Shown: one piece after another, positions 1-57,752 of the stretch
Position numbering within the stretch: the first letter of the stretch is position 1
How the letters are laid out: every line of letters begins with the position of its first letter
Assembly (NCBI GenBank): GCA_026419515.1
Contig: JANZZG010000070.1
Location: 1-57,752 of the forward strand
Source of the DNA: Methylophilaceae bacterium
GTDB lineage: Bacteria > Pseudomonadota > Gammaproteobacteria > Burkholderiales > Methylophilaceae
Direction of reading: 5' to 3'
DNA length: 57,752 nt
Made by a program: the position numbers and the translations under genes
The notes under the pieces: model-generated
The model's database searches: none
Seen by the model: the letters and a program-made list of their open reading frames with translations, nothing else
What the model was told of the DNA's origin: nothing

Positions 1-135
1 GGCCAGCGTGCTCGACGGGCCCACGAGCGCCTCCAGCAGCCGGTCCGAGAGCAGGATCCACAGGCCGGCGACCAGCAGGTAGATCAGGCTGATGCGCAGC
101 GCGAGGTTGGAAAGAAGACGATCGAGCAAAGTCAT
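1..135 (-). CDS. N-terminus of a membrane sensor/signalling protein (partial)
   Basis: Only the first 45 codons are present; the gene runs off the left edge. The start is ATG at 135-133 on the minus strand. The peptide has a short basic/amphipathic start followed by a membrane segment with the stretch YLLVAGLWILLSDRLL. In my knowledge of the families, this W-I-x-x-S-D-R-x-L signature is typical of the first transmembrane helix of PAS/GGDEF or histidine-kinase sensor proteins. Which output domain follows cannot be seen. The gene is divergent from the uracil-DNA glycosylase at 220, with about 84 nt between them. Confidence 0.5.
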   Translation of the reverse strand, partial: MTLLDRLLSNLALRISLIYLLVAGLWILLSDRLLEALVGPSSTLA

Positions 136-219
136 GAGTGCTCTTGCTAGAATGCCTATGTGTAATTTAACCACAAGCCGGTTGTTGATGATGAAGATAC
201 AGTCCATTTCGACGCCGAG

Positions 220-894
220 GTGGGCCGGCGGCGGACGATGAGCCGGAACCCGCCGCTCACCGATTGCCGCCGCTGTGCGCGTCTGGCCGCGTTTCTGGAT
301 ACGGTGAGGGCACGGTATCCGGACTATTTCTGCCGCCCGGTGCCGCCATTCGGTGCGGAGGATGCGCGCCTGCTCATCGTCGGGCTGGCACCGGGGCTGC
401 ATGGTGCCAACCGCACCGGCCGGCCATTCACCGGCGATCATGCAGGAGGCATGTTGTATTCCACGCTGCACCGCTTTGGCTTTGCCACGCAGGCAGATCC
501 ACTGGATGCCGCTGGATGGGCAAACCCGGGCTTGAAACTGGTGGGGTGCCGCATCACCAACGCGGTGAAATGCCTGCCGCCCGTCAACAAGCCGGAAACG
601 GCCGAGGTGGTCGCGTGCAATGGCTATCTGCGGGACGAACTGGCGGCGCTGCCGGCCGGGGCGGTGGTACTGGCGCTGGGCAACGTGGCGCATGGGGCAG
701 TGCTACGGGCACTGGGACTGAAAACCACGGAATATCCATTCGGTCATGGCGCACGTCATGGCTTGCCGCATGGCCGGGTGCTTTATGACAGCTACCATTG
801 CAGCCGCTACAATACCCAGACACGGCGCCTCACCGAGGCGATGTTCCATGCGCTATTCGTACGTATCCAGGAGGAATTGTCATGCCTTACGTGA
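220..894 (+). CDS. Uracil-DNA glycosylase, family 5 (UdgB-like)
   Basis: Probable base-excision repair enzyme that removes uracil and other deaminated bases from DNA. The N-terminal third carries GLAPGLHGANRTGRPFTGD, the hallmark active-site block of the family 4/5 glycosylases in its family 5 form. Two N-terminal cysteines (C16, C19) and a later C-x14-C pair (CLPP...VVAC) fit the four ligands of the family's 4Fe-4S cluster. The motif GHGARHG near residue 185 fits the C-terminal catalytic loop. The start is uncertain: GTG at 220 gives 224 residues and ATG at 238 gives 218. The stop overlaps the start of the downstream tautomerase gene by 13 nt, so the two are probably co-transcribed. Confidence 0.85.
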   Translation: MGRRRTMSRNPPLTDCRRCARLAAFLDTVRARYPDYFCRPVPPFGAEDARLLIVGLAPGLHGANRTGRPFTGDHAGGMLYSTLHRFGFATQADPLDAAGWANPGLKLVGCRITNAVKCLPPVNKPETAEVVACNGYLRDELAALPAGAVVLALGNVAHGAVLRALGLKTTEYPFGHGARHGLPHGRVLYDSYHCSRYNTQTRRLTEAMFHALFVRIQEELSCLT

Positions 895-1064
895 ATGTCA
901 AACTGGCGGGGAGCCTGCCCCGCGAACAGAAGGCCAAGATCGCCGAGGAGATCACGGCGACTTTGCAGCGGCACGCCAACAAACCGCCGCAATACACCTA
1001 CATTACCTTCGAGGAAGTGGCTTACGAAGACTGGGCCATCGCCGGAAAACTCCTCGACGAATAG
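882..1064 (+). CDS. 4-oxalocrotonate tautomerase family protein
   Basis: Small (60 residue) tautomerase-superfamily protein. It begins Met-Pro-Tyr-Val, so removal of Met would expose the catalytic N-terminal proline (Pro-1) that defines the family. A basic residue in the segment SLPREQKAKI and the length match 4-OT-type monomers, which assemble as hexamers. The start at ATG 882 is set by a strong ribosome site AGGAGG at 869-874, 7 nt upstream and inside the glycosylase gene. There is no aromatic meta-cleavage gene nearby, so the substrate is unknown. It is probably a general tautomerase or a promiscuous member. Confidence 0.85.
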   Translation: MPYVNVKLAGSLPREQKAKIAEEITATLQRHANKPPQYTYITFEEVAYEDWAIAGKLLDE

Positions 1065-1188
1065 TCTTGAGTATGACTGGCCGGTGCAGTGGCGCGAACG
1101 CCGGAATCGGCTTTCGTGGATGGCGTGTTTGCTGGGTTTTCATCCCATGGGCGTGCGCGCGCGCCGGCCGTTGCCCAGCCTGAACACC

Positions 1189-3006
1189 GTGTCTGAGACA
1201 ACATCCGGGTTCGATCCCAAGCCCATCCTCAGGACTTTGCCCAACCTGCCAGGTGTCTACCGCATGCTCAACGCGGCAGGAGAGGTGATTTACGTCGGCA
1301 AGGCGATCAACCTCAAGAAACGGGTGTCGTCCTACTTCCAGAAAACTCTCTCCAGCCCACGTACGCGGCTGATGGTGTCCCAGATCGCGCGCATCGAGAC
1401 CACGGTGACCCGCTCCGAGGCCGAGGCGCTGCTATTGGAAAACAATCTCATCAAGTCGCTGATGCCCAAATACAACGTCATCTTCCGCGACGACAAGTCT
1501 TATCCCTACATCATGTTGAGCGGCGACGAATTTCCCCGGCTGGCCTTTCATCGTGGTAGCCAGCAGAAGGCCAACCGTTATTTTGGTCCGTTCCCTCACG
1601 CCGCTGCGGTGCGCGAGAGTATCGCCCTGTTGCAGAAAGTGTTTCGCTTGCGCACCTGTGAAAACTCGGTGTTTTCCAACCGCTCCCGCCCCTGTCTGCT
1701 GTATCAGATCGAGCGCTGTACCGCGCCGTGCGTGGGCTACATTTCGCCGGAGGATTATCGGCGCGACGTGGCGCAGGCCACCCTGTTTCTGGAGGGGCGC
1801 GGGCAGCAGGTGCTGGATGAGCTATCGGAACGCATGTTCGAAGCCTCGCAGCGACAGGAATACGAACGGGCTGCGGTATTCCGTGACCGCATCCAGAGCC
1901 TGCGTCAGGTGCAGCAGCGGCAGTTCGTGGCCGATTTCCGCAGCGGCGATGCCGACGTGGTGGCTTGTGTGGCCGAAAATGGTGCGGTCTGTGTCAACGT
2001 GGTGATGATCCGCGGTGGGCGGCATCTGGGCGACCGTAGTTTCTTTCCGAAAAACGCCGAGGGTTGCGACGAAGCTTCAGCGTTACAGGCTTTCCTGGAA
2101 CAGCACTATCTGTCGCGACCCGTGCCGCCGCTCATCATTACAGGGGTGGCGCTGGAAAGTGACACATTGCAGCAGCTACTGAGCGAGCAGGCAGGGCGCC
2201 GGGTGCAGATCAGCGCCTATGCCGGCGGTGATCGTCGGGCGTGGCTGACGATGGCGCAGACCAATGCCCGGCTGGCACTACAGCAGCACCTGGCACAGCG
2301 GTGCACCCAGCACACCCGCCTAGAAGCACTGCGCGAACTGCTCGATCTGCCGGAAACCGCCAATCGCATCGAATGCTTCGATATCAGCCACACCCTGGGC
2401 GAAGCGACGGTCGCTTCTTGCGTGGTATTCGACCAGGGCACAATGCAAAAATCCCAATACCGCCGTTACAACATCACGGACATCACGCCGGGTGACGACT
2501 ATGCGGCGATGCGCGAAGCATTGATGCGGCGTTATACCAAGATAGCCGCTGGAGAAGGTAAGGTGCCGGACGTGGTGTTCATCGATGGGGGTAAAGGGCA
2601 GCTCGGTATCGCCCAGCAGGTGATGCAGGAAGTCGGTCTGCCGGACGTACTGCTGGTAGGTATCGCCAAGGGCGAAGCGCGCAAGCCGGGGTTGGAGCAG
2701 CTGTTTTTACCCGACCGCGATGCCCCCTTGCGTGTCCAGCCAGATCACCCGGGCCTGCATCTGTTACAACAGATCCGTGACGAGGCCCACCGTTTTGCCA
2801 TCACCGGGCATCGCGGCCGTCGCGCCAAAGCGCGGCTGACTTCATCGCTGCAAGACATCCCGGGCATCGGCGCCAAGCGCCGGCAAAAGCTCCTCACCCG
2901 CTTCGGCGGGTTGGCCGGTGTGCGCAATGCCAGTGTGGATGAACTCGCCCAGGTGGAGGGCATCAGTCGCACGCTTGCCCAAAAAATCTATGAGGAACTG
3001 CATTGA
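1189..3006 (+). CDS. uvrC: Excinuclease ABC subunit C (UvrC)
   Basis: UvrC makes the dual incisions in nucleotide excision repair within the UvrB-DNA complex. Domain order is complete: a GIY-YIG nuclease (about residues 15-100, with PGVYRML and VIYVGKA), a cysteine-containing linker, a UVR motif for UvrB contact (about 200-235), an RNase H-like C-terminal nuclease (about 360-540) and a double helix-hairpin-helix (IPGIGAKRRQKLL onward). GTG at 1189 is preferred because it gives 605 residues and starts just before FDPK, as in known UvrC proteins. ATG at 1147 is in frame but would add about 14 atypical residues. No convincing ribosome site is visible for either start. It overlaps pgsA by one base. 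Confidence 0.95.
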   Translation: MSETTSGFDPKPILRTLPNLPGVYRMLNAAGEVIYVGKAINLKKRVSSYFQKTLSSPRTRLMVSQIARIETTVTRSEAEALLLENNLIKSLMPKYNVIFRDDKSYPYIMLSGDEFPRLAFHRGSQQKANRYFGPFPHAAAVRESIALLQKVFRLRTCENSVFSNRSRPCLLYQIERCTAPCVGYISPEDYRRDVAQATLFLEGRGQQVLDELSERMFEASQRQEYERAAVFRDRIQSLRQVQQRQFVADFRSGDADVVACVAENGAVCVNVVMIRGGRHLGDRSFFPKNAEGCDEASALQAFLEQHYLSRPVPPLIITGVALESDTLQQLLSEQAGRRVQISAYAGGDRRAWLTMAQTNARLALQQHLAQRCTQHTRLEALRELLDLPETANRIECFDISHTLGEATVASCVVFDQGTMQKSQYRRYNITDITPGDDYAAMREALMRRYTKIAAGEGKVPDVVFIDGGKGQLGIAQQVMQEVGLPDVLLVGIAKGEARKPGLEQLFLPDRDAPLRVQPDHPGLHLLQQIRDEAHRFAITGHRGRRAKARLTSSLQDIPGIGAKRRQKLLTRFGGLAGVRNASVDELAQVEGISRTLAQKIYEELH

Positions 3007-3575
3007 TGCTTTGGAACATCCCCAACGTTTTGACGCTGCTACGCATCGTGCTGATCCCGGTATTCGTCGGCATTTTCTACCTACCTTCTGATATGGCTTC
3101 CCCCCACGGGATGAATCTGTTGGCGGCTTTTGTGTTCGCGCTGGCCATGCTCACCGATTGGCTGGACGGCTGGTTGGCACGCCGCCTGCAACAGACTTCG
3201 GCATTCGGCGCCTTCCTCGACCCGGTGGCGGACAAACTGATGGTGACTGCGGCGCTGATCGTGTTGGTGGAACTCGAGCGTGTCGGTGCCATCGTCGCGC
3301 TCGTCATCGTCGGCCGCGAGATCGCCATTTCGGCCTTGCGCGAATGGATGGCTGCGGTGGGAGAAGGCAAGCGTGTGGCGGTGGCGCTGGTGGGTAAATT
3401 CAAGACCGGCTTCCAGATGGCCGCCATTCTGTTCCTGCTCTATCACGAACCGGTCGGGATACTGGATACACACTGGATCGGTACGCTGCTGATCTATGTC
3501 GCGGTGTTTTTGACCCTGCTGTCCATGGCCTTTTATGTCAAAGCCGCATGGTCACGCATGACCGGTCGCGGCTAA
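3006..3575 (+). CDS. pgsA: CDP-diacylglycerol-glycerol-3-phosphate 3-phosphatidyltransferase
   Basis: Inner-membrane enzyme making phosphatidylglycerophosphate, the committed step to phosphatidylglycerol and cardiolipin. The CDP-alcohol phosphatidyltransferase signature D-G-x2-A-R-x8-G-x3-D-x3-D is present (DGWLARR...FGAFLDPVAD, about residues 55-80), with several hydrophobic membrane segments around it. Length is 189 residues, normal for the family. ATG at 3006 shares its A with the uvrC TGA, so translation is coupled. The order uvrC-pgsA-tRNA-Gly-tRNA-Cys-tRNA-Leu is the same as in enterobacteria. Confidence 0.95.
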   Translation: MLWNIPNVLTLLRIVLIPVFVGIFYLPSDMASPHGMNLLAAFVFALAMLTDWLDGWLARRLQQTSAFGAFLDPVADKLMVTAALIVLVELERVGAIVALVIVGREIAISALREWMAAVGEGKRVAVALVGKFKTGFQMAAILFLLYHEPVGILDTHWIGTLLIYVAVFLTLLSMAFYVKAAWSRMTGRG

Positions 3576-3591
3576 GCGGGAAGAGCGGTGT

Positions 3592-3618
3592 TGACAAGGC
3601 GGCCGAAAGCCTTAAAAT
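3592..3618 (+). promoter_or_regulatory. Sigma-70-type promoter of the tRNA cluster
   Basis: A perfect -35 box TTGACA (3592-3597) and a TAAAAT -10 box (3613-3618) lie just before tRNA-Gly, with a GC-rich discriminator (GGCGGC) after the -10. The spacer is short (15 nt). A GC-rich discriminator is typical of stringently controlled stable-RNA promoters. Confidence 0.7.
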
Positions 3619-3635
3619 GGCGGCTTCTCATCGAT

Positions 3636-3711
3636 GCGGGAATAGCTCAGTTGGTAGAGCGCAACCTTGCCAAGGTTGAGGTCGCGAGTTCGAGACTCGT
3701 TTCCCGCTCCA
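3636..3711 (+). tRNA. tRNA-Gly (GCC)
   Basis: 76 nt cloverleaf. The acceptor stem GCGGGAA pairs with TTCCCGC, the T-loop is GTTCGAG and CCA is encoded. The anticodon loop CTTGCCAAG places GCC at 3669-3671, which reads GGC/GGU. Confidence 0.96.
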
Positions 3712-3719
3712 GATTCATG

Positions 3720-3753
3720 AAAGGGAAAGCAATGGACCTGCTTTCCCTTTTTT
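3720..3753 (+). terminator. Rho-independent terminator between tRNA-Gly and tRNA-Cys
   Basis: A perfect 12-bp stem (AAAGGGAAAGCA at 3720-3731 with TGCTTTCCCTTT at 3739-3750) and a 7-nt loop are followed by more T residues. It lies between two tRNAs, so it may attenuate rather than end transcription, or serve as a processing hairpin. Confidence 0.6.
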
Positions 3754-3776
3754 GCTAAAAATCGTCCAGTCTCGAT

Positions 3777-3850
3777 GGCGCGTTAGCAAAGTGGTTATGC
3801 AGCGGCCTGCAAAGCCGCCTACGCCGGTTCGATTCCGGCACGCGCCTCCA
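3777..3850 (+). tRNA. tRNA-Cys (GCA)
   Basis: 74 nt. The acceptor GGCGCGT pairs with ACGCGCC and CCA is encoded. The anticodon stem GCGGC/GCCGC encloses the loop CTGCAAA with anticodon GCA at 3809-3811. Confidence 0.96.
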
Positions 3851-3873
3851 TCCTTCCTGACAGGCACTGCCCG

Positions 3874-3962
3874 GCCCGGGTGGTGAAATTGGTAGACACA
3901 AGGGACTTAAAATCCCTCGCTGCGAAAGTGGCGTGCCGGTTCGACTCCGGTCCCGGGCACCA
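3874..3962 (+). tRNA. tRNA-Leu (TAA)
   Basis: 89 nt class II tRNA with a long variable arm (around TCGCTGCGAAAGTGGCG). The acceptor GCCCGGG pairs with CCCGGGC and CCA is encoded. The anticodon TAA is at 3908-3910. It completes the Gly-Cys-Leu cluster. Confidence 0.96.
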
Positions 3963-4070
3963 TTTTCTGCTTCAAGGTTGCAACCGCGCGTGGCGGTCCG
4001 TATACTGCCGCGTCAACCGACTCCGGCCGTCCGGCGTTGCTCGGAAGTGACTGCCTTTACCCCTGAGCCT

Positions 4071-5021
4071 GTGAGAACATTTTTTCTGGTTTCTTTTCTT
4101 GTGGTTTTTGCCGCCGCTGCGCGGGCGGCGGATGCCTACATCACCAACCAAGGCGATGACACCGTCTCGGTGATTTCGCTCGACAGCGACCGGGTGGTTG
4201 CAACCCTGCCAGTCGGCAAGGCGCCGGCCGGTGTCGTGGTTTCAGGCACCCGCGGCAGGGTTTACGTTTCCAACGTGGAGGGACGGTCGATCTCGGTGAT
4301 CGATGTGACACGTCGGCAGGTAATGGCGGAATGGCCGGTGGACGGTACCCCGGTCGGCTTGGCGGTGGCCCCCGATGGTACCGTGCTTTATGTAGCCGAC
4401 TGGTTTTCCGACCGCATTTTGGCGCTGGATACGGCTGATGGCACGGTTCGGCAGCAGATCGCGATGGGCAGGGCGCCAGCCGGCCTGGAGGTGAGCCCGG
4501 CGGGAGATCGGCTGTATGTCGCCAACCGTGACAGCGATGACATCGGTGTGGTCGATCTGAAGACCGGCGCCACGGTGCGTCGCATCCCCGTGGGCAGGCA
4601 CCCCTTCGGCGTCGCACTCAGCCCGGAGGGCGGCCGCTTGTATGTGGTGAATGTCTATGACGACACGGTTTCCGTGGTCGATACCGCGAAGCTGGAAGTC
4701 ATTGCCACCATCGCCGTGGGAGATCATCCCTATTGCGCCACGGTGAGCGATGATGGTCGTCGGGTTTACGTTACCAATACGCAAGCAGATACGGTGGCGG
4801 TACTGGACACGGCGAGCTACCGTGTCATCGAAAATATCCCGGTCGGCAGCGTGCCCGAGGGTATCGCCTATGCCCCGGGACGCAGCAAGGTTTATGTCGC
4901 GAGCTGGGGCGAAAACCTCGTTTCGGTGATCGATGCCGCCAGCAATCGACCCCTCACCAGTATCCCCACTGGTCGCAAGAGTCGTGCGTTCGGCCGTTTC
5001 ATCGCCCGGACATCGGATTGA
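4071..5021 (+). CDS. Secreted YVTN-family beta-propeller protein
   Basis: 316 residues. It starts with a Sec signal peptide (hydrophobic VRTFFLVSFLVVF, cleavage near ARA/ADA) followed by about seven repeats of roughly 42 residues. Each has a strand like LYVAN/VYVTN and a turn such as D-T-A-x-x-x-V, the pattern of YVTN/NHL-like seven-bladed propellers. Such propellers are periplasmic scaffolds or binding proteins. Related genes often lie near PQQ-dependent alcohol oxidation genes, but none is visible here. GTG 4071 is chosen because it gives a complete signal peptide; a longer reading would start inside tRNA-Leu. It is followed closely by a periplasmic SRPBCC gene, suggesting joint function. 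Confidence 0.8.
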   Translation: MRTFFLVSFLVVFAAAARAADAYITNQGDDTVSVISLDSDRVVATLPVGKAPAGVVVSGTRGRVYVSNVEGRSISVIDVTRRQVMAEWPVDGTPVGLAVAPDGTVLYVADWFSDRILALDTADGTVRQQIAMGRAPAGLEVSPAGDRLYVANRDSDDIGVVDLKTGATVRRIPVGRHPFGVALSPEGGRLYVVNVYDDTVSVVDTAKLEVIATIAVGDHPYCATVSDDGRRVYVTNTQADTVAVLDTASYRVIENIPVGSVPEGIAYAPGRSKVYVASWGENLVSVIDAASNRPLTSIPTGRKSRAFGRFIARTSD

Positions 5022-5056
5022 TTTCTTATGTCTTTTCAACCATGGAGAAACTCAAT

Positions 5057-5503
5057 ATGAAACAACTGTTAGCCATCATGGCCGCGGCCATGCTTCCCTT
5101 CACCGCCAGCGCACATGGCCCGTCTCCGCAGAAGGTGGAGAAGGAGATCGTGATCAAGGCGGCACCCGCCAAGGTGTGGGCGGTGCTCAAAGACAGTGCC
5201 AACATCGGCAAGTGGCATCCTTCCCCCAGCGCAGTCAAGGTCAAGTCCGCCGACGATGGCGACATGAAGCTCAAGTACGAGCTCGCCGACGGTGCCATCG
5301 CGGCAGCGGACTACAACGCTTTTCTCGCCGTGAAGGCGGGCCCGGGTGCCGGTGAGTCGACCGTGACCTGGGTGGCCCGTTTCTACCGCGTGTACAAGCT
5401 GAATCCACCCATTCCGGCGGGCCAGGATGACGAATCCGCGGTCAAGGCCGTCAACGGCCTGATGGAAGCCGGTGCAGCCAACCTCAAGAAACTGGTCGAG
5501 TAA
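5057..5503 (+). CDS. Periplasmic SRPBCC (polyketide cyclase/MxaD-like) protein
   Basis: 148 residues. A signal peptide (MKQLLAIMAAAMLPFTASA, cleavage near SAH) precedes an SRPBCC/START-like fold of about 125 residues. The fold is recognisable from the N-terminal strand EIVIKAAPAKVWAVL, the following helix SANIGKWHPS and the C-terminal helix AVNGLMEAGAANLKKL. Exported members of this family include MxaD, which aids electron transfer between methanol dehydrogenase and its cytochrome; the similarity here is structural and by inference. ATG 5057 is preferred to 5018 or 5042 because GGAG at 5044-5047 sits correctly before it. It probably shares a transcript with the beta-propeller gene 36 nt upstream. 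Confidence 0.75.
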   Translation: MKQLLAIMAAAMLPFTASAHGPSPQKVEKEIVIKAAPAKVWAVLKDSANIGKWHPSPSAVKVKSADDGDMKLKYELADGAIAAADYNAFLAVKAGPGAGESTVTWVARFYRVYKLNPPIPAGQDDESAVKAVNGLMEAGAANLKKLVE

Positions 5504-5537
5504 CAATTTTTGGCACTTCGAGTGACAATTTTTGTCA
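5500..5537 (+). repeat. Pair of 16-nt direct repeats, 22-bp period, upstream of pilA
   Basis: GTAACAATTTTTGGCA (5500-5515) and GTGACAATTTTTGTCA (5522-5537) differ at only two positions. The second copy also holds an inverted repeat TGACAA-N3-TTGTCA. A 22-bp period is two helical turns, suiting two protein dimers on one DNA face. The pair lies about 55-90 bp upstream of the sigma-54 promoter, where an enhancer-binding activator would sit. Confidence 0.6.
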
Positions 5538-5589
5538 TGTCGTTCGAGCCACTCTGGTGTGCTGGCGCAACGCCGAACAGGTTGCAATA

Positions 5590-5605
5590 TGGTATGCTTG
5601 TTGCT
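5590..5605 (+). promoter_or_regulatory. Sigma-54 (RpoN) promoter of pilA
   Basis: TGGTATGCTTGTTGCT matches TGGCACG-N4-TTGCW, with the essential GG and GC separated by exactly 10 nt and the -12 element TTGCT perfect. Transcription would start near 5617, about 60 nt before the pilin start. Type IV pilin genes are commonly RpoN/PilR dependent. Confidence 0.75.
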
Positions 5606-5675
5606 ATAAACCAAATGACGTCGCCCGAGTGGGCGGCGGGTTTGGTCCATTTTTTATCGTAAAAGGAGTCTTGTC

Positions 5676-6134
5676 ATGATGAAAAAAGTGCAACAGGGTT
5701 TCACCCTGATCGAACTGATGATCGTGGTTGCGATCATCGGTATCTTGGCAGCAGTGGCGATTCCCGCCTATCAGGATTACATCACCCGTGCGCAGGTTGC
5801 CGAAGGCCCGGAACTGATGGCGGGTTTCAAGAGCTCGGTGGCCGAATTCTTTGGCACCCAGGGGCGTTTCCCCTCCACGATAGGCACGGGAGGTTCGGTG
5901 GAAGGTACGACCACGGGCAAATACGGGACCATTACGATTGGCAGCGGTGGCGGTACGTCGGGTCCGTTCGTGCTTCATTACACCTTGACGACTGGTCGTG
6001 CCAATGGTCAGATTTTGGCGATGTCGACCACGGACGGTTCGTTGTGGGAATGCGGCACCCAAAATCCATCCTCTGCGGCCGCCTCGGCTACGACCGTGAC
6101 CGCCAAGTGGCTGCCGTCTGGTTGCAAGCCCTAA
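5676..6134 (+). CDS. pilA: Type IV major pilin (PilA)
   Basis: 152 residues. The prepilin leader MMKKVQQG is followed by [20 protein letters not shown], the type III signal with cleavage after Gly-8 and the conserved Glu-5 of the mature protein. The N-terminal hydrophobic helix is complete. Two C-terminal cysteines (ECGTQN... and SGCKP) make the usual disulfide-bounded D-region. A glycine/serine/threonine-rich centre could carry O-glycans. The ribosome site AAGGAG lies 7 nt before ATG 5676. It has its own sigma-54 promoter and terminator, so it is probably expressed strongly and largely alone, just before a set of glycosyltransferase genes. Confidence 0.95.
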
Positions 6135-6158
6135 CGCTTGCTTTTCCGGCGTAATACG

Positions 6159-6191
6159 AATCCGCCCAGCAAAGGCTGGGCGGATTTTTTT
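6159..6191 (+). terminator. Rho-independent terminator after pilA
   Basis: A 12-bp perfect stem AATCCGCCCAGC / GCTGGGCGGATT with a 4-nt AAAG loop is followed by a run of T. Some read-through probably feeds the glycosyltransferase genes, whose first start lies 7 nt after it. Confidence 0.92.
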
Positions 6192-6197
6192 ATTGCG

Positions 6198-8114
6198 ATG
6201 GCGCGTGCACGCATCTTCGGCGTCGTTTTTTCGTATGCACTGCTTGCCATCTTGATCCTGGTCGTCTATTTCCCGGCCTTGCGGGGCATTTTTTTACTCG
6301 ACGACGTCCCCAACCTGAAAACCCTGGAACGAATCACCGAACCAGCTTCTTTCAGTAGTCTGGTCAACGTTGCCCTGACCGGTGTGTCAGGCGCTTTTGG
6401 GCGTTGCCTGCCCATGTTTACTTTTGCCCTGCAGCATCAGTCGTGGCCTCAGGATCCGGCTGCGTTCAAATTCGTCAATCTGCTGATCCATCTCGCCAAC
6501 ACGCTGCTGGTTGCCATCCTGGCGCATAAAGTAGCTGCCGTGGCAGGATTGAAATCTTCCCGCGCGGCAGCCGTATCGCTCATGACCGCGGCGATATGGT
6601 CATTGCACCCGCTACAGGTTTCGTCGGTCATGTATGTGATACAACGCATGACCGAAATGAGTGCGTTTTTCATATTTTTCGCGCTCATAAGCTATGTCAA
6701 CGCCAGAACCCATTTGCATGCGGGGCGGCATCGGTTGGGATGGGCCTGGCTGGCGGCCAGCTTGGTGGCCATGGGGCTTTCGTTGCTTTGCAAAGAAATA
6801 GGGGTGCTTGCGCCTCTTTATGCCTTGATGCTCGAGCTCACCGTCCTTCCCAAACTCAATACTTCGTGGGAGCGATGGAAATATCCCATGCTGCTCGCGT
6901 TGCCGGTATTGGCCAGTGCATATCTGGCCTGGATTTTCCCGCATCAAATCGAGCCGACGTATGCCTTGCGTGATTTCACCATGACCGAACGGCTGCTGAC
7001 CGAAGGTCGCGTTCTGCTCGGTTACCTGCGCCAGATTTTGCTGCCCGATCCATCCGCGTTGGGGTTGTTTCACGATGACTATCTGGTGTCGCGAGGATGG
7101 TTTTCACCGCCGACCACTCTTGCCGCCTGGCTGGGCATCGCTGGCCTGTCGTGGGTTGCTTGGATATGCCGGCGGCGCGTTCCGGGCCTCACATTGGCAA
7201 TCGGCTGGTTTTTTGTGGGGCATTTGCTCGAATCGAGTGTGCTTCCGCTCGAACTTTATTTCGAACACCGCAATTATGTCCCCATGGCCGGCATCTGGCT
7301 GGGTCTTGCGCTGGCATGCCTACAATCGGCGCGGTTTCATCGGATATGGCTGGCAGGCGGCCTGTTGTGGGTTGGATTGCTGGCGTGGTTGACCTGGAAC
7401 GAATCGAAGCTGTGGGGAAACCCCTACCGTCAAGCAGCCGTCTGGGCTCATAGGCATCCCGATTCGATCAGAGCGACTTTGCAAATGGCAGGAGCATGGC
7501 TGGCTTTGAACATGGATGCATTGGCCGTCGCCGAGTATCAGCGCCTTGCGCGTCGTCCGTCAGCGCAAGCCTCTGCCTATGCCGAGTGGCTTGCGGCCAC
7601 TTGTGGACGGCCACATTTGGTCCGACCCGGTCTCGATACGGCTTATACGGCAATCCGGCAAGCATCTTTTTCGCATGCTCCCATCCATTCTCTGGAAAAG
7701 ATCGTGATCGCCTATGAAAACGGTGCCTGCTCCAATCTGGAGCCACAATCGCCCTTGAAGCTGTTCGCAGCCTTGCTGCACAATCCTGCCTATTCATCGC
7801 GCCAGTTCGAGCTGTGGGTGTTGCAGGGTCGGCTGTTGATGGCCACCGGGGCAGCAGATGCTGCCTTCGAGAGTTTTGGACAGGCGCGCTCGCGGCGTGA
7901 GGACATCGAAGTCGTGTTGCTGCAAGTCAAGGCATTGGTTCTGGCCGGGCGCCCGCAAGAAGTCCCGCATTACATTCGCCTGGCTCAACGCATCAATGAC
8001 ACGCAATCCAACTTTTTATTGCGTGCCGCTTATGCAAGGGACATCAGATACTGGATCGAAACGACGAATGCGTTGTATCCGAACACGATCGTTGACAACT
8101 TTTCTGCACCTTGA
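6198..8114 (+). CDS. GT-C type membrane glycosyltransferase with TPR-like C-terminus
   Basis: 638 residues. About ten transmembrane segments fill residues 10-430. The first periplasmic loop starts with the acidic pair in FLLDDVPNL; later blocks are HPLQVSSVMYVIQR, LLCKEIGVLAPLY and ELYFEHRNYVPM. This architecture fits GT-C enzymes of the TMTC/O-mannosyltransferase-like type, which transfer sugars from polyprenyl phosphate to exported proteins. The last 200 residues are soluble and helical, like TPR. ATG 6198 is used because a longer reading would run back through the pilA terminator. Its place behind pilA and before a polyprenol-phosphate-type GT2 suggests pilin or other surface-protein glycosylation; the acceptor is inference. 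Confidence 0.7.
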   Translation: MARARIFGVVFSYALLAILILVVYFPALRGIFLLDDVPNLKTLERITEPASFSSLVNVALTGVSGAFGRCLPMFTFALQHQSWPQDPAAFKFVNLLIHLANTLLVAILAHKVAAVAGLKSSRAAAVSLMTAAIWSLHPLQVSSVMYVIQRMTEMSAFFIFFALISYVNARTHLHAGRHRLGWAWLAASLVAMGLSLLCKEIGVLAPLYALMLELTVLPKLNTSWERWKYPMLLALPVLASAYLAWIFPHQIEPTYALRDFTMTERLLTEGRVLLGYLRQILLPDPSALGLFHDDYLVSRGWFSPPTTLAAWLGIAGLSWVAWICRRRVPGLTLAIGWFFVGHLLESSVLPLELYFEHRNYVPMAGIWLGLALACLQSARFHRIWLAGGLLWVGLLAWLTWNESKLWGNPYRQAAVWAHRHPDSIRATLQMAGAWLALNMDALAVAEYQRLARRPSAQASAYAEWLAATCGRPHLVRPGLDTAYTAIRQASFSHAPIHSLEKIVIAYENGACSNLEPQSPLKLFAALLHNPAYSSRQFELWVLQGRLLMATGAADAAFESFGQARSRREDIEVVLLQVKALVLAGRPQEVPHYIRLAQRINDTQSNFLLRAAYARDIRYWIETTNALYPNTIVDNFSAP

Positions 8115-8130
8115 TTTATGATGCACCATC

Positions 8131-8997
8131 ATGCTCAGCATCATTCTGCCCGCGCGCAATGAAGCGGCCGGCTTGCGCCAGCTGTTGCCCAAACTGCTGG
8201 CGTTACAGCCGCAGGCCGAGATCATCGTGGTCGATGATGGGTCGACGGACGATACACGCCAGATTTGCGCCGAGCTGAAGGTCAAGTGTTTGTCGCATCC
8301 CTACCCCAAAGGCAATGGCGCTGCCATCAAAAGCGGCGCACGCGCGGCTAAAGGGGATGTTTTGCTGTTCATGGATGCAGACGGTCAGCACAAGCCGGAA
8401 GACATTCCAGCCCTGTTGGAGAAGTTCAATCAAGGATATGACATGGTGGTCGGTGCGCGTATGGACGGTTCACAGAATGGGGTGCACCGCGCCGTTGCCA
8501 ATGATTTTTTCAGCAGGTTTGCCTCCTGGATGGTGCAACAGCCGGTCGCAGACCTGACATCCGGCTTTCGGGTGGTCCAGGCCCAAAAGTTCCGTAAGTT
8601 TCTATACCTGCTGCCCAACGGTTTTTCTTATCCCACCACCATTACCATGAGTTTTTTTCGCGCGGGTTACAGCGTAGCCTACGTCCCGATCCACACCTTG
8701 CGGCGAGTTTCCGGCAAGAGCCACATCCGGCCGATCCGGGATGGGCTGCGCTTTCTGCTCATCATCCTCCGCATCGGTACATTGTATTCACCGCAAAAAT
8801 TGTTCATCCCGCTGAGTGCCGGGTTTTTTCTGGTAGGCATGAGTTACTATCTCTATACCTATCTCGTCTCTGGCCGGTTCACCAACATGAGTGCCTTATT
8901 GTTGATCTCGGCCGTCCTGACTTTTTTGATCGGTATTGTCTCGGAACAGATTTCGGCCCTGCACTACAAGGGAATCGACGACGAATCACGGTCTTGA
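8131..8997 (+). CDS. Glycosyltransferase family 2, polyprenol-phosphate sugar synthase-like
   Basis: 288 residues. A GT2 domain (about 1-220) opens with LSIILPARNEA, then IIVVDDGSTDDT and the metal-binding LLFMDADGQHKPED. Two hydrophobic segments near residues 225-285 anchor it in the membrane. This matches dolichol-phosphate-mannose synthase/GtrB-like enzymes that load a sugar onto polyprenyl phosphate. Such a product is the donor that GT-C enzymes use, so it is probably the partner of the upstream gene (16-nt gap). It overlaps the next gene by one base. Confidence 0.85.
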   Translation: MLSIILPARNEAAGLRQLLPKLLALQPQAEIIVVDDGSTDDTRQICAELKVKCLSHPYPKGNGAAIKSGARAAKGDVLLFMDADGQHKPEDIPALLEKFNQGYDMVVGARMDGSQNGVHRAVANDFFSRFASWMVQQPVADLTSGFRVVQAQKFRKFLYLLPNGFSYPTTITMSFFRAGYSVAYVPIHTLRRVSGKSHIRPIRDGLRFLLIILRIGTLYSPQKLFIPLSAGFFLVGMSYYLYTYLVSGRFTNMSALLLISAVLTFLIGIVSEQISALHYKGIDDESRS

Positions 8998-10112
8998 TGC
9001 GCGTCCTCTTGACCAGCAGTTCTTATCCCCGGGATGCGTTCGACTGGCGCGGGCGTTTCATCGCGGAGATGGTCTCCAGTTTGGCAGGCCATTCGGTCTT
9101 GCAGCTCGAGGTTTGGGTTCCTCCCGGCACCCTGCCACCCAATGTCCGGTCGATCGCGACTCGGGAAGAAACAGCATGGCTGGCCCGGTTGATGGAGGAC
9201 GGCGGAATCGCGCATGTGTTGAGCCAGCGCAGGCTGCTTGCGCTGGGACGTATCATGGGTTTGTTGCGGCGGTTACATGCCGCCTATCGGCGCAGTGATG
9301 CCGACGTGGTTCATGTCAATTGGCTGCAAAATGCGCTGCCTTTGTTTGGAACGACGAAAACGACCGCGCTGATCACGGTGTTGGGGAGTGATTTGGCATT
9401 GCTCCGGCTGCCGGGCATGATAAGCGCACTGCGTCGGGTATTGCGTACGAGACGCTGTCTGCTGGCTCCGAATGCGGAATGGATGGTCAAGACGCTGGAC
9501 CGACATTTCGGCGACATTGCAGAAATCCTGCCTATTCCGTTCGGCATCGATGCCGCCTGGTTCAATGTGAAGCGGCGGCCTCCCACCGCACCCCCTTATG
9601 CGTGGCTTGCCGTCACCCGTGTCACGTCGGCCAAATTGGGTCCTTTGTTGGAGTGGGGACGCCATGTGTTTGGGCGTGAACATCAGCTCCACCTGTTCGG
9701 ACCGCTGCAGGATCCCGAGATTCGTCTCCCGGCTTGGCTCTATTATCATGGACCGACCCATCCGCGTGTACTGCTCGATCAGTGGGTGCCTCATGCGGCG
9801 GGTCTCATTACGCTGAGCCAGCATACCGAGGGCCGTCCACAGATCCTGCTGGAGGCGATGGCCGCTGGCTTACCGGTCATCGCCTCTCCTTTGCCCGCAC
9901 ACCTGGACATGATACGGCATGGTGAAACCGGTATGCTGGTCGATGACCCCAGCGCCCTCAAATGCGCGCTGGACTGGCTGGCCGAGCCCGCACGCAACGC
10001 CGTGATCGGTGCCAACGCCCGGCGTCAGGTGGAATCGGCTCCCGGCCGCTGGGAAGACTGTGGCTTGCGTTATCTCGCGGCCTATCAGCACCTGATAGGG
10101 AAGCAGGCATGA
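8997..10112 (+). CDS. Glycosyltransferase family 4 (GT-B fold)
   Basis: 371 residues. The N-terminal Rossmann half opens MRVLLTSSSYPRDAFDWRGRF, usual for GT4 acceptor domains. The C-terminal half has SQHTEGRPQILLEAMAAGLPVIAS, the E-x7-E donor-binding block of GT4 enzymes (here E...LEAMA), and a tail of helices. It is cytoplasmic, possibly membrane-associated, and adds a nucleotide-activated sugar to a lipid-linked glycan. ATG 8997 shares its A with the preceding TGA. It overlaps the next gene by 4 nt, so this is one translation-coupled operon. The sugar is unknown. Confidence 0.85.
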   Translation: MRVLLTSSSYPRDAFDWRGRFIAEMVSSLAGHSVLQLEVWVPPGTLPPNVRSIATREETAWLARLMEDGGIAHVLSQRRLLALGRIMGLLRRLHAAYRRSDADVVHVNWLQNALPLFGTTKTTALITVLGSDLALLRLPGMISALRRVLRTRRCLLAPNAEWMVKTLDRHFGDIAEILPIPFGIDAAWFNVKRRPPTAPPYAWLAVTRVTSAKLGPLLEWGRHVFGREHQLHLFGPLQDPEIRLPAWLYYHGPTHPRVLLDQWVPHAAGLITLSQHTEGRPQILLEAMAAGLPVIASPLPAHLDMIRHGETGMLVDDPSALKCALDWLAEPARNAVIGANARRQVESAPGRWEDCGLRYLAAYQHLIGKQA

Positions 10113-11032
10113 GAGATGGAATTTTTTTGACCGGCGCAGCGGGCTTTCTCGGGCAGGCGCTGACGCGTCAGCTCCTGGCCGAGGGACGAACGCTACATCG
10201 TCTGCTAAGACAACCAGAGCCTCCACGCGGGCCGACCGACCATGTCCACGTCGGTACCGTGGAAGGAATCGGCCAGTTTCATTCCATATTGACGTCTTGT
10301 CATACTCTGGTCCATCTCGCAGCGGCAACCACACCTGCCAGTTCGACGCTACAGCCGATACGCGAGCTCGATGCCAACCTGCGGCCTTTGCTGATGTTGA
10401 TCGAGGTATTGCAATCCCATCCTCACCTGCATGTGGTATTCATATCATCTGGGGGGGCGCTGTACGGCAACATCGATGCCCAAACGGCCGATGAACGGAC
10501 GCCCCTCGCTCCCCTGTCTTACCATGGCGCAGGCAAAGTGGCGGGTGAGGCTTTCTTGCATGCCTTGCATCACCAAGTGGGGTTGCGTGTCACCATCCTG
10601 CGACCAGCCAACCTGTATGGACCCCGCCAACCTTTGCATACAGGATTTGGCTTGATCCGCACCCTGCTCGAACATGCACGCCAGGGCTGTCCTTTGCAGG
10701 TGTGGGGCGATGGTGAAAACGTGCGTGATTTCCTCTACATCGACGATATGGTGGCGGCCTGTGTATGCGCCTTGGCACCGGTGACATGCGGTTGGCGGGC
10801 CTACAACGTTGGCACCGGCATTGGGTATAGTCTGAACCAGGTGCGCGCTCTGGTCGAGACAATCACGGGAAGGCCGGTACTCACCGAATATCATCCGGCA
10901 AGACCGGGCGACGTGCGCCGTATCGTGCTCGATAGTCGTGCCGCACAGCGTGAATTGGGCTGGCAGGCGCGAGTCTCGCTGGAAGACGGTATTCGACGGA
11001 CTTGGCAATGGCTGACCACACGGCCAGCATGA
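10109..11032 (+). CDS. NAD-dependent epimerase/dehydratase (extended SDR), atypical active site
   Basis: 307 residues. The nucleotide-binding motif GAAGFLG is at residues 9-15, a typical SSGGALYG serine block near 115, and RPANLYGPRQ and GDGENVRDFLYIDD as in GalE/RmlB-like nucleotide-sugar enzymes. The odd point is the active site. Where relatives have Y-G-A-S-K this protein reads Y138-H139-G-A-G-K143, so the YxxxK tyrosine is replaced by His or shifted by one residue. The start ATG 10109 overlaps the GT4 stop by 4 nt. It probably makes or modifies a nucleotide sugar for this glycan set, if active. Confidence 0.85.
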   Translation: MRDGIFLTGAAGFLGQALTRQLLAEGRTLHRLLRQPEPPRGPTDHVHVGTVEGIGQFHSILTSCHTLVHLAAATTPASSTLQPIRELDANLRPLLMLIEVLQSHPHLHVVFISSGGALYGNIDAQTADERTPLAPLSYHGAGKVAGEAFLHALHHQVGLRVTILRPANLYGPRQPLHTGFGLIRTLLEHARQGCPLQVWGDGENVRDFLYIDDMVAACVCALAPVTCGWRAYNVGTGIGYSLNQVRALVETITGRPVLTEYHPARPGDVRRIVLDSRAAQRELGWQARVSLEDGIRRTWQWLTTRPA

Positions 11033-12045
11033 CACCCGTGCCATGCTGCAGCATCTGTATCGCCAACTACAATGGCGTCGGCTTGCTGGAAGCATGCATC
11101 GGTTCGGTGCTGGCACAAGGGTGGTGGGATAGGGCTGAAATCATCGTCCACGACGATGCTTCCACCGACGGCTCGGTTGCTTTTTTGCGTACGCGGTATC
11201 CCACGGTACAGGTCCTGGAAAGCCAGGAGAATGTTGGTTTTTGCATCGCCAACAACCGTATGGCGCGAATGGCGCGCGGTGAATTCCTGCTGTTTTTGAA
11301 CAACGATGCCATGCTGCTGCCCGGCGCTTTGGATGCTTTGCTGGCAGCCGCACGGCAACTGAAAAGACCTGCCATCTTGAGTTTGCCCCAATATGACGCG
11401 GAAAGTGGCCGTTTGCTCGACAGGGGTTGTTTGCTGGATCCATTTCTCAATCCGGTACCCAACCACGACTCGACACGCCGAGAAGTCGGTATGGTGATGG
11501 GGGCCTGTATGTGGCTGCCGAAAGCTTTGTGGGACGAACTGGGCGGATTTCCGGAATGGTTCGGTAGCATCGGTGAAGATTTGTACCTATGCTGTATCGC
11601 CCGGTTGCGTGGGGCGTCCGTCCATGTGCCACCTGTTTCCGGTTACAGACACCACGTCGGATATAGTTTCGGCGGTGGCCAGATCAGAGCAGGCCGTCTG
11701 CGCACCACTTTCCGTCGGCGTGGCTTGAGCGAACGCAACAAATCGTTCGCCCTGGTAGTGTGCTATCCCTTGCCGGCTTTGTGTGTACTCCTGCCCTTGC
11801 ATTTGGTGTTCCTGGTGGCTGAGGGGGGGCTGTTGGCATTGCTCAAAAGGGATTCCCGTTACTGGAGGTCGATATACGGTCCTTGTCTGGCACAACTATG
11901 GCGAAACCGTAGTCTGCTGCTGCAGACCCGTGCAGAGGTTCAGGCGCAGCGCAGGGTCGGCCTGAGGGAGTTTTTCTCCACCTTCGTCATCTGGCCGCGT
12001 AAACTGACATTGCTGCTGCGCCATGGACTGCCCATCGTTTCCTGA
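11029..12045 (+). CDS. Glycosyltransferase family 2 (rhamnosyltransferase-like)
   Basis: 338 residues. The GT2 domain starts CSICIANYNGVGLLEACIGS, continues IIVHDDASTDGS and has the metal-binding LLFLNNDAML, with a C-terminal catalytic acid region near FGSIGEDLYLCC. A hydrophobic stretch around residues 240-275 suggests membrane association. ATG 11029 overlaps the epimerase stop by 4 nt (earlier in-frame ATGs at 11002 and 11008 lie inside that gene). It is the last gene of the pilA-side glycan set and ends convergent with the minus-strand set. Acceptor and sugar are unknown. Confidence 0.85.
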   Translation: MTPVPCCSICIANYNGVGLLEACIGSVLAQGWWDRAEIIVHDDASTDGSVAFLRTRYPTVQVLESQENVGFCIANNRMARMARGEFLLFLNNDAMLLPGALDALLAAARQLKRPAILSLPQYDAESGRLLDRGCLLDPFLNPVPNHDSTRREVGMVMGACMWLPKALWDELGGFPEWFGSIGEDLYLCCIARLRGASVHVPPVSGYRHHVGYSFGGGQIRAGRLRTTFRRRGLSERNKSFALVVCYPLPALCVLLPLHLVFLVAEGGLLALLKRDSRYWRSIYGPCLAQLWRNRSLLLQTRAEVQAQRRVGLREFFSTFVIWPRKLTLLLRHGLPIVS

Positions 12046-12052
12046 AACGATG
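12033..12052. other. Palindromic hairpin at the end of the convergent glycan gene sets
   Basis: CATCGTTTC and GAAACGATG form a near-perfect palindrome over the stop codon of the plus-strand GT2. No T-run follows in either direction, so it is at best a weak, possibly bidirectional terminator or an mRNA 3'-end stabiliser. The rest of the 76-nt convergent gap shows nothing else. Confidence 0.35.
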
Positions 12053-12121
12053 ACGTATTCTCGTGGATGGTTGGGGCGCTCTTCGTTGGGGAGCCGGACG
12101 TTTTGCGGCCGGTAAAAACGA

Positions 12122-13963
12122 TCAGGTTCGACGCCGCCTGCGGATCGCCCAGGTGACGATGCGGGCGGGCCAGAGCAAGGGACGCAGCAGCCAGCTGGAA
12201 ACCAGCAGCTTGCGTACCTGGCTGAAGGAGATCGCCACGAGATAGGTATGACGGGCGTGTTCATGGAAATAGGTTTCCAGTTCTGCCAGGCTGAGCCGCG
12301 CCTGCATGTTTCGCTGTTTGGAGCGGGCAGTGGCGTAATAGCCATCCAGCTTGTCCTGCCGCTGTCTTTCGTCGTGTCCATCCGCCGGAACGCGATAGAG
12401 CGAGGTGGTCTTGTCCACGAAATGAAACGACGCATCGAGCGAGAAGCGTGTCCATAGATTCCAGTCTTCCAGATATTCCAGTGTTTCGTCGAACCCCCCA
12501 TGGCGTAAGTAAAGGGTGCGCCGGAATAGTGCGGTCTGGATGGGAATGTAATTGTGATTCCAGAGTGCAAAGCGGGAATAGGGCTGGCGATAGACGATGG
12601 CATGCCGCGTTTCTTCATACATCAGGGGCGTGATCGAATGGACGCGGGTCGCGACCTCCATACCGACGGCGTAGGCCAGCTCGCACTCGGGGTGCGCGGA
12701 AAGTTCCGCAACCAGCACTTCCAGATGGTCGGCAAACAGCAGATCGTCGTCATCGAGAAACCCGAGCAGCTCGCCGGTGGCGTTCTCGAGGCCGACGTTT
12801 CCGGCATGGCAGCGTCCCCGCTTGGGCTGCGGCAGGTAAACTATCCGCTCGAAGCATGGCTGGTATTCTTCCACCAGGTCCGCGGCCTCCCGGCTGCCAT
12901 CTTCCACCACGATCACTTCGATGCGCGGGTAAGTCTGGTGAGCGAGCGATTTCAGACATTCGCGCAGCCAGCCCTGTCGGCCGGCATAGGTGCGCACGAT
13001 GATGCTGACCAAGGGGGGCTCTGTTGGCAGGGGCGGGGTGACATGGAAAGCGCCGCTGCGGCGCACGCCATAATCCCAACGCAGGAACGCGAAGCGGGTG
13101 TCGCTTCGTTTGCGGCTACGCAGGAAATAGGGCGTGTTCCGTATCGCAGCCCACAGGTTTGCCGCCAACCCCGCGTATTTGTCCGGAACCGGCGGTGAGT
13201 GCAGCCACAACGCCAGAAACAGTGCCCAGCCGACCAGGATGTCCCATGGAGAGCCATAGCGCAGACGGAGGTAGAGATTGGCCAGCGTGCTGCCGAAAAA
13301 TTGCCGGGGCTTGATTTCGCCGGCATGGGTGTAGGTGTGATGGATGCAGACGGCCTGGGGACAGTACTTCAGGATATAGCCATGGTCCCGCAGCCGGTAG
13401 GATAGCTCGACGTCCTCGCCATACAGGAAGATCCGCGTCTCGTAGCCGCCCACCCGCTCCAGGGCGCTGCGCCGGAACAGGGCACAGGCGCTGGAGCACC
13501 ATCCCGTCTCCAGGCTGGCCGGATGATACAGCTTGGGGTGCTCATAGGGCTGCTGGCGGAACTCCCAGCACGCCACCCGTTCCGGATCCTGCATTGCCTG
13601 GGCGACGGCCCGCGCGATGCTGTCGGGATGGAATTCGATGTCGACGTTGCAAACCAGAAACAAGGGCGCCTGCGCGATGCGCAAGTTATGGTTGTGGCCG
13701 GCGCCGAAACCGACGTTCTCCCCGCGCGTGAGGATCATATCGGCAAAATGGTGTGCCGCGTCCTCGAGCAGCGCTTTGCAGGCGGCATATTGCGCCGGGT
13801 CGGAGCCGTTGTCGCGCACCAGCAGGCGGATCGAAGCGACCGGATAGCGCTGTTTCAGCAAACTTTGCAAAAAGGCGGCCATCCACCGCGCCGAGTTGTA
13901 AGTGACCACGGAAAGATCGAGGGACACCGCGGTCGGTGGGACTTGTGATGCCGGATCAATCAT
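12122..13963 (-). CDS. Two-domain glycosyltransferase (GT2-GT2 fusion)
   Basis: 613 residues with two GT2 domains. The first (about 12-240) has LSVVTYNSARWMAAFLQSLL and the acidic VCNVDIEF, plus EDVELSYRLRDHGY. The second (about 300-530) has VSIIVRTYAGRQGWL, VIVVEDGS and FLDDDDLLF. A hydrophobic segment (ILVGWALFLALWL) lies between, and a basic C-terminal tail may attach it to the membrane. Two domains suggest two successive sugar additions or a polymerising role. ATG 13963 is chosen because it overlaps the upstream sulfotransferase by 8 nt and gives a GT2 start at the expected position; a longer reading would add about 40 atypical residues. Confidence 0.85.
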   Translation of the reverse strand: MIDPASQVPPTAVSLDLSVVTYNSARWMAAFLQSLLKQRYPVASIRLLVRDNGSDPAQYAACKALLEDAAHHFADMILTRGENVGFGAGHNHNLRIAQAPLFLVCNVDIEFHPDSIARAVAQAMQDPERVACWEFRQQPYEHPKLYHPASLETGWCSSACALFRRSALERVGGYETRIFLYGEDVELSYRLRDHGYILKYCPQAVCIHHTYTHAGEIKPRQFFGSTLANLYLRLRYGSPWDILVGWALFLALWLHSPPVPDKYAGLAANLWAAIRNTPYFLRSRKRSDTRFAFLRWDYGVRRSGAFHVTPPLPTEPPLVSIIVRTYAGRQGWLRECLKSLAHQTYPRIEVIVVEDGSREAADLVEEYQPCFERIVYLPQPKRGRCHAGNVGLENATGELLGFLDDDDLLFADHLEVLVAELSAHPECELAYAVGMEVATRVHSITPLMYEETRHAIVYRQPYSRFALWNHNYIPIQTALFRRTLYLRHGGFDETLEYLEDWNLWTRFSLDASFHFVDKTTSLYRVPADGHDERQRQDKLDGYYATARSKQRNMQARLSLAELETYFHEHARHTYLVAISFSQVRKLLVSSWLLRPLLWPARIVTWAIRRRRRT

Positions 13964-15005
13964 GCCGTTTACGCCGGTAGCGTGCCCACAGTCGGCGCAG
14001 CTGGTGTTCCGCGACCCGCAGCGGGGTGGCGAGCTTCCACGCCCAGGAATTTCGGATGTAGGTGATTGCTTGCTGCAAGCCCGCATGTTCTCGTTCTAGC
14101 CGACCGTGGTCCAGTTGTAGCTGTTGCAATTCATGCCGCAGTTGCAAGGCATGTCTTGTCCAGGGCGCGATGTGGGGAACGATCTGATCCATTTGTTCGG
14201 CGATGGGCGATAGCATGGTCGCCCATTGTTCAGGGGGATGCTGGCAAACAATCGCATAGGCATCAGTGGCCAGCTGCATCCAGAAGCTCGAGGCAGCGTT
14301 GGCTTCGGATGCGCGATGGTGGCGCAAGGCCGGCTCCAAGAATTGCTGCACCGCGTGCTTACGGACAGGGTCATCGATCGCCAAAGGGAGATGCCACTCA
14401 TGGATCATGCGAGCGACGGCGGAGGGCCAGTCACTCAGTAGCTCGGTAAAAGAGATGGCCATACGCGGGTGCCCCCTGCTCCAACGTTCCGCTTCCAACA
14501 GGTGTTCCAGCCATAGCAGGCAGGCGCTGTGCTCGGGAATCTGGTCACGGTTTTGCAAGGAGCGTGCGACTTCGGCCGGATGGCGCAGGATGTGGACGAA
14601 GTAGGGGGTGCAATCACCGAATTGTTCCAGTATTCCAAGCCATAACGGCAGCAAGCGACAGAGGCGGGGGTCTTTGATCACCCATAGCGGGGCCTCGGAA
14701 AAATCACGGCGCAGGATCTCCAACAGCCTGCCCCTGGCCTCGGCGGCTGCTTCGGATTCCCACCACAGATCAGGCAGTCTGCGCTCGTCATCCCAGCTGG
14801 AGCCGAGTGCCGCAAGCAACCGTTCGTGCACCGCGACGATGTCGGCATGCTCCCAAAATCCCTTGGGATTGACGGCATCATGCGCCGCAATCAATGAAGC
14901 GCCCGGATGCGCGCCGAGCAAACTCAGTACACCGGCCATGGCCGAAGTGCCGCTACGATGCATGCCGAGCACGAATACGCAGTCTTTGGGTCGTCCTGCG
15001 TTCAC
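13956..15005 (-). CDS. Sulfotransferase family protein
   Basis: 349 residues. The 5'-phosphosulfate loop is seen in FVLGMHRSGTSAMAG (G14-S21) and the 3'-phosphate block in HILRHPAEVARSL, with IKDPRLCRLLPLW between, so it probably transfers sulfate from PAPS. After about residue 270 the protein changes to a charged helical/coiled-coil stretch, then NSWAWKLATPLR and a basic tail. This is a linker common in surface-polysaccharide glycosyltransferases and may hold the enzyme at the membrane. It overlaps the ABC ATPase gene by 4 nt and the GT2-GT2 gene by 8 nt. The likely acceptor is the exported glycan. Confidence 0.85.
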   Translation of the reverse strand: MNAGRPKDCVFVLGMHRSGTSAMAGVLSLLGAHPGASLIAAHDAVNPKGFWEHADIVAVHERLLAALGSSWDDERRLPDLWWESEAAAEARGRLLEILRRDFSEAPLWVIKDPRLCRLLPLWLGILEQFGDCTPYFVHILRHPAEVARSLQNRDQIPEHSACLLWLEHLLEAERWSRGHPRMAISFTELLSDWPSAVARMIHEWHLPLAIDDPVRKHAVQQFLEPALRHHRASEANAASSFWMQLATDAYAIVCQHPPEQWATMLSPIAEQMDQIVPHIAPWTRHALQLRHELQQLQLDHGRLEREHAGLQQAITYIRNSWAWKLATPLRVAEHQLRRLWARYRRKRHD

Positions 15006-16261
15006 GGATCACTCCGATGCTGTTCAGGCCAAGACTTTCCATCGATACGCCAATGCGTCTCCAAATCGAGCAGCCTGGCAGGTTTGTTTGCATCCCCGCT
15101 TTTTGGCTTGACATGAAACGCATGCAACGCTTCGCCAACGAAAAACAGACGGAAGTTCTCGTCGCGTAAATTGAGCCGGACGAAATACGGGCCGGGTGCC
15201 AGTGGAAATCGGGGGAGTATGTAGTCGATCTGGTGTTCTCCTGCATCCAAATCGAGCCATGTGCCTCGTTCCGCCGTGGATGCGGAACTTAGATAGGTGA
15301 GGTCGGAGGATTGGGTCCCCACCACGAGTTCCAGGCGCTTCATGGGTTGATTGAGTCTAAAACGGATGCTGATCCATAGGGGATCTCCTGGATGGATGGC
15401 GTGTGTTTCTCGCCCATCCTGGTCAAGCAGGGCCACCGAAATCAATTCGGCCTCGTCGGTTTGTGTCACGAATACATGGGTTGAGGGCATTGCCTTGTCT
15501 GGCAGGGTGGCTGCGGTGGGGGCGAAAGACGTTTCATAGTAGGCCTGGCAGGCTACTGAGGCATCGGCATCCAGCTTGCAGCGTCCTTGATCCAGGTAGA
15601 TCGCCCTGCGGCACATCCTTTGGATTTGACGTAATTCGTGACTGACCAGGATCAGGGTCAGCCCAGAGTGTTTGAGCATGCGCGAGAGGTGGTCGAAGCT
15701 TTTTTTCTGAAACCTCATGTCGCCCACGGCCAAGGCTTCGTCGATCACCAAGATGTCTGGTTCGACGTGGGTTGCGATGGCGAAAGCCAGGCGTACGAAC
15801 ATGCCGCTGGAATAGGTGCGCACCGGCTGGTCCATGAATTCGCCGATGTCGGCAAAGGCGGCGATGTCATCGAAACGGGCGTCGATCTCCTGCCGGCTCA
15901 ACCCCATCACCGCGCCCTGGAAATATACGTTCTCCCGTCCGGTGAATTCGGGATGGAACCCGGCGCCGAGTTCCAGCAGTGCGGAAACCCGGCCGTTGAC
16001 CTGGATCGTGCCGGCGGTGGGCTTCAGAATGCCGCATATCAGCTGCAGCAGGGTGCTCTTGCCGGAGCCGTTGCGGCCGATAATGCCCACCGTTTCGCCT
16101 TTTCCGATGTCGAACGAAACGTCATCGAGGGCCGTGAATTCGCGGTAATACCGCTTCAGGCCCAGGCTGAAGAACTGCTTGATACGGTCGCCCGGGTGAT
16201 TGAACAGCCGGTAGGTCTTGGTGAGGTTACGCGCCGAGATGGCGATCTTTTCACAGGACAT
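15002..16261 (-). CDS. Polysaccharide ABC exporter, ATP-binding subunit (Wzt-like)
   Basis: 419 residues. Walker A GRNGSGKS is at about 62-69, the ABC signature YSSGMFVRLAFA, Walker B ILVIDEALAVGD and the switch His in LVSHEL. The early Y-x-x-F segment before LDDVSFDI is characteristic of the Wzt/TagH group. Residues 250-415 form an extra beta-rich domain like the Wzt C-terminal carbohydrate-binding domain that recognises the finished glycan before export. This implies a capped O-antigen or capsule-type polymer. It overlaps the permease gene by 11 nt and the sulfotransferase gene by 4 nt. Confidence 0.92.
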   Translation of the reverse strand: MSCEKIAISARNLTKTYRLFNHPGDRIKQFFSLGLKRYYREFTALDDVSFDIGKGETVGIIGRNGSGKSTLLQLICGILKPTAGTIQVNGRVSALLELGAGFHPEFTGRENVYFQGAVMGLSRQEIDARFDDIAAFADIGEFMDQPVRTYSSGMFVRLAFAIATHVEPDILVIDEALAVGDMRFQKKSFDHLSRMLKHSGLTLILVSHELRQIQRMCRRAIYLDQGRCKLDADASVACQAYYETSFAPTAATLPDKAMPSTHVFVTQTDEAELISVALLDQDGRETHAIHPGDPLWISIRFRLNQPMKRLELVVGTQSSDLTYLSSASTAERGTWLDLDAGEHQIDYILPRFPLAPGPYFVRLNLRDENFRLFFVGEALHAFHVKPKSGDANKPARLLDLETHWRIDGKSWPEQHRSDP

Positions 16262-17060
16262 CGGCGAATTCTTCCCGGCTGTGCTGGAAAAAGACGTAAC
16301 CGAGCAACATAATGACGGCGGACAGCAGCAACATTCCCGTCCATGTCAGCCAGTCCACTGGCTGACCGCCGATGACGCATCGGCAGGTCTCGATCACCGT
16401 CCCCAGCGGGTTGTGCCGGTAAAGCGGCTGCAGCGAAGCGGGCACGGCCTGCACCGGGTAAAACACCGGCGACAGGAACAGCAGCATCTGCACCAGCAGC
16501 GGCACGATCTGGCTCATGTCCTTGATGAACACGCCCCAGGCCGCGATGAACCAGGCGGCGCCAAGCGCGAATAGCAGCAAGGGCAGCAGCAACAGCGGCA
16601 GCAGCAGGAAGGAAACATCAAGCTTGCCCAGCCAGGCCAGGACGCCGGCCAGCACGAGCAGATTGAACCCGGCATGGATGAGGGCGGTTCCCAGGGGAAC
16701 GAGGGGCAGGATTTCCACCGGGAAGATCATCTTCTTGACGAAATTGGGATAGCCGCGCACGGCCGTGCTGGCACGGTTGATCGTCTCCGCGAAGATGTTG
16801 AAGGCGATCAGCCCGGCATACAGCAGCACCCAGTAAGGTAGTCCGGACTGCTGCTGCGGCCAGCGCGCCTGGAAGATCTCCCCGAAAATGAATGCGAAGA
16901 TGGCCAGCATCAATAGTGGGCCGAGCAAAATCCACATCATGCCGAACATGGCGCCGCGATAGCGCAACAAGACATCGCGCATCACCAGCTGTCCCAGTAT
17001 CCATCGCTGGCGCCACAGGCGTGTGATGATGCGAAGAAGGTTGCAGTCGTTCAGTGGCAT
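16251..17060 (-). CDS. Polysaccharide ABC exporter, permease subunit (Wzm-like)
   Basis: 269 residues with six hydrophobic segments (starting near MWILLGPLLMLAIFAFIFGEIF and ending with LLLSAVIMLLGYVFF). The early block LVMRDVLLRYRGAMFGMMW is typical of ABC-2 polysaccharide/polyol-phosphate exporters. It pairs with the overlapping Wzt-like ATPase to flip undecaprenyl-linked glycan across the inner membrane. It starts 39 nt downstream of the cyclic-nucleotide-binding gene. I see no terminator in that gap, so it may be on the same transcript as the signalling genes. Confidence 0.92.
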   Translation of the reverse strand: MPLNDCNLLRIITRLWRQRWILGQLVMRDVLLRYRGAMFGMMWILLGPLLMLAIFAFIFGEIFQARWPQQQSGLPYWVLLYAGLIAFNIFAETINRASTAVRGYPNFVKKMIFPVEILPLVPLGTALIHAGFNLLVLAGVLAWLGKLDVSFLLLPLLLLPLLLFALGAAWFIAAWGVFIKDMSQIVPLLVQMLLFLSPVFYPVQAVPASLQPLYRHNPLGTVIETCRCVIGGQPVDWLTWTGMLLLSAVIMLLGYVFFQHSREEFADVL

Positions 17061-17099
17061 CGGGGCGATTGGCCAGGCACGGTCACGGCGTGGCGCAGA

Positions 17100-18191
17100 T
17101 CAATCGGGCTTGATCGATTTGGTCCCGCCTTCCAGCAGGAATACGTCGAAACCATGCTGCGCCAGGATGAAAGCGGCAGCGGAGCTGCGCCGTCCGGTTT
17201 GGCAGTAGGTGATATAGGTTTTGTTCTTGTCGAGGGTGCCAAGTACGCTACGGATTTCATGCAAGGGCGCATTGATGGCATTGGGTAGATGGTCGAACTT
17301 GTATTCCGAAGGAAAGCGCACGTCCAACCATATGGCGCCCGTCGCAACCTTCTGTTCGGCTTGCTGCCATGAAATGGCATTGATGAGCGGTTCTTTCAGC
17401 AGCTCGATGAAATCCTGCTTGTCGAGCCGCAATAGCACCCCGTCAGTTTTCATGGTGACGGTGGCATTCCGTTTGTTGTCGGAAACCAGGGCTTCTTCGC
17501 CAAAAGCGTCGCCCGCTTTCAGTTCGGCCAGTTGGACCGGAGTCGCCCCGGGTTCGGTGATGCGCGTGACCACTGCGATGCCGGACTCGATCAGATAATA
17601 GTAATCGCCTTCCGCCCCTTGCAGGATGATGACTTGGCCGGCCTTGACGGGGAGGCTGGTCATGCGGCGGAACATCTCGTCGATGTTGGCGGGTGGCAGT
17701 CGGCTGAATACGCCGCTTTGCAGGTTGCCGGCGCTGAACACGCCGGTTTGTTTCATCCAGCTGCCGGCCCCCCGCGCAGCCGGGGTACCAGCAGTCTTGG
17801 AAACATCGTGTGACAGGACGGATTGTTCATAGCCTGCCAGTTGATCCCAAGTCATCATGATGTCGAGGAGATCGGTGTCGATGCGCACGATCTCGATGTC
17901 GGTCAGTGCCCTCGCCGATTCTACCTGCATACGGCCACCGCCCACCGGGTAGCGTGCCAGATCGGTGCCCCCGCGCAGCACGATTTTTTTTCCACCAACA
18001 AAATGAACGGCGAGATTGCCGGTGAGCAAATAAAGCGACTGCGAGTTTTTGACCACGTTCATGCGGAACGGATCGATGTCCTTGCTGACCTTTTCGACGA
18101 AGCATAGGCTGGCAATCTCTTTCTGTCTTTCGGGAGACAGCAGGCAGACTGGTTCGAGATGGGCGATGCGGGATGCATCCATGGAGGCCAA
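17100..18191 (-). CDS. Cyclic-nucleotide-binding/rhodanese fusion protein
   Basis: 363 residues. Residues 15-125 look like a degenerate cyclic-nucleotide-binding (CNB) fold. Residues 160-265 are a better CNB domain whose phosphate-binding cassette FGEEAL...KRNATV keeps the glutamate and arginine that hold the cyclic phosphate and ribose. Residues 270-363 are a rhodanese domain with the active loop CQTGRRS (Cys-330), so it could carry a persulfide or act as a thiol switch. No DNA-binding domain is present, unlike CRP. It lies 9 nt downstream of a cyclic nucleotide phosphodiesterase gene and 39 nt upstream of the exporter genes, making it the likely sensor of this block. Ligand and output are not known. 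Confidence 0.88.
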   Translation of the reverse strand: MASMDASRIAHLEPVCLLSPERQKEIASLCFVEKVSKDIDPFRMNVVKNSQSLYLLTGNLAVHFVGGKKIVLRGGTDLARYPVGGGRMQVESARALTDIEIVRIDTDLLDIMMTWDQLAGYEQSVLSHDVSKTAGTPAARGAGSWMKQTGVFSAGNLQSGVFSRLPPANIDEMFRRMTSLPVKAGQVIILQGAEGDYYYLIESGIAVVTRITEPGATPVQLAELKAGDAFGEEALVSDNKRNATVTMKTDGVLLRLDKQDFIELLKEPLINAISWQQAEQKVATGAIWLDVRFPSEYKFDHLPNAINAPLHEIRSVLGTLDKNKTYITYCQTGRRSSAAAFILAQHGFDVFLLEGGTKSIKPD

Positions 18192-18200
18192 AGTCAGGGG

Positions 18201-18968
18201 TCAGATTTCGAAAATGTGGCCGTGATAAAGGGGCCGCGCATGGAATGCGTAGGCATCACGTTCGATTTCGTGCATGATGACTTCACCCTCACCCGGTTTG
18301 AGGTGCGTAATGTAAATGCGAAAACCGCTCTTTTCGAGCTTGCCAAGCTCCTCGACGAGCATGGAAGGACATAGATGCTTGGACAGCTCGGCAATCTGCC
18401 GTTCACCATTGCTGAATGCCGTCTCGATGATCAAGTATTTGAGATTCTCGATGCGGTTGACCGCCTCCCAAAGCGCGTCACAGGTGGTGGTGTCTCCCGT
18501 GAATACCATGCTGGCGGATTCACCCTCCAGGTGGTAGCCCACTGCTGGGACCACGTGGTTGGCCGGCACGGGAGTGAACTTACGGTTGCCCAAACGGACG
18601 GTTACACCCACGCGCACTTCGTGATAGCGTAATAGTGCATTCGTTTCATCCGGAATCATGCTGAAGTCCGGCCATATTTTCCAGTTGAACACGTGGGTTT
18701 TCAGGATATCCCAGGTCTCCCGGAGGGCGTACAGGGTGATGGGCTTTTGCCGCATACCGAACACGGTATCCAGCAGCAGGGGCAGGGATACGATATGATC
18801 GAGGTGGGAGTGGGTGAGAAAGACGTGGTCGATCTGGCACAATTGCTCTATGGATAAATCGCCGACCCCCGTGCCGGCATCCAGCAGTATGTCCTCGTCC
18901 ACCAGAAATCCCGTGGTGCGCAGTATCCCACCGATCCCGCCACTGCATCCCAGTACTTTGATTCTCAT
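18201..18968 (-). CDS. Class II-type 3',5'-cyclic nucleotide phosphodiesterase (MBL fold)
   Basis: 255 residues of a metallo-beta-lactamase fold. The zinc motif is H53-S-H55-L-D57-H58, followed by IVSLPLLLD. The HxHLDH block and the layout of the following segment resemble class II cAMP phosphodiesterases (CpdP/PDE1 type) more than beta-lactamases. Other metal ligands are plausible at ANHVVP, FTGDTTT and the C-terminal ITHLKPGE. It lies 9 nt from both the adenylate cyclase gene upstream and the CNB-rhodanese gene downstream, which supports cyclic nucleotide hydrolysis rather than a general MBL role. The specificity is inference. Confidence 0.8.
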   Translation of the reverse strand: MRIKVLGCSGGIGGILRTTGFLVDEDILLDAGTGVGDLSIEQLCQIDHVFLTHSHLDHIVSLPLLLDTVFGMRQKPITLYALRETWDILKTHVFNWKIWPDFSMIPDETNALLRYHEVRVGVTVRLGNRKFTPVPANHVVPAVGYHLEGESASMVFTGDTTTCDALWEAVNRIENLKYLIIETAFSNGERQIAELSKHLCPSMLVEELGKLEKSGFRIYITHLKPGEGEVIMHEIERDAYAFHARPLYHGHIFEI

Positions 18969-18977
18969 CTTTTAGGC

Positions 18978-21215
18978 TTACTTTGTCTTGAAGGTAAACA
19001 CACCGTCCCAGTCCTTCCCGGGAGCATGGGCGCGGAAATGGGCGATACGTTCGATGTAAACACTGTAAAGATAACGCTCGGGATGCATTTTTTGCAAGTT
19101 GAGAAACTGCATCTCGGCCAGGTCCCAATTTTGCGCACGATATAGTTTGAGCGCGTCATGGTAGAGCGCCAGCTCATGCTTGGTTGCTTCATCGATTTGA
19201 TCAGTCAGTCCGATCGGCTCGTAGATGGCCACCGGGGCGTCCTTGCCCTTGACCCGAACCCGATCCAGCTCGCGGAACAGGAATTCCGGCAACTTCTGCC
19301 GTGTGAATTCGCTGACGATGATGTGAACCCCATACTGCTTGGTGAGCCCTTCCAGACGTGATCCCAGGTTGACGGCATCGCCCATCACGGTATAGGCCAT
19401 GCGGAATTCCGATCCCATGTTGCCCACCGTCATGATGCCAGTGTTGATCCCAATTCCGATGTCGATCGGTGGCCAACCCTTGGCCTTGAAGACCCCCTGT
19501 AGCTTCTTTAGCTCATCGATCATGCCGAGCGCCGCCAGCAGGGCATGGCGGGGATGGTCCGGATCGGGCAGTGGGGCCCCCCAGAATGCCATGATGGCAT
19601 CGCCCATGTATTTGTCGATGGTGCCGCGATAGCGATGAATGACGTGCGTCATCGGGGTCAGGTACTCGTTCATCAGCAGGGTCAACTGCTTGGGATCGAG
19701 CCCTTCGGAAATGGTGGTGAAACCGCGCACGTCGGAGAACAGCACCGTCAGTTCGCGGCTTTCACCTTCCAGGGTGAAAGACTCGGGGTCCTTGGCCATT
19801 TCTTCCACCAGCTCGGGCGGGATGTACTGCCCGAACATGCTGGCGAGCTTGCGTTTGCCGCGCGACTCGACGAAAAAGCCGTACGACATGTTGAAGAGGT
19901 AGAGCAAGACGACCAACAGCAGCGTGGAGGCAATAGGCATGACCAGATTGGCCTGCTGCCACAGCAGCAGGTTCAGCATGATGACAGCGGTCAGTACCAT
20001 ACCGGTCAGCAGGGTGGAACCCAGTGGGCTGAGAATCGCCATGCCGAAGGCGAGCAGCAGACCTGCCCCCAGCAGCAGGACGAATTCCGCACCCAGCATG
20101 TAGGCCGGCTGTTCTTTGATGTTCTGGTCGAGAATGCCGGCAATCATGTTGGCATGCATTTCCACACCGGGGTAGACGCTTTGCACTGGCGAGGCGCGTA
20201 AGTCCATCAGGCCGGGCGCTGTGGTCCCTACCAGCACGATGGCGTCTTCCAGGATTTTGGGGTCCGCCTTGCCGGTCAGGACGTCGGCCGCCGATACATA
20301 GGGGAAACTGCCCTGCCGCCCGCGAAACGGGATCAGCGCCGTCACGCGCTCGTCCACCGGGATGCGGCGCTCGCCCACTTGTAGCCATTCGAGACCGGCA
20401 TAACCTTCGCCCGGTGCGCCGCTCACGAAACCGGCCTCGACTTTGGGGATACCCAGGGCGATGCGCGTCACCGCCAACGAAAGCGCCTCGTACAAGGCGC
20501 CCTGATATTCCTCAACCATGGGGATGCGTCGCGAGATGCCATCGGTATCCACCACGGGGTCGAAGTGTCCCGCGGCGGCTGCATTCTGCTGCAGTATCGG
20601 CAGGTTGGCGCCGTAGGCGTCGGCGCGTACGAAAGGAATGTGAATGTCGTCGAAGGTCCCCGCTTCGAATGCGGGCGGGGGCAACTGGCCGACGCTGCCG
20701 GATTTGCTGTCGCCATGCCGGAAGTAATAGCCCAGCACCACGGGGCGTCCTTTCAGGCTATTGGCGAACATCTGGTCGAAATCCAGGGCAGGGCGCAGCT
20801 TGTCCAAAGCCTTGTTGAATGCGGCACTGGATTTGAAATGTTCGCGACCGATTTGCTCCAAAACCTTCAAGCCCGAGCTTTCGTCTTTTTCGGCGAATAC
20901 CACGTCGAAGCCGAGCACTTTGATCTTGTAGTGATCGAACAGGCGGTCGACCATCTCCGCCAGTTTGTTGCGGCTCCAAGGCCAGCGTCCCTGCTCCAGC
21001 AGGCTGCGCTCGTCGATGTCGACGATGACGATACGGCTGTCGACGGTGTTCGGCATCATCACGTTGAGCCGCAGGTCGTAGGCCAGGCTTTCCATGCGGT
21101 CGACGAAGCCGATGTGGATCACACCCACCGTATCGAGCAGGAAAATCAGCAAAACCGCCAAGCTGATGCCAATGCGGACGAGGTGGCGCCTGATTGACTC
21201 GAGCAGTTGCTTCAT
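18978..21215 (-). CDS. CHASE2-domain class III adenylate cyclase
   Basis: 745 residues. One N-terminal membrane helix (LAVLLIFLLDTVGVIHIGF) is followed by a large periplasmic CHASE2 sensor domain (about 35-345), three membrane helices (about 350-425) and a cytoplasmic class III cyclase domain (about 480-660). The metal aspartates are in LFSDVRGFT and YMGDAIMAFWG. K in IDKYMGD and T in AYTVMGD fit the Lys/Thr adenine-selecting pair of class IIIb cyclases. N and R in GDAVNLGSRLE are the transition-state residues. The start ATG 21215 precedes the first helix; no clear ribosome site is seen. It is divergent from the esterase, so its promoter should lie in 21216-21311. Confidence 0.92.
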   Translation of the reverse strand: MKQLLESIRRHLVRIGISLAVLLIFLLDTVGVIHIGFVDRMESLAYDLRLNVMMPNTVDSRIVIVDIDERSLLEQGRWPWSRNKLAEMVDRLFDHYKIKVLGFDVVFAEKDESSGLKVLEQIGREHFKSSAAFNKALDKLRPALDFDQMFANSLKGRPVVLGYYFRHGDSKSGSVGQLPPPAFEAGTFDDIHIPFVRADAYGANLPILQQNAAAAGHFDPVVDTDGISRRIPMVEEYQGALYEALSLAVTRIALGIPKVEAGFVSGAPGEGYAGLEWLQVGERRIPVDERVTALIPFRGRQGSFPYVSAADVLTGKADPKILEDAIVLVGTTAPGLMDLRASPVQSVYPGVEMHANMIAGILDQNIKEQPAYMLGAEFVLLLGAGLLLAFGMAILSPLGSTLLTGMVLTAVIMLNLLLWQQANLVMPIASTLLLVVLLYLFNMSYGFFVESRGKRKLASMFGQYIPPELVEEMAKDPESFTLEGESRELTVLFSDVRGFTTISEGLDPKQLTLLMNEYLTPMTHVIHRYRGTIDKYMGDAIMAFWGAPLPDPDHPRHALLAALGMIDELKKLQGVFKAKGWPPIDIGIGINTGIMTVGNMGSEFRMAYTVMGDAVNLGSRLEGLTKQYGVHIIVSEFTRQKLPEFLFRELDRVRVKGKDAPVAIYEPIGLTDQIDEATKHELALYHDALKLYRAQNWDLAEMQFLNLQKMHPERYLYSVYIERIAHFRAHAPGKDWDGVFTFKTK

Positions 21216-21311
21216 GGGGAAACAGGGCAATTTTTGCAAGCATAGCCTAAATCTTCGTCGGATAACAGTCACATTGCGGACGGGCATCGTATTTCATGGG
21301 AAAATCTCGCC

Positions 21312-21968
21312 ATGCTGGAGACCATCGAATTGACTGTCGGACGTGAGGCGACGGCCTGTGTCGTGTGGCTGCATGGCCTGGGGGCCGACGGTTACGATTT
21401 CGTGCCGGTTGCCGAGGCACTGCACCTGCCGTTCGGGGTGCGCTACGTATTTCCCCACGCACCGGTCATGCCCGTCACCCTCAATGGCGGTTACCGGATG
21501 CGGGCGTGGTATGACATCTATTCCATGGACATCGCGGCACGGCAGGATGAGGCTGGAATACGCAATTCCCAGGCTGAAATCGAGGCGCTCCTCTCGGCGC
21601 AGTTGAGCCAGGGCATGGCCGCAGGGCGCATCGTGCTTGCTGGTTTTTCTCAAGGGGGGGCCATCGCCTTGCAGACCGCCCTGCGCCATCCAGCCAGGCT
21701 GGCAGGCGTGCTGGCGCTGTCCACCTATCTGCCGTTGGCGCATGCTCTGGAAGCCGAATGCAGCGACGCTAACCGTGGGCTCCCGATCTTCATGGGACAC
21801 GGGGTGGATGACATGATCATTCCATTGCATGTGGCGGCAAAGTCGCGCGACAGGTTGGCAGCGTCGGGCTACGCAATAGAGTGGCATCAGTATTCGATGG
21901 GCCATACGGTATGCGAGGACGAAATCGCTGACATTCGCCGTTTTCTGACCCGGGTTTTGGGTGGCTAG
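21312..21968 (+). CDS. Carboxylesterase/phospholipase (alpha/beta hydrolase)
   Basis: 218 residues, the usual length for the small EstB-like carboxylesterase/acyl-protein-thioesterase family. The oxyanion region is WLHGLGADGYDF, the nucleophile S113 lies in AGFSQGG, the acid is D166 or D167 in HGVDD, and H198 sits in SMGHTV. All three catalytic elements are intact. No signal peptide is present, so it acts in the cytoplasm on short-chain esters or acyl groups; the real substrate is unknown. It is monocistronic: divergent from the cyclase gene and 212 nt from the porin gene. Confidence 0.9.
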   Translation: MLETIELTVGREATACVVWLHGLGADGYDFVPVAEALHLPFGVRYVFPHAPVMPVTLNGGYRMRAWYDIYSMDIAARQDEAGIRNSQAEIEALLSAQLSQGMAAGRIVLAGFSQGGAIALQTALRHPARLAGVLALSTYLPLAHALEAECSDANRGLPIFMGHGVDDMIIPLHVAAKSRDRLAASGYAIEWHQYSMGHTVCEDEIADIRRFLTRVLGG

Positions 21969-22070
21969 CCTTGCCCGCCAGCTCGATGAATCGCGGGTGG
22001 GGCAGCGTAGGAAGGGCCCGGATGGCGCACCGAACACTCTTTTTTGCAACCTGGGGGCGGAGGGTCTCGA

Positions 22071-22100
22071 TTGAGCCCCGAAATACGATTGTGTTATGGT
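22071..22100 (+). promoter_or_regulatory. Candidate sigma-70 promoter for the porin operon
   Basis: TTGAGC (22071-22076) and TATGGT (22095-22100) with an 18-nt spacer each match four of six consensus bases. I looked for a Pho box (CTGTCAT repeats) in 21969-22180 and saw none, although the gene downstream resembles a phosphate porin. Confidence 0.35.
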
Positions 22101-22180
22101 CTTGGGGTGGAGGGGCGCTCCAAGGAAGGTAGCAATGAGGAACACTAGGCGTTTGTCGGAGTCGCCCAGAGGGGAGGGGC

Positions 22181-23575
22181 ATGAACGCACGGGATATACG
22201 GATCGTTGTAGTGGCACTGTTGGCTGTGTTGAGTCAGCCCGCCTTCTGTGGAGAGGAAGCCGAGGACACCCAGCTACGCATCCGCGAACTGGAGCGCCAG
22301 ATAGAGCGAATGGCGGCGCAGATCAAAGCCCTGGAGGCGCAGATAAACAAGGCAGGCGCGGCTCCGGACGCGCCCCGGCCTCACGCGGTGGAAGCCTCGT
22401 TCAAGGACGGTCTGGTTTTGAGTGATGCCAGCGGAACCTGGTCGCTGCGCCCCTATGTGCGGTTGCAGCTGGATGCGCGCCATTACACGCCGGATGCCTT
22501 CGGTGCCGACACCTTTTCCATGCGGCGCGCGCGGCTGGGCGTGATCGGCACGTTCTTCAGCGAATTTCTGCTGCGTATCGAAGGCGAGTATGCGGAAGGG
22601 AATGCCCGTCTGAACGACGGCTATCTCGAATTCAACCGCTGGCCATCCGCCAACCTGCGCCTCGGCCAGTTCAAGCCCTACTACGGGCTGGAGCGCACCC
22701 AGGGGGCGATGGACCTCGATTTCATGGAGCGCGCGCTGTCCGACTACGTGGCGGGCAGCGTGTTCGACCGCGGCTTCATGGTGCACGGCGAGCCGCTGGC
22801 TGGCCTCTATTACCACGTGGCTTACACCAACGGCACCGGGCAGAACGTGGACGAAAACGATGTCAGGAACGACGGCAAGGACATTTCGGCCCGGCTGACC
22901 GGCAACATCGCGCAGTGGCTGGGCTGGCGGGACAGCGTGGTGCATCTCGGCGGCTGGGCGGCCAGCGGACGGCAGGGGGTGGGCTCCGCCATCCCGGTGC
23001 TGCGCACCGAGGGCAGGGGGGTGACCTTCTTTTCCACCACCGGCACTTCGGCCGCCCGGGACAACACCTTCGAAACCGAGGTGCGGCGATTGCGCTACGG
23101 CTTCGAAATGGCGCTGGCACACGGCCCGCTGAAATTCCAGGGAGAGTACATCCACGCCGGTTTCGACGGCCGCGGCTTCGAGCGCGACATGACGGCCTGG
23201 TACGCCAGCCTGCAATGGCTGGTGACGGGCGAGCACTATGCCGATTTCTACCGGAAGTCGGCGTTCGGCCGGCTGGTGCCGCGGCGCGATTTCGACCGCG
23301 GCGACGGCTGGGGCGCGCTGGAACTGGGCTTGCGTTACAGCAGCTTCGAGGCCGGCGATTTCGTGGCGAGCAACCCTCCCGGCACCGGCAGACTGGCGGC
23401 CGGCATGACCCGGGGTGCCGATGCCTGGACGCTGGGCGCCAAGTGGATCCTCAACCCGAACGCCCAGCTCCAGCTCAATTTCGTGCATACGGGCTTCGAT
23501 ACGCCGATCACCCTCAACGACAAGCGGGACGACCGCGAGGACGCGCTCAACATGCGGGTGCAGTTCGATTTTTAG
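22181..23575 (+). CDS. Porin of the OprP/OprO (phosphate-selective) family
   Basis: 464 residues. A signal peptide ends near QPAFC/GEE; residues 28-60 form a coiled coil (QLRIRELERQIERMAAQIKA), as in OprP-family proteins. The remainder is a 16-strand outer-membrane barrel rich in alternating aromatic strands. It contains RPYVRLQLDARHY, FSMRRARLGVIGTFF and RLGQFKPYYGLE, which recur in this family, and ends in Phe (VQFDF) as expected for BAM recognition. The family name implies anions such as phosphate or polyphosphate, but selectivity cannot be read from sequence. A strong GGGGAGGGG ribosome region precedes ATG 22181. A PhnD-like binding protein gene follows 8 nt later. Confidence 0.88.
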   Translation: MNARDIRIVVVALLAVLSQPAFCGEEAEDTQLRIRELERQIERMAAQIKALEAQINKAGAAPDAPRPHAVEASFKDGLVLSDASGTWSLRPYVRLQLDARHYTPDAFGADTFSMRRARLGVIGTFFSEFLLRIEGEYAEGNARLNDGYLEFNRWPSANLRLGQFKPYYGLERTQGAMDLDFMERALSDYVAGSVFDRGFMVHGEPLAGLYYHVAYTNGTGQNVDENDVRNDGKDISARLTGNIAQWLGWRDSVVHLGGWAASGRQGVGSAIPVLRTEGRGVTFFSTTGTSAARDNTFETEVRRLRYGFEMALAHGPLKFQGEYIHAGFDGRGFERDMTAWYASLQWLVTGEHYADFYRKSAFGRLVPRRDFDRGDGWGALELGLRYSSFEAGDFVASNPPGTGRLAAGMTRGADAWTLGAKWILNPNAQLQLNFVHTGFDTPITLNDKRDDREDALNMRVQFDF

Positions 23576-23583
23576 GAAAAATC

Positions 23584-24489
23584 ATGTCGAATTACGCAAG
23601 ATTGCTGACGTGGATGCTTGTGGTGCTGCTTGCCGCCTGCGACCAGGGTAAAGAGACGGTCTATCAGCCTGAGTTCGCCGCCAAAGGGGAGGATGACAGG
23701 AAAGAATACGTGGTGGGCATCCATCCCCTGCACAACCCGCAGCGTCTGCTGGAGGTGTATGGCCCCATCGTGGAATATCTCGATGCGCAGATTCCCGAAG
23801 CGCGTTTCAGGCTGGAAGCCTCGCGCAACTATGAGGAGTTCGACCGGAAACTGGACGCCGGGCATTTCGACTTCGCGATGCCCAATCCCTACCAGACGGT
23901 GCGCGCGCTGCGGCACGGCTACCGCATTTTCGGCAAGATGGCCGATGACGAGAATTTCCGCGGCATCATCCTGGTGCGCCGGGACAGTGGCATCCATGAA
24001 GTCGCCGACCTCAAGGGCCGCAAGGTGAGCTATCCGGCCAAGACCGCGCTGGCGGCGACCATGCTGCCGCAGTATTTCCTGCACACCCACGGGCTCGACG
24101 TCAACCGTGATATCGAGAACGTCTACGTCGGTTCGCAGGAATCCTCCATCATGAACGTCTATCTCGGCCACGTCGCAGCGGCAGCGACCTGGCCGGTGCC
24201 GTGGACCACGTTTCAGCAAGAGCACCCCGACATGGCGGGCCAGCTGGAAGTGAAATGGCAGACCGAGCCGCTGCAGAACAACGGCTGGGTGGTGCGTGCC
24301 GACGTGCCGGACGGGGTGGCGCAGCGGGTGGCAGTACTCTTGTTCAGCATGCACCAGAGCGCACAGGGCCGGCAGATGCTGCAACGCATTCCGGTCTCCC
24401 GCTTCGAGCCGGCGACTGAGGAAACCTACCAGCCGGTGCGCCAGTTCCTGGACGTTTTCTCCAAAACGGTGCGCCCCATCGAACCATGA
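23584..24489 (+). CDS. PhnD-like substrate-binding lipoprotein, orphan
   Basis: 301 residues. A lipoprotein signal ends in LLAAC (Cys-19), so it is anchored in the membrane facing the periplasm. The body matches the phosphate/phosphite/phosphonate-binding PhnD family: VVGIHPLHNPQRLLEVYGPIV at the start, HFDFAMPNPYQTVRAL and DLKGRKVSYPAKTALAA as ligand-loop blocks. No ABC permease or ATPase lies nearby. Instead the stop overlaps the start of a GGDEF-EAL receptor gene by 4 nt, and a phosphate-type porin precedes it. The likely role is ligand delivery to the receptor rather than transport; this is inference from gene order. Confidence 0.87.
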   Translation: MSNYARLLTWMLVVLLAACDQGKETVYQPEFAAKGEDDRKEYVVGIHPLHNPQRLLEVYGPIVEYLDAQIPEARFRLEASRNYEEFDRKLDAGHFDFAMPNPYQTVRALRHGYRIFGKMADDENFRGIILVRRDSGIHEVADLKGRKVSYPAKTALAATMLPQYFLHTHGLDVNRDIENVYVGSQESSIMNVYLGHVAAAATWPVPWTTFQQEHPDMAGQLEVKWQTEPLQNNGWVVRADVPDGVAQRVAVLLFSMHQSAQGRQMLQRIPVSRFEPATEETYQPVRQFLDVFSKTVRPIEP

Positions 24490-27452
24490 ATCCCCGCGCA
24501 CTGCTCCACCGCCTTTTCCAGACCGTGCGTGCCTTTCTGGGGCGCTCCATCCAGCGCCAGCTGGCATTCGCATTCGGCTCGGTTTCGCTGATCCTGATGC
24601 TGACACTGGCCTGGCTGGTCACGACCCATGAGCGTTCCTTTCTCCATCACCAAAGTACCGAGCGCGCCACCGCATTGGCACATGCCTTGGCCGTCAGCAG
24701 TGCGTCCTGGGTCGTGGCGCGGGACATCGCCGGGCTGCAGGAGGTGGTACGGGGTTTCGCCGGTACACCAGATTTGCGGCGTGCCTATGTGCTGTCGCTG
24801 CGCGGGGAGGTACTGGGATCGCTGAATGATGCCGAAATCGGCAAATACGTGCGCGATGCGCGCAACCGGAGTTTGTTGGTTTCCCCGTCGCACCCGCACA
24901 TTCTGGCGAACGATGCACGCCAGATCGACGTGGCGGTTCCGGTGAAGGTGGGCAACCACATGGTGGGCTGGGCGCGGGTGGAATTTGGCCAGGATTCGGT
25001 CAATGCCAATCTGCGTGAAGTGAGCTGGGCGGGACTCGGCTTTGCCGTGCTCGGGGTGCTGGCGGCCACGCTCATCGCCATGCTGCTGGCGGCCTGGCTG
25101 ACCCGCCGCCTGCGCCATCTGATGGAGGTGGCGAACGCGGTGGAAAGCGGCCGGCATGACGTGCGTGCCGATCCCGGGCGCGAGGACGAGTTGGGCGCTT
25201 TGGCCGTCAATCTCAACCGCATGCTGGATGCGCAGGAAGAAGCGGAGCGCAAGCTGGCCCGCCTGAACCGGGTGTATGCCGCCTGGACCGAAAGCATGGA
25301 CGCCATCGTCCGGGCTGGCGACGAGCAGTCGCTCCTGGAGGGCATCTGCCGCATCCTGGCCGAGCGGGTGCCGTTCAAGCTGGTATGGGTGGGGCGGGTG
25401 GACGAGGACCAGTGGGTGCGCGTGGTGGCGGCCAGCGACCCGCAGTCGGATTACCTCAAACGCATCCACATTTCGGTGGACGAGACGCGGCCGGAAGGCC
25501 GGGTGACGATGAGTCAGGCCTTGCGCAGCGGCCAGCCTCGAATCCACAACGATTTCAGCCATGACACGCGCGTGCCCTGGCGCGCGGCAGCGGAGGCGGA
25601 GGGCTTTCTCTCGGTGGGGGCATTTCCACTGATGCGCGGCGGCCGCTGTTATGGGGCCATCGGCGTATATGCTCAAGAACGCGATTTCTTCGACGCGGAA
25701 CTGATCACCCTGATGCATGGATTGGCGGACGATGTGTCGTTCGCGCTGGATGCGCTGGATCGCGAACGGCAGCGGCGCGAGGCCGAGGCCAAGCTGATCC
25801 TGGCGGCGCGTGTGTTCGAAAACAGCAAGGAAGGCATCCTGATCACCGACGCGGGGTGCAACATCATTTCCGTCAACCGCGCCTTTACCGAAATTTCCGG
25901 CTATACGGAAGCCGAGGTGCTGGGCCGCAACCCGCGCATCCTGGCCTCGGGCCGGCATGACAAGGCGTTCTACCGCGAGATGTGGGAAAGCATCGAGAGC
26001 GTCGGCAGCTGGCAGGGAGAAATCTGGAACCGCCGCAAGAACGGGCAGGAATACATCGAATGGCTGGTGATCAGCTGCGTGCGGGACGATGCCGGCCGTG
26101 TCATCAACTACCTGGGCATTTTCAATGACATCACCGAGCGCAAGCTGTCGGAGGACTACATCCGCCAGCTTGCGCACTATGACGCGCTGACCGGCTTGCC
26201 CAACCGCATGCTGATGCGGGACCGCCTGGAACACGCCATCGTCATGGCCCAGCGCAGCGGCGACAAGGTGGCGCTGCTGTTCCTCGACCTGGACCGCTTC
26301 AAGCAGATCAACGACACCCTGGGACATGGCGTGGGGGATGCCCTGCTCAAGGCTGCTGCCGATCGGTTGCTAAATTGTGTGCGTGAACAGGATACGGTGT
26401 CCCGTCAGGGCGGCGACGAGTTCATCGCCATGCTGCCAGGGACCGACGTGGCCGGGGCGGAAAAGGTGGCCGGCAAGATCCTGAAAGAAATCGTGCGGCC
26501 TTTCGAGATCGGCGGGCATGTGCTGCGCATTTCCTCCAGCATCGGCATCTGCGTGTATCCCGAACACGCCCAGGACATCGAGGCGCTGGTCAAGAACGCA
26601 GACCTGGCGATGTATGATGCCAAGGCCAAAGGGCGCAACAACTACCGGGTCTATGACGTCAGCATGAATGCCAGCGCCTTCGAGCGTTTGCAAATGGAAA
26701 ACGACCTGCGGGCGGCGCTCGAACAGGGGCAGTTCGAGCTGCACTACCAGCCGCAGTTCGACCTTAAGAGTGGCGCCCTGACTGGCTGCGAGGCCCTGGT
26801 GCGCTGGCGTCATCCCGACAGGGGCATGGTCTCGCCGGCCAGTTTCATCCCGGTGGCGGAGGAATGTGGGCTGATCGGCCAGATCGGCGACTGGGTGCTG
26901 GAGGAGGCCATCCGCCAGAGCAGTGCATGGCAGGCTGCCGGGCTGTCGCCGGTGACGGTGGCGGTCAACCTGTCCGCGCTGCAGTTCCAGGACCGCGATC
27001 TGGCAGGACAGGTGCGGGGTTTGCTGGCCGAGCACGGGCTGAGCGTCGAATGGCTGGATCTGGAGCTGACCGAGAGCGTGCTGATGCAGGGCATCGAGCG
27101 TACCCTGGAAACTCTGCACCAACTGTCTAACATGGGGCTGCGCCTGGCGGTGGACGATTTCGGCACGGGCTATTCCTCGCTGGCCTACCTCAAGCTGTTC
27201 CCCATCCAGAAACTGAAGATCGACCAGACCTTCGTGCGCGACATCATGCTCGATCCCAACGATGCCATCATGGTGCGCGCCATCGTGGTCATGGCGCACA
27301 GCCTGGGCCTGGCGGTGGTGGCCGAGGGCGTGGAAACCGAGGAGCAGGCCTCGTTCCTGCGCACCATCGGCTGCAACCAGGCGCAGGGCTATTTGTATGG
27401 CCGGCCGGTACCCGCCGCGGAATTCGTCGAGAAATTCCTCAGGCGGCGCTGA
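24486..27452 (+). CDS. Membrane receptor with HAMP-GAF-PAS-GGDEF-EAL (c-di-GMP turnover)
   Basis: 988 residues. A transmembrane helix (about 28-48), a periplasmic sensor region (about 49-178), a second helix (about 180-203) and a HAMP segment are followed by GAF (about 275-415), PAS (about 430-545), GGDEF (about 560-725) and EAL (about 735-985). The synthase motif is intact (GGDEF at 642-646) with an inhibitory site RxxD (REQD) five residues before it. The phosphodiesterase motifs are intact too: CEALVRW (E769), ELTES, DDFGTGYSSL and EGVET. It is therefore potentially bifunctional. The start overlaps the binding-protein stop by 4 nt, strongly suggesting that the lipoprotein supplies its periplasmic signal. 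Confidence 0.95.
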   Translation: MNPRALLHRLFQTVRAFLGRSIQRQLAFAFGSVSLILMLTLAWLVTTHERSFLHHQSTERATALAHALAVSSASWVVARDIAGLQEVVRGFAGTPDLRRAYVLSLRGEVLGSLNDAEIGKYVRDARNRSLLVSPSHPHILANDARQIDVAVPVKVGNHMVGWARVEFGQDSVNANLREVSWAGLGFAVLGVLAATLIAMLLAAWLTRRLRHLMEVANAVESGRHDVRADPGREDELGALAVNLNRMLDAQEEAERKLARLNRVYAAWTESMDAIVRAGDEQSLLEGICRILAERVPFKLVWVGRVDEDQWVRVVAASDPQSDYLKRIHISVDETRPEGRVTMSQALRSGQPRIHNDFSHDTRVPWRAAAEAEGFLSVGAFPLMRGGRCYGAIGVYAQERDFFDAELITLMHGLADDVSFALDALDRERQRREAEAKLILAARVFENSKEGILITDAGCNIISVNRAFTEISGYTEAEVLGRNPRILASGRHDKAFYREMWESIESVGSWQGEIWNRRKNGQEYIEWLVISCVRDDAGRVINYLGIFNDITERKLSEDYIRQLAHYDALTGLPNRMLMRDRLEHAIVMAQRSGDKVALLFLDLDRFKQINDTLGHGVGDALLKAAADRLLNCVREQDTVSRQGGDEFIAMLPGTDVAGAEKVAGKILKEIVRPFEIGGHVLRISSSIGICVYPEHAQDIEALVKNADLAMYDAKAKGRNNYRVYDVSMNASAFERLQMENDLRAALEQGQFELHYQPQFDLKSGALTGCEALVRWRHPDRGMVSPASFIPVAEECGLIGQIGDWVLEEAIRQSSAWQAAGLSPVTVAVNLSALQFQDRDLAGQVRGLLAEHGLSVEWLDLELTESVLMQGIERTLETLHQLSNMGLRLAVDDFGTGYSSLAYLKLFPIQKLKIDQTFVRDIMLDPNDAIMVRAIVVMAHSLGLAVVAEGVETEEQASFLRTIGCNQAQGYLYGRPVPAAEFVEKFLRRR

Positions 27453-29435
27453 TCATTTGCCCAGCAGGGCGCGGATGTTCGCCATGCGCGCAGCTGCCTG
27501 CGCCTTGCGTTCCTCGGGGGCGGCGGCCTTGCCGGCATGGCGCACGTCGTCGGCGGGCAGTTCCGCCAGAAACCGGCTGGGTTCGCACTGCTCCCACTCG
27601 CCGGCGCGCTGGCGCTTTTTGCAGTAGGTGATGGTCAGCGATTTCTGGGCGCGGGTGATGCCGACATACATCAGGCGGCGCTCTTCTTCCACCTGGCCGG
27701 CCTCCACGGATTCGCGGTGGGGCAGGATGCCTTCCTCGCAGCCGACCAGAAACACATGCCCGAATTCCAGTCCTTTGGCGGCATGCAGCGTGGACAGCTT
27801 CACCGCATCCGGCTCACCCGCTTCGCGCCCTTCCAGCATGCTCATCAGCGCCACGGTCTGGGTGAGCTCGAGCAGGCTCTTTGCTTCGGACTCGCCTTTT
27901 TTCGCCAGCCAGCCGGTGAAGTCCAGCACGTTGCCCCATTTGGTTTCGGCCGCCCGCGCTTCCTCGGTGTCGTAGAGGTAGGTCTCGTAACCGATGGCGG
28001 CGAGCAGGTCCTTAAGCAGCGCGCCGGCCGGTTCGCGCCCCGCGCGCTGCTGCATGCGGCTGATGAAATCGCAGAAAGTGAGTAGATCGTCCAGTTGTTT
28101 CTTGCCCATGTCATGCTGGAAACCGGGCTCGAAGGCCGCCTCGAACAACGAGACGTGCTGCCGGGCCGCATAGGCGCCGAGCCGCTCCAGGGTGGTGCTG
28201 CCGATGCCTTTCTTGGGGGTGGTGGCAGCGCGGATGAAGGCCGGGTCGTCATCCTCGTTGGCGATCAGGCGCAGGTAGGCGACCAGGTCCTTGATCTCGG
28301 TCTTGTCAAAGAACGACTGTCCGCCGGAGACGGTGTAGGGAATCTTCTGGTTGCGCAACTGCTGCTCGAACACGCGTGCCTGGTGGTTGCCGCGGTAGAG
28401 GATGGCGTAGTCGGAAAAGCGCGTCCTGTGCTCGAACTTGTGTCCGAGCAGCTTCATCACCACCAGCTGCGCTTCATGCTCCTCGTCCCTGGCGGGCAGA
28501 ATCTGGATCGGATCACCCAGCCCGAGGTCGCTCCACAGTTTTTTCTCGAACAGCTTGGGATTGTGGGCGATGACCTGGTTGGCCGCTCTCAGGATGCGGA
28601 CGGTGGAGCGGTAGTTCTGTTCCAGCTTGATGATCTTGAGCCGGGGATAATCCTGGGTCAGCTGGCGCAGATTTTCCACATCGGCGCCGCGCCAGGCATA
28701 GATGGCCTGATCGTCGTCGCCAACCGCGGTGAACATCCCTTCCGGTCCGGCCAGCTGTCGCACCAGCCGGTATTGGCAGGCATTGGTGTCCTGGTATTCG
28801 TCGATCAGCAGGTATCTGAGCTTCATCTGCCACTTGTGCAGCGTGTCGCGCTGCTGTTCGAACAGTTCCACCGGCAGGCGGATCAGGTCGTCGAAATCCA
28901 CCGCCTGATAGGCTTTCAGCGTCTGCTGGTAAAGCCGGTAGAGCTTGGCTGCGGTGACCTCCAGTTGCTCCGTGGCGGTGGCCGCCGCCCGGTCGGGCGA
29001 GACCAGGGCATTCTTCCACTGCGAAATGCGCCACTGGGTCCGCTTCAACAGCGCCTTGTCGGTGGTGGCGAGAAGATCGGACAGTATCTTGAAACTATCG
29101 GCGGCATCGAGCACGGAAAAGCGCGGCTTGTAGCCGAGCTGCTGCGCTTCGGCGCGCAAAATCTGCAACCCGAGCGCGTGGAAGGTGGTGACCGTCAGTC
29201 CCTGGGTGCTCTTGCCTGGCAGCATGCGCCCGACACGCTCCTGCATTTCCCGTGCCGCCTTGTTGGTGAAGGTGATGGCAGCGATGTGGCGTGGCTCAAA
29301 GCCATTTTCGATCAGATACGCGATCTTGTGGGTGATAACGCGGGTTTTGCCGCTGCCCGCGCCGGCCAGCACCAGCAGCGGGCCATCCAGGTAGCGGACC
29401 GCTTCGCGTTGAGGATCGTTGAGTTGGGACAGCAT
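27453..29435 (-). CDS. rep: ATP-dependent DNA helicase Rep
   Basis: 660 residues, an SF1A helicase moving 3'-to-5' that clears protein from DNA ahead of replication forks. Motifs seen are Walker A AGAGSGKTR, TFTNKAAREM, the DEYQDTN box, VGDDDQAIYAWRGA, QNYRST, the KGLEF block and YVGITRAQ. The whole protein aligns by eye with enterobacterial Rep rather than UvrD (for example FTNKAAREMQERVG and LEQNYRS...ANQVIAHNP). ATG 29435 is preferred because it begins just before LNDPQREAV as in Rep; a longer reading adds about 50 low-complexity residues overlapping the riboswitch. It is divergent from gcvT. Confidence 0.95.
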   Translation of the reverse strand: MLSQLNDPQREAVRYLDGPLLVLAGAGSGKTRVITHKIAYLIENGFEPRHIAAITFTNKAAREMQERVGRMLPGKSTQGLTVTTFHALGLQILRAEAQQLGYKPRFSVLDAADSFKILSDLLATTDKALLKRTQWRISQWKNALVSPDRAAATATEQLEVTAAKLYRLYQQTLKAYQAVDFDDLIRLPVELFEQQRDTLHKWQMKLRYLLIDEYQDTNACQYRLVRQLAGPEGMFTAVGDDDQAIYAWRGADVENLRQLTQDYPRLKIIKLEQNYRSTVRILRAANQVIAHNPKLFEKKLWSDLGLGDPIQILPARDEEHEAQLVVMKLLGHKFEHRTRFSDYAILYRGNHQARVFEQQLRNQKIPYTVSGGQSFFDKTEIKDLVAYLRLIANEDDDPAFIRAATTPKKGIGSTTLERLGAYAARQHVSLFEAAFEPGFQHDMGKKQLDDLLTFCDFISRMQQRAGREPAGALLKDLLAAIGYETYLYDTEEARAAETKWGNVLDFTGWLAKKGESEAKSLLELTQTVALMSMLEGREAGEPDAVKLSTLHAAKGLEFGHVFLVGCEEGILPHRESVEAGQVEEERRLMYVGITRAQKSLTITYCKKRQRAGEWEQCEPSRFLAELPADDVRHAGKAAAPEERKAQAAARMANIRALLGK

Positions 29436-29530
29436 GAGGGGCGCAAGTTTAGCGGGTTGGAAGCGGGGTGTCACCACCGGCGGGAAGGAGCGCTTGCCAG
29501 CGCGAAGATGCTGATTTATAGTGGACCCCA

Positions 29531-29692
29531 GTTTGCGGGAGAGAACGGCGCAACCGCCGTCGCCGAAGGCGCAACCACCCATAACCGCTCAGGCAAAAGG
29601 GCCGCAAACACCGATACTCTGGAGAGCGATGGCCAGGCCATCCACCGAAGGGGCAAGCGCGCTGCGCAATCTCTCAGGTACCAAGGACAGAG
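29531..29692 (+). promoter_or_regulatory. Tandem glycine riboswitch
   Basis: Two glycine aptamers in series. The first runs from GTTTGCGG (29531-29538) to its P1 partner CCGCAAAC (29602-29609), with the conserved CGGGAGAG, CCGAAGG and CAGGCAAAAGG blocks. The second runs from CTCTG (29617-29621) to CAGAG (29688-29692), with CTGGAGAG, CCGAAGGGG and TCTCAGGTACCAAGGACAGAGGGG-type core blocks. It sits directly before gcvT, as in other bacteria, and senses excess glycine to switch on the cleavage system. Confidence 0.97.
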
Positions 29693-29724
29693 GGGTGGAC
29701 GACATGGGTCGTTCCCCCTTTTTT
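29691..29724 (+). terminator. Expression-platform terminator of the glycine riboswitch
   Basis: GGGG (29692-29695) and ACGAC pair with GTCGT and CCCC(C), followed by a run of six T to 29724. The 5' edge of this hairpin overlaps the 3' strand of aptamer 2 P1 (29688-29692). The two structures therefore compete at their boundary: glycine-stabilised P1 should disfavour the terminator, giving an ON switch. Confidence 0.7.
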
Positions 29725-29740
29725 GTTGCCCGGGAGTCGC

Positions 29741-30817
29741 ATGACCAGACAGACTGTCCTGAACGAGCTGCACCGCCGGCTGGGCGCCCGCATGGTCGAA
29801 TTCGGCGGGTGGGAGATGCCGCTGTACTATGGTTCGCAGATCGAGGAGCACCATGCCGTGCGTCGTGACTGCGGCATGTTCGACGTTTCCCACATGGGCG
29901 TGATCGATGTTTCCGGCACGGAAGCCACGCCATTTCTACGCCGCCTGCTGGCCAACGATGTTGCCCGGCTGGCCCAGCCTGGACGGGCGCTCTACAGCGT
30001 GATGCTGAATGAAGCCGGCGGCGTGGTCGATGATCTCATCGTTTATGCCCTGCAGCCGGGACGCTATCGCCTGGTCGTCAATGCCAGCACCACGGAAAAA
30101 GACCTGGCGTGGATTAAGAGGCACTGCACTGAATGGGGCTACTGCCTCGACATCCATCCCCGGGTGGATCTGGCGATGATCGCAGTGCAGGGGCCGCAGG
30201 CGCGTCAGCGGGTGTGGCAGGCGTTTCCGCTGAGCCGTTGCAGTGAGGATATGCCGCGTTTCTCGGCGGTCGAGTGCGGGCCGATGTTCATCGCGCGCAC
30301 CGGTTATACCGGCGAGGACGGCTTCGAACTGGCGCTTCCCAAGGAACAAGCCGAAAGCTGCTGGCAAAGGCTGCAGGAGGCGGGCGTGCGGCCGTGCGGC
30401 CTGGGGGCGCGGGACACGCTGCGGCTGGAGGCGGGCATGCCGCTCTACGGCCAGGAGATGGATGAGACTGTCTCCCCACTGGATGCCGGGCTGGGCTGGA
30501 CCGTCGCGCTCCATGACGCGCGTGATTTCGTCGGCAAGCACGCCGTGCTCGCCCAGGGGCAGCGCTGGCAGCTGGCCGGGCTGCTGCTGCTCGACCGGGG
30601 TGTGTTGCGGTCCCAGCAGCGCGTGCTGACCGCGCATGGTGCCGGGCGGGTCACCAGCGGCGGCTTTGCACCGACCCTGCAGCAATCCATCGGTTTGGCC
30701 CGCCTGCCGCGCGCGGTATCATGCGGGGAGGCGGTCGAAGTCGAGATCCGCGACCGGCGCCATGCCGCCCGGGTGGTCAAGCCGCCTTTCGTGCGTAACG
30801 GCAAGATTCTGATTTGA
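29741..30817 (+). CDS. gcvT: Glycine cleavage system T protein (aminomethyltransferase)
   Basis: 358 residues. It moves the aminomethyl carbon from the H-protein lipoyl arm to tetrahydrofolate, releasing ammonia. Conserved blocks include [30 protein letters not shown], the folate-site [13 protein letters not shown] and [18 protein letters not shown]. Length and both domains (folate-binding and C-terminal barrel) are complete. ATG 29741 follows GGGAG in the leader. It is the first gene of gcvTHP, controlled by the riboswitch just upstream. Confidence 0.97.
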
Positions 30818-30838
30818 TTGAATACACATGGAGAACGT

Positions 30839-31219
30839 ATGAACATCCCCGCTGCTCTCAAGTATGCCAAGACCCACGAATGGGCGCGCCAGGAAGCCGA
30901 TGGCAGCATCACCGTCGGCATCACCGACCATGCCCAGGGCTTGCTGGGCGATCTGGTGTTCATCGAACTGCCGGAAGTGGGCAAGGCTCTGGCTGCGGGC
31001 GAGCCGGCCGCAGTGGTGGAGTCGGTGAAGGCGGCTTCCGACATTTACGCCCCGGTCGGCGGAACGGTGATCGCGGTCAACCAGGCCGTGGCGGAGGCGC
31101 CGGAGCGCGTCAACGAGGATGCCTACGGCGCCTGGCTGTTCCGCTTGCAGCCGGCCAACCCGGCGGAAATCGACACTCTGCTGGATGCATCGGGCTACCA
31201 GGCGAGCATCGAAGGCTGA
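30839..31219 (+). CDS. gcvH: Glycine cleavage system H protein
   Basis: 126 residues. This is the lipoyl carrier that shuttles the aminomethyl group between P, T and L proteins. The lipoylated lysine is K64 in [11 protein letters not shown]; the N-terminal KTHEW and the [18 protein letters not shown] block are typical. ATG 30839 follows GGAGAACGT, a reasonable ribosome site. It sits 21 nt after gcvT and 2 nt before gcvP. Confidence 0.97.
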
Positions 31220-31221
31220 TC

Positions 31222-34080
31222 ATGGCGGCACGCTGGCAGCGGCTGGAGGAACTGGAACAGCGGGAAGATTTCCTGTCCCGCCACATCGGGCCGGACGAGG
31301 CCGAAATCGGCGCCATGCTGCGGTGCATCGGCGTGGCTGACCTGCCGCAGCTGATCGCACAAACGGTGCCTGCCGCCATCCGTCTGGAGCGGGAACCCGG
31401 GCTGCCGCCACCGCGGCCGGAGCACGAAGCGCTGGAGGAGTTGCGACGGATCGCCCGGAAGAACCGTGTCGTCAAATCACTGATCGGCATGGGCTATGCC
31501 GATACCATCACGCCCAGCGTCATTTTGCGCAACCTGCTGGAGAATCCCGGCTGGTACACCGCCTATACCCCCTACCAGGCCGAGATCGCACAGGGCCGAC
31601 TGGAAGCGCTGCTCAATTTCCAGCAGATGGTGATCGACCTCACCGGCTTGCCGCTGGCCAACGCCTCGTTGCTGGACGAGGCCACAGCGGCGGCCGAGGC
31701 GATGGCGATGGCGCGGCGCATCAACCCCTGCGCGAGCAACCGGTTTTTCGTCGATGCCGCCTGCTACCCGCAGACCATCGCCGTGCTGCAGACGCGCGCG
31801 CGCTGGTTCGGCTTCGAGCTGGTGTTCGGCGATGCGGAACAGGCGGGCGCGCAGGCGGTGTTCGGCGCCCTTTTGCAATATCCAGACGATCGCGGCGAAG
31901 TGCGCGACCTGACGGCCGCCATCGGGCGCATCCATGCCTGCGGCGGCGTCGCCGTGGTGGCGGCCGACCTGATGGCGTTGGTGCTGCTCAAGCCCCCCGG
32001 CACCATGGGCGCCGACATCGTGCTGGGCTCGGCGCAGCGCTTCGGCGTACCGCTCGGTTATGGCGGGCCGCACGCCGCCTTTTTCGCCACGCGCGACGAA
32101 TATCGGCGTAGCGTGCCGGGCCGCATCATCGGCGTCTCGGTGGACAGCCGGGGCAAGCCGGCCCTGCGCATGGCGCTGCAGACGCGCGAGCAGCACATCC
32201 GCCGCGAGAAGGCCAATTCCAACATCTGCACGTCGCAAGTCTTGCTGGCCAACATGGCGGGCATGTATGCGGTGTATCATGGCCCGCAGGGCTTGCGCAC
32301 CATCGCCGGGCGCATCCACCGCCTGACCTGCATACTGGCCGAAGCGCTGCGGCAGTCTGGCATCGCAGTGCTGACTCGGCGCTACTTTGACACCCTGCGG
32401 ATCGACCTGGGCGAGAAGGCGGTGGCAGTCCATCGGGCAGCACTCGAAGCCGGCTACAACCTGCGCCGGGTGTCGGACACCGAACTGGGCATCGCCCTCA
32501 ATGAAAAAACCACGCGCGCAGACGTTGCGTGCCTGGTCGAGCTGATCTGCGGTCAGGCTGCCGACATCGCGGCGCTGGATGCCCGGGCCGCCATGCACAG
32601 TCCGCTCGCCGACCTGCTGCGCGAGGATGCCATCCTGACTCATCCGGTGTTCCACCGCTATCGTTCCGAACACGCCATGTTGCGCTACCTCAAGAAGTTG
32701 CAGCAACGCGACCTCGCGCTGGATCGGGCGATGATGCCGCTCGGTTCCTGCACCATGAAGCTCAATGCCGCCAGCGAAATGATCCCGCTCAGCTGGCCGG
32801 AGTTTGCCGACATCCACCCGTTCGTCCCGCCGGAACAGGCAGAGGGCTACCGCGCCCTGATCGCCCAGCTGGAAAGCTGGCTGAAAGCCATCACCGGCTT
32901 CGATGCGATCAGCATGCAGCCCAATTCCGGCGCGCAGGGGGAATACGCCGGCCTGGCGGCAATCCGCCGCTACCAGGCGGCGATGGGGCAGGGCCAGCGT
33001 GATGTTTGCCTGATCCCGGCCTCGGCCCATGGCACCAATCCTGCGAGCGCACAGATGTGCGGACTGAAAGTGGTGACAGTCGCTTGTGATGCGCAGGGTA
33101 ACGTGGATGCGGCCGATCTGCAATCGAAAGCCGAAGCCTATGCCGACCGGCTGTCATGCCTGATGGTGACCTACCCTTCCACGCATGGTGTATTCGAGGA
33201 AGGGATAAGTGCCATGTGCGATATCGTGCACCGCTATGGGGGGCAGGTCTACATGGACGGCGCCAATTTCAATGCGCTGGTGGGGTTGACCAGCCCGGCC
33301 GCGATCGGCGCCGACGTCTGCCACGTCAACCTGCACAAGACGTTCTGTATCCCCCATGGCGGCGGCGGTCCCGGCATGGGGCCGATTGGGGTGAAGGCGC
33401 ACTTGGTGCCGTTTTTGCCCGGGCATGTCATGCAGGGCGGCGAGGGGGCGGTGTCTGCAGCACCATGGGGATCGGCCGGCATCCTTCCCATCTCGTGGAT
33501 GTACATCGCCATGATGGGGGGCAAGGGCTTGTGGCGCGCCAGCGAGGTCGCCATACTCAATGCCAATTACCTCGCGGCGCGGCTCAAGCCATATTATCCG
33601 ATACTCTACGTGGGCAGAAACGGCCGCGTGGCCCATGAATGCATCCTCGATATCCGCCCGATCCGCGCGCAAACCGGCATCACCGAGACGGACATCGCCA
33701 AGCGGCTGATGGATTACGGTTTCCATGCACCTACGGTGAGCTTTCCGGTAGCCGGGACGCTGATGATCGAACCCACGGAATCGGAATCCAAGGCCGAGAT
33801 CGACCGCTTCGTCGAAGCGATGGTGGCGATTCGCGAAGAGATCCGGCAGGTCGAGGTTGGTGTCTGGCCGCCGGACGACAACCCGCTCAAGCATGCCCCG
33901 CATACCCAGGCCGATTTGGCCGATGATGCGTGGAACCGCCCCTACACCCGCCGGCAGGCGGTGTTTCCGCTGCCTTGGGTGGCGGAGAGCAAGTTCTGGC
34001 CCACTGTCAACCGCATCGACGAGGTATATGGCGACCGCAATTTATTCTGCGCCTGCGTGCCGATGCAGCAGGCAGGCTAA
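31222..34080 (+). CDS. gcvP: Glycine dehydrogenase (decarboxylating), P protein
   Basis: 952 residues, the single-chain form with N-terminal and C-terminal halves fused. It decarboxylates glycine and loads the aminomethyl group on GcvH. The PLP lysine is K706 in [16 protein letters not shown]; other blocks are [10 protein letters not shown] near the start, [11 protein letters not shown] and [21 protein letters not shown] 31222 is 2 nt after gcvH. The L protein (lipoamide dehydrogenase) is not in this window and is usually shared with other complexes. Confidence 0.97.
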
Positions 34081-34122
34081 AATGGCGCCTTCTCGATTGG
34101 CACGGCATCATTTTCCAGGATC

Positions 34123-35589
34123 ATGACTGAATCTTCCGTCGACGTGCTGCTGGTCGGGGGCGGCATCATGAGCGCCACCCTCGGCATGCTGCTCAATCAA
34201 CTCGATCCCACACTCACCATTGTCATGGCGGAGCGGCTGGAAGAAGCGGGCCGGGAATGCAGTGACGGCTGGAACAATGCAGGCACCGGGCACGCCGGCT
34301 ACTGTGAGCTCAATTACACGCCGGTGGATGCTTTCGGCAGGGTAGAGATTTTCCGTGCGTTGAGCATCAACGCCGCATTCGAGGTCTCATTGCAGTTTTG
34401 GTCCAGCCTGGTCGAGCGGGATTTACTGCCGGCACCGACCAGTTTCATCCATCGTACGCCGCATTTGAGTTTCGTCTGGGGTGAGCGGGATGTGGCCTTC
34501 CTGCGTGAGCGCCACGCCCGGCTCAGCGCGCACCCCTTGTTCCGCGACATGGAATACAGCGAAAATGCGACCACGCTGGCGGACTGGATGCCACTGGTGA
34601 TGGCGGGCAGGACAGGGCCCGGACCGGTGGCGGCGACTCGTGTAGTCTATGGAACGGATGTCGATTTCGGCAGCCTCACCCGCAGCCTGGTCAAGAGCTT
34701 GCAGCGGCAACCCAATTTCGAATTGAAACTGGGCCACACGGTGCAATCGCTCACGCAGAAGCCCAACGGTCGCTGGCAGGTGGAATTGCGGGAAACGCGC
34801 CGCATGACGCGGCACACGATAGAGGCCAGTTTCGTGTTTCTCGGTGCGGGGGGGGCGACACTGCCGTTATTGCAGGCGTCGGCCATTCCAGAAGGCCGGG
34901 GCTATGGTGGTTTTCCAGTGAGCGGGCAGTGGCTGATCTGCCGCCATCCGCATATCGTGTCCCGGCATCACGCCAAAGTGTATGGCAAGGCGCCACTGGG
35001 CGCGCCGCCGATGTCGGTGCCTCATCTGGATACGCGCATCATCGACGGTCAGCCGGCCTTGCTGTTCGGGCCGTTCGCCGGGTTCACCACGCGATTCGCC
35101 AAGCGGGGTTCACCACTCGACCTGCTGGCCTCGGTGCGGTCAGACAACCTCATTTCGATGTTGAGCGCTGGTGTGCATCATCTCGATTTGACCTGTTATC
35201 TCGTTGGTGAAGCGTTCAAGTCGCACGCCGAACGTATGGCCTCACTCAAGGCGTTCTACCCAGAGGCGCGGGAAGAGGACTGGAGCCTGGGTATTGCAGG
35301 GCAGCGCGTGCAGATCATCAAGCAAGGCAAGTTGGAATTCGGCACCGAAATCGTCGCTGCACGGGATGGTTCGCTGGCAGCGCTATTGGGGGCATCACCC
35401 GGCGCCTCGGTGTCGGCGCAGGCGATGATCGAGGTGATCGAGCGCTGCTTCCGGCGGCGGCTGCAACAGGACGGGTGGCAGACGCGCCTGAAGGCATTGG
35501 TGCCTTCCTATGGCGAGTCGCTGATCGAGCGTGCGTATTTGCTGGAAAGAATCCGCCCGCGTACGCTAGAGGCGTTGGGTCTCGTCTGA
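34123..35589 (+). CDS. mqo: Malate:quinone oxidoreductase
   Basis: 488 residues, a membrane-associated FAD enzyme oxidising malate to oxaloacetate and passing electrons to quinone. The FAD motif is [19 protein letters not shown]; typical Mqo blocks follow ([44 protein letters not shown]). It contains a G8 tract at 34848-34855 (in the AGGAT codons). Its 3' end overlaps the convergent helicase gene by 24 nt, so the C-terminal residues of both are encoded on opposite strands. Confidence 0.95.
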
Positions 35590-36945
35590 ATGTGACTCGA
35601 CGTTGCCAGAATCCGGCTTCAGCCCGCCCAGGAGCGCGGCAACCTGTTTTTTGGGCTTGCCGGGGCGCAACGGCAGACGCTCCTTGGGTGGCTCGGCTAC
35701 GTCGGAAGGTTGGTAGGGCTTGTAAAACCATTCTTCCTCAGTAGTGACATTTTTGGAGCGGTCGGCGGTGGCTGGCTTGCGGCTTTCGGGCGAACGCGCC
35801 ACGCCGCCGGCCCTCTCCCTCGGAAATTCGCGCTTGAGCAGCTTCTCGATATCTTTCAGCAGCCGCTCTTCATCGGGATCCACGAGCGAGATGGCTGCCC
35901 CGCGGGCACCCGCCCGCCCGGTACGGCCGATACGGTGGACATAGTCCTCGGCATTGGGCGGCAGTTCGTAATTCACCACCAACGGCAACTGGTCGATGTC
36001 CAGGCCGCGCGCTGCGACGTCGGTGGCGACCAGCGCGGTAATCCTGCCTTCCTTGAAGGCTTCCAGCGCTTTCAGCCGTTCCTGCTGGCTCTTGTCGCCG
36101 TGGATGGCGTCGGCGCTGATGCCGTCGCGCTCCAGGTAACGTGCCAGACGTGCCGCCATCAGTTTGGTGCGGGTAAATACCAGCACCTGCCTGGCGCCAC
36201 GGCTGCGGATGATGTCGCCGAGCACGGCGCGCTTGTCATCGCTAGCCACCATCAGCACCGACTGCTGGACGGTTTCGGCAGCAGTGTTGCGGCGCGCCAC
36301 TTCAACGGTGACCGGATTTTGCAGGAAGTCGTGGGCCAGGCGCTTGATCTCGTCGGAAAACGTGGCCGAGAACAGCAGGGTTTGCCGCTGTCTCGGCAGC
36401 AAGGACAGGATGCGCTTGAGGTCGGGCAGGAAACCCATGTCCAGCATGCGGTCGGCCTCGTCCAGGATCAGTACCTGAACCTGGTTGAGCCGCAGATTCC
36501 TGCTTTCGACGTGGTCCAGCAGGCGTCCCGGCGTGGCGACCAGGATTTCCACCCCTTTCGTCAAGTCGGGGAGCTGGGTTTTGATATCCACGCCCCCAAA
36601 GACGACCGCGGAGCGCAATGGCACATGCTTGCCGTACGTTTGCACGCTTTCCTGCACCTGGATCGCCAGCTCACGCGTCGGTGTCAGCACCAGAGCGCGG
36701 ATCGGGTGGCGTGCCGGCGAGGCGCTGGTGTTGGCATGGGGCAGCAGCCGCTGCAGCACGGGCAGAGTGAAAGCGGCGGTTTTGCCGGTGCCGGTCTGTG
36801 CCATGGCCATCAGGTCGCGCCCTTCCAGTACCAACGGAATCGCCTGCTGCTGGATGGGTGTAGGGACGGTGTAACCTGCTTCGGCTACCGCCTGAAGAAT
36901 CAGCGGATCAAGACCAAGGACATCAAATGAGATGGGCTCATTCAT
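35566..36945 (-). CDS. DEAD-box RNA helicase, RhlE type (paralogue 1)
   Basis: 459 residues. Q motif near [14 protein letters not shown], Walker [52 protein letters not shown] and the C-terminal [12 protein letters not shown]...[12 protein letters not shown] are all intact. The tail is long, basic and rich in K/R/P, as in RhlE proteins that act on rRNA and mRNA. It overlaps mqo at the 3' ends. The second copy ends 28 nt upstream in the same direction, so both may share one transcript. Confidence 0.93.
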
Positions 36946-36973
36946 GCGCGCAGATTATACGAAAATCCCCTTT

Positions 36974-38248
36974 TCAAGAATGCCGGTTACGCTGTGGGCC
37001 GGAAGTGGCCCTAACGGCAGCCCAGTGATCGCCACCACGGCGCTTGTCGCTCCCGCGACGGGAAGTTGGGCGGGGGCGCGGTTTGTCGCCGAAAGCCGGC
37101 TTGGGCGCCGGCTGCCGGGGCTCCAGTCCAGGAATGACCTCCGCCCGCAGTTTCTGGCCAGTGAGTCGTTCGATGCCATGCAAATGCCTGCGGTCAGCGT
37201 GCGAAGCGAACGAAATGGCGGTGCCGCTGTTGCCGGCACGGCCGGTGCGTCCGATGCGGTGCACGTAGTCCTCGGCCACTTTGGGCAGATCGAAGTTGAT
37301 GACATGGGTGATGCCGTTCACATCGATCCCGCGCGCCGCCACGTCAGTGGCGACCAGCACGCGAATGTCGCCGTGGCGCAGGCGGGGGAGCGTGCGGGTG
37401 CGCGCGCCCTGGGTCATGTCGCCGTGCAACGCAGCCACTTGGTGACCTAGCGCGTGCAGGTCTTCCGCCAGTGCATCAGCGTCCCGCTTGGTGGCGGTGA
37501 ACACAATGGCCTGGCGCATTGTGGTGTCGGCCAGGATGTGTTGCAGCAGCTTACGCTTGTGAATCTGATCATCGGCGAAATGCAGTTTTTGCGTAATTTG
37601 GCCATGGCGTGTGCGGGCAGTGGCGATTTCGATGCGCTGCGGATTCTTGAGCAGTTTCTGCGCCAGGTTGCCGATTGTGCCGTCCAGCGTGGCGGAGAAC
37701 AGTAGAGTCTGGCGGTGGGACGGGGTGGCGGCGGCGATGTGCTCGACGTCGTCGATGAAGCCCATGTCCAGCATGCGGTCGGCCTCGTCCAGCACCAGCA
37801 CCTCCAGTCGCGAAAAGTCGATGCGGCCGCGCTCCATGTGGTCGATCAGGCGGCCGGGCGTGGCGACCAGAATGTCCACTGGCTGGGAGAGCTGCTTGTT
37901 CTGCACGGGGTAAGGCATGCCGCCGACGATGCTGACGGTGCGTGCGCGCAGGAACTTGCCGTACTTGCGCGCGGCATCATTGACCTGTGCCGCCAGTTCG
38001 CGCGTGGGCGTCAGCACCAGCACGCGGGGGCCGCGGCTCTTGCTCGCGGACGGTATGGCGATACGATGCAGGGACGGCAGCATGAACGCGGCGGTCTTGC
38101 CGGTGCCGGTCTGCGCGGAAGCCAGCAGATCACGGCCTTCGATCGCAGCCGGAATGGCCTGCTGCTGGATCGGGGTGGGCTGGGTATAGCCCGTTGAAGC
38201 CAAGGCTTTAAGGATGGCGGGGTTGAGATCGAAAACATCAAAAGACAC
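36974..38248 (-). CDS. DEAD-box RNA helicase, RhlE type (paralogue 2)
   Basis: 424 residues, similar across the whole core to the neighbouring helicase: [46 protein letters not shown] and [11 protein letters not shown]. It differs in its short C-terminal tail ending in a basic Arg-rich segment. The start is GTG 38248 with AAAGGA a few bases upstream. The pair looks like an old duplication with diverged tails, so the RNA targets probably differ. The 269-nt gap before typA contains promoters for both directions. Confidence 0.93.
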   Translation of the reverse strand: MSFDVFDLNPAILKALASTGYTQPTPIQQQAIPAAIEGRDLLASAQTGTGKTAAFMLPSLHRIAIPSASKSRGPRVLVLTPTRELAAQVNDAARKYGKFLRARTVSIVGGMPYPVQNKQLSQPVDILVATPGRLIDHMERGRIDFSRLEVLVLDEADRMLDMGFIDDVEHIAAATPSHRQTLLFSATLDGTIGNLAQKLLKNPQRIEIATARTRHGQITQKLHFADDQIHKRKLLQHILADTTMRQAIVFTATKRDADALAEDLHALGHQVAALHGDMTQGARTRTLPRLRHGDIRVLVATDVAARGIDVNGITHVINFDLPKVAEDYVHRIGRTGRAGNSGTAISFASHADRRHLHGIERLTGQKLRAEVIPGLEPRQPAPKPAFGDKPRPRPTSRRGSDKRRGGDHWAAVRATSGPQRNRHS

Positions 38249-38476
38249 AGTGATTCCTTTAAACAGAGGTCATGAAAACACGCAAGCGAGCGAATTCCGA
38301 AAAGTTCGGGAGGGTAGAGGCTACACCGGCGCAGGCACATCGTCGCCAACCGGTCAAACGAGACGCCAGTCAAATACTGGTGCGAAAGGGGGTCAGGGAT
38401 CGATGAATCGTCAGCTTGGATAAGCTGCAATGTGGTGCGCATTGTACGCACAATCGCCAGCGTGTCAAACCTTTTG

Positions 38477-38485
38477 TGCTAGAAT
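38477..38485 (+). promoter_or_regulatory. Extended -10 promoter for typA
   Basis: TGCTAGAAT is an extended -10 element (TG-N-TAGAAT) with transcription expected near 38492, giving a leader of about 26 nt. No good -35 box lies at 17 nt, which is usual when the extended TG is present. The remainder of 38249-38476 shows no gene. Confidence 0.5.
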
Positions 38486-38517
38486 GCGCGGCTTTTTTCT
38501 TCCAGTCCCACTTCACT

Positions 38518-40329
38518 ATGCGCGCACTCCGCAATATCGCCATCATCGCCCATGTCGACCACGGCAAGACCACCCTGGTGGATAAACTTTTGCAGCAGGC
38601 CGGCGCCTTCGCCTCACACCAGCAGGTCGCCGAGCGCGTGATGGATTCCAATGACCTGGAAAAAGAGCGTGGCATTACCATTCTGGCCAAGAATACCGCG
38701 GTCGATTATGAAGGCACCCACATCAACATCGTCGATACGCCGGGACACGCTGATTTCGGCGGCGAAGTGGAGCGCGTACTGGGCATGGTGGACGGCGTGC
38801 TGCTGCTGGTGGACGCGGTGGAAGGCCCGATGCCGCAGACCCGGTTCGTGACCAAAAAGGCGCTGGCGCTGGGCCTCAATCCCATCGTGGTGATCAACAA
38901 GGTGGACCGTCCCGGCGCGCGCTGTGACTGGGTGATCAACCAGACCTTCGACCTCTTTGCCAATCTCGGTGCCAGCGACGAACAGCTGGATTTCCCGGTG
39001 GTGTACGCATCCGCGCTCAATGGCTACGCCACGCTGGATCTGAAACAGCCGTCCAGCACCATGCGGCCGCTGTTCGAGACCATCCTCGCCCACGTCGAGC
39101 CGCCCAAGGGCGACCCTGATGCGCCTTTACAGCTGCAGATCGCCGCGCTCGATTACTCGAGCTATACCGGCCGCCTGGGCGTCGGGCGCATCCGCAACGG
39201 GCGCATCAAGCCCGGCCAGGGAGTGGCGGTGATGAAAGGCGATGAGCAGGTTGCCCAAGGCCGTATCAACCAGGTGCTCGGCTTCCGCGGGCTGGAACGT
39301 GTCCCGGTGGAGGAGGCCGAAGCCGGCGATATCGTGATCATTTCCGGTCTGGAGGACATCGGCATCGGCGTGACGGTCGCCGACCGGGATCATCCCGTCG
39401 GTTTGCCCTCGTTGCAGGTGGACGAGCCGACCCTGACCATGGACTTCATGGTCAATACTTCACCGCTCGCCGGAACCGAGGGCAAGTTTGTCACCAGCCG
39501 CCAGATCCGCGACCGCCTGCACAAAGAATTGCTTACCAACGTCGCGCTGCGCGTGGAGGACACCGCGGACACGGACGTGTTCCGCGTCTCCGGCCGCGGC
39601 GAGCTGCACCTGACGATTCTGCTGGAAAACATGCGGCGCGAGGGCTATGAACTGGCCGTAGGCAAGCCGCGCGTGGTGTTCAGGGAGATCGATGGCGAGA
39701 AATGCGAGCCGTATGAAATCCTCACCGTGGATGTCGAGGATGCGCACCAGGGCGCAGTGATGGAGGAACTCGGCCGCCGCCGCGGCGAGCTCACCAACAT
39801 GGCGTCCGACGGCAATGGCCGTACCCGGCTGGAATACCGTATCCCGGCGCGCGGGCTGATCGGTTTCCAGAGCGAATTCCTGACGCTCACGCGCGGCACC
39901 GGCCTGATGGCGCACATTTTCGACGAGTATGCGCCGGTCAAGGCCGACATTCCCGGCCGCCGCAATGGCGTACTGATCTCGCAGGAACATGGCGAGGCAG
40001 TGGCCTATGCGTTGTGGAACCTGGAAGAGCGCGGCCGTATGTTCGTCAGCCCCGGCGACAAATTGTACGAAGGCATGATCATCGGTATCCACAGCCGCGA
40101 GAACGACCTCATCGTCAATCCCATCAAGGGCAAGAAACTGACCAACGTGCGGGCATCCGGCAGCGACGAGGCAGTGCGACTCACGCCGCCGATCAAGCTG
40201 ACGCTGGAATACGCGGTGGAGTTCATCGACGACGACGAGCTGGTGGAAATCACTCCCCAGTCCATTCGCATCCGCAAGCGCCACCTGCAGGAGCACGAGC
40301 GCAAGAGGGCAGCGCGCGAGGAGGTTTGA
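38518..40329 (+). CDS. typA: Ribosome-associated GTPase TypA/BipA
   Basis: 603 residues, a translational GTPase that binds 70S ribosomes and affects assembly and stress responses. G motifs are AHVDHGKTT (G1), ERGITI (G2), DTPGHADF (G3) and NKVDRPGAR (G4). EF-G-like domains II, III and V and the BipA-specific C-terminal domain (about 480-600) are present with usual length. ATG 38518 begins the canonical [10 protein letters not shown] start. It is monocistronic. Confidence 0.97.
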
Positions 40330-40337
40330 AAAGCCGG

Positions 40338-40375
40338 ATTCCGTTTTGCGATTGCGGGTGCATTTCCAACGGAAT
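40338..40375 (+). other. 8-bp inverted repeat after typA
   Basis: ATTCCGTT (40338-40345) and AACGGAAT (40368-40375) pair perfectly across a 22-nt loop and are followed by TTGTTAT. It could be a weak terminator for typA or part of the control of the next gene. Confidence 0.35.
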
Positions 40376-40432
40376 TTGTTATAGTATTCGCCAGAAGATC
40401 CGTTTCTCGCTTGGTCTAGCTGTGGAGGGCCC

Positions 40433-40654
40433 ATGGATAACAAGTACGGATTGGGGAGTGCAAAAGTCGCGACGGCCTATCATGAGGCGCGCGTCAAAGC
40501 ATCTTCCGGGATGACGATGCTGGTTTGCCGTTACTGCAGTAGCACCAACCTGCTTTTCTGTGCCACCATGAATGACCATTACTGCAAGGATTGCGGGGAA
40601 TACCAGAGCGACCTTCCGGCAGGGTATGCGACCGGGCACCCAGCCGATTACTGA
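40433..40654 (+). CDS. Small zinc-ribbon protein, unknown
   Basis: 73 residues that I do not recognise. Two CxxC pairs (CRYC near 32 and CKDC near 51) space out like a rubredoxin-knuckle/zinc ribbon and should bind one zinc. The N-terminal 25 residues (KVATAYHEARVKASS) look helical. The tail SDLPAGYATGHPADY is polar and looks conserved in style. A strong GGAGGG site precedes ATG 40433. It stands alone between typA and nagZ. Such proteins often bind nucleic acid or a partner protein, but nothing here decides which. Confidence 0.75.
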   Translation: MDNKYGLGSAKVATAYHEARVKASSGMTMLVCRYCSSTNLLFCATMNDHYCKDCGEYQSDLPAGYATGHPADY

Positions 40655-40978
40655 AGCCCTGCATGCGGGGGCCGACCGGACGTAAGTCTGAGCGGGCCAT
40701 GCGGTGTGTTCTCCTGCGCCGCATGCTTCGTACCTGAGTCAGCAGCCGAGCGCCGTTCGGCTTTGCAGCCCTCCTTACCTCATCATCCTTCCGTCAAGCG
40801 CGCTACGCAGCTCGGCGCGGCTTGCTGGGTACGCTATCCCGGAACGTTGTCGTGGCCCCACGCCGTATGCTGGCTGGGCATGCTGCGTGTCAGACGCGCT
40901 CGTTTTCGCGCTGTTGGCGATGGACATGCCAGGGGATACACTTGTGCAGTTTCCCATAACGAAAAAAGTGAGGATGGA
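40655..40978. other. Non-coding gap between the zinc-ribbon gene and nagZ
   Basis: 324 nt. It holds two hairpins: CATGCGG / CCGCATG (40698-40725) and AGCCGA / TCGGCT (40744-40762, then TTTG), the second a possible weak terminator. Open frames here lack family motifs and their composition does not look like protein. The nagZ frame stays open back to 40706 but I do not count that as coding. No clear promoter stands out. Confidence 0.5.
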
Positions 40979-42028
40979 ATGTCATTGGGCCCTGTCATGC
41001 TGGATATCGAGGGAACCGAGCTGAGTGCAGACGATATTCGTCGTCTGCAGCACCCCTTGGTGGGCGGTGTCATCCTGTTCCAGCGTAATTATATCTCGCC
41101 GGCGCAGTTGGGGGCGTTGACCATGGCCATTCATCGAGTGCGCCAGCCGCCTCTGCTGATCGCCGTGGATCACGAAGGCGGCCGGGTCCAGCGCTTTCGG
41201 GAGGGCTTCACGCGTATCCCGGCGATGCGTGAGCTGGGACATATCTGGGACCACAATCCCAAGCGTGCCAAGTCACTGGCGGAGCAGACTGGCTGGGTGC
41301 TGGCGGCGGAGTTGCGTGCACATGGGGTCGATTTGAGCTTTACGCCAGTATTGGACATCGATTTCGGAAACAGCACCGTAGTCGGTGACCGTGCCTTTCA
41401 CCGTAGGCCGGAGGCCATCGTGGACCTGGCCCATGCCCTCATGATGGGACTCAAGCGTGGTGGCATGGCAGCGGTGGGCAAGCATTTTCCGGGGCACGGT
41501 TATGTCACGGCTGACTCTCACACCGAAATCCCGGTGGACAAGCGTACTTTTGACCAAATCGAGGAAGAAGACTTGCAACCGTTCCGGCGCATGATCGGCT
41601 TTGGCTTGCATGCCTTGATGCCGGCCCACGTGATCTACCCGAAGGTGGATACACGCCCGGCGGGTTTTTCTCCGGTTTGGCTGCAACAGGTATTGCGTGG
41701 GCAGCTGGGCTTCCAGGGTGTGATTTTCAGCGACGACCTGGCGATGGAAGGGGCGACCGTGGCGGGGGGAGTGACGGATCGCGCGCTGGCTGCGCTGCAT
41801 GCGGGCTGTGACATGGTGCTGGTATGCAACCGGCCCGATCTGGCGGACGAATTGCTGGGAACCTTGCAATGGCGCATGTCTGCGCTCAGCATGGCGCGTC
41901 TTGCGCGCATGCATGGGCGGCCGCATGCCCCTACCCTGACCGCTTTGCACGAGGATGCAGAATTCATCAAGGCGATGCACCGAGTGGCTACCATCGGTAT
42001 CGTGGAAGGGAATCTGCCGTTGGACTGA
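40979..42028 (+). CDS. nagZ: Beta-N-acetylhexosaminidase NagZ
   Basis: 349 residues, a cytoplasmic glycoside hydrolase family 3 enzyme that removes GlcNAc from anhydromuropeptides in cell-wall recycling. Key blocks are [21 protein letters not shown], the flexible-loop [14 protein letters not shown] with the acid/base His/Asp, and the nucleophile aspartate region [14 protein letters not shown] 40979 has GAGGATGGA just before it and matches the usual protein start; the longer frame to 40706 is rejected. Confidence 0.95.
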
Positions 42029-42108
42029 AAAATGTCGATGCCCTTGATTTTACGCGGCTCACGCAGTATATTGGGCAATGCGTGTATAGCCCAGTTAGGG
42101 AGAGAGTC

Positions 42109-42501
42109 ATGGATATCAGCGGCGCACAGCTCAATTCGGCCGTCATTAGTGCCTATAACAACGCTCAATTGCAGGTGGCCATGCAACAAAACCGGCAAGC
42201 TGCACCTCCAGTGCCGCAGCCTCGGGCGACGGCGACGGAAGTCAGTCTGAGTCGAGATGGCCGGGAACAGGCGGCGCGTGGCGACCAAGCAACGGCTCGG
42301 GATGTGCAGGCTGCACCAGCACGTCCTGCGGAGGCATCCATGTCTGACACCACGCGTCAATCCGTGGTAAGCCGTTCGGCAGAAGGGCGTAGCGTACCGC
42401 CTCGTGAAGCCAGCCCCCCGCCGGTACAAGTTCAGCCTCAAGGCGCATCCTATACTGCGCGGGTGGCGTCGCAAAGCTACTTCAGCGTCTCCAACATGTA
42501 A
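42109..42501 (+). CDS. Proline/glutamine/serine-rich unknown protein
   Basis: 130 residues, not recognised. The first 28 residues (MDISGAQLNSAVISAYNNAQLQVAM) form one amphipathic helix; the rest is low in hydrophobics and rich in A, P, Q, R and S, so probably disordered. It ends QSYFSVSNM. There is no signal peptide or membrane helix. AGGGAGAG precedes ATG 42109, making translation plausible. Its place near the flagellar block and its helix-plus-disordered form would suit a small motility accessory protein, but this is a guess. Confidence 0.6.
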   Translation: MDISGAQLNSAVISAYNNAQLQVAMQQNRQAAPPVPQPRATATEVSLSRDGREQAARGDQATARDVQAAPARPAEASMSDTTRQSVVSRSAEGRSVPPREASPPPVQVQPQGASYTARVASQSYFSVSNM

Positions 42502-42585
42502 TTGCGCGGGTGGGTTGGGGCGTGAACTTGTGCATGCTTCGTCCGTCAAATTCTATGTGTTTTTAGCAGGGAAGGGTTCATCACC

Positions 42586-43275
42586 ATGCAACCTCATGTT
42601 CAACTGAATACGTCTGCCAGTACGATTGCTTTCAACGCCAACAAGGTGTTGCGCAATACCTACATGATGCTGGGCTTGTCCTTGCTGCCGACGGTAATAG
42701 GGGCGGTGGCCGGCATGAATATGAATTTCACGTTCATGGCGGAGCATCCTTTCATTGCAGCACTTGGCATGTTGGCAGTGATGTTCGGCCTGTTCATGGG
42801 GATACAGGCCAACCGCAACTCTGCGGTAGGGGTGGCTTTGTTGTTGGTATTGACGGGCTTCATGGGCCTCATGTTGGGCCCGGTGCTGCAGGCGGTTCTG
42901 CATTTGAAGAACGGGGCCCAGATCGTCGGTCTTGCAGCTGGGGGGACTGCCGTCATCTTCATGGCCTTGGCGGGCATTGCCACCGCGAGCAAGAAAGATT
43001 TTGGCTTCATGGGGAATTTTCTGCTGGTCGGCCTGATTTTGTTGATCATCGCCTCGTTGGCCAACATTTTCTTCCAGTTGCCGCTTTTGACGGTGACCAT
43101 TGCTGCCGTTGCGGTTTTGATTTTTTCGGGATTCATTTTGTTCGACGTCAGTCGCATTGTGCTCGGAGGCGAGACCAATTACGTGATGGCCACGTTGGCC
43201 CTCTATCTCGACATTTACAATTTGTTCGTCAATCTGTTGCAGCTTCTGATGGCGCTGTTGGGCGAGCGCGACTGA
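42586..43275 (+). CDS. Bax inhibitor-1/YccA family membrane protein
   Basis: 229 residues with seven transmembrane segments. The family C-terminal block FILFDVSRIVLGGETNYVMATLALYLDIYNLFVNLL is present, with the conserved aspartates (FD and LD) that form the pH-sensing calcium-leak pair in characterised bacterial members. GGGAAGGG lies before ATG 42586. It is an inner-membrane protein. In E. coli YccA restrains the FtsH protease; whether that holds here is unknown. It is followed by its own terminator and then fliF, so it is not part of the flagellar operon. Confidence 0.92.
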   Translation: MQPHVQLNTSASTIAFNANKVLRNTYMMLGLSLLPTVIGAVAGMNMNFTFMAEHPFIAALGMLAVMFGLFMGIQANRNSAVGVALLLVLTGFMGLMLGPVLQAVLHLKNGAQIVGLAAGGTAVIFMALAGIATASKKDFGFMGNFLLVGLILLIIASLANIFFQLPLLTVTIAAVAVLIFSGFILFDVSRIVLGGETNYVMATLALYLDIYNLFVNLLQLLMALLGERD

Positions 43276-43300
43276 TTGCACTACACGGGTTGCGTCACCA

Positions 43301-43331
43301 AGCGGGCTACGCGAAAGCGGGCCCGCTTTTT
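43301..43331 (+). terminator. Rho-independent terminator before fliF
   Basis: AGCGGGC (43301-43307) pairs with GCCCGCT (43321-43327) and is followed by TTTT. It separates the Bax-inhibitor gene from the flagellar operon. Confidence 0.75.
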
Positions 43332-43415
43332 CATGTCCGAATTTCTCCTGCTGCCCCACATTGCATGTGTATTTCCATTACAATAAGAAAATTGCGCTAG
43401 AGCATACGAAGAGCC

Positions 43416-45068
43416 ATGGCTGAAGCAACGGGACAATCTCTGACTGCACTGATTCATGGTTTCAACAACCTTCCTGCCGGGCGCAAAGTCAGCTTGATGG
43501 TGGCATTGGCGGCCATCGTTGCCGTCATCGTCGGTTCCTGGATTTGGATTCAGACGCCCGATTACCGAATTTTGTACAGCAATTTGTCCGATCGGGATGG
43601 CGGCGCAGTCATCGAATCTCTGCAAAAGCTGAATATTCCATACAAGATGGCCGAAGGCGGCGGAGCCATCCTGGTGCCGTCCAACTTGGTCTACGAAGCA
43701 CGCCTCAAGCTGGCATCCCAGGGGTTGCCCAAGGGGGGCGCGGTGGGCTTCGATCTGATGGACAACATGAAGATCGGGGCCACCCAGTTCCAGGAAAACG
43801 TGGCCTATCAGCGTGCGCTGGAAGGGGAGATCACTCGGACCATCGAGGCGATTTCAGCCGTGCAGGGGGCCCGCGTGCATCTGGCTATCCCCAAGGAAAC
43901 GGTGTTCGTGCGGGAACAGCAGAAGCCGTCGGCCTCTATTTTGATCAACCTCTACCCAGGGCGGGCTTTGGAAAAGGCACAGATCAGTGGAATCGTTCAC
44001 TTGGTAGCGAGCAGTGTGCCAGACATGCCGGCTTCCAATGTCACCATCATCGATCAAAATGGCAATCTATTGACATCGCCCGCTCGACAGAATGTGACGG
44101 GCCTTGATTCCAGCCAGCTCGAATACCGGCAGGAGGTAGAGCAGGCGTACATTCGGCGCATCGAAGACATCTTGGGTGCGATTACGGGGCCTCGTAATGT
44201 GAAGGTCCAGGTATCTGCGGAGCTGGATTTCGCGGTGGTGGAGCAAACTGCCGAAACCTACAAGCCCAACCCTACCGCTGAAACGGCCGCGGTGCGCAGT
44301 TCTCAGATTACCGAAACGACGGGCGATGGGGGAATGGGTGCGGCGGGCGTTCCTGGTGCGCTTTCCAACCAACCGCCAGGCGCGGCTACCGCACCGCTCA
44401 ATGCACCCACTGGTCGCGCGGGGACGACTGTGGCGACGACCGGGGTGACGGGTGGAAGTATGCACAAAGAAGTTACCACCAATTATGAACTCGACAGAAC
44501 CATTAGCCATGTGCGTAACCCAGTGGGCTCCATCAAGCGGCTTTCTGTGGCGGTGGTGGTAAATCACAAGGCGGACAAGGACAAGAAAGGCAAAGTCACT
44601 TACCGTGCTCTGACCAAGGAAGAATTGACCCAACTCTACAATTTGGCCCGTGAGGCCATGGGGTTCAACCAAGCACGGGGTGACACCCTGAATGTAGTCA
44701 ATGCCCCCTTCAGTGTCCATGAAGAAGAGCCCGCGGCGGCCCAGCCGATATGGAAAGATCCCTCCATGGTGGCGATGGCCAAGGATATTCTGAAATTTCT
44801 GGTGATCGCCGGGATTCTCTGGTATCTCGTGGCGGGCGTGGTCCGTCCAGCTTTGAGTGAACTGGCGGAAGCGGCTGGTGCGCACCAGGTCGTGCTGGGG
44901 ACCCATGGCGAAGCCATGAAAGAGGGGTCGGTGGGGGAGGCAGACGTAGTGATGATCGGGGGATCGAAGCGACATAGTTATGAGGAAGACATGCAGATGG
45001 TGAGGGAGACTGCTCGACAGGATCCTAAGATCGTGGCCAATGTCGTCAAGGATTGGGTAAGCCGATAA
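43416..45068 (+). CDS. fliF: Flagellar MS-ring protein FliF
   Basis: 550 residues. It builds the MS ring in the inner membrane. An N-terminal helix (LMVALAAIVAVIVGSWIWI), ring-building motifs (DYRILYSNLSDRDGG, GFDLMDN, VQGARVHLAIPKE) and a second helix near residues 455-480 (ILKFLVIAGILWYLVAGVV) are present. The C-terminal tail (about 520-550, RQDPKIVANVVKDWV) binds FliG. The middle region between 280 and 350 is rich in G, A and T, the usual variable part. fliE, often just upstream, is absent here. Confidence 0.97.
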   Translation: MAEATGQSLTALIHGFNNLPAGRKVSLMVALAAIVAVIVGSWIWIQTPDYRILYSNLSDRDGGAVIESLQKLNIPYKMAEGGGAILVPSNLVYEARLKLASQGLPKGGAVGFDLMDNMKIGATQFQENVAYQRALEGEITRTIEAISAVQGARVHLAIPKETVFVREQQKPSASILINLYPGRALEKAQISGIVHLVASSVPDMPASNVTIIDQNGNLLTSPARQNVTGLDSSQLEYRQEVEQAYIRRIEDILGAITGPRNVKVQVSAELDFAVVEQTAETYKPNPTAETAAVRSSQITETTGDGGMGAAGVPGALSNQPPGAATAPLNAPTGRAGTTVATTGVTGGSMHKEVTTNYELDRTISHVRNPVGSIKRLSVAVVVNHKADKDKKGKVTYRALTKEELTQLYNLAREAMGFNQARGDTLNVVNAPFSVHEEEPAAAQPIWKDPSMVAMAKDILKFLVIAGILWYLVAGVVRPALSELAEAAGAHQVVLGTHGEAMKEGSVGEADVVMIGGSKRHSYEEDMQMVRETARQDPKIVANVVKDWVSR

Positions 45069-46063
45069 TGAGTGAGGAGGGTGTTCGCAAAAGTGCTATC
45101 TTGCTCATGAGTATCGGCGAGGAAGAGGCTGCCGAAGTGCTCAAGTATTTGGGCCCCAAGGAAGTGCAAAAAATCGGGGCGGCCATGGCATCGCTATCGA
45201 ATGTCACGCATGAGGAAATCGAAAAAACCTTGCGTGAATTTCGTAGCGAAACCGAGCAGCGAACCACACTGGGAATGGCTGCCGATAGTTACATTCGCTC
45301 CGTGCTGACCAAGGCACTGGGGGACGACAAGGCGGCCAACTTGATCGAACGCATTTTGCATGGGGGGGATACCAGTGGCATCGAAAGCCTCAAATGGATG
45401 GATGCGGCTTCAGTGGCCGAACTGATCAAAAACGAGCATCCGCAGATCATTGCGACCATTTTGGTTCATCTAGAGTACGATCAAGCCAGCGAAATTCTCA
45501 GTAAGTTTCCTGAAAGATTGCGCAACGACGTAATGCTACGCATTGCGACTTTGGATGGCATTCAGCCCCATGCCTTACGCGAGCTGAATGACGTGTTGAC
45601 CAAGCTGTTGTCGGGCGGCGACCACATCAAGAAAACTGCCATGGGGGGTACCAAGGTTGCGGCGGAGATCCTCAATTACATGGGGGGCGCCATAGAAAGT
45701 GGCGTCATCAATAGCATCAAGGAATTCGATGCCGAGCTCGCGCAAAAAATTCAAGACGAAATGTTTGTTTTCGAAGACATCATCAAGATCGACGATCGTG
45801 GGATTCAGCTATTGTTGCGTGAAATCCAGTCCGAATCCTTGATTGTCGCGCTCAAGGGGGCGACGCCGGAACTGCGTGAGAAAATTTTTAAAAACATGTC
45901 TCAACGTGCCGCTGAAATGCTGCGGGACGATCTCGAAGCCAAGGGACCGGTGCGGCTTTCCGAAGTGGAGGCAGAGCAGAAGGAAATTCTCAAGATCGTC
46001 CGCCGCCTTGCCGATGAGGGCCAGATCGTGCTGGGGGGCAAGGGCGAGGAGACTTTCGTATGA
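45068..46063 (+). CDS. fliG: Flagellar motor switch protein FliG
   Basis: 331 residues. It transmits torque from the stator and switches direction. N-terminal FliF-binding helices, the middle domain with the EHPQIIATILVHL motif and the C-terminal domain with charged residues (FEDIIKIDDRGIQLLLREI) that meet the stator are all present. ATG 45068 shares a base with the fliF TAA. It contains a G7 tract (45362-45368). Confidence 0.97.
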   Translation: MSEEGVRKSAILLMSIGEEEAAEVLKYLGPKEVQKIGAAMASLSNVTHEEIEKTLREFRSETEQRTTLGMAADSYIRSVLTKALGDDKAANLIERILHGGDTSGIESLKWMDAASVAELIKNEHPQIIATILVHLEYDQASEILSKFPERLRNDVMLRIATLDGIQPHALRELNDVLTKLLSGGDHIKKTAMGGTKVAAEILNYMGGAIESGVINSIKEFDAELAQKIQDEMFVFEDIIKIDDRGIQLLLREIQSESLIVALKGATPELREKIFKNMSQRAAEMLRDDLEAKGPVRLSEVEAEQKEILKIVRRLADEGQIVLGGKGEETFV

Positions 46064-46086
46064 GCCGACCCTGGGGGTGAGAATAA

Positions 46087-46737
46087 ATGGCTCGTAATTT
46101 CATTCCAGGGGAAGATTTGGTGGAGGTGCAGCCGTGGGTGCCGCAGGATATCGAGGTCACGCCTCCCGACAAAATACGACCCCCGACTGCCGAGGAGCTG
46201 GAGCAGTTGCGGCGGGATGCCCAGCTGGAAGGGTATGAGGCGGGCCGCGCTGAAGGTTGGGCGGTCGGCTACCAGGAAGGACTGGCGCAGGCCAGAGACG
46301 AGGCAGAACACCTGCGCCAGCTTGCGGATGCGCTGGCGGAAGCATCGCAGCGATTCGAGCAGGAACTGGCCCAGGATCTGCTCGCCCTCGCACTCGATAT
46401 CGCCAAACAAATGTTGCGTCAGGCACTCAAAGTCAAGCCAGAATTGCTGCTGCCGGTCGTGCGCAGTGCCATGGAAAGCTTGCCGCAACATGCGCAGCAC
46501 CCCCACTTGCATTTGCATCCAGAGGATGTGGAATTGGTCCGCCGGATGCTCGAGTCTGAATTGCCGCACGCGGGATGGAAGCTGATCGAAGACGGGCGCG
46601 TTGCGCGGGGGGGGTGCCGGATCGAAACGGCCACCTCGGAATTGGATGCGACTTTGCCGAGCCGTTGGCAGCGAATTGCCAGCGCCTTGGGGCAAGATAA
46701 CGCTTGGTTGGAGGACGAGATATCAACCCCTTCTTAG
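46087..46737 (+). CDS. fliH: Flagellar export regulator FliH
   Basis: 216 residues. It holds the FliI ATPase in check and tethers it at the export gate. The centre carries glycine-spaced repeats ([21 protein letters not shown]), the GxxxG pattern specific to FliH/YscL. The C-terminal half resembles the peripheral stalk of F/V-ATPases. It holds a G8 tract (46607-46614). The fliI start lies inside its 3' end. Confidence 0.93.
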
Positions 46738-48140
46738 AAAATTGCCGCAACTTGATCGGCGAATCCAGAGAGGCACTGCTGCGGGTCACTCCCTGGGGGG
46801 TGAGTGGACGCCTGACGCGAGTGACTGGATTGGTCATGGAAGCTGTGGGGGTCAAAGCGCCGGTAGGAAGTGTATGTGGGGTGATGCTTCCCGATGGCCA
46901 GATGCTGGATGCAGAAGTGGTGGGCTTTTCTGGAGACCGTCTGTTGTTGATGCCTGCCACCGACGTATATGGGATACATCCAGGCACACGTGTGGTGGTG
47001 CTGGAATCTACGCCACCGCCCCCTCAACCCGGTCATCCCGTCCATCTGTTGCGTCGGCGTAGCGAAGACCATGTCAAACAGGTGCCCGTCGGCCCCGAGC
47101 TGCTGGGCCGCGTAGTCGATGGGACGGGTCGTCCGCTTGACCAGCTGGGGCCGCTGCGTCTGGCCGAGCGCGTTCCACTGTATAGCCGGCCGATCAACCC
47201 CCTGAATCGCGCCCCCATCACCCAGATTTTGGATGTCGGCGTGCGTTCGATCAATGCACTGCTACCAGTCGGCCGTGGCCAGCGCATGGGGCTATTCGCC
47301 GGCTCTGGGGTGGGCAAGAGCGTGTTGCTGGGGATGATGGCACGTTACACCAGCGCCGACATCAATGTGGTCGGCCTGATCGGCGAGCGGGGACGTGAGG
47401 TCAAGGAGTTCATCGAACAAATCCTGGGCGAGGAGGGGATGGCACGTTCCGTGGTGGTGGCTGCTCCGGCAGACACCCCGCCTTTGTCCCGTTTGCATGG
47501 AGCGGCCTATGCCACGGCCATAGCGGAATATTTCCGCGACCAGGGCAAGAACGTGCTGCTGATCATGGATTCGTTGACCCGTTTTGCCCAGGCGCAGCGC
47601 GAGATCGCTCTGGCGGTGGGTGAGCCACCTGCCACGCGGGGTTACCCCCCTTCCGTGTTCGCCAAGCTGCCACAACTGGTGGAACGCGCCGGCAACGGCA
47701 TGGAAGGCGGTGGCTCGATTACTGCCTTCTATACCGTGCTGGCGGAAGGGGATGATCAGATGGATCCCATTGCGGATGCTGCACGTGCCATCCTGGATGG
47801 CCATATTGTACTCTCGCGCCAGCTGGCGGATGCCGGCCACTACCCGGCAGTTGACATCGAGGCTTCCATCAGTCGTGCCATGCCTGCGTTGCTCTCGTCT
47901 GACGAATTCGATCGGGTGCGTCGTTTCAAGCGGCTGTATTCCCGTTATCAGCGGAGTCGGGACTTGATCAATGTGGGCGCCTACGTGCGTGGTAGTGACC
48001 CGGAAATCGACGAGGCGATAGCCATGTATCCTGCATTGGAACACTTTTTGCGCCAAGGTATGGATGAACGGGTCGATGTGCATGAAAGCCATGCCCAACT
48101 GGTGGCTCTGCTGGAATCACGACATGAATTGGCAGCGTAG
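46704..48140 (+). CDS. fliI: Flagellum-specific ATPase FliI
   Basis: 478 residues from TTG 46704. It is the hexameric ATPase that helps substrates enter the export gate. Walker [30 protein letters not shown], Walker [19 protein letters not shown] and [18 protein letters not shown] are intact. The start is unclear. The frame has no early ATG; TTG 46704 is the only usual-type codon that gives normal length. The best ribosome site, GGAGG at 46710-46714, instead sits 7 nt before an in-frame ATC at 46722 (472 residues). Either start overlaps fliH, implying translational coupling. Confidence 0.95.
46710..46714 (+). promoter_or_regulatory. Ribosome binding site inside fliH pointing to a possible ATC start of fliI
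   Basis: GGAGG ends 7 nt before ATC at 46722, the optimal spacing, while TTG 46704 lies upstream of it and has no good site of its own. The next usual-type in-frame codon after 46722 (a TTG near 46752) is too far away for this site. Confidence 0.5.
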
Positions 48141-48170
48141 TAGATATAGAACGTGCGATAACGGCGAACA

Positions 48171-48632
48171 ATGGATGGATTTCGATTGCAGCCGCTGATT
48201 GAATTGGCCGAAGAGCGTAGCCGGCTGGTAGCGCAAGAGCTACAGCGTCTACGCCAGCAATGGGCGGAAGCGGAGCACAAGTTACAACAGCTCAAGTCAT
48301 ACCTGGCCGAGTACCGATCGCGCCTGAATGACAATGTGTGTGATGGGGTGTCGGTGAATGTGATGCGTGATTTTCAGCGTTTCATAGCCAAGCTCGAGCT
48401 TGCCATTCGTGCCCAGGTTGAAGAAGTGGAACGCTACCGTCAGCGCTGGGAGACGACTAAACGTCTCTGGATGGAACGTGAGCGCGAGATCAAGGCTTAC
48501 CATATCCTACGAGAGCGCCACATCCGTCAATTGCAGCACGCCGAAAATAAACGCGAACAGCGTGTCCAGGACGAGTCCGCACAACGCATTGCGTGTTCGC
48601 GTGCAAGGGATCCTTTCGACCCCCCTCAATAG
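48171..48632 (+). CDS. fliJ: Flagellar export chaperone FliJ
   Basis: 153 residues, almost entirely charged alpha-helix with coiled-coil spacing (EERSRLVAQELQRLRQQWAE and EVERYRQRWETTKRLWMERE). This is the FliJ pattern: it acts as the stalk inside the FliI hexamer and contacts FlhA. Its position right after fliI supports the call. The C-terminal 20 residues are polar and disordered. Confidence 0.88.
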   Translation: MDGFRLQPLIELAEERSRLVAQELQRLRQQWAEAEHKLQQLKSYLAEYRSRLNDNVCDGVSVNVMRDFQRFIAKLELAIRAQVEEVERYRQRWETTKRLWMEREREIKAYHILRERHIRQLQHAENKREQRVQDESAQRIACSRARDPFDPPQ

Positions 48633-48685
48633 AGTGGCACGCCATTTGCTTTGGTCAGGATGACGTTTTTTTCGATGCATCACGA

Positions 48686-49726
48686 ATGGCCCCAATCTTA
48701 CTTTCACCTCCTCATGGGGGAACGGTCCTCGCTACGGATTCCGTAATCGAGGCAGAAGGGACCCATCCGCCAGCAACGGCAGGAAATCTGGATTTTGCTG
48801 ACTTGCTGGCCCAGCAGGTGGCTATGTCGCTGTTTTCGGATGACGCCACTCATGCTGCAACGATGTCCCAGTCGGTCGCTATTGACGACCAAGCAATCGC
48901 AGTGGATACGGACCCTACCCAGCTCATGGGAGGCAATGCCGTGTTGTTGTTGCCCTTGCATACGGGGTTGTTCCCTGCACCGCAAAACCTCCACGATGGC
49001 TCGCTTGCCTCTTCTTATGCATTGCCATCGGCAGAGCTCCAGTCACCGGTGGGTGGCAAGGAATTGCCGCTGCGTTCGACTAGAGAGGCGAAATTTGCCG
49101 TAGTGGAGGAAGCGCAGCACCATCCGCGCTTCGAATCTTCCGGCATGACGCCGAACGCTTCATCGGGACAGGGTTCTCTTGTTTCGGAAGCAGGGACGCA
49201 AGGCATGGTCCAGGGATTTTCGGCAGCGTCCAGTATCTCTGCGCCCAGTGTGACGGGGTCGGTCGTCGTCTCTCATGAACTCAAGATAGTTCCACTCGTG
49301 GGTTCGGAGAGCTGGGGGACGGGGCTCGGTGACAAAGTCATTTGGGTACTCAACAATCAGGTGCGTGGTGCCGAAATCCATCTCAACCCACCTGCTTTAG
49401 GCCCACTGGAAGTGCGTATCCAAGTGACGGAGGGCCAGGCCAACCTGGCTTTCATGACGCCTCACCCAACGGTACGTGATGCGATCGAGGCGGCGGCACC
49501 GAGATTGCGCGAAATGTTGGGTGATGTGGGAATATCGATAGGCAATGTTTCCGTGGGCTTGGGTTCTTTCACTCAGCAACCTCCTTCACAGCATTCCGCT
49601 TCCGATGATGGGTCTGGTTGGTCGTTGGCGTCAACCACGAGCTTGGTGGAGTATGGTTCGGTAAACGACACGGTGACACCGCACCAGCGCCCACTTATGC
49701 GCGGCCTGGTTGACCTGTTTGCTTGA
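48686..49726 (+). CDS. fliK: Flagellar hook-length control protein FliK
   Basis: 346 residues. Only the C-terminal hook-length domain is clearly recognisable, with the family motif LNPPALGPLEVRIQV near residue 270 and the following MTPHPTVRDAIEAAAPRLREML. The N-terminal 230 residues are low in complexity and rich in A, S, Q and T, normal for the ruler part. ATG 48686 is chosen; a longer reading overlapping fliJ is possible. It is the last gene before a terminator. Confidence 0.88.
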   Translation: MAPILLSPPHGGTVLATDSVIEAEGTHPPATAGNLDFADLLAQQVAMSLFSDDATHAATMSQSVAIDDQAIAVDTDPTQLMGGNAVLLLPLHTGLFPAPQNLHDGSLASSYALPSAELQSPVGGKELPLRSTREAKFAVVEEAQHHPRFESSGMTPNASSGQGSLVSEAGTQGMVQGFSAASSISAPSVTGSVVVSHELKIVPLVGSESWGTGLGDKVIWVLNNQVRGAEIHLNPPALGPLEVRIQVTEGQANLAFMTPHPTVRDAIEAAAPRLREMLGDVGISIGNVSVGLGSFTQQPPSQHSASDDGSGWSLASTTSLVEYGSVNDTVTPHQRPLMRGLVDLFA

Positions 49727-49750
49727 GCTTTTTCTCGTCTGACTTAAAAT

Positions 49751-49776
49751 GAGCGCCTTGGTGGCGCTTTTCTTTT
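49751..49776 (+). terminator. Rho-independent terminator after fliK
   Basis: AGCGCC / GGCGCT (49752-49757 with 49763-49768), 5-nt loop, then TTTCTTTTT. It splits the block into fliFGHIJK and fliLMNOPQR units. Confidence 0.85.
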
Positions 49777-49859
49777 TAAAATCAAATTGTTAGACTTATC
49801 CTGTGCATCCCCGGGTGGATGGTTTGTTGTTTTTATGACGACACTACCTGATAAATCGC

Positions 49860-49892
49860 ATAAAAAACATGAGCAAACCACTTGTTTTTTAT
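49860..49892. repeat. 10-bp perfect inverted repeat upstream of fliL
   Basis: ATAAAAAACA (49860-49869) and TGTTTTTTAT (49883-49892), 13-nt spacer, inside an AT-rich island (about 49770-49930). This could be a regulator site or a folded leader. CGATAA at 49911-49916 resembles part of a FliA -10 box but lacks a matching -35. I see no full promoter. Confidence 0.5.
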
Positions 49893-49974
49893 ATGAATTG
49901 GGTTTATAAACGATAACACTTGGCTAAAAGTGTCCGCTCAGCACGAGCGGATCGGATTTGAATGGAGTAATGCT

Positions 49975-50481
49975 ATGGCTGAACAAAAATCTGGTGACCA
50001 GGAAGCTCCAGCCCCGAAGTCGAAAAAAATGCTGATCATCATCATCGTGGTGGTCGTCTTGCTAGCCGTCGCTGGGGGGGCGGCCGTGATGCTGTTGGGG
50101 GGGGGCAAGAAGCACAGTAAAGACGATGAGGTGTCCGCAGAATCCAAAAAGGTCAAAACCGTCGTGGTGCCCTTTGAGGAAAAATTTACGGTCAATTTGC
50201 GCTCCGATGATGGATCGAACCATTATCTGCAAGTCCCCAAGATCGAGCTGGAAGTCTATGACGCTGAAGTGGCCAAGGCCATAGACGAGAAAAAGTCCAA
50301 AATTCGTGATCGCATCAACAGCACGCTGCGAAGTAAATCCATGAGCGAAATGCAGCAACCTGGGAGCGATCTCAAGCTCAAGGAGGAGTTGCGATCCGTG
50401 ATCAATGATGCGCTGGAAATCAAGTCCCCGAGCAAGGGTGTCAAGGAAGTACTGCTGCCGGATTCCTTCATCGTGCAGTGA
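49975..50481 (+). CDS. fliL: Flagellar basal-body-associated protein FliL
   Basis: 168 residues. It has a cytoplasmic start, one transmembrane helix (MLIIIIVVVVLLAVAGGAAVMLLG) and a periplasmic FliL domain (about 70-168, VPFEEKFTVNL...HYLQVPKIELEVYD). It surrounds and supports stator units. GGAG precedes ATG 49975. The codons just after the helix contain G7 and G9 runs. It is the first gene of fliLMNOPQR. Confidence 0.94.
   Translation: MAEQKSGDQEAPAPKSKKMLIIIIVVVVLLAVAGGAAVMLLGGGKKHSKDDEVSAESKKVKTVVVPFEEKFTVNLRSDDGSNHYLQVPKIELEVYDAEVAKAIDEKKSKIRDRINSTLRSKSMSEMQQPGSDLKLKEELRSVINDALEIKSPSKGVKEVLLPDSFIVQ
50074..50105 (+). repeat. Two poly-G tracts (G7 and G9) in fliL
   Basis: G7 at 50074-50080 and G9 at 50097-50105 lie within 32 bp of coding sequence, encoding Gly-rich linker residues after the membrane helix. 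Runs this long can slip during replication and would frameshift fliL. Confidence 0.6.
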
Positions 50482-50496
50482 ACGGTAAGGCCTGGT

Positions 50497-51501
50497 ATGG
50501 CTGACGATATTCTGTCACAGGAAGAAGTGGATGCCCTGCTGAGGGGCGTCAGCGGAGAACCTGAAGTCGAAGAGGATGCGGCCGAGGATGATGGGAGTCC
50601 CAAGCCGTACAACCTGGCGAGTCAGGATAAGATCGTACGTGGGCGCATGCCCACCATGGAGGTCATCAATGAGCGCTTTGCACGTAATTTCAGGATAGGA
50701 CTATTCAATTTCACCCGTCGCACCGCAGAAATCTCCATAGGGCCGGTCAGGCTGATGAAATACGCGGAGTTCGTGCGCAACCTGGTCGTGCCGACCAATC
50801 TCAACATGGTGCACATTCATCCTTTGCGCGGGACGGCGTTATTGATTTTCGACCCCAATCTGGTTTTCCTGGTGGTGGATAATTTGTTTGGGGGGGATGG
50901 CCGATTCCACATGCGGGTCGAGGGACGAGACTTCACGCCGACCGAGCAGCGCATCATCCAGAATCTACTCCGAGTGGCCATGGAGGAGCTGAAAAAAGCC
51001 TGGGAGCCCGTCTATCCGGTCGAGTTCGAATATATCCGTTCGGAGATGAACACCCAGTTTGCCAACATCGCTACACCCAGCGAAGTGGTCGTCACCACCA
51101 CCTTCAACATCGAGATCGGCTCGGCGGGCGGCGATTTTCACGTCTGTCTGCCCTATGCTATGATTGAGCCGATTCGCGACCTGCTCTATGAAGGAATGCA
51201 GGGCGATCGCATGGAGCTGGACGAACGTTGGGTTAGCTTTCTCACCAAACAGGTGCAGCAGACGGAGGTCAAGCTGGTGGCGAACTTAAGTCAGGTGGAG
51301 TTGACGGTTCGGGAGTTGCTCAACATGAAGGTGGGAGACGTGATTGCGCTCGATCTTCAGGATTCCATTACGGCCTTTGTAGAAGGCGTACCAGTCCTAG
51401 AATGCAATTATGGGGTGTATAACGGTCAGTATGCACTCAAAGTCAGGCGCTTTCTGACTGCGGAAGATTCTGGCTGCGGAAACTATGGTGTAATGGGTTA
51501 G
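50497..51501 (+). CDS. fliM: Flagellar motor switch protein FliM
   Basis: 334 residues. The N-terminal CheY-binding peptide (DDILSQEEVDALL) is intact, so the switch should respond to CheY-P. The CheC-like middle domain includes the FliG-binding PTMEVINERFARNFR and GGDGR motifs. The C-terminal SpoA domain (about 250-320) joins FliN. It holds a G7 tract (50890-50896) in LFGGDG. Confidence 0.97.
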   Translation: MADDILSQEEVDALLRGVSGEPEVEEDAAEDDGSPKPYNLASQDKIVRGRMPTMEVINERFARNFRIGLFNFTRRTAEISIGPVRLMKYAEFVRNLVVPTNLNMVHIHPLRGTALLIFDPNLVFLVVDNLFGGDGRFHMRVEGRDFTPTEQRIIQNLLRVAMEELKKAWEPVYPVEFEYIRSEMNTQFANIATPSEVVVTTTFNIEIGSAGGDFHVCLPYAMIEPIRDLLYEGMQGDRMELDERWVSFLTKQVQQTEVKLVANLSQVELTVRELLNMKVGDVIALDLQDSITAFVEGVPVLECNYGVYNGQYALKVRRFLTAEDSGCGNYGVMG

Positions 51502-51505
51502 TCAG

Positions 51506-51961
51506 ATGGCCGAAGACGAAGCAAACGCGGTTCCGGAAGACCCCAGCACGGGAGAGAACGAACAGTTCACTGCGGATGACTGGGCGGCCGCCATGGCTGA
51601 GCAGGCCGCTGCCGAGGCGCAGGCCCGGCCTGCGGCGTCGGCTTCTGCCGCAGTATTCAACAACATTACGCCCGATCCCGGGATCATTCCTCCGGAAGCT
51701 GCCAAAAATCTTGAGCTGGTGATGGATATCCCGGTCCAGATGACGGTGGAACTGGGGCGTACCCGTATGCCGATCCGCCAGTTACTTCAATTGGCCCAAG
51801 GATCGGTGGTCGAGCTCAATGAAATGGCAGGGGAGCCCCTCGACGTGTTCGTCAACGGATGCCTGGTGGCACAAGGTGAAGTCGTCGTGGTCAACGAGAA
51901 GTTTGGCATTCGCCTCACCGACATCATTACCCCATCCGAACGACTGAAAAAACTCAGATGA
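51506..51961 (+). CDS. fliN: Flagellar motor switch protein FliN
   Basis: 151 residues. An acidic, alanine-rich extension of about 65 residues precedes a C-terminal SpoA domain (LELVMDIPVQMTVELGRTRM, GSVVELNEMAGEPLDVFVNG, FGIRLTDII), forming the lower C-ring. It begins 4 nt after fliM and overlaps fliO by 4 nt. Confidence 0.96.
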   Translation: MAEDEANAVPEDPSTGENEQFTADDWAAAMAEQAAAEAQARPAASASAAVFNNITPDPGIIPPEAAKNLELVMDIPVQMTVELGRTRMPIRQLLQLAQGSVVELNEMAGEPLDVFVNGCLVAQGEVVVVNEKFGIRLTDIITPSERLKKLR

Positions 51962-52404
51962 TCCCCATTTTGACCTGGGGGGCACGCGTAGCAGCCACGA
52001 CCGCACCACTTCTGTTCCCGCTCACCGAGGCTTGGGCGACGGATCGGGCGCAGCCGGTGGTTTCACCTTGGGTGAGTTCCTTACAGATGTTGTTGGGGCT
52101 TGGCTTGGTACTGGCACTCATCGCCGCCACCGCCTGGCTGTTGCGCCGGCTCGCACCAGGGCAGGTGGCGGGCCGTGGTGACCTGCGGGTGGTGGCTGCA
52201 GTCGCGGTGGGGCCCAAGGAACGTGTGGTGCTGGTGGACGTGGGTGAAACGCGACTGGTGCTCGGTGTGGCGCCAGGCAGTGTGACCCGACTGCATGAGA
52301 TGCCGCGGCCTGCCCAGCCGGATCACCCGGCTCAGTCCTCGATTACCCCTCCCATGGTGAGCAAGTTCAAGGAAATACTGGCCGCGCGCAAGGAGGGCAA
52401 GTGA
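51958..52404 (+). CDS. fliO: Flagellar biosynthetic protein FliO
   Basis: 148 residues. A probable signal-like start and one strong membrane helix ([19 protein letters not shown]) are followed by a cytoplasmic FliO domain ([25 protein letters not shown]). It helps FliP assemble. ATG 51958 overlaps the fliN TGA by 4 nt. Its own stop overlaps the fliP start. Confidence 0.9.
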
Positions 52405-53144
52405 AACGCCGTCTACAATCAGGATTGCTGGCCGCCCTGCTGCTGCCTGCGTTCGCCTTGGCCGAACAGGGCATTCCTGCTTTCACCAGTACGCCGGGTC
52501 CGGGAGGGGCTACCAGCTATTCGTTGTCGCTGCAGACGCTGATTCTGCTCACGGCGCTGACCTTCCTTCCGGCCGTGTTGCTGATGATGACGGCCTTTAC
52601 CCGTATCGTGATCGTACTGGCCCTGTTGCGCCAGGCCATCGGTACCATGCAGTCGCCACCCAATCAGGTGTTGATCGGGCTCTCCCTGTTTTTGACCTTT
52701 TTCGTCATGTCCCCGGTGTTCGACAAGATTTACGTCGAAGCCTATCAGCCTTATGCCGCCGACAAGATCAATCTGGTCCAGGCGCTCGAAAAAGGTGCGG
52801 AACCCCTCAAGGAGTTCATGCTGCGCCAGACGCGCAAGGATGACCTGGCACTGTTCGTCAAGATTTCGAAAAGTCCGCCGCTGGATGGCCCCGAAGCCGT
52901 GCCGCTGAAAATCCTGGTGCCGGCCTATGTGATCTCGGAACTCAAGACCGCCTTCCAGATCGGGTTCGTGATTTTCATTCCTTTCCTCATCATCGACTTG
53001 GTGGTGGCCAGTGTGCTGATGTCGATGGGGATGATGATGCTATCACCGATCACCATCTCTTTTCCGTTCAAGCTGATGCTGTTCGTGCTGGTGGATGGCT
53101 GGAGTCTCATCATCGGTTCCCTGGTGCAGAGTTTCTACACATGA
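52401..53144 (+). CDS. fliP: Flagellar export gate protein FliP
   Basis: 247 residues. A cleavable signal peptide ([21 protein letters not shown]) comes first, then four membrane helices. Family blocks include [29 protein letters not shown] and [25 protein letters not shown]. It forms the pore with FliQ and FliR. The start is GTG 52401, sharing bases with the fliO TGA. Confidence 0.97.
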
Positions 53145-53413
53145 TGACGCCAGAAACCGTGTTGACCCTCATCGAACATGCCCTCGAGATCGGGGTGCTG
53201 GTTTCCGCGCCCATGCTGGGTGCCGCACTCGTGACGGGGTTGCTGGTCAGCCTGTTTCAGGCGGCCACGCAGATCAATGAAATGACGCTCTCCTTCATCC
53301 CCAAACTGCTGGTGCTGGTCGTGGTGCTGGTAATAGCGGGGCCCTGGATGCTCGGTCTCATGGTGGATTACATGCGTCGCCTGTTCATTGGCATCCCTGG
53401 GTTGATTGGATAA
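53141..53413 (+). CDS. fliQ: Flagellar export gate protein FliQ
   Basis: 90 residues with two hydrophobic helices, typical FliQ length. It overlaps fliP by 4 nt. The core [23 protein letters not shown] is the family hallmark. Confidence 0.97.
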
Positions 53414-53425
53414 ACGCACACTTTC

Positions 53426-54211
53426 ATGTTGACGGTGACCTCCACTCAATTGGATGCATGGCTGGCAGGGTTTTTCTGGCCATTTTTCCGCATTCTGGCG
53501 CTCGTGGCGGCAGCTCCTTTGCTGGGCGCGCGTGGGATACCGGCGAGCGTCAAGATATCTTTGGCATTTGCGATCACGCTGGTGGTGGCGCCGTTGCTGC
53601 CCCCCATGCCCCAGGTAGCACCGGCTTCCCCGGCTGGACTTCTGATACTAGTGCAGCAGCTATTGATCGGTTATGGCATGGGGTTGGCAGTTCGGATTGC
53701 TTTCATCGCCGTCGAAATGGCAGGACACATCGTCGGGTTACAGATGGGGCTCGGATTCGCCACTTTCTTCGATCCCCAGAATTCGGCCCAGATTCCCATA
53801 CTGGGGCAATTCTTGAGCGTGATGGCAATGCTATTGTTTCTCGCCATCAATGGACATCTGGTGATGATCGCGGCATTGGTGGAAAGCTTCCATACCCTGC
53901 CGGTCGGTTTGCCGGTAGCAATTGACGGCTGGAAAGCCTTGGCGCTTGCCGGAAGTCAGATTTTTGCCTGGGGTGTGTTGCTGGCCTTGCCGGTTCTGGC
54001 CGCCCTTATGATGACCAATGTCGCGCTTGCCGTCCTCACTCGGGCAGCTCCGCAGCTCAACATCTTCGTGGTGGGATTTCCGATAACGCTTGCCGTCGGC
54101 CTGATCGTGCTCGCCTTGTCGTTGCCCTATTTCCTTCCCGTGTTCAACGACATGGTGCAGCACTCCATGCGCATCATGCTGAATCTGGCACAACCCGCGG
54201 CACAGCCATGA
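53426..54211 (+). CDS. fliR: Flagellar export gate protein FliR
   Basis: 261 residues with about six membrane segments (FFWPFFRILALVAAAPLLG at the start, VGFPITLAVGLIVLALSLPYFLPVF near the end). It completes the FliPQR pore. Its stop overlaps the next, unrecognised gene by 4 nt, which ties that gene to the export operon. Confidence 0.96.
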   Translation: MLTVTSTQLDAWLAGFFWPFFRILALVAAAPLLGARGIPASVKISLAFAITLVVAPLLPPMPQVAPASPAGLLILVQQLLIGYGMGLAVRIAFIAVEMAGHIVGLQMGLGFATFFDPQNSAQIPILGQFLSVMAMLLFLAINGHLVMIAALVESFHTLPVGLPVAIDGWKALALAGSQIFAWGVLLALPVLAALMMTNVALAVLTRAAPQLNIFVVGFPITLAVGLIVLALSLPYFLPVFNDMVQHSMRIMLNLAQPAAQP

Positions 54212-54873
54212 CGGATGGATGGCGTGAGACGAACGCCTTGGAGGCGTACCTCAGACTGTTACGGAGCAAGGGGGCAGATGAGGCCAATCTTTCACGTCGA
54301 CGGGAATCTTTGAGCATGTTGCTGCCCATGCTCGCTGGGCGCCCCAGCAGCGGGATGCATTATCGTGAGGCGGTCGATGTCGTCCTGGAAAAACTGGATC
54401 GCGCTGAATGGCCTTTTTTTCTGATGGTGTCGCGAGAATATTTTTACTTCTGGATGGGCGATTTGAAGGCCATCGCCGCTTTGCATAGTGAAGGAGAGTT
54501 CGAAGTCGAGCCACCTCCGCTTCCACAAGTCGAGGACAAACTCAAGGAAGTCTGGAAGCGGTTGGATACCGAAAAATTCAGTGTGGTGGAAACTTGGCCG
54601 CTTAAGGCCTATGTCGCCGCATTGCGTGAGGAAGGGGCTGACAAATCGGTGCTCGAAACTCGTGCGAAACTGGTCAAATTGCTTTTGATCCATTTGCGTG
54701 GCGTCGAAACCAAAAGCGGCAAGGCTTACCGTGCTGTGGTTGAATCGCTGTTGCCGCTTTTTGCGATGAAAGAGACGCGTTACCTTTTTCTTGCCGTGGT
54801 GCGCGAGTTTTTCTATTTCTGGATGGGAGACCCCGATGCGGCTACCCATATTCGGCTGGAACGATCGGACTGA
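54208..54873 (+). CDS. Unrecognised protein with two tandem copies of an FYFWMGD domain
   Basis: 221 residues. Two copies of one domain are clear: residues 11-85 and 132-208. Each begins with an L-x-A-Y helix and x2-G-A-D, contains an Arg-rich helix and a Y-R-x-x-V segment, and ends in V-x-R-E-[YF]-F-Y-F-W-M-G-D. The linker (86-131) is acidic then basic. There is no signal peptide or membrane helix, so it is cytoplasmic. Its start overlaps fliR by 4 nt (ATGA), and its stop is immediately adjacent, with no gap, to the convergent phosphotransferase stop. I do not recognise the family. A role in flagellar export or its control is the natural inference. Confidence 0.8.
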   Translation: MTDGWRETNALEAYLRLLRSKGADEANLSRRRESLSMLLPMLAGRPSSGMHYREAVDVVLEKLDRAEWPFFLMVSREYFYFWMGDLKAIAALHSEGEFEVEPPPLPQVEDKLKEVWKRLDTEKFSVVETWPLKAYVAALREEGADKSVLETRAKLVKLLLIHLRGVETKSGKAYRAVVESLLPLFAMKETRYLFLAVVREFFYFWMGDPDAATHIRLERSD

Positions 54874-56373
54874 TCAACGTTCGAGCTCAATTTGCTTGAG
54901 CGCCGCCTCGATGCGCTCGCACAGCGTCTTCAGAACCTTGATGCGCGCATAATATTTGTCATTGGCTTCCACGATGGTCCAGGGCGCATAGTCCGTGCTG
55001 GTGCGATCGATCATGTCGCATACGGCGATTTCATAAGCCTCCCATTTTTCACGATTACGCCAGTCTTCCTCCGTGATCTTGAAGCGTTTGAAAGGGGTGT
55101 TCTTGCGTTCTTCGAAACGTCGTAGTTGTTCGTCTTTGCTGATGTGTAGCCAGAACTTGACCACGATGTCGTTCTTGCGTGTGAGTTGCTCTTCGAAATC
55201 GTTGATCTCGCCATAGGCGCGCATCCAGTCGTATTCGGAGCAGAATCCCTCGACGCGCTCCACCAGCACGCGGCCGTACCAGGAACGGTCGAAAATGGTG
55301 AATCTGCCATGGCGTGGTACATGACGCCAAAAACGCCACAAATAAGGCTGAGCGCGTTCTTCCTCGGTGGGGGCGGCAATTGGATGCACCCTGAATAGAC
55401 GGGCGTCTATGGCTTGGGTGATACGGCGGATGCTCCCCCCCTTGCCGGCGGCATCGAAACCTTCGAATACACAGATGACCGACATTTGTTTGAAGCGGGG
55501 GTCGCGCGTCAGTAAGTTCAGCCTGCCCTGTAAAGTTTCTAGCTTTTTTTCATAATCCTTCTTGTCGATTTTTTTGGACAAATCCAGCGTGCTCAGGATA
55601 TGGAGGTTGTCGACCGGTGCGATAGGCGGAGGGGCTGTCGGTGCCTGGAGCTTGACTTTGGGTTCGTCCAGCCGTTTGCGAATGGCATCGAGTATCTGAC
55701 GGCCAACGGTGAGGTTGCGGTAGTTTGCATCATAGCCTTCGATGATCACCCAGGGCGCTGCGGCAGTACTGGTCTGGCGCAATACATGTTCCGAAATGGT
55801 GCGAAATTCGTCATACATTTTGAGGTGTTTGCGATCCAGCTCGGTGACACGCCAGCGGGTCCGAGGGTCCTTTTCCAGCTTGTCGAGCCGTTCTTTTTGC
55901 TTTTCCTTGGAGAGATGGAACCAGAATTTGAGGATCAAGGCTCCTTCATCCGTCAGCATCTTCTCGAAACGCACGATCTCGTCCAGCATCTTGGTCAGCC
56001 CTTCGTTCTTGATCTGACCGTAGACACGCCGGATGATGGGCTCGGTATACCAAGAACCGAAATAGATACCGATTCGGCCCTTGGGTGGGAGCGCGCGCCA
56101 GTAGCGCCACATGTGTGGACGCTCCGCTTCTTCGTCGGATGGGGGGCCGAAAGCATAGGTGTGCATGTGGCGCGGGTCCATCCACTCGTTTAGCAGGTTG
56201 ACGGTTTCACCTTTTCCGGCCCCATCCACGCCACCAATCAAGAGGATGACGGGAAAACTTTTGGTCTCGGCAAGATCGTACTGGGCATCCAGCAAGGCTT
56301 CACGCAGGGCTGGTACTTCCTTTTTGTAGGTTTCCTTGTCGATTTTATGACCGAGTTCTGCGGATTCGAACAT
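54874..56373 (-). CDS. pap: Polyphosphate:AMP phosphotransferase (class II PPK2)
   Basis: 499 residues with two PPK2 domains. The first (about 30-240) keeps Walker A-like GGVDGAGKGETVN and the lid SWYTEP. The second (about 290-490) keeps FEGFDAAGKGGSI and DRSWYGRVLVERVEGF. Two-domain PPK2 enzymes phosphorylate AMP to ADP using polyphosphate. ATG 56373 (MFESAELGHKIDKETY) matches the known start of the Pseudomonas enzyme; a longer reading is rejected. It may help cells recover ADP from stored phosphate. Confidence 0.93.
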   Translation of the reverse strand: MFESAELGHKIDKETYKKEVPALREALLDAQYDLAETKSFPVILLIGGVDGAGKGETVNLLNEWMDPRHMHTYAFGPPSDEEAERPHMWRYWRALPPKGRIGIYFGSWYTEPIIRRVYGQIKNEGLTKMLDEIVRFEKMLTDEGALILKFWFHLSKEKQKERLDKLEKDPRTRWRVTELDRKHLKMYDEFRTISEHVLRQTSTAAAPWVIIEGYDANYRNLTVGRQILDAIRKRLDEPKVKLQAPTAPPPIAPVDNLHILSTLDLSKKIDKKDYEKKLETLQGRLNLLTRDPRFKQMSVICVFEGFDAAGKGGSIRRITQAIDARLFRVHPIAAPTEEERAQPYLWRFWRHVPRHGRFTIFDRSWYGRVLVERVEGFCSEYDWMRAYGEINDFEEQLTRKNDIVVKFWLHISKDEQLRRFEERKNTPFKRFKITEEDWRNREKWEAYEIAVCDMIDRTSTDYAPWTIVEANDKYYARIKVLKTLCERIEAALKQIELER

Positions 56374-56495
56374 GAAGCGGACTCCGAATGCATCGGTCCA
56401 ATGGTGCAACTTTTCCCACGGGATGTAAAGCAGGAGAGTCCCTCTGGGGATCGTACCTCATAGATAGGGTTGGTGGCAGTCGGTGCCAGAGACCG

Positions 56496-57353
56496 TTATG
56501 GAGCAGATGTCTTACCGTTCTGAGTTTCCATCTCGGGGTAGCTAGCCAGTCTGATGCCGTTTTTGCCGGATTGTTTGGCTTCGTGTACCACACTGTCTAC
56601 CAGATCCAGTGCATGCCCGACGGAAGTCGGGGATTTATCGAAGGCGACCGCACCGATGCTGAAAGTGACATCCCAACGGTGTTCTCGCATGGTCTCCTCC
56701 AGTTTCCTTTTCAGTTTTTCGAGAATGATGGTGGCCTCATTACGCAAAATCAGAGGAAACAGCAGTGCGAACTCATCGCTGCCCAGACGGGCATAGAAAT
56801 CGGTCGAACGGGTGTTGCGCTCCAGCGTTTTCGCCACCGCGATGAGTAAGCTATCGCCTTCGTTGTGTCCGAGCGTATCGTTGATTTGCTTGAAATTGTC
56901 ACAACTGATGATAGCCAGGGTATAGGGGTGCCCGAAACGGTTCTGGCGGCGGATTTCCATGTTGAGGACTTCGTAGAAGCCAAGGCGGTTCATCGCGCCG
57001 GTCAGGAAATCTTCCCGGCTGATGCGTTGCAGCAAGCGTCGTGCTTCGCTGAGACGTGAGGACAGAAATGCAACGGTGAGAAACATGACGAGATAGCCCA
57101 ACGTATCCAGGTACAGGCTGATATAAGCGGAAATCGGCACGCCATGGTGGAAATCCACGGCGATCAACATCACGGTGGCCAGTAGTGAGAATGCGATGCC
57201 CCACAACAGACCACCCGTCCAGCTGATCAAGGCGACTGGAATGAAAAAATAGATTCCCGTCTGCAATGTGCCGCTGGCCAGATGGTGGAGGAGGAAAAAT
57301 ATTCCCATCAAAACCGCCGCAGCGATCTGAATCCAAATTCTCTCGTTGTCCAT
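56496..57353 (-). CDS. Membrane diguanylate cyclase-like protein (GSDEF motif)
   Basis: 285 residues. About four or five membrane segments (residues 8-105) are followed by a short linker helix and a GGDEF domain (about 115-275). The signature reads RLGSDEF, with Ser in place of the second Gly. An inhibitory-site RxxD (RSTD) lies five residues upstream, and the DNFKQINDTLGHNEGD block is intact. Activity as a cyclase is possible but unsure; it could instead be a c-di-GMP or GTP sensor. ATG 57353 follows a GGGAG ribosome site; a longer reading adds 36 residues. It is 122 nt from pap. Confidence 0.87.
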   Translation of the reverse strand: MDNERIWIQIAAAVLMGIFFLLHHLASGTLQTGIYFFIPVALISWTGGLLWGIAFSLLATVMLIAVDFHHGVPISAYISLYLDTLGYLVMFLTVAFLSSRLSEARRLLQRISREDFLTGAMNRLGFYEVLNMEIRRQNRFGHPYTLAIISCDNFKQINDTLGHNEGDSLLIAVAKTLERNTRSTDFYARLGSDEFALLFPLILRNEATIILEKLKRKLEETMREHRWDVTFSIGAVAFDKSPTSVGHALDLVDSVVHEAKQSGKNGIRLASYPEMETQNGKTSAP

Positions 57354-57752
57354 GGCAATGGCTCCCTTTTCTCCGCTTGCGGCCGCATAGAAAATCCTGA
57401 AAAACCGTCGCGAGCTGTGGCTACGCGCACGGAGTGCAGCGGCCGAGACATCACAAGGCATTAGGCGAAGGAGCGAGCCCCCTGGTTGCAGCGTGGGCTA
57501 GCGTGAATGTAGCGAATTAATCTGCAACACAGCGGCCGGAGCCCAAAAATCACCCAACGCCGCTATCCGACCGCGCAGCAGGTCAAGTCGGTGGTTTTTT
57601 TCATCTTTTACAGCTGCTCCTCCAGCATTTTGCCATCCTCGATAACATCCAGTCTATCGCCGACGGCTTTGCCCGGTTTGGCAGTGCGGTGCCGGAGAGC
57701 TTGCTGGAAGCCTTAAGGACACGCTGAAATTCGTCATGCTTCCGTCACAATT
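57354..57752. other. Right-edge region, no gene supported
   Basis: About 400 nt with no complete gene. On the plus strand a protein-like peptide can be read across a T7 run (57595-57601) only if one base is gained or lost. It ends at TGA 57725-57727. Short open stretches also exist on the minus strand (about 34 codons ending near 57609). I cannot choose between a decayed gene and chance. Confidence 0.35.

What the first reader, a model, noticed from the sequence alone, without database searches (positions are those of the whole stretch)
54208..54873. Unknown duplicated-domain protein translationally coupled to fliR
Two copies (residues 11-85 and 132-208) share the ending V-x-R-E-[YF]-F-Y-F-W-M-G-D and matching helices. 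The gene starts inside the fliR stop codon. An uncharacterised cytoplasmic protein tied to the export gate could be a new chaperone, assembly or energy-coupling factor.
Basis: partly seen in the sequence, partly recalled or inferred. Interest (0 to 1): 0.7.

Follow-up and report, generated by a model that had tools for sequence, protein, structure and literature searches.

The report
Tandem recombinase-like DNA-binding-fold protein beside fliR
The gene next to the flagellar gene fliR encodes a real, unnamed, duplicated helical protein, but it is usually found away from fliR and persists in relatives that seem to lack flagella; each half looks like the DNA-gripping domain of site-specific recombinases without the cutting domain, so it is more likely a DNA-associated regulatory or housekeeping protein than a flagellar part.

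Summary
ORF 54208-54873 (221 aa) starts in the fliR stop codon and consists of two homologous repeats (score 140; 2000 shuffles mean 27, maximum 55). No Pfam or NCBIfam model passes its cut-off for it.

The flagellar reading is mostly not supported. Over 80 named loci plus the window, fliR is adjacent in 5 of 81; downstream, an ammonium transporter gene lies within two genes in 52 and polyphosphate:AMP phosphotransferase in 15. Intact copies occur in two near-complete genomes where FliR, FliP and FliF were not found. The fliR link looks old and then lost.

AlphaFold (pLDDT 90) gives two four-helix repeats. Both resemble the core-binding (CB) domain of tyrosine recombinases: XerA Z 8.0, XerH 7.2, lambda Int 6.8 (Foldseek E above 1). 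A stacked-repeat profile aligns in register with Xer CB domains (Prob 63; 200 shuffles at most 5.4), sharing R-x-F-[FY]-x-[FY]-[WL]. There is no catalytic domain. The C repeat carries a conserved basic stripe; I propose a catalysis-free tandem-CB nucleic-acid-binding protein. Binding is inferred, not shown.

The parts
54208..54873 (+). ORF of 221 aa, tandem core-binding-like protein (unnamed family)
   Evidence: no Pfam/NCBIfam model over its cut-off
54226..54471 (+). N repeat, residues 7-88: helices 5-20, 25-36 and 39-42, 49-62, 65-83; matches XerH and lambda Int CB domain
54589..54840 (+). C repeat, residues 128-211: helices 126-141, 146-163, 171-184, 188-206; matches XerA and integron integrase CB domain
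54430..54462 (+). helix 4 signature of the N repeat, S-R-E-Y-F-Y-F-W-M-G-D, aligned with the Xer helix 4 signature W-R-G-F-F-x-[FY]-L
54796..54831 (+). helix 4 signature of the C repeat, V-V-R-E-F-F-Y-F-W-M-G-D
54643..54699 (+). helix 2 of the C repeat and its end, with the conserved basic positions R152, K154, K157, R164 (K or R in 90-95% of 120 rows)
53426..54211 (+). fliR, last gene of the fliF-fliR run; stop codon overlaps the ORF start
54874..56409 (-). polyphosphate:AMP phosphotransferase gene, convergent with the ORF with no bases between (its start codon is not certain)

Best explanation
The ORF encodes a stand-alone, apparently soluble protein made of two tandem four-helix domains, each with the fold of the core-binding (CB) domain of tyrosine recombinases, without the catalytic domain. 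Most likely it grips nucleic acid (DNA first) through the basic C repeat (helix 2 and the start of helix 4), while the more acidic N repeat serves contact with a second copy or a partner; it would act as a DNA-binding regulator or architectural/accessory factor that does not depend on flagella. In this lineage it sits at the end of the fli operon and is probably translated with fliR. Shown: the duplication, the family, the variable left-hand neighbourhood, persistence in genomes where flagellar genes were not found. Supported by prediction: the fold. Inferred only: DNA binding, the division of labour between repeats, translational coupling, the cellular role.
For: Fold: AlphaFold pLDDT 90.3, pTM 0.83. 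In the VIA-align second look, 10 of the first 11 rows are tyrosine recombinases (five different proteins: XerA, XerH, lambda Int, an integron integrase, an archaeal Xer), the other row being an uncharacterised NMR fragment, 2kob; both repeats find them (XerA Z 8.0, rmsd 2.6, 81 residues on 127-208; XerH Z 7.2 on 1-87; lambda Int Z 6.8). C repeat alone, pLDDT 92: XerA Z 8.5, integron integrase 7.3, phage Brujita integrase 7.3. Sequence: stacked repeats of 120 proteins against 29 Xer CB domains, Prob 62.6, score 27.5, 74 columns in register; 200 column shuffles mean score 10.3, maximum 17.9, Prob at most 5.4; reversed 11.3; best of 35 other families Prob 5.0. As a yardstick, Xer CB against PF22022 integrase CB domains gives only Prob 5.1, score 18.1. 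Shared signature R-x-F-[FY]-x-[FY]-[WL], and K154 at the Xer helix 2 Arg. Charge: C repeat median pI 9.2, Xer CB 9.8, N repeat 6.1. Not tied to flagella.
Against: Foldseek E-values against the PDB are above 1, and the tool warns that Z under about 13 can be a common helical arrangement; PTS enzyme I (Z 6.5) and Sendai Y3 (Z 7.0) also appear. With Methylophilaceae sequences alone the profile comparison gave nothing (Prob 3.5 and 1.9, wrong register), and the C repeat alone stayed out of register with the wider set (Prob 23.5 over 40 columns). One control family (855 columns long) reaches a raw score of 24.6, near the 27.5 of Xer, though over 51 columns and with Prob 5.0. No match to the PF22022 CB profile (Prob 1.8). 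The whole protein is about neutral (window pI 6.2, median 6.8), and the C repeat's pI varies (5.5-10.0 for the middle 80%). The N repeat lacks the basic helix 4 start. No member examined has a recognised catalytic domain, and outside the family the neighbours differ, so no process is named.
Confidence: 0.45

Rival explanations
1. The protein has the CB-like helical fold but is a protein-protein adaptor or scaffold with no nucleic-acid role; the conserved aromatic helix 4 is core packing and the basic stripe binds an acidic partner.
For: Near-neutral pI; paired adjacent two-repeat copies in family f22 fit an oligomer; PTS enzyme I, whose N-terminal helical domain docks a protein (recalled), is a structural neighbour.
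Against: Profile comparison with enzyme I gives Prob 0.11 against 62.6 for Xer; the basic positions of C-repeat helix 2 are kept in 90-95% of 120 rows.
Confidence: 0.32
2. A nitrogen-status or polyphosphate factor that works with its right-hand neighbours, the ammonium transporter or polyphosphate:AMP phosphotransferase.
For: One or both of the two genes lie within two genes in 63 of 81 loci: the transporter in 52, the phosphotransferase in 15, both in 4. The transporter gene runs in the same direction as the ORF (43 loci at +1, 9 at +2), so co-transcription is possible. Three fliR-linked loci (L031, L041, L042) have fliR, ORF, phosphotransferase and transporter in one block, so this side is better kept than the fliR side.
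Against: The window has no transporter within two genes; the phosphotransferase is convergent with the ORF; outside the family neither gene was among the neighbours recurring in three or more loci (recN, an ABC-F ATPase, serine hydroxymethyltransferase and others instead). Adjacent genes in related species may simply be inherited.
Confidence: 0.12
3. Flagellar export-gate chaperone, assembly or energy-coupling factor.
For: ATGA overlap with fliR in the window; adjacency to fliR in four other loci with gaps of 2-18 bases; the fliR-linked rows branch near the base of the family part of the tree, so the link is probably old; presence correlates with fliR (p 0.0017).
Against: Unlinked to fliR in 15 of 19 family genomes that hold both; 5 of 81 loci linked; intact in two near-complete genomes in which FliR, FliP and FliF were not found; no match in four family genomes with fliR; genome size confounds the correlation.
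Confidence: 0.07

Closest known systems
Core-binding domain of Xer-type tyrosine recombinases (XerA 5hxy, XerH 5jk0, XerC/D)
   Same: Four helices that superpose in both repeats; helix 4 signature R-x-F-[FY]-x-[FY]; K/R at the helix 2 Arg position in the C repeat
   Different: No catalytic domain; two copies in tandem; N repeat not basic; the Y-x-R-D of Xer helix 2 is not kept (R-x-K-L in the C repeat)
RitA tyrosine recombinases (PMC8138268, passages seen)
   Same: Two sequential CB domains
   Different: RitA is a recombinase of a transposable element, with a catalytic domain; the ORF has none. No sequence comparison with RitA was made
ALOG domain proteins of plants (PMC3537659, abstract and passages seen)
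   Same: A recombinase CB-type domain used on its own and proposed there to act as a transcription factor; support of the same kind (profile comparison, E. coli XerD probability 82%)
   Different: ALOG has one domain with a zinc-ribbon insert and is described from plants and eukaryotic retroposons; the ORF has two domains and no zinc-ribbon insert in its alignment, and is bacterial
Flagellar chaperones and FliR-associated factors
   Same: Gene position in the window
   Different: No family match; linkage not conserved; kept where flagellar genes were not found

Membership tests
Tyrosine recombinase | C-terminal catalytic domain with the RKHRH pentad and Tyr nucleophile (as described in PMC8138268) | tested here: not met
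   the 221 aa are taken up by two four-helix repeats; the Pfam, NCBIfam and PHROGs scans of the window protein and of the aligned members list no family named as a recombinase
Core-binding (integrase N-terminal) domain superfamily | four-helix CB fold | tested here: met
   both repeats, Z up to 8.0 and 8.5, on predicted models; Foldseek E above 1, so met at fold level with reservations
Core-binding (integrase N-terminal) domain superfamily | profile similarity to accepted members | tested here: inconclusive
   Prob 62.6 to Xer CB; Prob 1.8 to PF22022 CB; Prob 3.5 and 1.9 in the first attempt; Pfam scans of members list no integrase family
Core-binding (integrase N-terminal) domain superfamily | binds DNA in the major groove | not testable with these tools
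   only charge patterns are available
Flagellar export-gate factor | conserved linkage to fli genes | tested here: not met
   5 of 81 loci; 4 of 19 family genomes with both genes
Flagellar export-gate factor | absent where flagella are absent | tested here: not met
   intact in G006 and G028, where FliR, FliP and FliF were not found
Flagellar export-gate factor | binds export substrate or gate subunit | not testable with these tools
   needs pull-down

The most novel reading that the evidence does not exclude
A family of proteins of Methylophilaceae and other families of the same order, without a model in the Pfam and NCBIfam copies searched, in which the DNA-gripping half of a tyrosine recombinase was duplicated, lost its catalytic partner and became a free-standing DNA-binding regulator or chromosome-organising factor: a bacterial counterpart of the plant ALOG factors.
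Probability: 0.4. Interest if true: 0.62.

Novelty: new variant of a known kind. Interest (0 to 1): 0.45.

Why it matters
It replaces a tempting but poorly supported lead (a new export-gate factor) with a testable one. [quoted passage not shown] a conserved chromosomal family built only of tandem recombinase core-binding domains would be an unusual source of DNA-binding proteins in bacteria and would parallel the recruitment proposed for ALOG in plants. No model in the protein-family libraries tried covers the members scanned, so a curated model would name the family in many genomes.

Tried and rejected
Single-protein scan of genome contigs found no relative; the alignment-based scan did. Viral contigs: 39 pattern matches, no relative, so no sign of a phage gene there. 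PDB sequence search with the family profile: best E 0.13, to parts of corticotropin-releasing factor receptors, taken as chance. The only Pfam line for the window protein is DUF6341, E 0.19, 11.8 bits against a cut-off of 26.4. Pfam, NCBIfam and PHROGs lines for other members are scattered, one or two members each, and weak (best E 0.0014). PADLOC, window protein only: none. First profile comparison with Xer, Methylophilaceae sequences only, failed; it worked only after adding 41 rows (33 from outside the family) and stacking the repeats, so the set-up was chosen after a failure. Adding the PF22022 domains to the Xer profile lowers the result to Prob 45.3. PTS enzyme I as an alternative relative: Prob 0.11. 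Promoter/terminator scan 53400-55000: no promoter-like site, 2 terminator-like sites against 2.3 expected. Foldseek against viral models: best E 0.43, several integrases among the weak hits. Literature: five searches of one open-access library; listings seen were 9 of 9 papers, 0, 12 of 301, 8 of 28, 8 of 8. No listed title or abstract start deals with this family; most papers were not listed, so absence from print is not shown. Passages of PMC5357621 were seen and not used. The copy in G032 (flagellar markers not found) is split between two frames and is not counted as intact. PF14659 was searched and not used further. Neighbour counts rest on a mechanical longest-ORF gene call; three of the 80 loci (L036, L091, L106) hold under 510 bases upstream of the gene, so their upstream neighbour is cut short. 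Rows dropped: L102 (contains N) and L106 (partial) from profiles and tree; L196-L203 from the tree; L158 (misplaced stretch) from the 30 Xer stretches; one of 30 from the PF22022 set; only 25 of the 30 enzyme I loci were used.

Full report
What is there. The window ends with a flagellar run, fliF (43416) to fliR (53426-54211); fliF, fliN, fliP, fliQ and fliR were identified by NCBIfam, the others from their place and sequence. The ORF 54208-54873 begins with an ATG whose last bases form the fliR stop codon. It ends directly against the end of a convergent polyphosphate:AMP phosphotransferase gene (TIGR03708). Its two halves are homologous beyond doubt: score 140 against a shuffled maximum of 55 in 2000 trials, repeat profile against repeat profile E 1.4e-16.

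Family and distribution. A protein search found matches in 25 of 61 related genomes: 23 of 37 in the window's own family and 2 of 24 elsewhere in the order. In the named collection 113 places encoded a relative and the best 80 were kept, selected by one peptide pattern, so the set is not an unbiased sample; where the record title names a genus, order or family it is Methylophilaceae, Methylophilales or one of their genera (Methylobacillus, Methylovorus, Methylotenera, Methylophilus, Novimethylophilus), the rest being labelled only as bacterium, Betaproteobacteria, proteobacterium or Pseudomonadota. That the window's own genome is of this family follows from this and is not given by a tool. With the family profile, 35 of 399 genomes drawn from the order matched, 29 of them outside the window's family, and 2 of 369 drawn from the class, one of them the window's own genome. 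Some genomes carry several copies (four matches in G004), and family f22 carries two adjacent diverged copies. No Pfam or NCBIfam model fits the members scanned in a consistent way.

Gene order. In the 80 named loci plus the window, fliR is next to the gene in 5 of 81. On the other side the ammonium transporter gene lies within two genes in 52 of 81, the phosphotransferase in 15, both in 4, and neither these nor fliR in 18 (transporter identity). All five fliR-linked loci have the phosphotransferase, and three of them also the transporter. A PilT/PilU-type ATPase gene is upstream and divergent in 18 loci, four of which also have the phosphotransferase (identity). In the tree of 112 proteins the non-family sequences form one side of a branch (99/93). 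Next to it, within the family, the fliR-linked rows form two successive groups, the window with L032 (99/91) and L042, L031, L041 (97/85), with two long-branched rows (L093, L050) still deeper on weaker support. If the non-family rows are the outgroup, the simplest reading is that the order fliR, gene, phosphotransferase is old in the family and that fliR was later lost from this place; the right-hand side was kept better than the fliR side.

Is it flagellar? Of 19 family genomes with both fliR and the gene, 4 have them adjacent (positions). Two genomes of one contig each, 99% and 98% complete (G006, G028), have an intact copy, and FliR, FliP and FliF were not found in them; G012 (76% complete) is similar, and in G032 the copy is split between frames. 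Four family genomes with fliR gave no match. Presence correlates with fliR (19, 4, 4, 10; p 0.0017), but genomes with the gene are also much larger (2.8 against 1.6 Mb), and among genomes of 2 Mb or more the table is 18, 3, 3, 1. The evidence goes against a dedicated flagellar role, though not against co-expression with the fli operon in this lineage.

Fold. AlphaFold with the window protein and 42 proteins of named loci gave pLDDT 90.3 with two repeats of four helices. Foldseek alone is weak (best E 1.7, lambda integrase). The VIA-align second look at Foldseek's own list placed tyrosine recombinases in ten of the first eleven rows, on both repeats; they are entries of five proteins, and the eleventh row is 2kob, an uncharacterised NMR fragment. 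The C repeat predicted alone (pLDDT 92) again has XerA first (Z 8.5, 81 residues, rmsd 2.6), followed by an integron integrase and the Brujita integrase, with Sendai Y3, enzyme I and lambda Int further down. The XerA paper describes the CB domain as two perpendicular hairpins of antiparallel helices (PMC3646895, passages seen). The tool's own caution, that such Z values occur for common helical arrangements, stands.

Sequence relation. With Methylophilaceae sequences only, no relation to the Xer CB domain was seen. With 120 sequences including the non-family members, the N repeat aligned over 74 columns in register (Prob 33.7) while the C repeat did not. The stacked repeats gave Prob 62.6 over 74 columns, against a maximum of 5.4 in 200 column shuffles and 5.0 in 35 other families, one of which, a much longer protein, reached a raw score of 24.6 against 27.5. 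The pair Xer and PF22022 integrase CB, related by recall, reaches only Prob 5.1 in the same set-up, and the repeats show nothing against PF22022 (Prob 1.8). So a weak score is expected within this domain class, and this one is comparatively good, but homology is not settled.

How it may work. Recombinase CB domains contact the DNA major groove (PMC3537659, passage seen; that helices 2 and 4 are the main contacts in Cre and XerD is recalled). In the C repeat, helix 2 positions R152, K154, K157 and R164 are K or R in 90-95% of rows and the position of R191, at the start of helix 4, in 80%; its median pI is 9.2 against 9.8 for Xer CB and 6.1 for the N repeat, with wide spread. I therefore propose nucleic-acid binding by the C repeat and a partner or dimer contact by the N repeat. 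Nothing here measures binding. CB domains used without catalysis have a proposed precedent in the plant ALOG proteins (PMC3537659, abstract and passages), and tandem CB domains one in RitA recombinases (PMC8138268, passages).

Verdict.

Noticed in passing
window 54870-54880: The ORF and the polyphosphate:AMP phosphotransferase gene are convergent with no bases between their stop codons; no terminator-like site was found at the junction.
   Followed up: partly
L031, L041, L042: Three fliR-linked loci keep fliR, the ORF, the phosphotransferase gene and the ammonium transporter gene in one block; in many other Methylophilaceae loci only the ORF and the transporter remain together.
   Followed up: partly
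L021 (G032) 1268-1920: In this genome, where FliR, FliP and FliF were not found, the homologue is split between two frames: recent decay or a sequencing error.
   Followed up: no
L172-L174, L178-L180, L191, L193: In family f22 two diverged two-repeat copies lie side by side, which suggests a hetero-oligomer.
   Followed up: partly
L200 6852-7685: A divergent paralogue in G004 carries an N-terminal extension of about 60 residues of unknown nature.
   Followed up: no
L171, L175-L177, L183, L184, L192: Outside Methylophilaceae, recN lies upstream on the same strand as the homologue in 7 loci (name for L184).
   Followed up: partly
window 56496-57461: A diguanylate cyclase (GGDEF) gene lies beyond the phosphotransferase gene on the same strand.
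   Followed up: no
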